48,455 nt of DNA from an uncultured delta proteobacterium (GTDB lineage Bacteria > Myxococcota_A > Polyangia > Polyangiales > Polyangiaceae). Below the pieces are notes generated by a model. That model worked only from the letters and a program-made list of their open reading frames with translations, was not told the DNA's origin and searched no databases. This document shows positions 1 through 48,455 of this stretch, one piece after another. The stretch spans positions 1-48,455 of the forward strand of contig CAIVJW010000447.1 of NCBI GenBank assembly GCA_903906315.1, in the 5' to 3' direction. How positions within the stretch are numbered: position 1 is the stretch's first letter; each line of letters opens with the position of its first letter. The position numbers and the translations under genes are program-made.

Positions 1-184
1 CGCCGCCCGCGCCCGCCGCGCCGCCGAGGCCCGCCCCGCCCGCGCCCGCCTCGCCGCCGCCCGATCCGCCGCTCTTCGCGGCGACCGCGCCGATCGCGAG
101 GTCGGAGGCGCCCGTGATCGCGTTGCACGCGGCGACGGCCAGCACGATCGCGCCGGGGGCGACGAGTCCGAAGCGAATGGTCAA
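1..184 (-). CDS. Lipoprotein, N-terminal part (gene cut by window start)
   Basis: Only the first 61 codons are in the window. A TTG start at 184-182 is chosen because a clean GGAGG lies 5 nt upstream and no ATG or GTG fits better. The product begins with a short basic N-terminus and a hydrophobic stretch ending in a lipobox-like VAAC (Cys20), so it should be exported and lipidated. After that it turns into a Gly/Ala-rich linker, as in many myxobacterial surface lipoproteins whose folded domain lies further on. The functional domain is outside the window, so no role can be given. It is divergent from asnS. Confidence 0.6.
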
Positions 185-387
185 GGGAGCCTCCGCCCGG
201 CAGCGTAGCGACCCGCTCGCCCCGGACAAGGCGGCCCGCGATCCGGGGCGCGCCCGGGCGGGGTCGGGGCGCCTCGAGCCGGGCTCCCGCGCGCCTCGCG
301 ACGCGCCCGCGGGTGCCGCGCCGCGTCCTCGTGTATGGTCGGCGCGCCGAAAAGCGCCCCCGAAGGGGCGCGCGAGGAGCGGCGACC

Positions 388-1788
388 ATGACGACGATCT
401 CGGTGAAAGAGGGGCTGTCCGGCGCGATCGCGGCGGGCATGACGGTGACGGTCCGCGGCTGGGTGCGCACGCGCCGCGACTCGAAGGCGGGGCTCTCGTT
501 CGTGCACGTGCACGACGGCTCGTGCTTCGCCCCCATCCAGGTCGTGGCCGAGTCGAACCTGCCGAACTACGCGACGGAGGTGCAGAAGCTCACGGCGGGC
601 TGCGCGGTCGTCTGCACGGGCGAGCTCGCCGCCTCGCAGGGCAAGGGGCAGAGCTTCGAGATCAAGGCGTCCGCGGTCGAGGTCGTCGGCTGGGTCGACG
701 ACCCGGAGACGTACCCGATCCAGCCCAAGGCCCACAGCCTCGAGTACCTGCGCGAGGTCGCCCACCTGCGGCCGCGCACCAACACGTTCGGCGCCGTGTC
801 GCGCGTCCGCCAGACGGTCGCGCACGCGATCCACCACTACTTTCACACGCACGGCTTCTGCTGGGTGAACACGCCGATCGTCACGGCCAGCGACTGCGAG
901 GGCGCGGGCCAGATGTTCCGCGTCTCGACCCTCGACGCCGCGAACCCGCCCAGGTCGCCCGACGGCAAGGTCGACTTCGCACGCGACTTCTTCGGCCGCG
1001 AGACGTTCCTCACCGTGTCGGGCCAGCTCGCCGTCGAGCCGTACTGCCTCGCGCTGTCGAAGGTCTACACCTTCGGCCCCACGTTCCGCGCCGAGAACAG
1101 CAACACGACCCGCCACCTCGCCGAGTTCTGGATGGTCGAGCCCGAGATCGCCTTCGCGAACCTCTCGGACGACGCCGACCTCGCCGAGGACTTCCTCAAG
1201 CACGTCTTCCGCGCCGTGCTCACCGAGCGCGCCGACGACATGGCCTTCTTCGTCGATCGCGTCGACAAGACGGCCATCTCGCGCCTCGAGGCGCTCGCGG
1301 ACTCGAGCTTCGCGCGCGTCGACTACGGCGAGGCGGTGACGATCCTCGAGAAGAGCCGCAAGAAGTTCGAGTTCCCCGTGAAGTGGGGCGTCGACCTGCA
1401 GACCGAGCACGAGCGCTTCCTCACCGAGGAGCACTTCAAGCGCCCGGTCGTCGTGATGAACTACCCGGCCGAGATCAAGGCGTTTTACATGCGCCTGAAC
1501 GACGACGAGAAGACCGTCGCCGCGATGGACGTGCTGGCCCCCGGCATCGGCGAGATCATCGGCGGCGCGCAGCGCGAGGAGCGCCTCGACGTGCTCGACC
1601 AGCGCATGGCCGCGCACCACCTCGACCCGGCCGCGTACTCGTTTTACCGCGATCTGCGCCGCTACGGGACCGTGCCGCACGCCGGCTTCGGCCTCGGCTT
1701 CGAGCGCCTCATCACCTACGTGTGCGGCCTCGGCAACATCCGCGACGCGATCCCGTACCCGCGCACGCCCGGCAACGCGGCGTTCTGA
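388..1788 (+). CDS. asnS: Asparaginyl-tRNA synthetase
   Basis: Cytoplasmic class II aminoacyl-tRNA synthetase charging tRNA-Asn with asparagine. The 466-residue product matches the usual bacterial length. It has an N-terminal OB-fold anticodon-binding domain ([16 protein letters not shown] near residue 21) and a class II catalytic core. Motif 2 is [17 protein letters not shown] and motif 3 is GFGLGFERL near the C-terminus. The long SQREERLDV-like loop is present as [11 protein letters not shown]. The ATG at 388 is chosen because GAGGAG lies 8 nt upstream and the family N-terminus starts there; the frame is open further upstream, but that part does not look coding. A direct AsnRS implies this organism does not depend only on the transamidation route for Asn-tRNA. 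Confidence 0.97.
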
Positions 1789-1874
1789 TCGCGCGCCCGA
1801 GCGAGACCACCATCTCGCGGCGGCCGGCGTCGGGCGGTCCGAGCAGGCGGCCCGTCGCATCGAACCGGCTGCAT

Positions 1875-1898
1875 TCCGAGGGGCACCCGCCCCCTCGG
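1875..1898. terminator. Hairpin between convergent asnS and hybrid kinase gene
   Basis: Perfect 9-bp stem (TCCGAGGGG / CCCCTCGGA, 1875-1883 with 1890-1898), extended by one further C-G pair to leave a 4-nt loop. It sits midway in the 249-bp gap between two convergent stops, so it could end transcription in both directions. There is no U-tract on either side. The rest of the gap shows nothing recognisable. Confidence 0.5.
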
Positions 1899-2037
1899 AG
1901 CGCGCCTCGCCTCGCCTCGCGATGGCGCAGCTGGCGACCGCGGCCCCCTCCGCGACCGTCCGCGTCCGCGAGCGGGCTCGCGAGCTGCCTCGCGCGCGTC
2001 ACCCCAGCGCGTCGTCCGTCGAGGCGGCCGTCGCCCG

Positions 2038-4538
<2,501 letters not shown>

Positions 4539-4542
<4 letters not shown>

Positions 4543-4976
4543 GTAGCCGCGAACCCGACGGCCGCGAGCGCGGCGAGCGCGCACGCTTCGTCGTGGTCGT
4601 AGTGCCCGCCGCTGACGCCGATCGCGCCGACCATTGCGCCGTCGACGCGCAGGGGCAGGCCGCCGCCGAACATCGTGAAGTCCGGCAGCGACGGCGCGCC
4701 CGCCGCGAGGATCGGGTCGTCGCCGATGAACGCATGCCACGCCCGGCCGGTCGCGATGCCGAAGCCGACCGCGGTGCGGGCCTTCTTGTGGGCCACGTCG
4801 ACCGCGACGAGCGCGGCGCCGTCCATTCGTCGCATGGCCTTCGTGACGCCCGACTCGTCGACGACGACCGTCACGATTGCGAGGCCGATCGAGGCCGCGT
4901 GGCGCTCGGCGGCGTCCACGAGAGCGGCGGCGGCGGCGGCGGTGATGGTGGGGCGGCTCGAGGATAACGGCGTCAT
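4539..4976 (-). CDS. GlcG/HbpS-like (DUF336) small protein
   Basis: A 145-residue protein with the features of the GlcG/HbpS (DUF336) family. These are an N-terminal helix ending in [12 protein letters not shown], then VVVDESG, the segment [14 protein letters not shown], and the signature FGGGLPL...VGAIGVSGG. Some family members bind haem or haem-breakdown cofactors; Streptomyces HbpS is an accessory protein of the SenS-SenR two-component system. There is no signal peptide, so it should be cytoplasmic, unlike secreted HbpS. The stop codon overlaps the start of the hybrid kinase gene by 4 bp, which suggests the two products work together as ligand or redox sensor and kinase. That link is inference. 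The ATG start lacks a strong Shine-Dalgarno; GGAGCG lies about 20 nt upstream. Confidence 0.85.
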
Positions 4977-5327
4977 GATCCACGAAATACCACGCGCTCC
5001 TCCCGGCCATGCGGCCTTCTTCGCGCCGGCGACGCGCCGCGCCTCGGCGTGGATCGCGGATCGGCCGCGCTCCCGTCGCTGCCGTGGATCTGCACTTTCC
5101 GCGGCCTCCGATCGGTCCCTTTCGCGGCGACTCCAGGGCCCCCGCTATTTGCGAGGATCGCGACGGTCGCGAGGCCTTCCTCCGGTCGCCGGCGACGACG
5201 TCAATTGTCGAGTGAAGCTCCCGACAATCCCGGCGCGGACGCACCGACCTCGCGGAGCGCGCCAATCGGCCAGAACCTGACCTTGCGTAGCCTTGTTTCG
5301 CCCGCACTCCCCGTCTAGCCTTTGCCC
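4977..5327. other. Divergent intergenic region, GlcG-kinase operon / MYXO-CTERM gene
   Basis: About 350 bp between divergent starts, with no convincing gene. It should carry both promoters. The only clear element is the inverted repeat at 5204-5228. Base composition is slightly less GC-rich near the repeat than in the flanking genes. Confidence 0.5.
5204..5228. promoter_or_regulatory. Inverted repeat, candidate operator
   Basis: Perfect 7-bp dyad ATTGTCG-N11-CGACAAT, about 100 bp upstream of the MYXO-CTERM start and about 230 bp upstream of the GlcG-like start. The A/T-containing arms stand out in this GC-rich background. The size and spacing fit a dimeric regulator site (for example LysR- or TetR-type), but no regulator gene is adjacent. 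Confidence 0.4.
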
Positions 5328-5789
5328 ATGCAGATCCGACCCATCCTCTTCAGCGGAGCGGTAACGCTCTTGGCCTGGCTCGCCGTCCCCGGCGTCGCGC
5401 GCGCGGACATCGCGCCCCCGGATTCGTGTACCGGCGCGGCGGGGGTTGCCTGCAACAACGCGGGTCCTTCCGCCAATCAGCCCGGGGTCTGCACGACGCA
5501 GACGTGCTCGAAGGTCGACCCGAACGGTCAGCCGATCGAGTACGACTGCGTCATGTGCGTCGCGCCCGGCAGCGGCGGCTCGGGCGGCAGCACGCAGACG
5601 GGCGGCGGAGGCTCGGCGGCGACGGGCACCGCCACCGGCACGGCCACCGCCACCGCGACCAGCACGGACACCGGCAGCCCCGCGAAGAGCAGCGGCTGCT
5701 CCGTCGGCGGCGCCGGAAGCGACGGCACCCTCGCCTTGACGATGCTTGCCCTCGGCGGGCTGGCGTTCGCCGCCAAGCGCCGCCGCTGA
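5328..5789 (+). CDS. Secreted MYXO-CTERM surface-anchored protein
   Basis: A 153-residue exported protein. An N-terminal signal peptide (hydrophobic segment about residues 6-20, cleavage likely after GVARA) leads into a short Cys-containing domain (DIAPPDSC...). A Gly-rich and then Thr/Ala-rich linker follows. The last 31 residues have the MYXO-CTERM layout: Gly-Cys at 123-124, a hydrophobic helix ([15 protein letters not shown]) and a terminal basic KRRR. In myxobacteria such tails are processed and the Cys becomes the surface-anchoring residue. A TTG two codons upstream (5322) is an alternative start; ATG is preferred. The function of the small Cys domain is unknown. Confidence 0.85.
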
Positions 5790-5817
5790 ACGGGGCGGGC
5801 GCCGCGACCGCGGCGAT

Positions 5818-5842
5818 GCGGGGCCGACCGTTGCGGCCCCGC
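5818..5842 (+). terminator. Hairpin after the MYXO-CTERM gene
   Basis: Perfect 9-bp GC stem GCGGGGCCG / CGGCCCCGC (5818-5826 with 5834-5842) and a 7-nt loop, 29 bp after the stop codon. It is followed by GGGTTTCG rather than a proper U-tract, so termination is plausible but not certain. Confidence 0.45.
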
Positions 5843-6136
5843 TGGATGGGTTTCGATCCGCCCCGCGAGACCCCGCCCGGTCGGGCCAGGAACGCGGGAC
5901 GGACCGCCTTCGCGGGGCCGTGGCGCCGGAAGCTGGCCACGTCCGTCGCGTAGCCGCGCGCGATCGTCGGCGCGGCCGGCGAGCCCGCGCGTGTCGACGG
6001 CCCGCGGCGTCCACTGCCATCCTCCCCGGGCGCCCTTCGCCTCGTCCACGTGGCCGTGCCGGCCGTCGCTAGACCCTCGCCGAAGAGGATCTGCAGTAGC
6101 ATCACGCGGGACTCGTGGGCCACCCGGAGCAGAAGC

Positions 6137-6214
6137 TCACCACGGAGGCACGGAGGCAGATCAAATCTGAACTCTGTGCCTCCGTGCCTCCGTGCCTCCG
6201 TGCCTCCGCGGTGA
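6137..6214. repeat. Dispersed palindromic repeat (TEARRHGGT-type intergenic element)
   Basis: Left arm 6137-6158 (TCACCA followed by two CGGAGGCA units) is the reverse complement, with one mismatch, of the right arm 6193-6214. The right side has four tandem copies of TGCCTCCG (6177-6208) and then CGGTGA, so copy number differs between arms (two against four). The centre is A/T-rich. Translated, it gives the familiar spurious peptide TEARRHGGTE seen beside many genes in GC-rich soil and aquatic bacteria, so it is a REP-like mobile or structural element, not a gene. Confidence 0.8.
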
Positions 6215-6642
6215 AAATCACGGCTCTTGGACGGTCGCAAAGGCGGCAGCGCTTTTCGGCGAGGGTCTCGCTATCGGCCTCGGTCGCGCCGATCCGGTGA
6301 CCGCGCGCGACCGTATGCCCACGACGGAACAGGCCACCTGGACTGCCTGATTCGGCGTGCTCGGGCCGGCTCCCAGGGCCGCCGGAGCGTGCGTGGCAAC
6401 CCGGCGCTCGCGCCCGCGCACGGAGCGCGCTGGCGGGCGCACGTGCCCGCTCGTCGCGCCCCGCGCCCCTCGCCGCGCGGGCGTTGCGCCGGCAAGCGAG
6501 CCGGCCAACCGGATCGGCGCAGGATCCAGGACGCGAGGCGTCTCCCGCTCGCCGCGACCCGAGCCCGCGACTCCGGGTGGCACGATTCTCCCATTGAGCC
6601 CTCACCGCGCTCGAATCGAGTGCCCTCAACCAGGAACAGCCA

Positions 6643-7017
6643 ATGAAAGCCCTGCTCATCGACGACTCCAAGGCCGCCCGGGCGATCTTGAGGATGGTGC
6701 TGCTCCAGGCCGGATTCAGCGAGATCCTCGAGGCGGGCGACGGCGTCGAGGGGCTGGCGAAGCTGCGCGCCGCGGGCGCCCTCGATTGCGTGCTCGTCGA
6801 CTGGTACATGCCCGAGATGGACGGCCGCGACTTCGTGCGCGCGGTCCGCGCGGACGCGAGCTTCGACGCCCTGCCCGTGGTCATGGTGACGAGCGAGTCC
6901 GACCCGGCGATGATGGCGAGCGCGCTGCTCGCGGGCGCGAGCGAGTACATCGTCAAGCCGTTCACGCGGCAGGCGATCTGCGAGAAGCTCCAGATCGTGG
7001 GCCTGTCGCTGGCGTGA
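6643..7017 (+). CDS. Single-domain (CheY-like) response regulator
   Basis: A 124-residue stand-alone receiver domain. It has the acidic pair DD (7-8), phospho-acceptor Asp53 in LVDWYMPEMDG, Thr83 in MVTSES and Lys105 in IVKPF, so it should be phosphorylatable. There is no output domain, so it acts by protein-protein contact or as a phosphate shuttle in a relay. AGGA lies 8 nt before the ATG. No kinase or chemotaxis gene is adjacent; the nearest is the hybrid kinase 2 kb to the left on the other strand, whose Hpt could be a partner (inference). The gene stands alone between gaps. Confidence 0.9.
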   Translation: MKALLIDDSKAARAILRMVLLQAGFSEILEAGDGVEGLAKLRAAGALDCVLVDWYMPEMDGRDFVRAVRADASFDALPVVMVTSESDPAMMASALLAGASEYIVKPFTRQAICEKLQIVGLSLA

Positions 7018-7060
7018 GGGGGCGCGGCTCGGTCGCACGGCCCGCACGTCCTGGGCAGTT

Positions 7061-7082
7061 GCGCCCCGGACGGTCGGGGCGC
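7061..7082. terminator. Hairpin between convergent response regulator and oxidase genes
   Basis: Perfect 8-bp stem GCGCCCCG / CGGGGCGC (7061-7068 with 7075-7082), 6-nt loop, in the 96-bp gap between two convergent stops. It could serve both genes. No U-tract. Confidence 0.45.
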
Positions 7083-7113
7083 GCGGGGCCAGCCTCTGGC
7101 GTGCGCGCGCCCT

Positions 7114-8892
7114 CTACGGGTGCGCCCGTCGCGCTCGCCGCGCCCGCCGCACGCGCGCCGACTTGGGCGTCACGGACGGAACGCCGAGCGCACTGAGCAC
7201 CTGCTCGGCTGCGCCCTGGCCCTCGAGGGCCGCGCCCTCCATGAAGCCGAGGTAGTCGAGCGAGGTGTGCTCGCCGCAGAAGAAGACGTTCTTCTGCGGG
7301 GCGTGCTCGTAGCCGCACATGACCTGCGTCTGGCCGACCTTGTAGTAGGCGTACGACCCGTTGAAGCGCCAGTCGCGCATCGGCTTCGTCTCGGCGACCT
7401 TGCCGTTCCAGATCGCGCTGATGCCCGGGAAGATGGGCTCGATCTCCGCCAGGAACGCCTTCGCGTCCGCGACCACCTTCGGATTGCCGTTGTTGCCGTA
7501 CGGGTGGTCGAGCAGCGTCGAGTCCGCCCCGTCGCCGCCCTGGTAGCCGACCAGGATGCCGCTCGTGCCCGGCTGGCCGCGCGTCGGATCCCAGGTGAGC
7601 TGACTGCCCCTGTCCGAGTAGGTCGTCCCGCCGCTGACCCCCCAGGGCCCCGGCTCGTTCCACAGCCGCCGATCGAACTGGAGCTGGATCTTCACGTTTC
7701 GCCCCACGCCCTGCTCCTGAATGGCTCGGTGCTTCAGCGCGTCGAAGCCCGCCTTGGAGTAGTCGAGCGTGCGGAGCGCCCCGAACGGAAGCGCGAGCAC
7801 CACGTAGTCGGCCCGCACCTCGGTCGGTGTGCCGTCGGCCGAGAACGAGAGCGCGTACGTGCCGTCGCTCTCCTCGCGGATCGCCTCGAGCCGGTAGCCG
7901 AGCTGCACCGTGCTGCCGAGGCCGAGGTGGTCGGCCATGGCGCGCGGGAGCTGGTCGACTCCGCCCTTGATGCGGAACTTCTCGTCGGACACCCCGAGGA
8001 TCGACAGCGGATCTTGCTCCGACCCCGACAGCATCGACAGGATGTTCAGCGCGCTCTGGTCGCGCGTCTCGGCGCCGTACTCCATGCGATAGGCCACGTC
8101 GATCAGGCTGCCGAGGCGCGAGGCGCGGCCCCCCGGGATGCGCTGGTCGATCCACGCCGCCGCGCTCATCGAGTCGAGCGCGCGGGCGGCCGCGTTCGCC
8201 GTGTCGTAGGTGACGGGCCAGCCCGCGTCCGCCGCGTCCTTCTGGATCGCGTCGTAGACCGCGGCGAAGTCGGCGTCGGCGTCCTTCGGCAGGTAGTAGC
8301 CGCCTCCGAAATAGTAGGTCTCGCTCGCGCCCTCGGGCTCGGCGCCGAGCGCGTCGGTGAGCTCGAGCCCGAAGCGCTTCGCGAGGTCCTGCACCGTCGT
8401 GTGATCGGTGTCGATGAGCTCGCAGTAGAGGTCCGCCACCTGCCCCTCGGAGAACGACATGTCCTTCGCGACGTAGGGCGCGGCGTGGCACGTGTTGCAG
8501 CCCGTCGGCTCCGCGCCGCGCTCGCTTATCATGCGCCCGCCGACGCGGTGCTTGGAGACGTCGTACACGGTGGCGGCGTAGCCCTTGTCCTTCAGCGCCA
8601 GCGCGCACGCGAGCCCCGAGAGCCCCGCGCCGACGATCGCGATGCGCGGGCCCTTCGCGCCGCCGCCTCCCGGGCCTCCGCCTCCGTCGCCGCTGCTGCA
8701 GCCCGGCGCGAAGGGGATCGCGCCGATCGCCGCCGCGGCGCCGAAGAGGAACCGGCGCCGCGAGGGCAGGCCCTGCTCCCGGAGCAGCGCGCGCTCCTCG
8801 TGCACCGCGAGGACGGGGACGCCGCGGTGCGCCGCGAGGTCGTGCGTGCGCTTCATCCGGCGGATGAGGGACATCAAGGGCGTGCGCGCCAT
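7114..8892 (-). CDS. Tat-exported flavin amine oxidase-like lipoprotein
   Basis: FAD-dependent amine oxidase family (monoamine oxidase / L-amino-acid oxidase fold), 592 residues. Dinucleotide-binding motif IVGAGLSGLACAL starts at residue 86, followed by an RVGGRM motif. The C-terminal FAD segment FFCGEHTS...GFMEGAALEGQ is also present. The N-terminus has a twin-arginine signal (SRRRFLFG, 44-51) and a Cys65 lipobox-like APGC followed by a Gly-rich linker, so the enzyme should be exported folded with FAD and possibly lipid-anchored. A CXXCH sequence (CNTCH, 132-136) sits just after the GGRM region. The ATG at 8892 is chosen for AGGAGG about 9 nt upstream. Substrate is unknown. The C-terminal tail is strongly basic (RRARRARRAHP). 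Confidence 0.88.
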   Translation of the reverse strand: MARTPLMSLIRRMKRTHDLAAHRGVPVLAVHEERALLREQGLPSRRRFLFGAAAAIGAIPFAPGCSSGDGGGGPGGGGAKGPRIAIVGAGLSGLACALALKDKGYAATVYDVSKHRVGGRMISERGAEPTGCNTCHAAPYVAKDMSFSEGQVADLYCELIDTDHTTVQDLAKRFGLELTDALGAEPEGASETYYFGGGYYLPKDADADFAAVYDAIQKDAADAGWPVTYDTANAAARALDSMSAAAWIDQRIPGGRASRLGSLIDVAYRMEYGAETRDQSALNILSMLSGSEQDPLSILGVSDEKFRIKGGVDQLPRAMADHLGLGSTVQLGYRLEAIREESDGTYALSFSADGTPTEVRADYVVLALPFGALRTLDYSKAGFDALKHRAIQEQGVGRNVKIQLQFDRRLWNEPGPWGVSGGTTYSDRGSQLTWDPTRGQPGTSGILVGYQGGDGADSTLLDHPYGNNGNPKVVADAKAFLAEIEPIFPGISAIWNGKVAETKPMRDWRFNGSYAYYKVGQTQVMCGYEHAPQKNVFFCGEHTSLDYLGFMEGAALEGQGAAEQVLSALGVPSVTPKSARVRRARRARRAHP

Positions 8893-9024
8893 CTCGTCTT
8901 GCCTCCTGCGGGCGCCGGGTGCCGGCGCGATCGACCGCGCCAAGCTAACAGCACCCGGGCCGCCTCCGGGGAGGCTTCTCGCGCACGCCCGTCCCGGGCG
9001 CCCGATCGAGCCTGCCGCCGACCG

Positions 9025-11142
9025 CTACCCGCGCAGCTCGCCCTCGCGCGGGGCGCCGGCGCGCACCATCGTGCCGACCCCGCGCGAGGTGAACAGCTCG
9101 GCGACGATGTTGTGCGGGATTCGCCCGTCGATGACGTGGACCGACTCCACGCCTCCCTCGAGCGCGCGCAGGATCGAGGTCGCCTTCGGGAGCATCGACC
9201 CGGTCACGGTGCCGTCGGTCATGCGCGCCTCGAGCTCCTCGCCGGAGATGTCCGAGATCAGGAGCCCTTGCACCTGGATGCCCGGCGCGTCCGTCAGGTA
9301 GATGAGCTTCTTGGCGCCGCAGGCGATGGCGATCTCGGCGGCCACCGCGTCGGCGTCGATGTTGTACGTGTGGCCGTCGGCGCCGAGGCCGATCGGCGAG
9401 AGCACGGGGATGTAGCCCTTGCCGAGCAGCAGCTCGAGGATGTCGGGGTCGACCGAGGCGACCTCGCCGACGAAGCCGAGATCGCGCCCCGAGGGCACCT
9501 CGCGCTTGCGGGCCGAGAGGAGGTTGCCGTCCTTGCCGGAGACGCCGACGGCCCTCGCGCCGGCGCGCGCGAGCGCCGAGACGATCTCCTTGTTGACGCT
9601 GCCCGTGAGCACCATCTCGACGACCTTGAGGTTCTTCTCGTCGGTGACGCGCAGGCCGTCGACGTACTCGCTGGTCTGGCCCATGGCCTCGAGCGTGCGC
9701 GAGATCTCGGCGCCGCCGCCGTGCACGAGGATGGGCTGGAGGCCGACGGCCTGGAGCAGGCGCACGTCCTCGGCGAAGCGCTCCTTCAGCTCGGGCTTCA
9801 CCATCGACCCGCCGCCGAACTTGATGACCGCGCGTGTGCCCGAGAAGCGCTCGATGTAGCGCAGCGCCTGCAGCAGGATCTCGGCCTTGAGATCGGGCGT
9901 CTTCGTCTCGATGCGGCGGTCGCGGCCGACGACGCCGTGCTGATCGACGAGCACGGCGGAGTAGTCGGCGTTGATGCGCACGTAGTCGTAGCTGAGGTCG
10001 CAGCCCCAGGCCGTCGCCTCGTGGTCGCCGAGCCCGAGGTCGATCGAGATCTTCACCTCGTCGCTGCGCAGCAGCGCGCGCAGGCCGTCGGAGTCGAACT
10101 GCGCGGGCACGCCCCGCACGAGCACGGCCACGCCCTGCAGCCGGATGGAGAGCTTGTCCTGGTCGAACGCGTGCCCCTCCTCGGCCGCGCGCGCGCCGAG
10201 CGCCGCGGCGATGCGCCCCCAGTTCGGATCGGTGCCGAAGAACGCGGCCTTGGTCAGCGTCGACTCGGTGACGGAGCGCGCGAACGATCGCGCGGCCTTC
10301 CGCTTGGCCGCGCGCGTCACGTGCACGGTGAGCAGGTGGTGGGCGCCCTCGCCGTCGGCGGCCACCGCGCGCGCGAGATCGCGGCACACCTCGAGGATCG
10401 CCGCGCCGAGGTGCTTGCGCTCGAAGACGTCGTCGCGCTCGACGAGCTCGTTCTCGGCCATGCCGTTCGCCAGCGCGATCACCGCGTCGTTGGTCGAGGT
10501 GTCGCGGTCGACCGAGATCATGTTGAACGTCTCGTCGACCGCCTCGCGCAAGAGCTCGTCGAGCACCTCGGAGGTCACGTTCGCGTCCGTCAGGATGTAC
10601 CCGAGCGTCGTGGCCATGTTCGGGTGGATCATCCCCGACCCCTTGCCGATGCCGAGCACGCGCACGCGGTCGCCGCCGAGGAAGATCTCGCGCGACGCGA
10701 TCTTCGCCGTCGTGTCGGTCGTGAGGATCGCCTCGGCGGCGGGCATCGGGTTCGGCCCGAGGCGCTCGATGAGCTCCGGGATGGCCGCCTCGATCTTGCC
10801 TATCGGCATCGGCACGCCGATGACGCCGGTCGAGCAGGTGAGCACCTGGTAGGGCTCGACGCCGAGCCCCTCGGCGACCGCCTCGGCCATGCGGCGGTTC
10901 GCGTCCTCGCCGGCGGGGCCCGTGAAGCAGTTGGCGTTGCCGCTGTTGGTCACGATGGCGCGCGCGTCGTCGCGCGGGAGGTGCCGCGCGCACCACTCGA
11001 CGCACGCCGCGCGGCTCTTCGACTGCGTGAAGCAGCCCGCGGCGACGGCCGGCTCCTCGGACAGGATGAGCGCCAGATCGGCGCGCTTGACCTTGATGCC
11101 GGCCGAGCCTCCGGCGAAGGTGAATCCAGTCGGGATCTTCAC
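9025..11142 (-). CDS. argJB: Fused ornithine acetyltransferase (ArgJ) - acetylglutamate kinase (ArgB)
   Basis: A 705-residue fusion of two arginine-pathway enzymes. Residues 1 to about 405 are ArgJ, which moves acetyl from N-acetylornithine to glutamate. The self-cleavage/nucleophile Thr178 lies in HPNMATT, and TDPNWGR (304-310) is a family signature. Residues from about 416 are ArgB, which phosphorylates N-acetylglutamate: KFGGGS (441-446), HGGGAEI (474-480), and the C-terminal ATP-site region. The junction helix AEILLQALRYIERFSG resembles the N-terminal helix of arginine-inhibited ArgB enzymes, so feedback control may be kept. The GTG start at 11142 has GGAGG 6 nt upstream. It lies 124 bp downstream of argC on the same strand. 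ArgJ self-cleaves, so the mature form should be an ArgJ alpha subunit plus a beta-ArgB fusion chain (inference). Confidence 0.93.
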   Translation of the reverse strand: MKIPTGFTFAGGSAGIKVKRADLALILSEEPAVAAGCFTQSKSRAACVEWCARHLPRDDARAIVTNSGNANCFTGPAGEDANRRMAEAVAEGLGVEPYQVLTCSTGVIGVPMPIGKIEAAIPELIERLGPNPMPAAEAILTTDTTAKIASREIFLGGDRVRVLGIGKGSGMIHPNMATTLGYILTDANVTSEVLDELLREAVDETFNMISVDRDTSTNDAVIALANGMAENELVERDDVFERKHLGAAILEVCRDLARAVAADGEGAHHLLTVHVTRAAKRKAARSFARSVTESTLTKAAFFGTDPNWGRIAAALGARAAEEGHAFDQDKLSIRLQGVAVLVRGVPAQFDSDGLRALLRSDEVKISIDLGLGDHEATAWGCDLSYDYVRINADYSAVLVDQHGVVGRDRRIETKTPDLKAEILLQALRYIERFSGTRAVIKFGGGSMVKPELKERFAEDVRLLQAVGLQPILVHGGGAEISRTLEAMGQTSEYVDGLRVTDEKNLKVVEMVLTGSVNKEIVSALARAGARAVGVSGKDGNLLSARKREVPSGRDLGFVGEVASVDPDILELLLGKGYIPVLSPIGLGADGHTYNIDADAVAAEIAIACGAKKLIYLTDAPGIQVQGLLISDISGEELEARMTDGTVTGSMLPKATSILRALEGGVESVHVIDGRIPHNIVAELFTSRGVGTMVRAGAPREGELRG

Positions 11143-11172
11143 GTGTGCCTCCGAAGGCCCCGTGCCCGGACG

Positions 11173-11193
11173 CTCCCCCCAGGTGGGGGGGAG
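11173..11193. other. GC hairpin in the argC-argJB gap
   Basis: Stem CTCCCCCC / GGGGGGAG (11173-11180 with 11186-11193) just upstream of the argJB ribosome binding site. It could affect processing or translation of the downstream gene; a role is not shown by sequence. Confidence 0.35.
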
Positions 11194-11226
11194 GCGAGGC
11201 GAGGGGGGATGAAGAGGGCTCTTACT

Positions 11227-11257
11227 CCCATTTCCCGCCGAAATCGGCGGAAATGGG
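11227..11257 (-). terminator. Hairpin just downstream of argC
   Basis: Stem CCCATTTC-CGCCG / CGGCG-GAAATGGG (11227-11240 with 11245-11257), with one bulged C and an AAAT loop, 10 bp past the argC stop. It may be a partial terminator or an mRNA processing/stability element between argC and argJB. Confidence 0.45.
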
Positions 11258-11266
11258 GCCGGGGGG

Positions 11267-12313
11267 TCAGGGCGTCGCCTGCGCCCGATACGGCAGCCCG
11301 ACCATGGCGCAGAGGTTCTGCATCGCCTGCGAAGCGGCGCCCTTGAGCAGGTTGTCGAGCGCGCCCACCGCGACGGCGGCGCCGCGCGTCGGGTCGCTCG
11401 TGGCGCCGACGCGGGCGCGCGCGGTGTGGACCACCGACGCGATGGAGACGTCCTCGACGGCGGAGACCTCGACCTCCTCGGCGCCCTCGTAGGCGAGGCG
11501 CAGCGTGCGGTCGAGGTCGCCCGCGCCCGGCAGCAGGCGGCCGAACGCGGTGACCAGGAGGCCGCGGCGGATCGGCACCAGGTGCGGCACGAACGTGAGC
11601 CGCACCTCGCTGCCGGCGACGCGCGCGAGCGCTTGCTCGATCTCGGGCGCGTGCTGGTGGCGCGCGACGCGGTACGGCGAGAGGTTGTCGGCGACCTCGT
11701 TGAAGAGCAGGCGATCCTCGAGCTTGCGCCCGGCGCCGGTCACCCCGCTCTTGCCGTCGGCGAAGAGCCCGAGCGGGTCGACGGCGCGGGCCGCGAGCAG
11801 CGGCGCGAGCGCGAGGATCGTGGCCGTCGCGTAGCAGCCCGGGTTCGCGACGAGGCGGGCGTCGCGGGCCGAGGGCGCGGCGCCGGCCGCGGCGGGCAGC
11901 TCCGGCAGGCCGTAGCGCGCCTCGGCGAGCAGCTCCGGCGCCGGGTGGTCGAAGCCGTACCAGCGCGGGTAGTCGGCCGGGTCGAGGAGCCGGAACGCGC
12001 CCGAGAGATCCACGACGCGCACCCCGCGCGCGAGGATCGCCGGCGCGAGCCTGGCCGAGGCGTCGGCGGGCGTCGCGAGCAGCGCGATCTCGGCGGACGC
12101 CGCGGCCTCGAGGGCCTCGGGCATCGACGCGACCGCGAGCCTCGCCGACGGGCCGACGAGGCGCACGCGCGCGCCGAGCGCCTCGCCCTTCCAGCGGTCG
12201 CCGACGGCCGCCACGAGGGAGAAGCGCCCGTCGGCCTCGAGGAGCCGCGCGAGCTCGGCGCCCGCGAAGCCGCTGACGCCGACGATCGAGACTCGGATCT
12301 GGGGTGCGGTCAC
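11267..12313 (-). CDS. argC: N-acetyl-gamma-glutamyl-phosphate reductase
   Basis: NADPH-dependent reductase making N-acetylglutamate semialdehyde, the third step of arginine synthesis. 348 residues, the usual length. The Rossmann motif is VGVSGFAGAELARLL near the N-terminus. The catalytic Cys160 is in VANPGCYAT, and HQHAPEIEQ and FVPHLVPIRRG are typical of the family. The GTG at 12313 is chosen because the family N-terminus (APQIRVSIVG) begins there and AAGG lies about 8 nt upstream; the frame is open further upstream without similarity. First gene of a two-gene arginine unit with argJB. Confidence 0.95.
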   Translation of the reverse strand: MTAPQIRVSIVGVSGFAGAELARLLEADGRFSLVAAVGDRWKGEALGARVRLVGPSARLAVASMPEALEAAASAEIALLATPADASARLAPAILARGVRVVDLSGAFRLLDPADYPRWYGFDHPAPELLAEARYGLPELPAAAGAAPSARDARLVANPGCYATATILALAPLLAARAVDPLGLFADGKSGVTGAGRKLEDRLLFNEVADNLSPYRVARHQHAPEIEQALARVAGSEVRLTFVPHLVPIRRGLLVTAFGRLLPGAGDLDRTLRLAYEGAEEVEVSAVEDVSIASVVHTARARVGATSDPTRGAAVAVGALDNLLKGAASQAMQNLCAMVGLPYRAQATP

Positions 12314-12436
12314 GGGCGCGCCTTTACCACGAGGCGCGCGGGGGACGGGGCCGATCTGCCTCGCGGAGGCCCGCGGGCGCACGGCCGGCGTCGGCCGCGC
12401 CGCGACGGTGGGCGGCGCCGGCCGGGCCGACTGGGA

Positions 12437-12946
12437 TCATCCCTGGAGCGTCATGCTACCGATGAAGTCCATCTTGCCGACGTCGACGCCGTTGTGGCGC
12501 AGGATCGAGTAGGCCGTGACGACGTGAAAGTAGAAGTTCGGCACGGCGGTCTCACGCAGGTAGTCGCTCGCCGTCAGCCACTTTCCGTGGAGCCACGGCG
12601 GCGACACCCGCCGGTCCTCGGCGCCGGCGAAGTCGGCCTCGGACAGCGAGTCGAGGAACCCGCGGCACGCCGCGATGCGGGCGCGGAGCTCGGGGATCGT
12701 CGTCTCGGTGTCCGGGTGCGGCGGCGCGGCCTTCCCCGTCAGGTAGGCGGCCGCGAACTTCGCCGAATCGCAGCCTGCCTGCACCTGGCGCGCGAGGTTG
12801 TACTGGTCGGGCGCGAGCCGCGCCTGAACCAGGGTGTCGACGTCGAACTTCCTGGCTTCGGCGTGGGTGGCGGCCTTGCCGATCCAGCCGTCGAGGTTCT
12901 GAAGCATCTTGTCGAACTGTCGGATCGTCTCGAAGGCGTTGGACAC
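12437..12946 (-). CDS. DUF1993 family protein
   Basis: 169-residue soluble protein matching the DUF1993 family along its length: FDKMLQNLDGWIGKAATHAEAR, LVQARLAPDQYNLARQVQAGCDSAK, DTETTIPELRARI, and the C-terminal NFYFHVVTAYSILRHNGVDVGKMDF. The family is widespread and has a DinB-like four-helix look, but its function is not established. The GTG start at 12946 is chosen for a GAGG about 6 nt upstream. It is divergent from the lipoprotein at 13157 and is separated from argC by 123 bp, so it is probably independently transcribed. Confidence 0.85.
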   Translation of the reverse strand: MSNAFETIRQFDKMLQNLDGWIGKAATHAEARKFDVDTLVQARLAPDQYNLARQVQAGCDSAKFAAAYLTGKAAPPHPDTETTIPELRARIAACRGFLDSLSEADFAGAEDRRVSPPWLHGKWLTASDYLRETAVPNFYFHVVTAYSILRHNGVDVGKMDFIGSMTLQG

Positions 12947-13111
12947 GGTGACCTCGTCGTGAAAGGGGGATCGCTGAACCCTCCCCCATAGCACGCGGCC
13001 GGCGCGGCCCGCGCTGCTCTCGATTGCGGCCGCCCGGGGGCGTCGCCGGACCTCGAAGCAAAGAAGGGCGGCGGGCCGGGCTTCTCCGTGTAGGATGCGC
13101 CACCCGTCGAC

Positions 13112-13127
13112 CGAGGCCCGCGCCTCG
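13112..13127 (+). other. Small hairpin in the leader of the lipoprotein gene
   Basis: CGAGGC / GCCTCG with a 4-nt loop, 30 bp before the ATG at 13157, and 15 bp after a -10-like TAGGAT (13091-13096). No matching -35 is seen. Role unknown. Confidence 0.25.
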
Positions 13128-13156
13128 TGCGGGAATCCTGAAAGGAAGACTTCACG

Positions 13157-13780
13157 ATGCGCTTCTCCGCGACGCTTCTCGCCGTGTCGGGCCTCTCTCT
13201 CGCTCTCGCCGCCTGTGGTGGCGAGGCGCCCGCGCCCGAGGTCCCGACCACTCCCTCGGCAGTCCCCGAGACCCCGCCCGCCCCGTCGGCGGTCGCCGAG
13301 GCGCCGTCGGCGACTCCGGCCACGCCCCCCGCCCCCGCGCCGAAGAAGGGCGCGAAGGAGATCCTCGAAGCCGGCGGTACGTTCGCGTTCTCGCTCGCCG
13401 ACTCGGCCGAGGCGAAGAAGGTGGCCGACGAGGCCTGCGAGAAGAAGGCCAAGAAGGACGCAAAGAAGCTCGAGGCCTGCCAGAAGGCCGATGCCGAGGA
13501 GGCCGCCGGCTCGGGCATTCGCTTCGAGTCCAAGGACGGCAAGCTCACGTTCGTCTCGTTCGTGACCGAGAAGGGCAAGGAGGTCGTCCTCCTCAAGTCG
13601 GTGATGAAGCTCGGCAAGGAAGAGGCCGGCAAGATCGCGCTCATGCCGGACGGCAAGGTCGAGGGCAAGATGGCCAAGGGCCCCGCGCCCAAGGAGATCG
13701 CCTTCGAGGTCGACGAGTCGACGGTCAAGATGACCGATCCGATGGGCAAGAAGGGCGTCCTCGTCTACAAGAAGAAGTGA
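13157..13780 (+). CDS. Lysine-rich lipoprotein of unknown function
   Basis: 207 residues with a type II signal peptide (lipobox LAAC, Cys20). It then has a Pro/Ala/Thr-rich linker (to about 60) and a C-terminal domain rich in Lys, Glu and Val that looks beta-stranded (DGKLTFVSFVTEKGKEVVLLKSV). The middle has a charged helical stretch with EKKAKKDAKKLEACQK. AAGGAAG lies about 8 nt before the ATG. The C-terminus KGVLVYKKK and the short repeat-like strands suggest a small surface or periplasmic domain. I do not recognise the family. Nearby lipoprotein 13826 may be co-transcribed (45-bp gap). Confidence 0.8.
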   Translation: MRFSATLLAVSGLSLALAACGGEAPAPEVPTTPSAVPETPPAPSAVAEAPSATPATPPAPAPKKGAKEILEAGGTFAFSLADSAEAKKVADEACEKKAKKDAKKLEACQKADAEEAAGSGIRFESKDGKLTFVSFVTEKGKEVVLLKSVMKLGKEEAGKIALMPDGKVEGKMAKGPAPKEIAFEVDESTVKMTDPMGKKGVLVYKKK

Positions 13781-13825
13781 GCACGCGGTGCGGGGCGGGG
13801 CCCGTCCGGGCTCCCCCCCACGCCC

Positions 13826-15421
13826 ATGAACACCAGCTTCTCTCACTGGCACTCTCTATCCATCGCGATCAGCGTCTCCCTCGCCGCAGCCTGCGGCGGT
13901 GACGACGCGACGCCCGCCGCGCAGCCTGGCGCGGGCGGCGCGGCCACGACCTCCACGTCGTCCCAAGGCGGGGCGGGCGGCGCGGCCACGGGCACCGGAG
14001 GCGCGGGCGGCGCGTCGACCGGCTCGGCCGGCGCCGGCGGATCCGGCGGATCCGGCGGTGCGCCCGCGGGCTCGGTCGAGGCCGACTACTGCGCTCCTCT
14101 CGCGAAGCTCGTCTGCGATCGCGCCGGGAGCTGCGGCTGCGGCGTGATCCTGCCGGGGGGCACGCTCGACGTCGCGCTCTGCACGGCCGGCTACACCGCC
14201 CGCTGCATGCAGGCCTATGCCCAGCTCGACGCCGCCATCGCGTCCGGCGCGGGGCGCGTCGACGCGGCCGCCGCTGCCGCGTGCCTCGACCTCGTCGCGT
14301 CCTCCACGCCCGGCTGCGAGCGCCCGAGCGGCGCGGTCACGCAGGGCCTGTGTCCGGCGTGGTGGATGAGCGACGTCGCCCTCGGCGCGGCGTGCACCTT
14401 CCCCCTCTGCGCGGGCGGCGCGGGCTACTGCTCCGAGGGCACGTGCGTCGCGCGGCCGGGCGTCGGGGGCGCCTGCAAGGGCCTCGAGTGCCAGCCGGGC
14501 ACCCTCTGCCTCGAGGGCGCCTGCGCGGCCCCCTCGCCCGCCGGCGCGCCCTGCGCGGCCGACGTGGCCTGCGCTCCGCCGCTCCACTGCGTCGCCGGCG
14601 CCTGCGCCGCGCTCGCCGCCGAGAAGGCCGCCTGCGCGGTCGCGGAGGCCTGCGATCAGGGGCTTCTCTGCACCGGGGGCCAGTGCGCTCCGCCCGATCC
14701 GGGGCCGTGCGCGGCGCCGGACGCCTGCGGAAACCTCGCGCTCTGCGCGGCCAAGCGGCTCTGCGCCGCGCCGGGCGGCGTCGGCGCGCCGTGCGCGGTC
14801 GACGAGGCCTGTATGCCCGGCACGAGCTGCGACCCCGGCACCTCGCTCTGCGTCGCCAATCCGGGCGTCGGCGAGGCTTGCAAGAATGGCACTCTCTGCG
14901 CGGCCGGCCTCGCCTGCGCCTCGGATTTCGGCAACTGCGCGCCCATTCCCGGGGCGGGCCAGCCGTGCGGCTTCGGCCCGTTCGGGCCGTTCGTCTGCGC
15001 GGACGGCCTCGGCTGCGTCGAGGGCACGTGCGGCGCGCTCCCCGGAGAGGGACAGGCCTGCACGATCGACAACCGCTGCGCCGACGGCCTCGGCTGCGAT
15101 TTTCAGGCGATGGGCAGCTTCTGCGTCCTCCCCAAGCCCGAAGGCGAAGCCTGCCAGAACGACGTCGCCTGTGCGAAGGGCCTCCACTGCGATTTCGGGG
15201 CGGGGAAGTGCGCGAAGGCCGCCCCGACCGGCGCTCCCTGCAAGGACGGCAACGAGTGCGGCGACGACGGCACGTGCATGCCGAGCGCCGGCGCCCAGTT
15301 CGCCTGCGCCCCGCGGCCCGGATCGGGCGCTGCGTGCCTGTTCGACTGCCAGAAGGGGCTCGCGTGCCTGGTCGACCCCGACCTCGCCACCTGCGTGCCG
15401 CAGATCTGCCTGGAGCTCTGA
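13826..15421 (+). CDS. Large cysteine-rich lipoprotein
   Basis: 531 residues with signal peptide and lipobox (SLAAAC, Cys23), then a Gly/Ala/Ser/Thr linker of about 55 residues (GGAGGA repeats). A helical Cys-containing domain follows (DYCAPLAKLVCDRAGSCGCG...), and then about 330 residues of Cys-rich modules. The modules repeat as roughly C-x(4-6)-G-x-x-C-x(4-8)-C with PGVG/PxxGxxC spacers, much like Dickkopf-type or EGF-like small disulfide domains. This format is common among myxobacterial surface proteins of unknown role. The many Cys pairs imply folding outside the cytoplasm. No ligand or enzyme site is visible. Confidence 0.85.
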   Translation: MNTSFSHWHSLSIAISVSLAAACGGDDATPAAQPGAGGAATTSTSSQGGAGGAATGTGGAGGASTGSAGAGGSGGSGGAPAGSVEADYCAPLAKLVCDRAGSCGCGVILPGGTLDVALCTAGYTARCMQAYAQLDAAIASGAGRVDAAAAAACLDLVASSTPGCERPSGAVTQGLCPAWWMSDVALGAACTFPLCAGGAGYCSEGTCVARPGVGGACKGLECQPGTLCLEGACAAPSPAGAPCAADVACAPPLHCVAGACAALAAEKAACAVAEACDQGLLCTGGQCAPPDPGPCAAPDACGNLALCAAKRLCAAPGGVGAPCAVDEACMPGTSCDPGTSLCVANPGVGEACKNGTLCAAGLACASDFGNCAPIPGAGQPCGFGPFGPFVCADGLGCVEGTCGALPGEGQACTIDNRCADGLGCDFQAMGSFCVLPKPEGEACQNDVACAKGLHCDFGAGKCAKAAPTGAPCKDGNECGDDGTCMPSAGAQFACAPRPGSGAACLFDCQKGLACLVDPDLATCVPQICLEL

Positions 15422-15536
15422 ATGGCGGCCTCCGACGGGCGACCGCCCGACGCGGCGGCTGGACCGCGCCTCGCGCCTCGCGGCGGCGTATGCTTCGCGC
15501 GCGGTCGACGCAGGAGACGGACGAGAGGAGGCGCGC

Positions 15537-17036
15537 ATGGCGGGTGATCAGCAGGTCTTCGAGCACGGAGCAGGGTTCGAGCAGGGCGAGATCTCCGGCA
15601 CCGTCCGGCTCGACAAGTTCGAGGCCTACTACGAGGAGCTCTTCGCCGAGGTCATCGAGGACGGCGTCATCACGGGCGAGGAGCGCGCGCGCCTGACGAA
15701 GGCGGCCCTGTCGATGGGCCTCGACCCGCAGCGGCTCTCGCAGCTCGAGCGCGCGATGCAGGCCGTCTACGAGCTGCGCCACCGGACGACGATCGTCGAG
15801 GCGACGCCAGGCTTCTCCGACGACGACTCGCCGCGCGCGTCGCTCCAGGTGCTGCCGCCGTCCACCGACCCGCGCGCCGTCGCGTTGCAGCGGCGCGTGG
15901 CCGAGCTCGAGCGGCGCGTGGCCGAGCTCGAGGCCGACCTCGAGGTCGCGCGATCGCAGGCCGCGGTCGAGGTCGACGTCTCGGACCTCGGCGCCCGCCG
16001 CACGCTCGTCGGCGGCCCGGAGGACCCGGCCGATCTGCGCCGCGTGCTCCGCCACGCCCCGCGCGACGCCGACGCCCTCCACGGCCTCTACCGCGCCTGC
16101 CTCGACGCGAACGACCTCGACGGCGCGTGGTGCGCGTCGCACGTGCTCGTCTATCTCGGCTACGCCGGCGACGACGAGGCCACGACGTACCGCGGTCACC
16201 GCGTCGACGGCCTCGTGCGGCCCGCCGCCTCGCTCGGCGCCGATGCGTGGCGGCGCCTGCTCATGCACCCGGACGAGGAGCCGCTGATCGGCGAGATCTT
16301 CTCGACGGTGGTGAGCGCCGTGACGCTCGGCCGCGTGGCCGCGCTCCGCGCGCAGAAGGCGCTGCCCACGCTCGACCCGGCCAAGCGCCACGACCCGAAG
16401 ACGTCGACGATCCAGGCGGTCCGCTGCTTCGCGTGGGCCGCGGCGATCCTGGGGATGGCGCCGCCTCCGCTCTTCGCCGACCCCGATCGGCCGGGCCTCG
16501 TCGAGCTTTTGCCCGCGGTGCCGCCCGCGTCGCGCCTCGGCAAGGCCGCGCTCTCGGGGCGCACCCCGAACGAGCTCGCCTTCGTCGCGGGCAGGCACCT
16601 CTCCTGGTACCGCGAGGAGCACTTCGTCCGGCTGCTCGTGCCGAGCGTGCAGGACCTCGAGGACATCTTCGTCGCCGCGCTGGTCATCGGCAATCCCGGG
16701 CTGCCCCTCGCGGCCGAGGCGCGCGCGCGCGTCGCCCCGCTCGCGCGCGCGCTCGAGCCGATCCTCGATCCCTCGCAGGTCGACCGGCTGCGCGGCAGCT
16801 TCCTGCGTTTCGTCGAGGAGGGCGGCCGGACGAACCTCGGCCGCTGGGCGGTCGCGGCCGAGAAGACGGCCGCGCGCGCGGGCTTTCTGCTCGTGAACAA
16901 CCTCGCGGACGCCGAGGCGATGCTGCGCCTCGAGCGCGCCGCCGAGGCGCCCGCGCTCATCGACGACCTGCTGACGTTCGCGACGAGCGAGCGGTACGGC
17001 AAGCTCCGCAAGCAGATCGGCGTCGCGCTCGGTTGA
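15537..17036 (+). CDS. Unrecognised cytoplasmic protein with coiled coil
   Basis: 499 residues, no signal peptide or membrane segment. The N-terminal part (about 22-75) is helical and vaguely TerB-like (EELFAEVIEDGVITGEERARL...). A short coiled coil with two identical RRVAELE heptad-type units follows (about 118-135). The rest is alpha-helical and TPR-like, rich in Ala/Leu/Arg. AGGAGG sits about 6 nt before the ATG at 15537. The next gene begins within 100 bp. I cannot name the family; the layout resembles repeat-scaffold proteins of unknown function found next to regulatory genes in myxobacteria. Confidence 0.75.
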   Translation: MAGDQQVFEHGAGFEQGEISGTVRLDKFEAYYEELFAEVIEDGVITGEERARLTKAALSMGLDPQRLSQLERAMQAVYELRHRTTIVEATPGFSDDDSPRASLQVLPPSTDPRAVALQRRVAELERRVAELEADLEVARSQAAVEVDVSDLGARRTLVGGPEDPADLRRVLRHAPRDADALHGLYRACLDANDLDGAWCASHVLVYLGYAGDDEATTYRGHRVDGLVRPAASLGADAWRRLLMHPDEEPLIGEIFSTVVSAVTLGRVAALRAQKALPTLDPAKRHDPKTSTIQAVRCFAWAAAILGMAPPPLFADPDRPGLVELLPAVPPASRLGKAALSGRTPNELAFVAGRHLSWYREEHFVRLLVPSVQDLEDIFVAALVIGNPGLPLAAEARARVAPLARALEPILDPSQVDRLRGSFLRFVEEGGRTNLGRWAVAAEKTAARAGFLLVNNLADAEAMLRLERAAEAPALIDDLLTFATSERYGKLRKQIGVALG

Positions 17037-17136
17037 CGCCGCGCGAACGGACGGGAGGCGCGGCCTGATCACGGAGACCCCGAAGCCGCCGAGCGGCGCG
17101 GCGACGATCCTCGGCCTGGGCTCCGATCCCGCTGCG

Positions 17137-18345
17137 GTGCCGCCCCCTCGCGCGCCGATCGCACCGCCCGACCCCGCCGCTCCGGATCCGGCCGCGGCGA
17201 CGGGCGATCCGGCAGCGACCGGCGAGGGCGGGGAGCGACCTCCCACCGGCGCCGACCCTCCCGCCCCCGGCCGAGATCCGGCCGGCGAGGGCGAGGTCGG
17301 CGCCGCCGGGGTGGTCGCCCGCGCGCGCGCGTTCCTCGCGCGCCACGGTCACCGGCTCTGGTGGCTGCACTCGGTCTACGCGGCCGCGCTCGGCTTCGGG
17401 ATGATCCTCTTCGCGCAGAAGGGGTTTCTGCGCGCCCGCTGGCTGCTCGTCTCCGGGCTGCTCGCCTGGCTGCTGATGGTCGTCTTCTTCCGCCACTTCG
17501 GCAGTGGCGCGGACCAGCCTCGCTTTCACGCCGTCTGGCCGGGCGCGCGCACGCGCTTCCTGGTCATGACGTACGTGCTGAAGAACCTCTATCAGGGGAT
17601 GCTCTTCTTCCTCCTGCCGTTCTACTGGAAGTCGTCGACCGCGGGCGCTCACAACGGCTGGTTCTTCCTGCTCCTCGCCCTCTGCGCGCTGGTCTCGACG
17701 CTCGACCTCGTCTTCGATCGCGTGCTGATGAAGTGGAAGCCGCTCGCGTCGGCCTTCTACGCCATCACCCTCTTCGGCACGCTGAACCTCGCCCTCCCTG
17801 CGCTCCTGCCCGAGACCCGCACGCTCGTGACGCTGCTCTCGGCCGCGGGCATCACCGCGGTCGCGTTCCTCTCGCTCCACGTGCGCCTCTCGCACCTGAA
17901 GAAGCGCCTCCACGCCGTCCTGCTCGTCCTCGCGGTCGGCGCGTCGGTGGGCCTCGCGTACGTCGCGCGGCGCGCAATCCCGCCCGTGCCGATGTACGTC
18001 GCGATCGGCGCGGTCGGCCCCATGAAGCTCGCCGACGGCCGCCTCGCGATGGAGGTGCGGTCGCTGCACCGATCGGTCGTCCAGAAGCTCATCGCCGTGA
18101 CCGACGTCGTCGTGCCCGGCGGCGAGGGCGATCGCCTTCAGCACGTGTGGCGGCACGAGGGCGAGGTCGTGAAGCGCTCGCCCGACGACGACGCCCACGT
18201 CGCGGGCCCCTCCGGCACCGTGCGCCTGCGGTCGTCGCTCGCCGGCGACAAGCTGCCGGCCGACCTCGTGGGAGGCTGGACCGTCGACGTCGAGACCGAG
18301 GACGGCCAGCTCGTCGGCCGCGTCGCCTTCACCGTCACCGAGTAG
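17137..18345 (+). CDS. DUF5924/DUF2914-type membrane protein
   Basis: 402 residues from the GTG at 17137. A Pro/Ala-rich cytoplasmic N-terminus (to about 55) precedes at least six hydrophobic segments between about 75 and 265 (for example LLVSGLLAWLLMVVFF and GMLFFLLPFYW). The C-terminal domain of about 120 residues (GPMKLADGRLAMEVRSLHRS...) ends with a DUF2914-like segment, GGWTVDVETEDGQLVGRVAFTV. Function of these families is not established. The start is uncertain: the GTG has no ribosome site, while an in-frame CTG at 17065 has GGGAGG 6 nt upstream and no intervening stop, which would add 24 residues. Confidence 0.8.
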   Translation: MPPPRAPIAPPDPAAPDPAAATGDPAATGEGGERPPTGADPPAPGRDPAGEGEVGAAGVVARARAFLARHGHRLWWLHSVYAAALGFGMILFAQKGFLRARWLLVSGLLAWLLMVVFFRHFGSGADQPRFHAVWPGARTRFLVMTYVLKNLYQGMLFFLLPFYWKSSTAGAHNGWFFLLLALCALVSTLDLVFDRVLMKWKPLASAFYAITLFGTLNLALPALLPETRTLVTLLSAAGITAVAFLSLHVRLSHLKKRLHAVLLVLAVGASVGLAYVARRAIPPVPMYVAIGAVGPMKLADGRLAMEVRSLHRSVVQKLIAVTDVVVPGGEGDRLQHVWRHEGEVVKRSPDDDAHVAGPSGTVRLRSSLAGDKLPADLVGGWTVDVETEDGQLVGRVAFTVTE

Positions 18346-18459
18346 CCGAGGCCGCCCGGGCGGCGAGGCGATGACAGCGCGGCGTCGTTGGCGCATCCTC
18401 GCGCGCGATCCGATCGCGGGGCGCCCGCGAGACCGTCACTCCATCAAGCGAGGACTGCC

Positions 18460-19692
18460 ATGTTCGACGTGCTCCTGACCGACCCCGAGAAGGCCCTCCG
18501 CGACGAGGCGCGCGCGTTCGTGCGCGACGCCGTCAGCCCCGCGCTGCTCAAGGCCATGGACGCCGGCGAGGTCGAGTACCCGCGCGACGCCGTGCGCGCG
18601 ATGGGCAAGGCGGGCCTGCTCGGCGTGCGCTTCGCGCCCGATCACGGCGGGCGCGGGGCGAGCTGGGCCGCGGAGCTCGCGGTCGTCGAGGAGTTCGGCG
18701 CGCTCGGCACCGCGCTCGGCTGCGCGCAGGCGATGCCCAGCATCGTCGGCGAGGCCCTCTCGCGCTTCGGCACCGACGACCAGAAGCGCCGCTACCTCGC
18801 GCCGATCCTCGCCGGCGAGCTCGTGGCCGCCGAGGGGCTCACCGAGCCGCGCGGCGGCAGCGACTTCTTCGGCGCGACGACGACGGCGCGGCAGGACGGC
18901 AGTCACTTCGTCCTGACGGGCCAGAAGCGCTTCGTCGTCGGCGCCGCCGGGGCCGACGTGTTCCTGATCTACGCGCGGACCGGCGCGCCCGACGCGCCGC
19001 CGCACAAGAGCATCTCCGCGTTCCTCGTCGATCGGAGCCTGGGAGTCGACGTGAAGCACCTCTACGGCCTCCTCGGCACGCGCGGTGGCGGCACGGGCCG
19101 GATCCACCTGCGCGACGTGCGCGTCCCCGCGGAGAACCTCGTCGGAAAGCTGCACGGCGGCACCGAGATCTTCAATCGCATGATGGTCCCCGAGCGCCTC
19201 ACCTCCGCCGCGGGGGCGATCGGCATGGCGCGCTGCTCGCTCGAGATCGCGACGCGCTACGCCCAGAAGCGCAAGGCGTTCGGGCGCCCGATCCGCGACT
19301 ACCAGGCCGTGAGCTTCCGCATCGCCGAGTCCGTCGCGCGCCTCGACGCCGCGCGCGCGCTCGCCTTCGTCGCGGGGCGCACGGTCGACGCGGGGCTCGA
19401 CGGGCGAAGGCTCGTCTCGGAGGCGAAGAAGGTCGCCACCGAGGCGGGCTGGGCGACGGTCAACGACGCGATGCAGGTCCTCGGCGGCATCGGCTACACG
19501 AGCGTGTTCCCGATCGAGCGCATGCTGCGCGACCTGCGACTGACCATGATCTGGACGGGCACGAACGAGGTGATGAACCTGCTCACGTACCACGAGTACG
19601 CGAAGGAGCTCCTCGGCTCCAAGGCGGCCGTGCGCGACGTCGAGAGCGACGCCGGCGACGCGGACGCGATCGAGGAGAAGGTCTACGAGTGA
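18460..19692 (+). CDS. Acyl-CoA dehydrogenase
   Basis: FAD enzyme oxidising an acyl-CoA to the enoyl-CoA and passing electrons to ETF. 410 residues, the usual length. Family marks: GLTEPRGGSDFFG (126-138), RKAFGRPIRDYQ (271-282), and LGGIGYTSVFPIERMLRD (341-358). The base normally found in the YEGT motif is replaced: the sequence is IWTGTNEV with Thr366. Instead Glu245 in MMVPERLTSA aligns with the catalytic Glu position of isovaleryl-CoA and long-chain dehydrogenases, so the substrate may be branched or long-chain (inference). The ATG at 18460 has GAGGA 6 nt upstream. Codons continue open upstream without similarity. Confidence 0.93.
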   Translation: MFDVLLTDPEKALRDEARAFVRDAVSPALLKAMDAGEVEYPRDAVRAMGKAGLLGVRFAPDHGGRGASWAAELAVVEEFGALGTALGCAQAMPSIVGEALSRFGTDDQKRRYLAPILAGELVAAEGLTEPRGGSDFFGATTTARQDGSHFVLTGQKRFVVGAAGADVFLIYARTGAPDAPPHKSISAFLVDRSLGVDVKHLYGLLGTRGGGTGRIHLRDVRVPAENLVGKLHGGTEIFNRMMVPERLTSAAGAIGMARCSLEIATRYAQKRKAFGRPIRDYQAVSFRIAESVARLDAARALAFVAGRTVDAGLDGRRLVSEAKKVATEAGWATVNDAMQVLGGIGYTSVFPIERMLRDLRLTMIWTGTNEVMNLLTYHEYAKELLGSKAAVRDVESDAGDADAIEEKVYE

Positions 19693-19702
19693 AGGGGCCT
19701 GA

Positions 19703-19755
19703 CGCGACGGCTGCGACCCAGACCCTCGTCGAAAGGGGTCTGCAGCGGAGTCGCG
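19703..19755. terminator. Branched hairpin between convergent genes
   Basis: Nested inverted repeats: CGCGAC (19703-19708) with GTCGCG (19750-19755), GCTGC (19710-19714) with GCAGC (19742-19746), and AGACCC (19720-19725) with GGGTCT (19736-19741). It begins 10 bp after the acyl-CoA dehydrogenase stop and faces the hybrid kinase stop on the other strand. The rest of the 180-bp gap shows nothing else. Confidence 0.5.
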
Positions 19756-19872
19756 CGGGGCTCGGACCCCACCCGGAGTAAGACCCCGCGACCACGCCTC
19801 TCGGACGCTCGCCCGCGCGGCGGAGGTCTTCGGTGAGCGTCCGGCCGGCGCCGGGCCCTCCTCGGCCAGGGG

Positions 19873-22563
<2,691 letters not shown>

Positions 22564-22723
22564 GCCCCGCGCGCGAGCCTACAGGCCGCCGGTATCCGGC
22601 GCCACCGAGTCCCCCCCGCCCGTCCTGAAAATGGACTGGGGTCGTCGCGACCGTCCCGGACAGCGGCTCGGAGGCAAGCGCAGGGCAGCCACGAAGTCGT
22701 GCTGCGCGGAGCGCCTGTCGCCA

Positions 22724-22733
22724 CTTCCGGAAG
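22724..22733. promoter_or_regulatory. Palindrome between divergent kinase genes
   Basis: Perfect 10-bp palindrome CTTCCGGAAG, flanked by GCC/GGC as a further partial dyad, in the 265-bp divergent gap. It could be an operator for either kinase gene. Evidence is limited to the symmetry. Confidence 0.25.
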
Positions 22734-22828
22734 CGGCGCGTTGCCCCGCCGGCGGCGCGAAGGCGTACGCTGAAGCACGCCGCCAGGCTGGGTGCCGTGA
22801 TACAGACGCCGCGGACATATCGAGCACG

Positions 22829-24862
22829 ATGGACGCTCACTTCGACGAAGCGCTCACGCTGCACCGCACGAGGGGGCTCATCGAGCTCGCCAGCCTGCTC
22901 GCGCGCGACGCGAACCTGCTGCCGGCGGTGATGAACCACCTGCCGTACGCCCTCTTCGTCGCGGACGTCGAAGGCCGGCTCGTCCTCGCCAACGATCGGT
23001 TCGCGCGCGCCGTGGGGCGCCCGGTCGACGCGGTGGTCGGGAGCCGCGCGGTGGACCTGCCCTGGGTCGGCGAGGTCGCGCGCGTGGCGCTCGCCGAGGA
23101 CCTCGCCGTGATCGAGTCGGGGGAGGCGTGCGCCAAGACGCTCGAGCTCACCCGGGCCGACGGCGTCCGCGAGCTGGCCCTCGTCGTCAAGCGCCCGATC
23201 CTGATAGGCCCCCGCGCCGAGCGCTGCCTGCTCGGCGTCGTCGCCGAGCTGGGCGAGCTCGGCGACCGGCCAGGCGCCGGCGAGGCGAGCCAGCCGACCG
23301 CGGCCGATCTCCGCGCCTTCCTCGAGAGCACGCGCGATCTCGTGCTGACGGTGGCGCTCGACGGCAAGATCGTGCGGGCGAACCGGGCATTTCGCGAGGC
23401 CGTGGGCTACGGACCCGACGAGGTGAGCGGGCTGTCCATCGACGCGCTGCTCGATCCGGCCGGCGCCGTCGAATGGCACGAAGCGGTCGCGCGGCTCGGT
23501 CGCGACGACCGCCCGACGCACCGCCCGATCACGCTGCGCACGCGCTGGGGCGACCGCCTCGATCTCGACGCGTACCTCACGCCCGACGCGCACGACGGCA
23601 GACCGACCGCGACGCACGCGGTGCTGCACGACGTCTCGGCCATTCGCCGCGCCGAGCTCGCCGAGCGGCGCTACCACGAGGAGCTGTCCAAGGCCGACCC
23701 CGAGCACCGGCGCCTGGTCGCGGTGAAGGCCGAGCTCCTCGCCGCGGTGTCGCACGAGCTGCGCACGCCGCTCGACACCGTGCTGGGCATCTCCACGGCC
23801 TTCACCGCGCGTGTGCTGGGCGAGCGCGACGTGCTGCAGGCCGACGGCGTCGACCGCATCCACGAGAGCGGCGAGCACCTCCTCGCGCTCGTCGACGACC
23901 TGATCGATCTGTCGAGCGTGAGCGTCGGCGCCGTGGCGCTCGCGATCGGCCCCGTGGACGTCGATGCGCTCTGCGCCTCCGCGCTTCGCGCGTTCCGCGA
24001 GCCGGCCCTCCTGCGCGGTCTGCGCGTCCAGCTCCGCTGCGACGAGATGGGCGTCTCGATCTTCTCGGACGCGCGCCGCCTCGAGCGGGTCCTCTACTAC
24101 CTGCTCGGCAACGCCCTGCGGCTCACGCCGAGCGGCGGCTGCGTGGGCGTCGACGTGAAGGCGCCCGCGGACGGCGGCGCGCTGATCCTCGAGGTCTGGG
24201 ACACGGGCGTGGGCATCGCCGAGGCCGAGCGCGTGCGCGCGTTCGAGCCATTCTCGGAGCTCGACGGCGCCGAGGCGCGGCGCTACGGCGGCGGCGGCCT
24301 GGGGCTCGCGCTCGTGAAGCGACTGGCGGCGCTGCTCGGCGGCGATCTCACGCTCCAGAGCCGGCCGGGACAGGGCACGCGCTACGCCCTGCGGCTCCCC
24401 GTCGACGGCCCCCCCGAGGCCCCGACCACCGCGGGCGCGCGCACCTCGGCGCGGCCGTCGTCGCCGTCGGGCGCGCACAGGTCGGCGCTCCTCGGCCCGA
24501 TCTCCGTGCTCGCCGTCGACGACCACGAGCCCAACCTCGAGACGCTCGAGGTGTTCCTCCGATCGCGCGGCTTCGAGTTCGTCGCGGCGCGCAACGGCGC
24601 CGAGGCCGTCGCGGCCGCGACCGCGCGCTCGTTCGACGTGATCCTGATGGACATCCAGATGCCGGAGATGGACGGCATGGAGGCCATCCGCCGCATCCGC
24701 GCGCTGCCGACGCCGATCACGGCGCGCGTGGTCGCGCTCACCGCGCTCGCGATGGCCGGAGACCGCGAGCGCTGCCTAGCGGCCGGGGCGGACCTCTACG
24801 TGCCCAAGCCCGTCAGCCTGCGCGAGCTCGCGTCGCTCGTCGAGCGGCTCGCGCGCCGCTGA
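22829..24862 (+). CDS. Soluble hybrid histidine kinase: PAS-PAS-HisKA-HATPase-REC
   Basis: 677 residues, no membrane segment. PAS 1 about 35-140 (PYALFVADVEGRLVLAND), PAS 2 about 160-275 (DLVLTVALDGKIVRANRAF), HisKA with His309 in VSHELRTPLDTVLG, and HATPase_c (YLLGNALRL, DTGVGI, GGGLGLAL). A linker then leads to a receiver with Asp608 in LMDIQMPEMDG and Lys660 in VPKPV. The N-box has Leu-Arg-Leu where most have Val-Lys-Phe, so ATP binding may differ slightly. The ATG at 22829 is the first Met with a sensible N-terminus; no strong ribosome site is visible. Its stop is 9 bp from the stop of the convergent kinase gene at 24872. Confidence 0.92.
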   Translation: MDAHFDEALTLHRTRGLIELASLLARDANLLPAVMNHLPYALFVADVEGRLVLANDRFARAVGRPVDAVVGSRAVDLPWVGEVARVALAEDLAVIESGEACAKTLELTRADGVRELALVVKRPILIGPRAERCLLGVVAELGELGDRPGAGEASQPTAADLRAFLESTRDLVLTVALDGKIVRANRAFREAVGYGPDEVSGLSIDALLDPAGAVEWHEAVARLGRDDRPTHRPITLRTRWGDRLDLDAYLTPDAHDGRPTATHAVLHDVSAIRRAELAERRYHEELSKADPEHRRLVAVKAELLAAVSHELRTPLDTVLGISTAFTARVLGERDVLQADGVDRIHESGEHLLALVDDLIDLSSVSVGAVALAIGPVDVDALCASALRAFREPALLRGLRVQLRCDEMGVSIFSDARRLERVLYYLLGNALRLTPSGGCVGVDVKAPADGGALILEVWDTGVGIAEAERVRAFEPFSELDGAEARRYGGGGLGLALVKRLAALLGGDLTLQSRPGQGTRYALRLPVDGPPEAPTTAGARTSARPSSPSGAHRSALLGPISVLAVDDHEPNLETLEVFLRSRGFEFVAARNGAEAVAAATARSFDVILMDIQMPEMDGMEAIRRIRALPTPITARVVALTALAMAGDRERCLAAGADLYVPKPVSLRELASLVERLARR

Positions 24863-24871
24863 TCGCCCGCT

Positions 24872-26479
24872 CTACCCGCGCGGCAGCTCGACGACGAACC
24901 GCGCGCCCTCGCCCGTCGCGCTCTGGAGCGTGAGCGTGCCGCCGTGCAGGTCGATCAGCCCCTTCACGAGCGCGAGGCCGAGCCCGGTGCCGCCGTGCTT
25001 GCGCGCGAGGCCCGCGTCGACCTGCACGAACGGCTGAAACAGCTGCCGTGCCTCGTCTTGCGAGATGCCGATGCCGGTGTCCCAGATCGTGATCGTCAGG
25101 GAGCCGTCCGTGCCGCGGACCTCGAGCCCGATGCGCCCGCCGGCCCCCGTGAAGCGGACGGCGTTGCCGAGCAGCTTCACGAGAATCTGCTTCAACCGAG
25201 CCGGATCGGCCGAGATCGTCTCGACCATCCCGTCGTCGGAGAACGCCACGCGCAGCGACTTCTGCTGGGCCTCCGGCCGCACCACCCCGAGCGCCTCCCG
25301 GCACAGCGTGGGCACGTCGACGGCCTCGCGCGCGAGCCGAAGCCTGCCCGCCCCCATCTTCGCCACGTCGAGCACGTCGTTGATCAGGTCGAGCAGCCGC
25401 AGGCCCGACCGCTCGATCGTCTCGAGGGCCCGCCGCTGCGCGTCCGTGATCGGCCCGTGGATGCCCTCGGCGAGCAGCTCGGCCTGGCCGAGCACGCCGT
25501 TCAGCGGGGTGCGCAGCTCGTGGCTCATGTTGGCGAGGAACTCGTCCTTCATCCGGGCGGCCCGCGCGAGGTTCGCGTTGGCGAGCTCGAGCGCGGCCTC
25601 GCGCTCCTTGCGGTCGTGGATGTCGACGTGGAAGCCCGTCACGCGGACCGCGCGCCCGGCGGCGTCGCGCGTGATGGTCGCGCTCGATCCGATCCAGCGG
25701 TAGTCGCCGCTCTTCGTGCGCATGCGGATCTCGTGGTCGAAGCCGCTCGCCGTCGCGTCGGCGATGGCCGCCTCGACCCGGCGGATCGCGCGGTCGCGAT
25801 CGTCGGGGTGCAGCGCGTCCGCCCACACGTCGAAGCGGCTCGCGATCTCGTCCTCCGCGTAGCCGATCATCTCCTTCCACCGCGGCGCGAAGTAGACCAC
25901 GCCGGTCTCGAGGCTCCAGTCCCACAGGCCGAGCCGCCCGGCCTTCACGGCCAGCTCGAGGCGCTCGCCCACCTCCTCGAGCTGGCGCTCGGCGGCGCGC
26001 CGCGCGGTGATGTCCGTCGACACCCCGAGCACGTACGTCCTGCCGTCGGGCGCGACGAGCGGTCGCTTGCGCGTCTCGTACCAGAGCGTCTGGCCCGACG
26101 GGAGCGTGAACGGCTCCTCGACGCAGACCTCCCGGCCGCTCTCGAGCACCGCCCGATCCACCTCCGCGAAGCGCGTGACCTCGCCTGCGTGGGGATGCAC
26201 CGCCGCGTTGGGCTGCGCCACGATTGCCTCGGGTGCCAGGCCGAAGTCGCGCGCGAGCGCGGCGTTCGCGAACATCAAGCGCCCCTCGGCGTCCTTGACG
26301 AACACGAGGTTCGGGTTCGCGTCGAGCACCGCCAGCATGAAGCTGCGCTGCGCCTCGACGAAGCCGTCGGCGAGGGGCACCGACAGCGGCGAGATGCGGC
26401 GGTCCCAGGGGGCGGGCACGTCGGCCGTGGGGCCCGGCTGGGTCGTCATCGTCCTGGCTTCGCGGGGGAAATCGCTCAT
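24872..26479 (-). CDS. Soluble sensor histidine kinase: PAS-PAS-HisKA-HATPase
   Basis: 535 residues, no membrane segment and no receiver. PAS 1 about 45-160 (LDANPNLVFVKDAEGRLMFAN) ends with VSTDIT. PAS 2 about 175-292 is of the PAS_3 type (WDWSLETGVVYFAPRWKEMIGY, RTKSGDYRWIGSS). HisKA has His320 in MSHELRTPLNGVLG, and HATPase_c shows KLLGNAVRF, DTGIGI and GTGLGLALVKG. Unlike its neighbours it must hand its phosphate to a separate regulator; the receiver-EAL protein encoded just upstream on the same strand is the nearest candidate (inference). Stop is 9 bp from the convergent kinase gene, with no room for a terminator. Confidence 0.92.
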   Translation of the reverse strand: MSDFPREARTMTTQPGPTADVPAPWDRRISPLSVPLADGFVEAQRSFMLAVLDANPNLVFVKDAEGRLMFANAALARDFGLAPEAIVAQPNAAVHPHAGEVTRFAEVDRAVLESGREVCVEEPFTLPSGQTLWYETRKRPLVAPDGRTYVLGVSTDITARRAAERQLEEVGERLELAVKAGRLGLWDWSLETGVVYFAPRWKEMIGYAEDEIASRFDVWADALHPDDRDRAIRRVEAAIADATASGFDHEIRMRTKSGDYRWIGSSATITRDAAGRAVRVTGFHVDIHDRKEREAALELANANLARAARMKDEFLANMSHELRTPLNGVLGQAELLAEGIHGPITDAQRRALETIERSGLRLLDLINDVLDVAKMGAGRLRLAREAVDVPTLCREALGVVRPEAQQKSLRVAFSDDGMVETISADPARLKQILVKLLGNAVRFTGAGGRIGLEVRGTDGSLTITIWDTGIGISQDEARQLFQPFVQVDAGLARKHGGTGLGLALVKGLIDLHGGTLTLQSATGEGARFVVELPRG

Positions 26480-26561
26480 CGTCGGCGCCTCGGCGCGCGT
26501 CGGGGAGCGCGCGGCGAAGGTCGATCGTAGCAGACGGTCCCGCCGCGCGTCGCGCCGGCCG

Positions 26562-26613
26562 GCGCGGGGGCGGGGTGCTGCCCGGCCGTGGCCCGGGCCT
26601 CACCGCCCCGCGC
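26562..26613 (-). terminator. Strong nested hairpin after the receiver-EAL gene
   Basis: Outer stem GCGCGGGGGCGG / CCGCCCCGCGC (26562-26573 with 26603-26613, one bulged G) encloses a second hairpin, GCCCGG / CCGGGC (26580-26585 with 26593-26598). It starts 10 bp past the EAL gene stop, so it probably ends that transcript, which would separate it from the kinase gene at 24872. No U-tract. Confidence 0.5.
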
Positions 26614-26622
26614 GGCGCGCGA

Positions 26623-27831
26623 TCACAGCGTGACGAACCCGCGCTGCGGCCGGGCGTACACGTAACCCTGCTGGTACTCGCAGCCGATCTCGCCGAGCGT
26701 GCGGCACTCGGCCTCGGTCTCGACGCCCTCGGCGACCACCTCGACCCCGATCTCGTGGCAGAGCGTCGCCATCGCGCGCACGACGCTGTGGCGCACCGGG
26801 TCGGTGTCGACGCCCCGGACGAGCGCCATGTCGAGCTTCACGATCGACGGCCGGAGCTGCGCGAAGGCGTTCAGCCCCGCGTAGCCCGACCCGAGGTCGT
26901 CGACCGCGATGCGGTAGCCGGCCGCGCGCAGCGAGTCGATGCGGCTGCCGAGCTCCGGGACCTGCTCGAGCGTCTCGCGCTCGGTCACCTCGAGCACGAT
27001 CCGCGAGGCGAAGGCGCGCAGCGGGTTATCGTCCGAGTAGAGCGCGTCGTCGACGAGGTCCTGCGGGTGGAGGTTCACGTAGATGCGTGCGGTCGGCGGC
27101 GCCGCCGGGACGGCCTCGGCGATGCGCGAGCGGATGAGCGCGCTGAGCTCGCGCGTGCGCCCGAGGCGCTCGGCCGCGCCGATGAGCTCGCTCGCGGTGC
27201 CGAGGCTCGGCTCGTCGCTGCGGACGAGGGCCTCGTAGCCGAGGACCGCTCGGTCCTGCCAGTGCACGATGGGCTGGAACGCCATCCACACGAGGGGCAG
27301 CGCGCGGTCGAAGCAGGCCCCGATGGTCGAGAGATCGCCCGATCGGTCGCCCTCGCCTCCGAGGTGCTCGAACGCGGCGCGCTTCAGTCGGGCGAATCGG
27401 TGCAGCTGGACTGCGTGCGAGAGCACCTGCGCGAACGTGCGGACGTCGATGGGCTTGAGCAGGTACATCAGCGCCCCGTGCTCGACCGCGAGCCGCGCGC
27501 GCGCGTCGTCGGGCTGCCCCGTCAGCAGGATCACGGGCACGTCGGCGTTCTTCTCGCGGACCTTGCGGAGCAGCCCGAGGCCGTCGAGCCCGGGCATCGA
27601 GATGTCGGTGACGATCACGTCGAAGCCGCCGCCCACCGCCAGCTCCGCGCCCCGGACCCCGTCGGGCGCGACGACGACGTCGTATCCGGCGTGCTCGAGC
27701 AGGCGCTGCAGCGCGCGAAGCACCAGCGCCTCGTCGTCGACCACGAGCACGCGCGCCGGGCGCTCCTCCACCCCGAGCGGGCGTTGCAGCGCCATGTCGT
27801 ACCGTCCGACGCCCACCGCTTGCTGGCTCAT
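26623..27831 (-). CDS. Response regulator with EAL (c-di-GMP phosphodiesterase) output
   Basis: 402 residues. The receiver (about 27-140) has Asp76 in VTDISMPGLDG and Lys126 in LLKPI. The EAL domain (about 165-400) should hydrolyse cyclic di-GMP to pGpG. All catalytic and metal-binding positions I can place are kept: Glu200 in YEALVR, Asn253 in VNLHP, Glu281 in LEVTER, Asp311-Asp312 in DDLGSGYAGL, Lys332 in VKLD, Glu368 in AEGVET and Gln388 in YQQGY. So it is likely an active, phosphorylation-controlled phosphodiesterase. The ATG at 27831 is preferred (GGAGAAG about 7 nt upstream) over a GTG seven codons earlier. It lies between two kinase genes on the same strand. Confidence 0.95.
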   Translation of the reverse strand: MSQQAVGVGRYDMALQRPLGVEERPARVLVVDDEALVLRALQRLLEHAGYDVVVAPDGVRGAELAVGGGFDVIVTDISMPGLDGLGLLRKVREKNADVPVILLTGQPDDARARLAVEHGALMYLLKPIDVRTFAQVLSHAVQLHRFARLKRAAFEHLGGEGDRSGDLSTIGACFDRALPLVWMAFQPIVHWQDRAVLGYEALVRSDEPSLGTASELIGAAERLGRTRELSALIRSRIAEAVPAAPPTARIYVNLHPQDLVDDALYSDDNPLRAFASRIVLEVTERETLEQVPELGSRIDSLRAAGYRIAVDDLGSGYAGLNAFAQLRPSIVKLDMALVRGVDTDPVRHSVVRAMATLCHEIGVEVVAEGVETEAECRTLGEIGCEYQQGYVYARPQRGFVTL

Positions 27832-27916
27832 GCTGGCTTCTCCACGGATCACAATAGCTCACGCGAAGCGTCGGCACGGCCGTTCGCGATGCGGGCCCGC
27901 TCGGCGGCGCGTCGCG

Positions 27917-29602
27917 TCAGGCGACGTACCTGCCGAGCACGCGGAAGATCTCGGCGAACGAGATCGGCTTCTTCACGGTGGTGCACGCGCCCGCGCCGAG
28001 GCACGTCGCGTCGGCGGCGGCCCGCCCCGGCGACGTCAGCGCCACGACCGGCAGAGCGCTCGTCGCCGGCGTCGCGCGCAGCGCGCGGATCGTCGCGAGG
28101 CTCTGCTCCTCGTTGTCACCGACGTCGACCAGCACGACGTCCGCGCCCATGGCCATGGCCTGCTCGACGGTGTCGAGCGTGTCTCGCGACGACCCCATGA
28201 CGAGGCCGTTCGCCTCGAAGACGTCGCGCATCAGCGACGCCACGGTCTCGTTGTCGTCCGCGAGCAGGATGCGCAGCCCCGGGCGAAGGCCGCGCGAGGT
28301 GGGCGGGGGGATCGTCGTCGCGCGCGGGTGGAGGTCGCTCGTGATCCCGATCGGCAGCGTCACGTCGAAGCGGCTGCCGTGGCCGAGGCGGCTCGAGACC
28401 GACACGCGGCCGCCGTGCAGCTCGACGAGGCGCGACACGATCGCGAGCCCGAGGCCCGTGCCCTCGTGGCGCCGCGAGAGCGATCCGTCGACCTGGAAGA
28501 ACGGCTCGAACAGCCGCAGCTGGTCCTCGGGTGCGATGCCGCCTCCGGTGTCGACGACCGAGATCGTGACCTCGCCGAACACCGGGCTGCCGCGGACCTC
28601 GAGCGAGACGGCGCCGCCGGGCTCGGTGAACTTGACGGCGTTCGAGAGCAGGTGGCCGATGGTCTCGAGCAGCCGCGCGCGGTCGGCCGAGATGGCGCGC
28701 ACGGACCGATCGGTGGTGAGCTGGATGCGGAGGCGGCGCCGCTTCGCCCGCTCCGAGACGCTGGCGAGCGCGATCTCGCAGAGCTCGTCGAGGTCGACCG
28801 TGTCGAACGCGAGCTCCTCGGTGCTCGCCTCGAGGCCGGCGAAGTGCAGGATGTCGTTTATCAGCTCGAGCAGGTGCCGGCCGCTCTCGACGACCGTCTG
28901 GAGCCGAGCGCTCTGGTCGCGCTCGAGCGGGCCGTGGGCGCCGTCGAGCAGGCCCTCGGTGATCCCCAGCACCGCGTTGAGCGGCGTGCGAAGCTCGTGG
29001 CTCATGTTCGCGACGAACTCGTCGCGCACGGCGAGCACGCGCCGGAGCTCCTGGTTCGTCATCACGAGCGCCTCGGCCTGGTGCTCGAGGCGCCGAAGCA
29101 TCCCCGCGCGCTCGGTGACGTCGCGCACCAGGGTCACGAGGCAGCGCTCCCCGTCGATCTCGAGGCACGACGACCGCAGCTCGGCGTCGAAGGTCGTGCC
29201 GTCGCGGCGACGCAGCTCGACCTGGTGCGCCGAGACGTGGCCCGGCGGGAGTGAAGCGCGGACGGAGTCGTACGAGGGCGACACGTCCCCGATGACGAGC
29301 TCGCTCATGCGCAGGCCGATGAGATCGACCTCCTCGATCCCCAGCATCGCGAGCGCGCTCGGGTTCGCCTCGGCGATGCGGCCGTCGAAGCCGTGCACCA
29401 GCACGCCGTCGGCCGCGGTCTCCAGGATCCGCCTCGCGCGATCGCCCAGCGCGAGCCGCAGGCGGAGCGCCGGGTCGATCGCGGCCTCGTCGCGTGCGCG
29501 AGAGGAGACGGTCACCTGCGTGATCTCCCGGTGCGCGTGCAGGGCGGTTTGCGAGGGCGATGCCATGGTGGGTCGGAGGTCACGAGGCCGGCGCCGGCTC
29601 AT
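27917..29602 (-). CDS. Soluble hybrid histidine kinase: PAS-HisKA-HATPase-REC
   Basis: 561 residues. PAS about 55-165 (ILETAADGVLVHGFDGRIAEAN, then LVRDVTER). HisKA has His202 in MSHELRTPLNAVLG; HATPase_c shows HLLSNAVKF, DTGGGI and GTGLGLAIVSRL; a linker leads to a C-terminal receiver (about 443-561). The receiver keeps DD (449-450), Asp493, Thr523 and a Lys-Lys-Pro, but the usual MPxMDG after the acceptor Asp is replaced by VGDNEEQ, so its surface is unusual. A second ATG at 29566 (MASPSQ) is an alternative start; neither has a clear ribosome site. Divergent from the receiver-kinase gene at 29715 and 86 bp upstream of the EAL gene. Confidence 0.9.
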   Translation of the reverse strand: MSRRRPRDLRPTMASPSQTALHAHREITQVTVSSRARDEAAIDPALRLRLALGDRARRILETAADGVLVHGFDGRIAEANPSALAMLGIEEVDLIGLRMSELVIGDVSPSYDSVRASLPPGHVSAHQVELRRRDGTTFDAELRSSCLEIDGERCLVTLVRDVTERAGMLRRLEHQAEALVMTNQELRRVLAVRDEFVANMSHELRTPLNAVLGITEGLLDGAHGPLERDQSARLQTVVESGRHLLELINDILHFAGLEASTEELAFDTVDLDELCEIALASVSERAKRRRLRIQLTTDRSVRAISADRARLLETIGHLLSNAVKFTEPGGAVSLEVRGSPVFGEVTISVVDTGGGIAPEDQLRLFEPFFQVDGSLSRRHEGTGLGLAIVSRLVELHGGRVSVSSRLGHGSRFDVTLPIGITSDLHPRATTIPPPTSRGLRPGLRILLADDNETVASLMRDVFEANGLVMGSSRDTLDTVEQAMAMGADVVLVDVGDNEEQSLATIRALRATPATSALPVVALTSPGRAAADATCLGAGACTTVKKPISFAEIFRVLGRYVA

Positions 29603-29634
29603 CGCGCGCGGAAATCTCGTGCTCCGGATCGGTC

Positions 29635-29648
29635 AACGGTTCACCGTT
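29635..29648. promoter_or_regulatory. Inverted repeat in divergent promoter region
   Basis: AACGGT-TC-ACCGTT, a perfect 6-bp dyad with a 2-bp centre. It lies 33 bp upstream of the start of the kinase at 27917-29602 and 31 bp upstream of the -35 box of the receiver-kinase gene, so it is well placed to control either. Confidence 0.35.
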
Positions 29649-29678
29649 CGCTCTGCTTGAGGGGCCCCCGCGTTCTCT

Positions 29679-29706
29679 TTGACCGCCGCACAATCGAGGC
29701 TATATG
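29679..29706 (+). promoter_or_regulatory. Sigma-70-type promoter for a likely leaderless mRNA
   Basis: TTGACC (29679-29684), 16-bp spacer, TATATG (29701-29706), one of the best -35/-10 pairs in the window. Transcription should start about 29712-29714, one to three bases before the ATG at 29715, leaving no room for a ribosome site. Confidence 0.6.
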
Positions 29707-29714
29707 CCCCAGAC

Positions 29715-30848
29715 ATGTTGCCGCCCCCCCAAGCGCTTCCTCACGTCCTCGTCGTCGACGACAACGAGGCTTCGCGTGAGACGCTCGGCGTCATCCTCGC
29801 GCGCGAGCCCGTGGTCGTACACTCGGTCGACTGCGGGCCGGCCGCGATCGCGTACGCCTCCGCTCACCCCGTCGACGTGATGCTGCTCGACGTGATGATG
29901 CCCGGCATGGACGGCTTCGAGGTCTGCCGCCGCTTCAAGGCCGACCCCGCGCTCGCGCCGATCCCGATCATCCTCGTCACCGCGCTCGACTCGACGAAGG
30001 ACATGCTCCGCGGCCTCGAGTCCGGCGCCGAGGAGTTCGTGTCCAAGCCGGTGAACCGCATGGAGCTGCGCGCCCGCGTGCGCTCGATGCTCCGCATGAA
30101 GCAGCACTACGACGAGGCGCGCGCGCTCGCCGCGGACCTCACCCGGCTCGAGCACAAGCGCCAGGCGCTCACGTCATTCCTGGTTCACGACCTCAAGAAC
30201 CCGCTCGCCGTCATCCAGATGAGCGCCGAGTACTGCCTTGCCGTAGCGGGCGTGAGCGCGCCGATCCGCTCTGCGGTCGCGGACATCTCGCAGGCCGTGG
30301 CGACCCTGGACCGCATGGTCCTCGACATGCTCGACGTGGCGCGCAGCGAGGAGTCGGGGCTCCCCGTTCACCGCGAGCGCGTGGACCTGGGGGCGCTCGC
30401 GACCGAGGTCGTTGCCTCGATGGGACCGCTCGCGGTCGACCGCCAGATCGAGCTCGGCGTTCTCAACCGCGTGACCACGCCCGTTCTCGTTGACCGCGAG
30501 CTGATGCGACGAGTGGTCGCCAACCTGCTCGACAACGCCGTCAAGTACGCGCCACCCGGATCCGAGGTTCGCGTGGAGGTCGAGGTCGGAGAGGACGCGA
30601 TCGACCTTCGCGTGCGCGACTCCGGCAAGGGCATCGCGCTCGAGGTGCGCGAGCACGTGTTCGACCGGTACGCGCGCGCCGAGCCCGTCGGCGACAAGAA
30701 CCGGGGCCACAGCCGCGGCCTCGGGCTGGCGTACTGTCGCATTGCGGCGGAGGCTCACGGGGGGCGCATCTGGATCGAGGACAACGAGCCCACCGGCGCG
30801 GTGTTCTGCGTCGCGCTGCCGCTCGTTGCGGAGCCCGGGCCAACGTGA
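29715..30848 (+). CDS. Receiver-histidine kinase (REC-HisKA-HATPase)
   Basis: 377 residues, receiver first and kinase second. Receiver about 8-125: DD (15-16), Asp59 in LLDVMMPGMDG, Thr89, Lys111 in VSKPV. The HisKA motif is the variant HDLKNPL with His158, followed by HATPase_c (NLLDNAVKY, DSGKGI, RGLGLAYCR). Proteins of this shape receive phosphate from another kinase or sensor and then phosphorylate a further partner, so this may be an intermediate in a relay among the neighbouring kinases (inference). The ATG at 29715 fits the domain start and a predicted leaderless transcript; a TTG at 29679 is part of the -35 box. Its 3' half lies opposite the long tail of the sigma-factor frame. Confidence 0.9.
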   Translation: MLPPPQALPHVLVVDDNEASRETLGVILAREPVVVHSVDCGPAAIAYASAHPVDVMLLDVMMPGMDGFEVCRRFKADPALAPIPIILVTALDSTKDMLRGLESGAEEFVSKPVNRMELRARVRSMLRMKQHYDEARALAADLTRLEHKRQALTSFLVHDLKNPLAVIQMSAEYCLAVAGVSAPIRSAVADISQAVATLDRMVLDMLDVARSEESGLPVHRERVDLGALATEVVASMGPLAVDRQIELGVLNRVTTPVLVDRELMRRVVANLLDNAVKYAPPGSEVRVEVEVGEDAIDLRVRDSGKGIALEVREHVFDRYARAEPVGDKNRGHSRGLGLAYCRIAAEAHGGRIWIEDNEPTGAVFCVALPLVAEPGPT

Positions 30849-31580
30849 CGCCGCCGCGGGGGCGCCGGCTCGCGCCGCCCTCGCCTGCTGAACACGCGGC
30901 GTCTTCGACAGGTGGGCTCGCAGGCGCGTGATCGCCTCGCCGTGCAGCTGGCAGACGCGAGACTCCGTGACGCCCAGCTCGTCGCCGATCGCCCGCAGCG
31001 TGTCGCCCTCCTCGTGGTGGCGCGAGATCACGCGCGCGAGGCGCGGGGGCAGGGCCGCGATCGCATCGGCCAGCACGCCGCGCGCCTCGGCGGCGCCGAG
31101 CACCTCGTCGGCGGGCAGTCCCGATCCCTCGGCGGGCGCGCACGGCTCGGCGACGTCCTCGATGCTCGGCGAGCTGCGCAGCTCGGCGTCCGCGAGGACC
31201 TCGTAGTAAGCGGCGAGCGCCAGGCCGGCTTCGCTCGCGACCTCGTCGTCCTGCGCGTGGCGGCCGAGGCGGGCCTCGACGTGCTGGCGGGCCCGGTCGA
31301 TGCGGCGCACGCGCGCCCGCAGGCGGCGGCGCAGCGGATCGGCCGCGCGGACCTCGTCGAGCATCCGGCCCTCGATGCAGCGCGACGCATAGGCCGCGAA
31401 CCCCGTCTCGCTGCCGTCGAAGCCGCGATGGGCGTGGAGCAGGCCGAGGTAGCCCGCGCTCACGAGGTCGTCGACGCTCACCCTCCCGGGCATGCGCCGC
31501 GCGATCTTGGCGGCGAGCGCGCGCACGGTCGGGGTCATCCGGAGGGCCAGGTCGTTGGACAGGGGAGGGCTCGAGGGCAT
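30174..31580 (-). CDS. FliA/sigma-28-like RNA polymerase sigma factor with antisense tail
   Basis: The first 224 residues (down to about 30909) form a group 3 sigma-70 family factor. Region 2 is VSVDDLVSAGYLGLLHAHRGFD...FAAYASRCIEGRMLDEVR, much like FliA/WhiG. Region 3 is about 83-130. Region 4 is ALPPRLARVISRHHEEGDTLRAIGDELGVTESRVCQLHGEAITRLRAHL. After that the frame has no stop until 30174, giving 468 residues in all. The last 225 codons lie antisense to the receiver-kinase gene and read like the shadow of that gene (His/Arg/Glu-rich), so the tail is doubtful. The ATG at 31580 fits a predicted sigma-54 start site about 18 nt upstream. An upstream TTG falls inside that promoter. Target genes are unknown; motility genes are not seen here. 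Confidence 0.8.
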   Translation of the reverse strand: MPSSPPLSNDLALRMTPTVRALAAKIARRMPGRVSVDDLVSAGYLGLLHAHRGFDGSETGFAAYASRCIEGRMLDEVRAADPLRRRLRARVRRIDRARQHVEARLGRHAQDDEVASEAGLALAAYYEVLADAELRSSPSIEDVAEPCAPAEGSGLPADEVLGAAEARGVLADAIAALPPRLARVISRHHEEGDTLRAIGDELGVTESRVCQLHGEAITRLRAHLSKTPRVQQARAARAGAPAAASRWPGLRNERQRDAEHRAGGLVVLDPDAPPVSLRRNATVRQPEAAAVAPVLVADGLGARVPVEHVLAHLERDALAGVAHAKVDRVLSDLDLHANLGSGWRVLDGVVEQVGDHSSHQLAVNENGRGHAVENAELDLAVDRERSHRGNDLGRERPQVHALAVNGEPRLLAARHVEHVEDHAVQGRHGLRDVRDRRADRRAHARYGKAVLGAHLDDGERVLEVVNQE

Positions 31581-31608
31581 TTTTTGAGGACTCTCGGTGG
31601 AGCCCCAA

Positions 31609-31624
31609 AGCAATGCCGGTGCCG
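31609..31624 (-). promoter_or_regulatory. Sigma-54 (-24/-12) promoter of the sigma-factor gene
   Basis: Read on the minus strand, CGGCACCGGCATTGCT matches the sigma-54 consensus TGGCACG-N4-TTGCT at 14 of 16 aligned positions counting the free spacer. It has the essential GG and GC at the correct spacing. The predicted start is about 31598, 18 nt before the ATG at 31580. Support also comes from the adjacent NtrC-type activator gene. Confidence 0.65.
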
Positions 31625-31642
31625 CCGAATTCGCGCCGCCAA

Positions 31643-31657
31643 GTATGCGGAACTACG
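31643..31657. promoter_or_regulatory. Proximal copy of a 15-bp element upstream of the sigma-54 promoter
   Basis: GTATGCGGAACTACG, centred about 52 bp upstream of the predicted start of the sigma-factor transcript. It matches the distal copy at 31702-31716 in 14 of 15 bases and has a weak GTA-N8-TAC symmetry. Candidate binding site for the NtrC-type regulator. Confidence 0.5.
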
Positions 31658-31701
31658 TGGCTTCGATGCGCACGTGGTGAGGCCGAGGGAGCGGGCTCCC
31701 G

Positions 31702-31716
31702 GTATGCGGGACTACG
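31702..31716. promoter_or_regulatory. Distal copy of the 15-bp element
   Basis: GTATGCGGGACTACG, centred about 111 bp upstream of the predicted start, a usual distance for sigma-54 enhancer sites. The two copies are 59 bp apart. The rest of the 271-bp gap between the regulator stop and the sigma gene start shows no other feature. Confidence 0.5.
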
Positions 31717-31851
31717 CTCCCTCCTCACGCTTGCGCGCCGCATGCCAGCCGCGCAGCCCCCGGCGCGCGGGTCGCCTGACCGGACGACCCCCGTGCGCGC
31801 GCCTCGAGCCTGCTGGCGCGGCGTCGCGCGCGACGGTCGCTGGAGCGCCGC

Positions 31852-33243
31852 CTACTCGTCGTCGCCGTCGATGCGCCGGAGCTTGGCCCGGAGCGTCTTC
31901 GGGTCGACCTTCAGGCGGCGCGCCAGCTCGGCGCGCGACCCGCTGCTGCGCTCGAGCAGGGCCGACAGCAGCGCCTGCTCCGCGCGGTCCGCGGCGATGG
32001 CGGCGACGGCCTTGAGGTCGATCTGGTCGGCGTCGAGGTCGACCTCGAGCTCGATCAGGAGCTTGCCCAGGCTGGCGGAGGCGGCGCCCGCGGCGGGGGG
32101 CGGCTGGCTTCGGCCGCGGACGGCGGCGGGCAGGTCGGCGTGCCGGAGCACGCGCTCGGCGGTCACGACGGCTGACTTGATGGCGTTTTCCAGCTCGCGC
32201 ACGTTGCCGGGCCACTGGTAGGCGCGGAGCTCGGCCAGCGCGGCGGCCTCGATGGTGCTCACGGCGCGCTCGAAGCGCTGCGCGTACTTCTGAAGGAAGT
32301 GGGTGGCGAGCAGATCGACGTCCCCGGCACGCACGCGCAGCGGCGGCACGGGGATCGTCGCCTCGCTGAGGCGGTAGTAGAGGTCGGCCCGGAACGCGCC
32401 GCGGCGGACCGCGTCGTGCAGATCGATGTTGGTCGCCGACACCACCCGGATGTCGAGCTTGATGGTGTCGCGGCCACCGACGCGCTCGAGCGTGCGCTCC
32501 TGAAGGACCCGCAGGAGCTTGGCCTGGATGGGGAGCGGGAGGTTGCCGATCTCGTCGAGGAAGAGGGTGCCGCCGTCGGCACGCTCGAAGTGGCCGATGC
32601 GCGCGGCCGTCGCGCCCGTGAAGGACCCCTTCTCGTGACCGAACAGCTCGCTCTCGATGAGGCTCTCGGTGAGGATGGAGCAGTCGACGGCGACGAACGG
32701 CGCCTCGCGGCGCTTGCTGCCGGCGTGCAGCGTGCGCGCGAGCAGCTCCTTGCCGGTGCCCGTCTCGCCCTGTAGCAGCACGTTGATGTCCGGCCGCGCG
32801 AACTGCCGGACGGTCGCCATCGTCTCGCGGAAGCGCGGCGACGATCCCACCATCACGGGGCCGTCCGTCGGGTCGGCGAACGCGCCGGGGAGCGCGCCGT
32901 TGACGGTGGCGATGAGCTTGGCCGCTTCGAGGGGCTTGGTGACGAAGTCGACGGCGCCGAGCTTGAACGCGTCGACGGCGGCCTCGACGCTGCCGCGGGC
33001 CGTCATCATTACGACCGGGACGCCCGGTGCGGCGTCGTGCACGAGGCGCTGCAGCACGTCGAGGCCGCTCACGTCCGACAGGTGCAGATCGAGGAGCACG
33101 AGGTCCGGGCGTGAAGCTCGGACGGCCTCGATCGCCTCGGCGCCCGAGCCGACGCCTCGGATGTCGTGACCGGCGGCCGCGAGGATGCGCTCGACGACGC
33201 GGCGCATCGAGGGCTCGTCGTCGACGACCAGGAGGTGAGCCAT
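31852..33243 (-). CDS. NtrC-family sigma-54-dependent response regulator
   Basis: 463 residues with three domains. Receiver 1-115 (Asp52 in LLDLHLSDVSG, Lys103 in VTKPL). AAA+ sigma-54 activator domain about 130-365, with Walker A GETGTGKE (159-166), the sigma-54-contact loop as GSFTGA (206-211) in place of the usual GAFTGA, Walker B GGTLFLDE (224-231) and NVREL (347-351). A C-terminal Fis-type helix-turn-helix follows (about 418-458, RAELARRLKVDPKTLRAKLRRI). It should activate sigma-54 promoters when phosphorylated. The next gene downstream is the sigma factor with a sigma-54-like promoter, the obvious candidate target. The ATG at 33243 begins the family N-terminus; no Shine-Dalgarno is visible. 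Confidence 0.95.
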   Translation of the reverse strand: MAHLLVVDDEPSMRRVVERILAAAGHDIRGVGSGAEAIEAVRASRPDLVLLDLHLSDVSGLDVLQRLVHDAAPGVPVVMMTARGSVEAAVDAFKLGAVDFVTKPLEAAKLIATVNGALPGAFADPTDGPVMVGSSPRFRETMATVRQFARPDINVLLQGETGTGKELLARTLHAGSKRREAPFVAVDCSILTESLIESELFGHEKGSFTGATAARIGHFERADGGTLFLDEIGNLPLPIQAKLLRVLQERTLERVGGRDTIKLDIRVVSATNIDLHDAVRRGAFRADLYYRLSEATIPVPPLRVRAGDVDLLATHFLQKYAQRFERAVSTIEAAALAELRAYQWPGNVRELENAIKSAVVTAERVLRHADLPAAVRGRSQPPPAAGAASASLGKLLIELEVDLDADQIDLKAVAAIAADRAEQALLSALLERSSGSRAELARRLKVDPKTLRAKLRRIDGDDE

Positions 33244-33323
33244 GGCACGCGGAGGGTGGACGACCCCGGGGCGCCTGGCAAGGTCCGCCTGCAGAGGTGG
33301 CCCGGGCGGACGTAGCGCGTGCA

Positions 33324-33339
33324 GGCAGAGGCCGTGCCA
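33324..33339 (-). promoter_or_regulatory. Candidate sigma-54 promoter of the NtrC-type regulator gene
   Basis: Minus-strand TGGCACGGCCTCTGCC: the -24 half is a perfect TGGCACG and the essential GC of the -12 half (CTGC) is at the correct spacing, though TTGCT is only partly matched. It lies about 80 bp before the ATG at 33243. Autoregulation would fit the family, but the -12 half is weak. Confidence 0.4.
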
Positions 33340-33350
33340 CGCGCTGGCAC
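33334..33350. promoter_or_regulatory. Inverted repeat overlapping the -24 element
   Basis: GTGCCA-CGCGC-TGGCAC, perfect 6-bp arms with 5-bp spacing, in the divergent gap between the NtrC-type gene and the methyltransferase gene. The left arm covers the -24 box of the candidate sigma-54 promoter, so a bound protein would interfere with it. Part of the symmetry comes from the -24 box itself. Confidence 0.35.
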
Positions 33351-33381
33351 TTTCGTGCTACTCGGGGGCCATGGGGCTCCG

Positions 33382-34095
33382 GTGAGCGAGCGCACGGTCG
33401 GTCCGGCGGGCGCGGATTGCGACGCGTTCGTGGTCGAAAGCACCGCGATCGATCGTCCTCCGGCGCTTCCCGAGATCGCGCTCCACCTGGCCTCGGAGGT
33501 GACGCCGCTCTGGTACGCGACCGAGCGCTGGCTCGCGGAGCGCGGCGTGCCGCCCCCGTTCTGGGCCTTCGCGTGGGCGGGCGGGCAGGGCCTCGCGCGC
33601 TACGTGATCGACCGCCCCGAGGTGGTGCGCGGAAAGCGCGTGCTCGACTTCGCGTGCGGCGGCGGCTGCGTCGCGATCGCGGCCGCGATCGCCGGGGCGG
33701 CCCGCGTGCGCGCGGTGGACATCGACCCGCTCGCGGTGGCGGCGTGCCGTCGCAACGCCGCGCTGAACGGCGTGCGCGTCGACGTCTCGGGCGAGGATCT
33801 CGTCGGCCTGCCGGTCGAGGGCGTCGACGTGCTGCTCGCCGGCGACATCTGGTACGAGCGGCCCGCGGCCGATCGGTTCGCCGCGTGGCTCCGCGAGGTC
33901 GCCGCGTCGGGCGTGCGGGTGATCGTCGGCGACCCCGGGCGGGCCTACGTGCCGACGGACCTCGCCGTGCTGGCGGTGTTGCCGGTCGCGACGTCGATCG
34001 ACTTGGAGGGCTGCGAGGAGCGCGAGGTGCGCGTCCTCGAGGTCGGCGCGCGCGCCGCGACGCCGGGCTCCGCTGCTAGCATCGCGGGCCGATGA
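33382..34095 (+). CDS. METTL20-like protein methyltransferase
   Basis: 237-residue class I SAM-dependent methyltransferase. The PPPFWAFAWAGGQGLARYVIDRPEVVRGKRVLD segment, motif I DFACGGGCVAIAAA, AVDIDPLA and LAGDIWYERP match the METTL20/ETF-beta lysine methyltransferase group. In bacteria and mitochondria this group methylates the electron-transfer flavoprotein beta subunit. The substrate here is inferred from family only. The GTG at 33382 is chosen over a longer frame because the similarity begins soon after and GGGG precedes it. The stop overlaps the start of the next gene (ATGA), so the two methyltransferases form a coupled pair. Confidence 0.85.
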   Translation: MSERTVGPAGADCDAFVVESTAIDRPPALPEIALHLASEVTPLWYATERWLAERGVPPPFWAFAWAGGQGLARYVIDRPEVVRGKRVLDFACGGGCVAIAAAIAGAARVRAVDIDPLAVAACRRNAALNGVRVDVSGEDLVGLPVEGVDVLLAGDIWYERPAADRFAAWLREVAASGVRVIVGDPGRAYVPTDLAVLAVLPVATSIDLEGCEEREVRVLEVGARAATPGSAASIAGR

Positions 34096-35576
34096 GCCTG
34101 CCCGACCTCGCCCGCCTCGCCTCGGCCCCGAAGAAGACGCTGCGCGATCTCGGCCGCGCGCTCGCCGCGATCGGCGTGCGCCTCTCGGCCGCCGCGCCGA
34201 TCGTCGCCGCCGTCGAGGGCCTCCCGCCCGTGCTGCGCAGGCCGATCCGCGCGTTTCACCTGCGGCGCCGGCGCGACGCGGTCGGCGTCGCGATGCGCGC
34301 GCTGCTCTTTTCCGACCCGGTGACGCCCGAGGAGGCGCGATCGGCGTTCCGTGACGCGCTCGCGCCGATGCTCGATCTCGGGCTGCTCGCCGCGCAGCCG
34401 GACGGCTCGGTCGTGTCGCCGTTCGTGCTCGCGATCGCCGACGATCTCTTCGTCCTCTCGGACGACCTCGCGCAGGGCGGCGAGGCCGTGATGGGCCTGG
34501 GATCGAGCACGATCGACCTGTGTCGCGCGGCGTTCCCGGTCGCGCGCGTCGGGCGCGTGCTCGACATGGGCTGCGGATCGGGCACCGCGGCCCTCGTCCT
34601 CGCGCGGCAGGCCCGCGAGGCGATCGGCGTCGACCTCAACCCGCGGGCCGTCGCGCTCGCGCGCGTGAACGCGGCGCTGAACGGCCTCGAGAACGTGAGC
34701 TTCCGTGAGGGCGACCTGTTCGCGTCGGTCGTCGGTGAGACCTTCGACCTCATCGTGTCGCAGCCTCCCTTCGTCCCGCGACCGCGCGGCGCGGCCGCCG
34801 CCACGTACCTCTACGGCGGCGCGCGCGGCGACGAGCTCGCGCTCACGCTGCTGGCCCGCGTGGGCGCGCACCTCGCGCCGGGCGGCCGCGCCATCCTCGG
34901 CGTCGACTGGCCCGAGGGCGCAGGCGACCCGCTCGAGGCGCGCCTGCGCCGGGCGGTCGGCGACGACGGTCCGAGCCTGATCGTCCTCGCGAGCCCGACC
35001 GTCAGCCCCGACGAGCACGCGACGTCGTACGCGGCGGGCCTGCACCCGGCGCTCGGGCCGGCGTTCGACGACGAGGTCGCGGTCCGGCTCGCGCACTTCG
35101 TCGATCAGGGCCTCACGGGCGTCCGGCCGACGATCGTCGTGATCGAGCCCGCGCGCGCCGGCGAGGCGTTCACCGAGCTCGTGCCGATCGAGGCGCGCAG
35201 CCGCGGCGAGATCGGATCGGGCCGCATCGATCGCCTGCTCGCGGCGCGCGCCCTGCTCGCGCGCGGCGACGACGCGATCGGCGCCGCGAGGCTCCGCGTG
35301 CCGGAGGGCACCGTGCTCGCGCAGGAGCAGGAGGGGCCGGGCGCCGAGGTCGCGTCGACGCTCGTCGCGCGCCTGCCGCCCGCGGCGCTCGTCGGGCCGC
35401 GCGCGATCACCGGCGAGGAGCTGCTGCTGGTGACGACCGTGCACGAGGGCGCCAGCGTGCGCGAGGGGATCGCGAGGTTCTGCGAGCAGACGGGCGCGGA
35501 CCTCGAGGTGGCGCGGGCGCACCTCCTCGCGCTCGTGCGCGGGGCGATCGCGGCGGGCCTGCTCGAGGTCGCGTAG
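34092..35576 (+). CDS. Methyltransferase with HemK/PrmC-like core
   Basis: 494 residues. An N-terminal helical region (to about 130) is followed by a class I methyltransferase core: motif I VLDMGCGSGTAALVLA, VDLNPRAVALARVNAALNG, and SQPPFVP, a variant of the (N/D)PPY active-site motif of N5-glutamine and N6-adenine methyltransferases. A C-terminal region of about 200 residues is not recognised and may bind substrate. The motif set suggests methylation of a planar amide or amine on a protein or nucleic acid; which one cannot be told. It overlaps the upstream METTL20-like gene by 4 bp, implying coupled translation. Confidence 0.85.
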   Translation: MSLPDLARLASAPKKTLRDLGRALAAIGVRLSAAAPIVAAVEGLPPVLRRPIRAFHLRRRRDAVGVAMRALLFSDPVTPEEARSAFRDALAPMLDLGLLAAQPDGSVVSPFVLAIADDLFVLSDDLAQGGEAVMGLGSSTIDLCRAAFPVARVGRVLDMGCGSGTAALVLARQAREAIGVDLNPRAVALARVNAALNGLENVSFREGDLFASVVGETFDLIVSQPPFVPRPRGAAAATYLYGGARGDELALTLLARVGAHLAPGGRAILGVDWPEGAGDPLEARLRRAVGDDGPSLIVLASPTVSPDEHATSYAAGLHPALGPAFDDEVAVRLAHFVDQGLTGVRPTIVVIEPARAGEAFTELVPIEARSRGEIGSGRIDRLLAARALLARGDDAIGAARLRVPEGTVLAQEQEGPGAEVASTLVARLPPAALVGPRAITGEELLLVTTVHEGASVREGIARFCEQTGADLEVARAHLLALVRGAIAAGLLEVA

Positions 35577-35589
35577 CGGGCTGGGCTCG

Positions 35590-35610
35590 CGCGGGCCTCG
35601 TGCGCCCGCG
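35590..35610. terminator. Hairpin between convergent genes
   Basis: CGCGGGC / GCCCGCG (35590-35596 with 35604-35610), 7-nt loop, 14 bp after the methyltransferase stop and facing the MBL-like gene stop on the other strand. No U-tract. Confidence 0.4.
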
Positions 35611-35650
35611 TCCCGGTGGCGTCCCGGCCTCGTCGAGGCGGCGTCGCCCG

Positions 35651-36340
35651 TCAGCCGAAGCGGCGCGCCATCGCCTCGCGCAGACCGTCGCGCGCCACGT
35701 CGCGGAGCACGGCGCCGTGCGCGGGGATCAGGTGCTTCCACGGCAGCGCGACCAGCCGGTCGAAGTCCTCGCGCACGGCCGGGCCCATCGCCTTCAGCCA
35801 CGGGCCGCCGATGAGCGTCGGGCCGAAGCCCATCACCTTCATCACGACCTTGCCGACGAGCGAGCACCCCTCGAAGTCGGTCCAGTGCTGATAGGCGTCG
35901 CAGCTCACGAGCGCGCCGCCGTCGACGTCGAGGACGATCGCAGCCTCCGAGGCCTTGCCCTTCTCGAACAGGAACACGGTCGATCGCTCGATCGGGGTCG
36001 ACCCCGGCGCGAGATCGCGAGCGTCCTTCACGCCCTTCGTGCGCGGCGGGGCCCACAGCGTCGCGCCGAAGCGGTCGACGTAATAGGGATCGTCGGCGCC
36101 GTGGAACGCGCCGACGCGCACGACGTGATCGACCTTCCCGAGCTTCGCGAGCGCGGCCTCGCCGGCCTCGTCGAGGCGCACCGAGTTGAGGACGGTGAGC
36201 GAGCCGCCCTGGCGCACCACGGTCATGTTGCGCGTGATGGAGAGCAGGGGCGCCATGCGGAAGGTGCCCGTCACGAAGAACACGTCGGGGAAGATCTCGC
36301 GGATCTCGCCGTGCGGCAGGGGAACGGGGAAGTCGGCCAT
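35651..36340 (-). CDS. MBL-fold-like (DUF4336-type) protein
   Basis: 229 residues, soluble. The N-terminal part (VFFVTGTFRMAPLLSITRNMTVVRQGGSLTVLNSVRLDEAGEAAL) has the strand pattern of metallo-beta-lactamase-fold proteins. HGADDPYYVDRF and a later IPAHG supply some of the metal-binding-type residues, but the full HXHXDH motif is absent. It resembles the DUF4336 group. Enzyme activity is therefore uncertain. The ATG at 36340 has AGGA 6 nt upstream; an ATG five codons earlier is less well placed. The DUF2288 gene lies 47 bp upstream on the same strand, so the two are probably one unit. Confidence 0.75.
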   Translation of the reverse strand: MADFPVPLPHGEIREIFPDVFFVTGTFRMAPLLSITRNMTVVRQGGSLTVLNSVRLDEAGEAALAKLGKVDHVVRVGAFHGADDPYYVDRFGATLWAPPRTKGVKDARDLAPGSTPIERSTVFLFEKGKASEAAIVLDVDGGALVSCDAYQHWTDFEGCSLVGKVVMKVMGFGPTLIGGPWLKAMGPAVREDFDRLVALPWKHLIPAHGAVLRDVARDGLREAMARRFG

Positions 36341-36387
36341 GGCGCGTCCTATCATGGCGACGCGGCAAGGGGCACGGGGCGCGCGCG

Positions 36388-36699
36388 TCAGCTCACCCGC
36401 TCCGTCGCCGCCGCCCGCCCCGGCCGCACCAGCACGAACGGCGCGACGATCACGCTCAGGAAGCGCGCGTCCGGGTCCGCCGCCCAGCCGTCCATCTCGC
36501 CCGGCTTCGGCTTGCGCATCGATCCGTCGCCGATCCAGGCGCCGACGCGATCGACGTCGTCGATCGCGACCGCGAAGCCGACCTCGACGAGGTCGAGGTG
36601 GTCGGCCACGACGACGACCGCGTCGCGCGCCGCGTGGGCGCGCAGATCCTCGAACCGCACCTCGCCGAGGGCGAGCTCGAGCTTCTCCCGGAGCTTCAT
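36388..36699 (-). CDS. DUF2288 family protein
   Basis: 103 residues. LREKLELALGEVRFEDLRAHAARDAVVVVADHLDLVEVGFAVAIDD, then VGAWIGDGSMRKP, and FLSVIVAPFVLVR at the end match the DUF2288 family over its whole length. The family has no known function. The start at 36699 begins the conserved region; longer in-frame versions lack similarity. Probably co-transcribed with the MBL-like gene. Confidence 0.82.
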   Translation of the reverse strand: MKLREKLELALGEVRFEDLRAHAARDAVVVVADHLDLVEVGFAVAIDDVDRVGAWIGDGSMRKPKPGEMDGWAADPDARFLSVIVAPFVLVRPGRAAATERVS

Positions 36700-36812
36700 C
36701 GCGCGGCATCGTAGCAGCGGGGCCCGGGCTCGTTCACGGCGCGTGGCCCGCGCCCGCCCGCCGTGCGATCCTCCACGTCCGCCGCTCGCCTCGCGAGCCC
36801 GAGGAGATCCCG

Positions 36813-37904
36813 ATGCGCCTCGCCCCCCCGCTCGTCGCCCTCGCCCTCGCCGTCGTCTCCGCCGCGTTCGCGCCCGCCTGCGGGAGCCCCGACGAGCCCG
36901 CGGTCGTCCAGACCGGCGGCGGAGGCGGCTCGGCGGCCACCCCATCGGACGCCGGCGCCGAGGCCGACGCCGAGGCGCCCCCCGTCTGCGCGGAGTTCGG
37001 CGGCGCGTACCGCGGCGAGGGCACCTGCAACCCGGGCACCTTGACGTTCCCGTGGGCGATCTGCGTGCGGCAGACGGGCTGCGAGGTGGTGATCAAGACC
37101 AACGCCGACCAGACGTATTCCGGCCTCGCGACCGCGCAGTCGATGAAGGCCACCACCAACACGCCCGCCGCGGAGACGTGCACGGGCGCCCACGTCGCGG
37201 GGCTCGTCGGCCTCCATTGCAGCGGTCCGGCGAAGGACGAGTCCTGCGACGGGCAGGCGACGCCCGTGCCTCTGCCGGGCGCGACCGGGCCGTGCTGCGA
37301 CCTGCACGCCGACGCCTGCGGCGCGGGTCAGCGCTGCTACCCCGTCGACACCGAGTCCGGCGGCGTCTTCACGGCCTGCGTGCCCGACGACGGCGCGCTC
37401 GGCGAGGGCGACGCCTGCAAGCGCAGCGCGCCGACGGCCGCGGCGGTCGGGCGCGACGCCTGCAAGAAGGGCCTTTATTGCACCGATTTCGGCACCGCGA
37501 CGCCGGACGCGCGCGCCTGTCGCAAGCTCTGCCTCATGGACGGCGACTGCCCCGCCGGGGGAGCGTGCTTCGGGGTCGGGGCGACCCCGTGGGCGGGGGC
37601 GTGCGTGTCGACGTGCGGGCTCTTCGACGAGGGGACCTGCGGCGACGGCACGACCTGCCGCGTGGTGGCGTCGCACGACGCGTACGGCCTCGTCTGGAAC
37701 CTGCGCTGCGGCGCCGTCGGCGCGAAGGCGGCGGGCGACGGCTGCTCGCAGCCCGAGGAGTGCGGGCCCGCGCTGACGTGCGTCGAGGGCCGCTGTGAGC
37801 CCTACTGCGACGCGACGAACGCATGCCCGGACGGCCTGTCCTGCGGGGAGTACCCGAGCCGCAAGGCGGAGGGCTTCGGCGCGACGATCGGTGAATGCCA
37901 TTGA
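36813..37904 (+). CDS. Cysteine-rich lipoprotein
   Basis: 363 residues with type II signal peptide (lipobox APAC, Cys23), a Gly/Ser/Ala/Glu linker (to about 55), then a Cys-rich extracellular part. The first half has a beta-rich section (FGGAYRGEGTCNPGTLTFPW...). The second half has Cys-spaced modules similar to those of the lipoprotein at 13826 (CKKGLYCTDFG, CPAGGACFGVG, CDATNACPDGLSC). GAGGAG lies 6 nt before the ATG. The protein is probably on the cell surface; its role is unknown. Divergent from the DUF2288 gene with 113 bp between. Confidence 0.83.
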   Translation: MRLAPPLVALALAVVSAAFAPACGSPDEPAVVQTGGGGGSAATPSDAGAEADAEAPPVCAEFGGAYRGEGTCNPGTLTFPWAICVRQTGCEVVIKTNADQTYSGLATAQSMKATTNTPAAETCTGAHVAGLVGLHCSGPAKDESCDGQATPVPLPGATGPCCDLHADACGAGQRCYPVDTESGGVFTACVPDDGALGEGDACKRSAPTAAAVGRDACKKGLYCTDFGTATPDARACRKLCLMDGDCPAGGACFGVGATPWAGACVSTCGLFDEGTCGDGTTCRVVASHDAYGLVWNLRCGAVGAKAAGDGCSQPEECGPALTCVEGRCEPYCDATNACPDGLSCGEYPSRKAEGFGATIGECH

Positions 37905-37987
37905 TGGGGGCCGTCGTCGACTGCCATTGACGTCGCACGTCGTCGGCGGGCGTGGACGCGTTGCCGACGCCGCCCGCGCGGAGCGGG

Positions 37988-39691
37988 TCAGTCGCGGCGG
38001 TCGAACGGGTCGCGCCGTCCGCCGGGGCGCGGAGGCGCGGCCGTCGCCGGTCCCGGGGCGGGCGCCGATCCCGAGGGCCTCGCGGCGGACGGCGAAGGCG
38101 GGGCGCTCACGGCCGCCGGGGCGATCGCGGCCGCGGAGGCGCTGACGGTCGCCGCCGCGCTGACCGCTGCGGAGGCCGCGACAGGCGCCTCCGCGGCGAC
38201 CGCGACCGCGGTCGGCGGAGCTGTCGCCGACGGGCGCGCGAGGGGGACGGGATCCGCGGCGGCGGGCGTCACCATCGTCGGCGCGCCGTCGCGCACCCGC
38301 ACGAACGCGGCGATGCCGAGGCCCACGCCCACGATCGCCGCGGCGCCGGCGAGCGCGAGGACGGCGGCGGGCGTCGCGCGGCGAGGCGGAAGCGTCGGCA
38401 CGGACGCGACCGAGACGCCCGAGCTGGTGCGCAGATCGCCGAGCGGCGTGAGGAGGCCGCCGTGCGGCGTCTGGAGGCCGCCGAGCGGCGTGAGGAGGCT
38501 GCCGTGCGGCGTCTGGAGGCCGCTGTGCGGCGTGAGGAGGTTGCCGTGTGGCGTGAGCAGCGTCGGGGCCGAGGCCGGCGGCAACGTCTCGGTGGGCGGG
38601 AGCGAGGTCGGCGGCAGGGGGGCCGCGGCGGGCATGCCCTGGAGCGTCGGCGTCGCGACGGCTGCGGCGACGGTCGGGCCCGGCGCGCTGCTCGGCCGGG
38701 GCGCGACTGGCGCGAGGATCCTCCCCTTGCCGATCTCCGGCGTGGCCGGGTCGAGCTCGGGCATCGTCGGCAGGTGCGTCGGCCCGACCCCCGTCGCGGG
38801 CTGCGCGGCGAGCTCGGTCGTCATCGCGTCGCGCAGCGCGCGCTGCATGCTGCGCGCGTCGGGCCAGCGCCCGCTCTTCTCGAAGGCTAGCGCGCGGTCG
38901 ATGACGGTCGCGAGCCCCGGCGGCACGTCGGCGGTGATCGACCGCACGGGCGGCGCGGGCGAGATCATCGCGGCGAGCAGGCGCTCGTTCGCGGTCTCGG
39001 CCTCGTGTACGAGCCGCCCGGTCGCGAGCGCGAACAAGGTCGCGCCCACCGACCACAGGTCGCTCTGCGAGTCGACGAGCGCCGATCGCCCGCGGGCCTG
39101 CTCCGGCGACATGAACCCGGGCGTGCCGAGGAGGGCGCCGGTGACCGTGATCCCGGGCCCCGCGCCCGGCGCGTCGAGCAGGCGCGCGATGCCGAAGTCG
39201 AGCATCTTGATCACGCCCGCGTGCGTCAAGAACAGGTTCTGCGGCTTGATGTCGCGGTGGACGATGCCCTTCGCGTGCGCCGCCGCGAGCACGTCGAGCA
39301 CCGCGTCACCGATGGACGCGACCTCGACCGGCGGCAGGCGCCGGCCCTTGCGTCGCCAGACGACCTCGAGGCCCTCGCCCTCGAGCAGCTCCATCACGAG
39401 GAAGACCGCGCCGTCCTCGGTGACGTCGTCGTCGAGCACGCGCACGACGCTCGGGTGCTCGACCGCGTTCGCGACGTAGCCCTCCTTCACGACGCGCGCG
39501 TGGAGGTCCTCGTTCAGCGAGAGCTCGGGGTGGAGCATCTTGACGGCGACGCGGTTGCCGTTGCGGTGGACGGCCAGGTACACGGCCGCCGTCCCGCCCA
39601 CCCCGATGAGCTGCTCGAGGCGCCACTTCCCCTTGAGCACGCGTCCTACGCGGGCTTTGGCGCTGCTCCTGGGGTCCATTCTCTCGTTCAA
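37988..39691 (-). CDS. Membrane-anchored Ser/Thr protein kinase with heptapeptide repeats
   Basis: 567 residues. Kinase domain about 22-285: Gly loop IGVGGTAAVYLA, Lys51, HRDIKPQN (145-152), DFG (165-167) and GTPGFMSPEQA, so it should be active. A Pro/Thr-rich linker contains six tandem 7-residue repeats of the type LLTPHGN (378-419). A transmembrane segment (AAVLALAGAAAIVGVGLGIAAFV, about 442-465) comes next, then an Ala/Ser/Pro-rich extracytoplasmic tail of about 100 residues ending RRDPFDRRD. No recognisable sensor domain is seen outside. The TTG at 39691 is preferred because GAGGA is 6 nt upstream; an ATG four codons later (39679) is the alternative. Confidence 0.92.
   Translation of the reverse strand: MNERMDPRSSAKARVGRVLKGKWRLEQLIGVGGTAAVYLAVHRNGNRVAVKMLHPELSLNEDLHARVVKEGYVANAVEHPSVVRVLDDDVTEDGAVFLVMELLEGEGLEVVWRRKGRRLPPVEVASIGDAVLDVLAAAHAKGIVHRDIKPQNLFLTHAGVIKMLDFGIARLLDAPGAGPGITVTGALLGTPGFMSPEQARGRSALVDSQSDLWSVGATLFALATGRLVHEAETANERLLAAMISPAPPVRSITADVPPGLATVIDRALAFEKSGRWPDARSMQRALRDAMTTELAAQPATGVGPTHLPTMPELDPATPEIGKGRILAPVAPRPSSAPGPTVAAAVATPTLQGMPAAAPLPPTSLPPTETLPPASAPTLLTPHGNLLTPHSGLQTPHGSLLTPLGGLQTPHGGLLTPLGDLRTSSGVSVASVPTLPPRRATPAAVLALAGAAAIVGVGLGIAAFVRVRDGAPTMVTPAAADPVPLARPSATAPPTAVAVAAEAPVAASAAVSAAATVSASAAAIAPAAVSAPPSPSAARPSGSAPAPGPATAAPPRPGGRRDPFDRRD
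38435..38560. repeat. Six tandem 21-bp repeats inside the kinase gene
   Basis: Six contiguous 21-bp units, coding on the minus strand for L-(L/Q)-T-P-(H/L)-(G/S)-x. Units differ at a few bases, with two main subtypes (TPH and TPL) that partly alternate, suggesting expansion by duplication of larger blocks. Each unit carries a Thr-Pro, a common kinase target motif. Confidence 0.85.
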
Positions 39692-39761
39692 TGCCGGTCC
39701 TCGGCGAGCCGAGGGCCTTCAGCCTACGGGGCCGGCAGGGGGGTGGCAATGTTCGGCGGAT

Positions 39762-40637
39762 TCAGCGCTCGAAGCGCGCGTCGCCCTCGACGAGCCACTC
39801 GAAGGCGCGCGCGACCTCGCTCGCGAGCGGGCCGTCGAGGGCGTGCCCCGATCGATCGTCGTGCCCGACGCGCGCCTCGAGGCCCCCGCGCTCGAGGCGG
39901 CGCGCCGTCGTGCGGGCGCCCTCCGTGCAAAGGGGACGGCCGCAGCCGAGCAGCACGCGCGCCCCGCCGCCCGCGTGGAAGGCTCGCGCGGAGGCCGGGC
40001 TCCACACGTCGAAGCCGCCCTCGACGAGCGCCGCGCGGGCGAACGGGGCCGGATCGTGGCCGAGCAGGAGCGCGCCCATCGTCGCGCCCTGCGAGAAACC
40101 GACGTAAACGGCGGCGCTCGCGTCGATTTCGCCGGCCCAGCGGCCGGTCGCGGCGCGGACGCACGCGGCCACCTCGCGGCCGAGCGCGAGGTGGTCGGGG
40201 TAGTAGTAGCCCGCGTCCGGCAGGCCGCTGCGGCGCGCGACGACGGGGCGGCCTCGCGGGCACACGACGAACGCGCGGGCGCCGACGACGCCGCGCCAGT
40301 AGCGGCAGTGGGCCTCGGGGCTGCCGCCGGCTCCGTGGGTCGCGACGACGAGCGGTCGGGGCGCGGGGGCGCCGATCGGGACGGCGACGAGCGCGCTCTC
40401 GTGGCCCTCGACGTCGAGCGGCACGAGGTCGTCGGACGGCTCGCCGGAGACGCGCGGATCGGCGGACGGCGGGTCGATCGCGAAGGTCCGGGCGGGGGCG
40501 GGGGCGTCGGCGGTCGCGCGGGTGGCCGCGACCGCGGGCGCCACGGCGACGATCCGCGGGCGCGCGTCCGGCGAGGCGCACGCGCCGCCGATCGCGATCG
40601 CGCCGCCGAGGAACACGCCGCGCGCGCCGGCGATCAC
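39762..40637 (-). CDS. Alpha/beta-hydrolase (esterase-like), exported
   Basis: 291 residues from the GTG at 40637. The hydrophobic N-terminus ends in IAIGGAC (Cys20), a weak lipobox, so export with possible lipidation is likely. The catalytic domain has LVVATHGAGGSPEAHC (oxyanion region), the nucleophile Ser in GFSQGA and a late His in SGHALDGP, as in the dienelactone hydrolase/phospholipase-carboxylesterase group. Substrate unknown. The start is uncertain: the frame is open well upstream and the ribosome site is weak (AGG). Downstream of the CBM9-like gene on the same strand with a 166-bp gap that shows nothing else. Confidence 0.75.
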   Translation of the reverse strand: MIAGARGVFLGGAIAIGGACASPDARPRIVAVAPAVAATRATADAPAPARTFAIDPPSADPRVSGEPSDDLVPLDVEGHESALVAVPIGAPAPRPLVVATHGAGGSPEAHCRYWRGVVGARAFVVCPRGRPVVARRSGLPDAGYYYPDHLALGREVAACVRAATGRWAGEIDASAAVYVGFSQGATMGALLLGHDPAPFARAALVEGGFDVWSPASARAFHAGGGARVLLGCGRPLCTEGARTTARRLERGGLEARVGHDDRSGHALDGPLASEVARAFEWLVEGDARFER

Positions 40638-40803
40638 GGCCTGTCCGGCGCCTTCGCGCGGGCGGGCCTCGAGCGCGCGCCGCCGCGACGATCGGCCTCG
40701 GGGCGCACCCGGCCCTCCGCAGGATCGCAGCACGGAGGCGCCGAGGACTCGAGGACTCTCATCGAAGCGCTGCCAGGTCTCGTGGAGAATCCTGCGTTCG
40801 CCT

Positions 40804-41649
40804 TCAGGGCTTGTCGCCGGCCGCGGCCCAGCGGATGCGCCCGAACCGCGACGCGCGGTGGAAGTTGCCGAGGCCGAGTATCGGCGACCAGGCCATTCCT
40901 CCGTTGTCCTGCATGGCATAGAAGTTCGCCCGCCAGGCGTCGCCCGGGCGAGGCGGCGCGTGATCCGCCTTCGTCAGCGCCGACCACGGGATCTTGGCCT
41001 CGACCGTGTAGCCCTGGTCCTTGTCGGAGTCGTCGTCGAGGGTGCCGTGCACGACGACGGCGCTCGTGAGCTGCGCGCTCCACTCCTCGTGTCCGAACGG
41101 CCCGCGCCCGCCGCCGTTCGGCTGGTTGTACCCGTCGTATTGCGTGTCGAAGACCAGGTTCTGCGGGTTGATCTGGATCTCGTAGTAGTCCTTGTTGTCG
41201 CCGTCTCCGTCGGGGTCGATCATCAGCTCGACCGTGTCCTTCTCCCAGAGGTGCGGGTCCTTCGCGCCCGCGGGAAAGCCTCCGCGCACCGTGCGGTCGC
41301 GCGCCTCGACTCCCACGTAGAGGAACTGGTCGTCCCAGATCACCTTGGCGCTGCCGCCGAGGGCCGCGCCGGGCTCCTCGCGCCCATTGCCGACGTTGAC
41401 GAACGGGCCCGTCGCGCCCGCGTTCGCCCAGGCCGCCTCGTCGAGCTTGCCGTCGATCGTGATCGTGGCGCCGGGCGCTATCCGCGGCGCGACGAGCTCC
41501 TTGATCGCCGGCGGAGGGGCCCTGTCGGCCGGCCTGTGCGCCGGCTCCTTCGGCGGGGTCGGGTCCGGCCGCCTGTCGTCGCCCTTGCAGCCCGCGAGCG
41601 CGAGCAGCGTGGAGATCGCCACCATGGAAACGCGAACGGTCGCCGTCAT
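40804..41649 (-). CDS. Lipoprotein with CBM9/DOMON-like domain
   Basis: 281 residues. Type II signal peptide with lipobox LAGC (Cys21), Pro/Asp/Arg linker, then one beta-sandwich domain of the carbohydrate-binding-module-9-like type (about 60-280). It has ITIDGKLDEAAWANAG at the start, VIWDDQFLYVGVEARD, LWEKDTVELMIDPDGDGD, DYYEIQINP and GYTVEAKIPWSAL, all typical. These domains bind sugars or, in related forms, haem; which applies here is unclear. AGGA is about 10 nt before the ATG. The acidic DPDGDGDNKD loop is a possible calcium site. Confidence 0.88.
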   Translation of the reverse strand: MTATVRVSMVAISTLLALAGCKGDDRRPDPTPPKEPAHRPADRAPPPAIKELVAPRIAPGATITIDGKLDEAAWANAGATGPFVNVGNGREEPGAALGGSAKVIWDDQFLYVGVEARDRTVRGGFPAGAKDPHLWEKDTVELMIDPDGDGDNKDYYEIQINPQNLVFDTQYDGYNQPNGGGRGPFGHEEWSAQLTSAVVVHGTLDDDSDKDQGYTVEAKIPWSALTKADHAPPRPGDAWRANFYAMQDNGGMAWSPILGLGNFHRASRFGRIRWAAAGDKP

Positions 41650-41740
41650 GGCGACCGTCCTACCATGCTTGTCCGCGCGGGGGCCCGCTCCCTTCCGGTC
41701 GCGGTACCGTGAGCCCGAGCGTCGAGCGCCCGCGCGGCCG

Positions 41741-43390
<1,650 letters not shown>

Positions 43391-43460
43391 GGGACGGGCC
43401 TCTTAGCACAGCGCCCGCGGCCCTTACACGGGCAGGAAGCGGCCCGATCGCGGGCTGTCG

Positions 43461-43880
43461 CTAGTTCCTGGCGCGCCGGCCGAGGTCGGCCCGCGCCGTG
43501 TCGCAGGCCGGCATGGCCTCGGCGCTCGCCTTGATGGTGGCCTCGGCGTCGACCAGGTCCGACAGGACGCTCGGGTCGACCGTCCGCGGGTCGGCGAGGC
43601 CCTTCTTCACCCTCTCCGCGAGGCGCTTGCCCCGGACGAGCAGCCGGTAGGCCGACGCGCAGCGATCGCGCGCGGCGACGCTCTCGGGCAGCGTCGCCTC
43701 CTGCTTCTCGAGGTCGGTCACGAGCTGCGTGCGCGCATCGAGCGCGTCGGCCGGCGAGTTTCGCAGCGCGTCGATCGCGTGCAGCACCCGGTCGGCCTCC
43801 GCCAGCTCCGCCGACCGCCCGCACGAGGCGATCGCGCACGCGATCGCGGCCTGCGCGGTCACCCTCACCGCACGCCGCAT
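43461..43880 (-). CDS. Small helical lipoprotein
   Basis: 139 residues with a short signal peptide and lipobox-like IASC (Cys20). The rest is alpha-helical and charged (ELAEADRVLHAIDALRNSP..., LVTDLEKQEATLPES..., KRLAERVKKGLADP). Two Cys (in RDRCASAY and MPACDTAR) could pair. No family is recognised. It lies 70 bp downstream... of nothing functional on its own strand; ffh follows 70 bp further along the minus strand, so they may share a transcript. Start chosen at the Met preceding the basic residues. Confidence 0.65.
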   Translation of the reverse strand: MRRAVRVTAQAAIACAIASCGRSAELAEADRVLHAIDALRNSPADALDARTQLVTDLEKQEATLPESVAARDRCASAYRLLVRGKRLAERVKKGLADPRTVDPSVLSDLVDAEATIKASAEAMPACDTARADLGRRARN

Positions 43881-43996
43881 CCAGCCCGCCCCGACGCCCC
43901 CCCGTCGATCCGGGCCCCGTGCCGCCGTGCGTCGGCCGTGGCAGAGCGCGGCTCGCCGTGGACCCCCGAGCGCGGGGGCCGGGGCGTGTGGGGGCT

Positions 43997-44542
43997 TCAC
44001 TGGGCGGGCTTGGGGGGCGGCCCCATCTGGATGCGCTCGCCGAGGTACGAGCCGATCAGCGTGAAGAGCACGCCGATGATCGCGAGGATCACGTACATGA
44101 AGATCGGCATCGTCCGCACCGTCTGGCCCTTGAACAGGTAGAAGACGGTGGGGATCGCGATGAGGAACGACGCGACGACCGGCTCGATGAAGGTCTTGCC
44201 GGGCGAGATCATGCCGACGAGCATGCCGCCGACGAACCACACCGGGATGGCCGCGGTCATGCCGCTCGAGCCCTCGAAGTCGAGCGCGCCGACCACCATC
44301 GGCAGGCCGATGACGAGGGCGGCCGTGAGCACGGCTTGCACGACGAGGGAGATGAACAGCCAGAGGACGCTGAAGCCCTCCTGCTGGTAGCGCCGCGTCC
44401 GGTCCTGCTCCGGGGAGATCGAGCGCTTGAGCTGCTCCATCGTCGCCCCGCAGGAGACGCAGCGGCGGTTCGCCGGGACGGGCGAGTTGCGCACGCCGCA
44501 GGAGGGGCAGTTCATCGCGGCGGGGTTTTTTCCGGCAGCCAT
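43997..44542 (-). CDS. Zinc-ribbon membrane protein
   Basis: 181 residues from the ATG at 44542. An N-terminal zinc ribbon (CPSCG...CVSCG, two CXXC pairs 15 residues apart) and a charged linker (QLKRSISPEQDRTRRYQQEG) lead to four hydrophobic segments (SVLWLFISLVVQAVLTAALVIGLP; AAIPVWFVGGMLVGM; EPVVASFLIAIPTVFYLF; IFMYVILAIIGVLFTLIGSYL). The C-terminus is MGPPPKPAQ. Possibly a small membrane protein whose ribbon contacts a cytoplasmic partner; function unknown. A Met nine codons later (44515, MNCPSCG) is an equally good start. Confidence 0.75.
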   Translation of the reverse strand: MAAGKNPAAMNCPSCGVRNSPVPANRRCVSCGATMEQLKRSISPEQDRTRRYQQEGFSVLWLFISLVVQAVLTAALVIGLPMVVGALDFEGSSGMTAAIPVWFVGGMLVGMISPGKTFIEPVVASFLIAIPTVFYLFKGQTVRTMPIFMYVILAIIGVLFTLIGSYLGERIQMGPPPKPAQ

Positions 44543-44851
44543 CGCCGGAAGGCTAGGCAAGGCGGACCCGCGGGGCAAGTGTGGCTCGGCCGGGGCGCGC
44601 GATGGCGCGGAAATGGCGGTGCACGGGGGCGTCCGGGCGAGGCCGAGGGGCCGCCCGCGCGGAAGGCGGCGGAACCCGCGGCCCCGGTCGGTGTCTCAGC
44701 CCGCAACCTGGCCCCGCAGTCGGTCGGCCCGCCGGACGCGGGGCCGAGCGGGTATACTGCCCGACGTCGGGCACGTTTCGCGCGCCCGGTCGCGGTCTCC
44801 CCGAGCCCCGGAACCTCCGTGCACGACGACTCCTCGACCTCCACGCTGCCC
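44543..44851. other. Divergent gap with promoter and palindrome
   Basis: About 310 bp between the zinc-ribbon gene and the membrane protein gene. No gene is supported. It contains the -10-like box and 16-bp palindrome at 44753-44773. Confidence 0.5.
44753..44773 (+). promoter_or_regulatory. -10 box with a 16-bp palindrome at the start site
   Basis: TATACT (44753-44758) is followed at once by the perfect palindrome TGCCCGACGTCGGGCA (44758-44773), which would cover the transcription start. No -35 match is seen 15-19 bp upstream, so an activator or another sigma may be used. Candidate operator for the membrane protein gene about 80 bp downstream. Confidence 0.45.
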
Positions 44852-45520
44852 ATGTCCGAGCGACCTCCCCTCGCGGGCGGCGGCGGGATGGGTCCGGTCG
44901 AGCGCACCGAAGCCGGCGTCGCGGACCCGGAGCTCCTCGCGCTGCCCGCGCCGCCGAAGCGCGAGCGCACGATCACGGTGGCGCTCATGGCGCTGACGGC
45001 CGTCGCGGCGCTCGGGATGGCGTTCGCGCTGCGGGGCGAGGCGAGCTACGCGCTGCGGCCGGGGCAGCCGTCCGACCTCGGCGAGCTCGCGCTCGTGCGG
45101 CCGGGGCCCGAGCTCGACAACCGCTACGTCCGCGGTGGCGGGCTGCTCGGCACGGTGGGCGCGATCAAGTACGGGCGCGCCGCCGAGAGCGACTCGTTCC
45201 GCCTCGCCCCGATCGCGGGCAACCCGGAGGTGTGGGTCGAGATCCGCGTGCCGGAGGGCTTCGAGGGCGCGCGCTTCGTGCCGCCGTCGTCGTTCGCGGG
45301 GCGGCTCGTGCCGCTGCGCTCGGCGGGCATCCGGCACTTCGGGCTCGGCGACAGCGTGCGCGATCAGACCCAGCAGCGGGTGCCGCCGGGGGCGTGGCTG
45401 CTCATCGACGGGGCGTCGCCGCGCGCGTCGCGGTGGGCGTTCGCGCTCGCGGCCCTCTTCGTGTGCTTCGCGGTGTGGAACGCGCTCGGCATCGCGCGCG
45501 TGCTCCGCCGCATCGGGTAG
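44852..45520 (+). CDS. Two-TM membrane protein of unknown function
   Basis: 222 residues from the ATG at 44852; a GTG at 44819 would add 11. A short cytoplasmic N-terminus (Pro/Gly/Glu-rich) is followed by TM 1 (ITVALMALTAVAALGMAFAL). An extracytoplasmic domain of about 125 residues (beta-rich: RYVRGGGLLGTVGAIKYGRA..., VWVEIRVPEGFEG..., FAGRLVPLRSAGIRHFGLG) leads to TM 2 (WAFALAALFVCFAVWNALGIARVL) and a short basic tail. The fold between the membrane segments is like the periplasmic domain of SURF1-type proteins in layout, but I see no SURF1 motifs. Stop is 48 bp from a convergent kinase gene. Confidence 0.75.
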   Translation: MSERPPLAGGGGMGPVERTEAGVADPELLALPAPPKRERTITVALMALTAVAALGMAFALRGEASYALRPGQPSDLGELALVRPGPELDNRYVRGGGLLGTVGAIKYGRAAESDSFRLAPIAGNPEVWVEIRVPEGFEGARFVPPSSFAGRLVPLRSAGIRHFGLGDSVRDQTQQRVPPGAWLLIDGASPRASRWAFALAALFVCFAVWNALGIARVLRRIG

Positions 45521-45531
45521 ACCGAGGCGCG

Positions 45532-45557
45532 GGCCCGACCGATCGGCCGGCCGGGCC
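45532..45557. terminator. Hairpin between convergent genes
   Basis: GGCCCG / CGGGCC (45532-45537 with 45552-45557), enclosing the short palindrome CCGATCGG, in the 48-bp gap between two convergent stops. Short stem; no U-tract. Confidence 0.35.
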
Positions 45558-45568
45558 GCGCGCGCCGA

Positions 45569-47011
45569 TCAGAAGCCGAGGACGGGGTTCACCTTGCGCC
45601 CCTTCGTGGGCGGTTTCGCCTTCGCGGGAGCCGTGGAGGGCGCGCGCTGCGAGGCGCCGGGCGCGGGGGGAGACGACGCGGATGCGGCCGGGATCGGAGG
45701 CTCGCCGGTCGTCGCCGGCGCGGCGATTGGCAGGGCCGGCGACGTCGTCGAGGGTCGATCGTCGGTCGCGGTCGAGGTCGAGGTCGTCGGCGACGCGGCG
45801 AGCGCGGTGGACGGGGTCGAATCCGCGTCTCGCGGGTGCAGGCGGCCGGTCGCGACGAGGGCCGCCGAGGTCAGGAGCGCGATCGCGCCGGCGACCGCGA
45901 AGAAGGCCACGCTGCGGCGCGTGGGCCGTGGCGCCGCGGGCGCTCTCGACGACCCGAACACGCCCGCGACGGTGCCCGGCTCCGGCAGGGCGAGCGTGGC
46001 CTCGACCGGCGACGCGGGGGCTCGATGCGCGATCGGGCCGGAGACGACCGTGGGCGCTGCGGTCGCCTCGGGCGCGGCGGACGTCGCCGGCGGCGCGGTC
46101 GCCGCGGCTCCGGCGCGCGAGGACGATGGGATCGCCGGGGCGATGGGCGGGGCGGGATCCCCGTGTCCCTCGACGACCTCGACGAAGGCGTCGGCGAGCT
46201 CGCGCGCCGACTGGAAGCGATCCTCCGGGGCCTTCGCGAGCGCGCGCAGGAAGAAGGCGTCGACGCGCGGGCCGAGCTCGGGGGCGACGTCGAGGACGCG
46301 CGGCACGGGCTCGGTGCAGATGCGCACGATCACGTCGCCGAGCTGCTGGCCCGCGAACGGCGGTCGGCCGGTGAGCGCGCGGAAGAGCACGGCCGCGAGG
46401 CCCCAGAGGTCGGTGCGGTGGTCGACCTGGCTCGAGTGGCGCACCTGCTCCGGGCTCATGTAGTGGACCGATCCGAGCAGCGCGCCCGTCTGGGTGGCGT
46501 CGCCGTCACCGCCCGGGTCGAGCACCTTGGCGACGCCGAAGTCGAGGAGCTTCGCGACCTCCTCGCCGTCGACCCGCGCGAGGAAGATGTTCTGCGGCTT
46601 CACGTCGCGGTGCACGAGGCCCGCCTCGTGGGCGCGCCGCAGGCCCCTCCCGATGTGCACGGCGACCGTCGCGGCGGCCGGCAGGGAGATGCGCCGGTCG
46701 CGCACGAGGCGCTGCGCGAGGTCCTCGCCCTCGAGCAGCTCCATCGCGAGGTAGGGGGCGTCGCCCTCGAGGCCGTAGTCGAAGACGCGCACCACGTGGG
46801 GGCTGTCGAGCTCGGCGCAGGCGCGCGCCTCGCGCTCGAAGCGCGCGCGGCCCTCGCGGCTGGTCGCGGTGGCGGGCGACATGAGCTTCAACGCGACGCG
46901 CCGGCCGAGATGCTCGTGGCGCGCCACCCACACGACGCCCATGGCGCCGCTCGCGAGCGGCCGCTCGAGGCGGTACCTGCCGCCGATCAACGAGCCGACC
47001 GTGGGCGTCAT
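45569..47011 (-). CDS. Membrane-anchored Ser/Thr protein kinase
   Basis: 480 residues. Kinase domain about 13-280: Gly loop LASGAMGVVWVA, Lys42, HRDVKPQN (134-141), DFG (157-159), GSVHYMSPEQ (180-189), so it should be active. A Pro/Ala/Ser linker precedes a transmembrane segment (SVAFFAVAGAIALLTSAALVA, about 367-387). The extracytoplasmic tail of about 90 residues is low-complexity (Ser/Thr/Pro/Ala) and ends in KGRKVNPVLGF, with no visible sensor domain. It is a paralogue in layout of the kinase at 37988-39691. The PEGA/TPR gene lies 97 bp upstream on the same strand, so the two are likely co-transcribed; in myxobacteria such pairs are frequent. Confidence 0.93.
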   Translation of the reverse strand: MTPTVGSLIGGRYRLERPLASGAMGVVWVARHEHLGRRVALKLMSPATATSREGRARFEREARACAELDSPHVVRVFDYGLEGDAPYLAMELLEGEDLAQRLVRDRRISLPAAATVAVHIGRGLRRAHEAGLVHRDVKPQNIFLARVDGEEVAKLLDFGVAKVLDPGGDGDATQTGALLGSVHYMSPEQVRHSSQVDHRTDLWGLAAVLFRALTGRPPFAGQQLGDVIVRICTEPVPRVLDVAPELGPRVDAFFLRALAKAPEDRFQSARELADAFVEVVEGHGDPAPPIAPAIPSSSRAGAAATAPPATSAAPEATAAPTVVSGPIAHRAPASPVEATLALPEPGTVAGVFGSSRAPAAPRPTRRSVAFFAVAGAIALLTSAALVATGRLHPRDADSTPSTALAASPTTSTSTATDDRPSTTSPALPIAAPATTGEPPIPAASASSPPAPGASQRAPSTAPAKAKPPTKGRKVNPVLGF

Positions 47012-47108
47012 GGGGGAGGGTGCCCGGTGCGCGGGGCCCGCGACGAGCGTACACCATCGCCCTGAATTCGGGCACTTCAGCGCCGGAGGTCGCGACCGGC
47101 GACGCCGC

Positions 47109-48038
47109 TCAGAAGCGGCCGGACAGCTCGACGAAGCCCGGGCCGACGCGCGCGGAGGCGCTCGCGGCGGTGGAGGACCTCGGGCGAAGCGCGACGAGCG
47201 TCACGCCGGTCGCGAGGCCCAGGGCCGCGACGACGAAGCCGACGGTCGAGACGGTGGCGAGCGTGGTGGCCGCGTGGCCCTCGGCCTCGTCGGCCGGTAG
47301 GCAACGCGTGCCGAGGCAGCGGGACTTGATGTCGGCGGTCTTGGAGAGCGACATCGCGCCGGTCCCGAGGCCCACCCCGAGGGCAACGCCGCCGAGGGCG
47401 AACGCCAGGCCCGGGCCGACCCAGCCCGGCGACCGCGCCCCGCCGACCTGGGGGGAGGCGGTCGCGTCGGTCGCGTTGGTCGCGTCGATCGCGACCTCGG
47501 CCGAGGCGCCTTCGCCCACGGTCGCGTGCGCGACGAGGCGCGCGCCCGAGGCCGACGTCACCGAGACGACGTGCGGGCCCGGATCGACCTCGATCGCGCC
47601 CTCCGTGCCGATCGAGACGGTCGCGCCGTCCACCTCGACGGGCCCGGCCGCGGGCGAGGCGAGGCGGATGCGGAGCGTGCCGAGGCGCCCCCGGAGCGCG
47701 GCGAGCTCGGCGCGGGCCGCGCTCTTCGCGTCGCGGAACGCGGCCGACGGGCTCGTCGGGAGCGGCTCGGCCTCGAGGCGCTCGTAGAGGCCGCGCGCCG
47801 CGAGGAGCTTGCCGAGCTTTGCCTGGCAGCGCGCCTGGAAGAGCACGAGCGTCGGCGCGTGGAAGAGCGCGTCGGCCTTGCGGAAATGGTCGAGCGCGTC
47901 GGTCCAGCGCTCCGCTTCGTAGGCCGCCAGGCCCCGCTCGCCCTCGGCGCGGCCCGCGTCGGCGGTCGAGCCTCCCGCCACGGCCGCGTTCGGCGCGAGC
48001 AGCGAGGCGACGAGGACCCACCGGGCGAAGGGCTTCAT
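47109..48038 (-). CDS. Secreted TPR-PEGA membrane protein
   Basis: 309 residues. Signal peptide (FARWVLVASLLAPNAAVA, cleavage near residue 22). A tetratricopeptide-like pair of helices follows (GERGLAAYEAERWTDALDHFRKADALFHAP), then a beta-rich PEGA-like domain (LGTLRIRLASPAAGPVEVDGATV...PGPHVVSVTSASG, about 118-175). Two hydrophobic segments come next (PGLAFALGGVALGVGLGTGAM and TVSTVGFVVAALGLATGVTLVAL) around a CLGTRCLP loop. This layout is very common in myxobacteria next to Ser/Thr kinases. The usual guess is a cell-envelope role, not shown. AGGAT is about 9 nt before the ATG. Confidence 0.83.
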   Translation of the reverse strand: MKPFARWVLVASLLAPNAAVAGGSTADAGRAEGERGLAAYEAERWTDALDHFRKADALFHAPTLVLFQARCQAKLGKLLAARGLYERLEAEPLPTSPSAAFRDAKSAARAELAALRGRLGTLRIRLASPAAGPVEVDGATVSIGTEGAIEVDPGPHVVSVTSASGARLVAHATVGEGASAEVAIDATNATDATASPQVGGARSPGWVGPGLAFALGGVALGVGLGTGAMSLSKTADIKSRCLGTRCLPADEAEGHAATTLATVSTVGFVVAALGLATGVTLVALRPRSSTAASASARVGPGFVELSGRF

Positions 48039-48109
48039 GCTCGGCGGATCCTAGTGCAAGGCGAACGAGGCCCCCGAGAGAATCCGGTCGCGGCGGCGGC
48101 CAGCGCGCG

Positions 48110-48455
48110 TCACCCGAGGCCGGAGCACTGCGCGAGCGCGGCGCCGCACGCGGCGGCGCGGCAGCTCGCGCACTCCTTCGACTTCTCGTTGAAGCACTCC
48201 AGAGCGCAGTGGATCAGGGCGCAATGCGCCTCCGCGTCGACGCACGTGATGCACTCCTCCGAGAGGTCGACCCGCTGGCGGATGCACGTGCGCGTCTCCG
48301 GCTCGTTGCCGTTGTGCTTCCGCGCGCAGTCGACCGCGTCCGCGAGCACCTGACCGAGCGGCCTGTCGGCGAACGCCGCGGTGTCCTGCACGCCGGTGCA
48401 CGCGCCCGCGCCGGCCGCGTCCGCGTCGCCTGCGCCCGCGTCGACGGGGCCGCCG
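48110..48455 (-). CDS. Cysteine-rich exported protein, C-terminal part (gene cut by window end)
   Basis: The last 114 codons and the stop of a gene whose start lies outside the window. The frame begins in a Gly/Ala/Asp-rich linker (GGPVDAGAGDADAAGAGACTG), typical of what follows a lipobox. A helical Cys-rich domain comes next, with about ten Cys (DCARKHNG, TRTCIRQRV, CITCVDAEAHCALIHCALECF, CASCRAAACG), spaced to form several disulfides. Probably a surface lipoprotein; no family recognised. Confidence 0.65.
   Translation of the reverse strand, partial: GGPVDAGAGDADAAGAGACTGVQDTAAFADRPLGQVLADAVDCARKHNGNEPETRTCIRQRVDLSEECITCVDAEAHCALIHCALECFNEKSKECASCRAAACGAALAQCSGLG

Follow-up and report, generated by a model that had tools for sequence, protein, structure and literature searches.

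A sigma factor reading frame that continues antisense into a convergent receiver-kinase gene, most likely through a missing stop codon

Why does the reading frame of a sigma factor gene continue, without a stop, into the kinase gene that faces it? We addressed this question in a 48,455-nucleotide stretch of one assembled contig (hereafter, the window), which has a G+C content of about 73%. A preliminary description of the locus had reported that the sigma frame stays open past sigma region 4 until position 30174, adding about 240 residues, and had offered two accounts of it: a real 3′ overlap with an unusual sigma tail, or a frameshift or sequence error that removed the true stop. We asked how the two frames lie on the DNA, how long such an open run tends to be in this genome, where homologous sigma genes end, and whether the tail resembles a protein. 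The features concerned are collected in Table 1.

Table 1. Positions in the window of the features discussed
Feature	Position	Strand	Evidence
Receiver-EAL protein, counterpart of the convergent neighbor in G003	26623..27852	-	Response_reg and EAL in both
Convergent receiver-HisKA-HATPase_c protein	29679..30848	+	Pfam; 389 aa from TTG 29679, 377 aa from ATG 29715
Antisense sigma/kinase overlap, 225 codons in exact codon register	30174..30848	-	ORF coordinates
19 sigma codons from end of region 4 homology to end of kinase gene	30849..30905	-	Stop-free in all minus-strand frames
FliA/WhiG-like sigma-70 family sigma factor core, regions 2, 3, and 4	30906..31580	-	Pfam, NCBIfam
NtrC-type response regulator upstream of sigma gene, synteny marker	31852..33243	-	Sigma54_activat, 227.9 bits

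Geometry and expected length of the overlap

The sigma open reading frame spans 31613..30174 on the minus strand and encodes 468 aa from an ATG at 31580 (with TTG 31613 as a possible alternative start) to a TGA at 30176-30174. Like the members of the FliA/WhiG family, the predicted protein has regions 2 and 4 and shows similarity across almost the whole core, although its scores lie under the curated cut-offs of that family. Pfam placed Sigma70_r4 (44.2 bits) and Sigma70_r2 (38 bits) over their cut-offs and Sigma70_r3 (23.3 bits) under its cut-off of 25.3. The NCBIfam sigma70-ECF superfamily model was passed at 81.3 bits, and the FliA/WhiG models, with the tail included in scoring, gave 148-155 bits, below their curated cut-offs (TIGR02479, 147.7 vs. 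189.6 bits; NF005413, 155.3 vs. 201 bits). Sigma homology stays in frame down to ~30903, where region 4 ends, and ~243 residues follow it. The 19-codon spacer that leads from there to the kinase gene has a codon score of about zero.

The convergent kinase gene, which ends in a TGA at 30846-30848, has a normal make-up: Response_reg (97.6 bits), HisKA (35 bits), and HATPase_c (91.7 bits) are complete and over their cut-offs, and the best relative aligns to residues 10-372 of 377. The 675-bp overlap takes up 225 of the 390 codons in the longer kinase frame and lies over the histidine kinase part of the protein. The codons of the two frames coincide exactly: read in the sigma frame, the kinase stop TGA becomes TCA (Ser), and the sole TCA codon of the kinase gene, at 30174, is the sigma stop. 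The ORF coordinates thus confirm the long open frame of the preliminary description, and of its two accounts the first, a real 3′ overlap with an unusual tail, holds for the assembled sequence. Kinase codon usage was less typical within the overlap than outside it (z of −2.3 vs. +0.6), and 7 of 132 other genes had a 3′ part as atypical. This is the direction expected from dual coding; it is a weak pointer, as the history of the gene could produce it too.

A stop in the in-register antisense frame requires TTA, CTA, or TCA in the sense frame. Across 153 genes from ~305 kb of this genome, the window among them (genes called by a codon-usage script rather than taken from curated annotation), these three codons accounted for 90 of 73,501 codons. 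Exact register with the kinase gene, together with the rarity of these codons in the genome, is therefore what keeps the frame open. Of the called genes, 133 (the kinase among them) are 225 codons or longer; counted from the 3′ end, the in-register antisense frame is open for 224 codons or more in 116 of them, whereas the other two antisense phases were open that far in just 11 and 4 of the 133. With the kinase protein held fixed and its codons drawn at genome usage, the probability of the open run was 0.77.

If the stop were lost, an extension of at least 225 codons would result in 51 of 145 sampled genes. The same holds for 16 of the 38 that have a convergent neighbor no more than 300 bp away, and for 20 of the 74 homologous sigma loci for which the second stop was known. 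Long ORFs opposite named genes were frequent in the same region, and 5 of 34 convergent neighbor pairs overlapped by at least 60 bp under a relaxed gene caller (151, 675, 1524, 2313, and 3350 bp), although the last three of these resemble nested calls. A stricter gene-calling run omitted the sigma ORF, by our reading owing to its overlap rule. In this genome, 675 bp is an ordinary length for a gene that has lost its stop and meets its neighbor in this register.

Published surveys describe overlaps of this kind. In the classification given in PMC2478687 (BMC Genomics 2008), category iii comprises convergent overlaps that arise as 3′-end extensions from the loss of a stop codon. Of 178 convergent overlaps longer than 60 bp in that account, 124 belonged to this class, and the other 54 may be real, mostly kept in very close species only. 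Our case shares with category iii a gene that is longer than its orthologs at the 3′ end only and that enters a normal convergent neighbor; its 675 bp lie far above the 60-bp threshold, which high G+C and exact register explain. PMC4161906, where it treats convergent overlaps, likewise holds that they need movement of a stop to arise. The dependence of frame 0 antisense stops on CTA, TTA, or TCA is set out in PMC11266595 for frame 0 antisense ORFs, which resemble ours in their exact codon register and their reliance on three rare codons. Those ORFs stand alone, whereas the antisense frame in the window continues the frame of a conserved, genuine gene.

Sigma gene ends and neighborhoods in related genomes

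Homologous sigma genes ended much earlier. Across 76 distinct homologous loci, the end fell a median of 11 residues after region 4 and at most 105, compared with 243 in the window, and only 2 of the 76 ended at least 40 residues past region 4. All 76 terminate earlier than the window sigma, which is thus longer at its 3′ end only and carries some 140 or more residues beyond any of them. These loci came from 77 tried (L002-L030, L032, L033-L035, and further stretches, with duplicates removed and paralogs from the same genome included), of which L050 gave no match and was dropped; weaker homologs without a fetched locus were left out. A scan of genome contigs for near relatives yielded two loci, and L031 was omitted as a duplicate of L006, with which it shared tail and identity. 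No relative closer than ~45% identity to the window sigma, and no genus mate, was found in our searches of relatives' genomes. Relative to these 76 loci, and judged from a single assembly of the window, the missing native stop appears to be the only feature of the locus that exceeds chance. The longest tail among the other loci, 105 residues after region 4, belongs to a sigma homolog in G086 (L034 1486-2502), and it indicates that short sigma ends are not absolute.

One relative, G003, contains the orthologous locus. The NtrC-type regulator upstream of the window sigma gene is 58% identical to a protein encoded at G003:C123:29422-30840, which lies directly upstream of the G003 sigma gene, as in the window. 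This syntenic sigma ortholog (L051 8213-8995, minus strand) has all sigma regions over cut-off, is 43% identical to the window sigma, and stops after 260 aa; the two tails do not align. Its 3′ side holds a spacer of ~400 bp and then a convergent receiver-EAL gene (L051 6561-7811), and no receiver-kinase gene lies between the two in G003. The counterpart of that receiver-EAL gene is present in the window (52% identity of its residues 27-406 to L051 6654-7793), and between it and the sigma gene the window holds a hybrid kinase gene (27917-29602) together with the receiver-kinase gene. The neighborhood of the sigma gene here therefore differs from the orthologous one. Strong matches to the NtrC-type protein occurred in three relatives, with the sigma gene beside it only in G003; the 4.4-kb loci of the other two (L132 in G024 and L133 in G061) contained no sigma match.

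The kinase gene gave a similar picture when followed through the relatives. Strong kinase matches (E ≤ 1e-60) were present in 18 relatives, 16 of which also had a sigma match (G015 and G016 had none), and the two lay side by side in none of the 16, in a comparison limited to strong kinase matches and including several fragmented assemblies. In these 16 the kinase match was on a different contig from the sigma matches, except in G019, where the same contig carried a sigma match at a distance of over 1.7 Mb. It follows that the convergent neighbor is new to the sigma gene here or has been lost in the others.

In some relatives, less similar kinase genes do follow sigma in the same orientation. 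Kinase-domain-like stretches in this arrangement were seen at L055 5420-6157, L053 2007-1327, and L139 7903-8559, and further ones at L035 3047-3631, L052 8352-8741, and L054 3905-3636. They could represent a recurring pairing or chance in kinase-rich genomes.

The tail and the origin of the missing stop

Little in the tail resembles a folded protein. No Pfam family matched it at E ≤ 0.1, and a PDB search with the tail returned one chance-level match (E of 0.55). AlphaFold2 gave residues 239-468 pLDDT values under 50, residue 441 excepted, and the sigma core block means of 68-94 for the most part, with a weak stretch at 136-159. The underlying alignment had two partners only, neither covering the tail, so the low tail score is weak evidence. 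ECF sigma factors with functional C-terminal extensions, such as SigG1 with its SnoaL_2 domain (described among such factors in PMC7730460), likewise consist of a core plus an extension; in the SigG1 type the extension is a recognizable domain, whereas the window tail has none.

When we searched for the tail across 108 genomes of the family, 78 gave matches, its own genome included. At each of the 14 relative loci that we fetched, the matching stretch was antisense to a kinase, in the same register, and in 5 of the 14 it contained an internal stop. With a kinase match opposite and, in those five, internal stops within, these tail-like stretches in relatives mirror kinase genes. As a protein, the tail was carried by none of the 76 homologous sigma loci, no close relative being among them. 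Its antisense codon score was slightly above the mean of resampled sequences, and 239 of 2,000 recodings scored at least as high, so this weakly positive score is explained by the kinase protein alone. The preliminary description's impression that the tail is an antisense shadow was therefore borne out.

Our preferred explanation, to which we assign a probability of roughly three in four, is a lineage-specific loss of the stop codon in a changed neighborhood, giving the sigma factor a passive C-terminal extension. We infer the order of events, the production of the long protein, and the neutrality of its tail as follows. The sigma gene would have lost its own stop in this lineage, probably as its 3′ neighborhood changed and the receiver-kinase gene came to lie, convergently, ~57 bp past the end of region 4. 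Translation would then continue to the first in-frame stop, 225 codons into the kinase gene, and would yield a functional sigma core followed by ~240 unstructured residues whose sequence is set by that of the kinase. Such a tail could be tolerated, probably without a job of its own. The feature is thus most likely an ordinary long convergent overlap, of the kind that a missing stop produces at high G+C.

The main rival to stop loss is an error in the assembly. A wrongly called base, or an unresolved mixture of strains, could hide a stop near 30849-30905, in which case the real sigma factor would have about 235-260 aa. We regard this as improbable but worth serious consideration: every one of the matched homologous loci ends far earlier than the window sigma, a single substitution would turn 4 of the 19 spacer codons into a stop, and long convergent overlaps are assigned largely to 3′ extensions from lost stops in the PMC2478687 survey. 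Either a sequence error or a real mutation could lie behind the overlap in the window. An insertion or deletion, however, is ruled out as the source, as none of the three minus-strand frames contains a stop from 30998 to 30758. The preliminary description had supposed that a frameshift removed the stop near 30850-30910. Because sigma homology does not leave its frame before region 4 ends, any frameshift would have to come after ~30903, and past that point the other two minus frames meet their next stops only at 30757 and 30543. With no stop nearby for an indel to restore, it would merely swap one antisense tail for another, and we rejected the frameshift. The broader suggestion of a sequence error survives in part: a single substitution is possible, but the near-stop codons in the spacer are no evidence that one occurred. 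Substitution errors that hit exactly a stop codon are also a rare type of error, which counts against this rival. Comparison with orthologs, from which an early stop restorable by a single-base correction had been envisaged, gave a divided result. Homologs do end soon after region 4, yet no minor change to the sequence visibly brings back the end seen in the ortholog; the ortholog continues for 26 residues past the one aligned to 30905-30903, and the same distance, base for base, would end inside the kinase gene and not in the spacer.

Two functional readings of the overlap are less probable than an assembly error. The tail could be a selected, overprinted C-terminal sigma module, antisense to the kinase and coupling both regulators. 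The slightly atypical kinase codons in the overlap and the slightly raised antisense codon score lean in its direction. Against it stand the absence of the tail from the homologous loci, the want of any Pfam domain, more than chance-level structural match, or confident model, and the kinase-antisense nature of its counterparts at the 14 relative loci fetched, 5 of them with internal stops. We consider such a module very unlikely, and hold at a shade lower still the fuller claim that the sigma factor gained a functional module of ~240 residues by in-register overprinting, with two regulators sharing one piece of DNA. It is equally hard to credit that convergent transcription is the purpose of the arrangement, the sigma and kinase mRNAs controlling each other as antisense RNAs. 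No intrinsic-terminator-like site was found on either strand of 29500-32000, so the transcripts may overlap; yet few such sites would be expected anyway (mean of 0.4 in shuffled sequence), the 73-nt spacer folds no better than its shuffles (z of 0.27), and the failure to find the sigma-kinase pair adjacent in relatives leaves a long-kept regulatory function without support. A terminator or structured RNA in the spacer was rejected as a candidate, as none rose above shuffles.

The locus offers a worked example of how, at ~73% G+C, the loss of a stop beside a convergent gene would often lead to a very long antisense-coded tail. Tails of this sort should not be annotated as domains. Proof that this one is produced and retained would make it a recent example of a regulatory protein affected by overprinting.

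Sequence upstream of the sigma gene

The region preceding the sigma gene contains two copies of a 14-base motif, GTATGCGGRACTAC, with GTA...TAC ends, at 31643-31656 and 31702-31715, 59 bp apart. In the 8.79-Mb genome, GTATGCGGRACTAC had two exact matches in forward orientation, none in reverse, and none for the reversed-pattern control, the pattern having been picked after its two copies were seen. A local regulator, for instance the neighboring NtrC-type protein, may bind at the two sites. An inverted repeat at 31685-31723, with 17-nt arms that are 82% complementary and 5 nt apart, overlaps the second copy. Closer to the gene, an A run on the minus strand leads into the ATG (31580-31578): the plus strand reads six T at 31580-31585, the last of which pairs with the A of the ATG.
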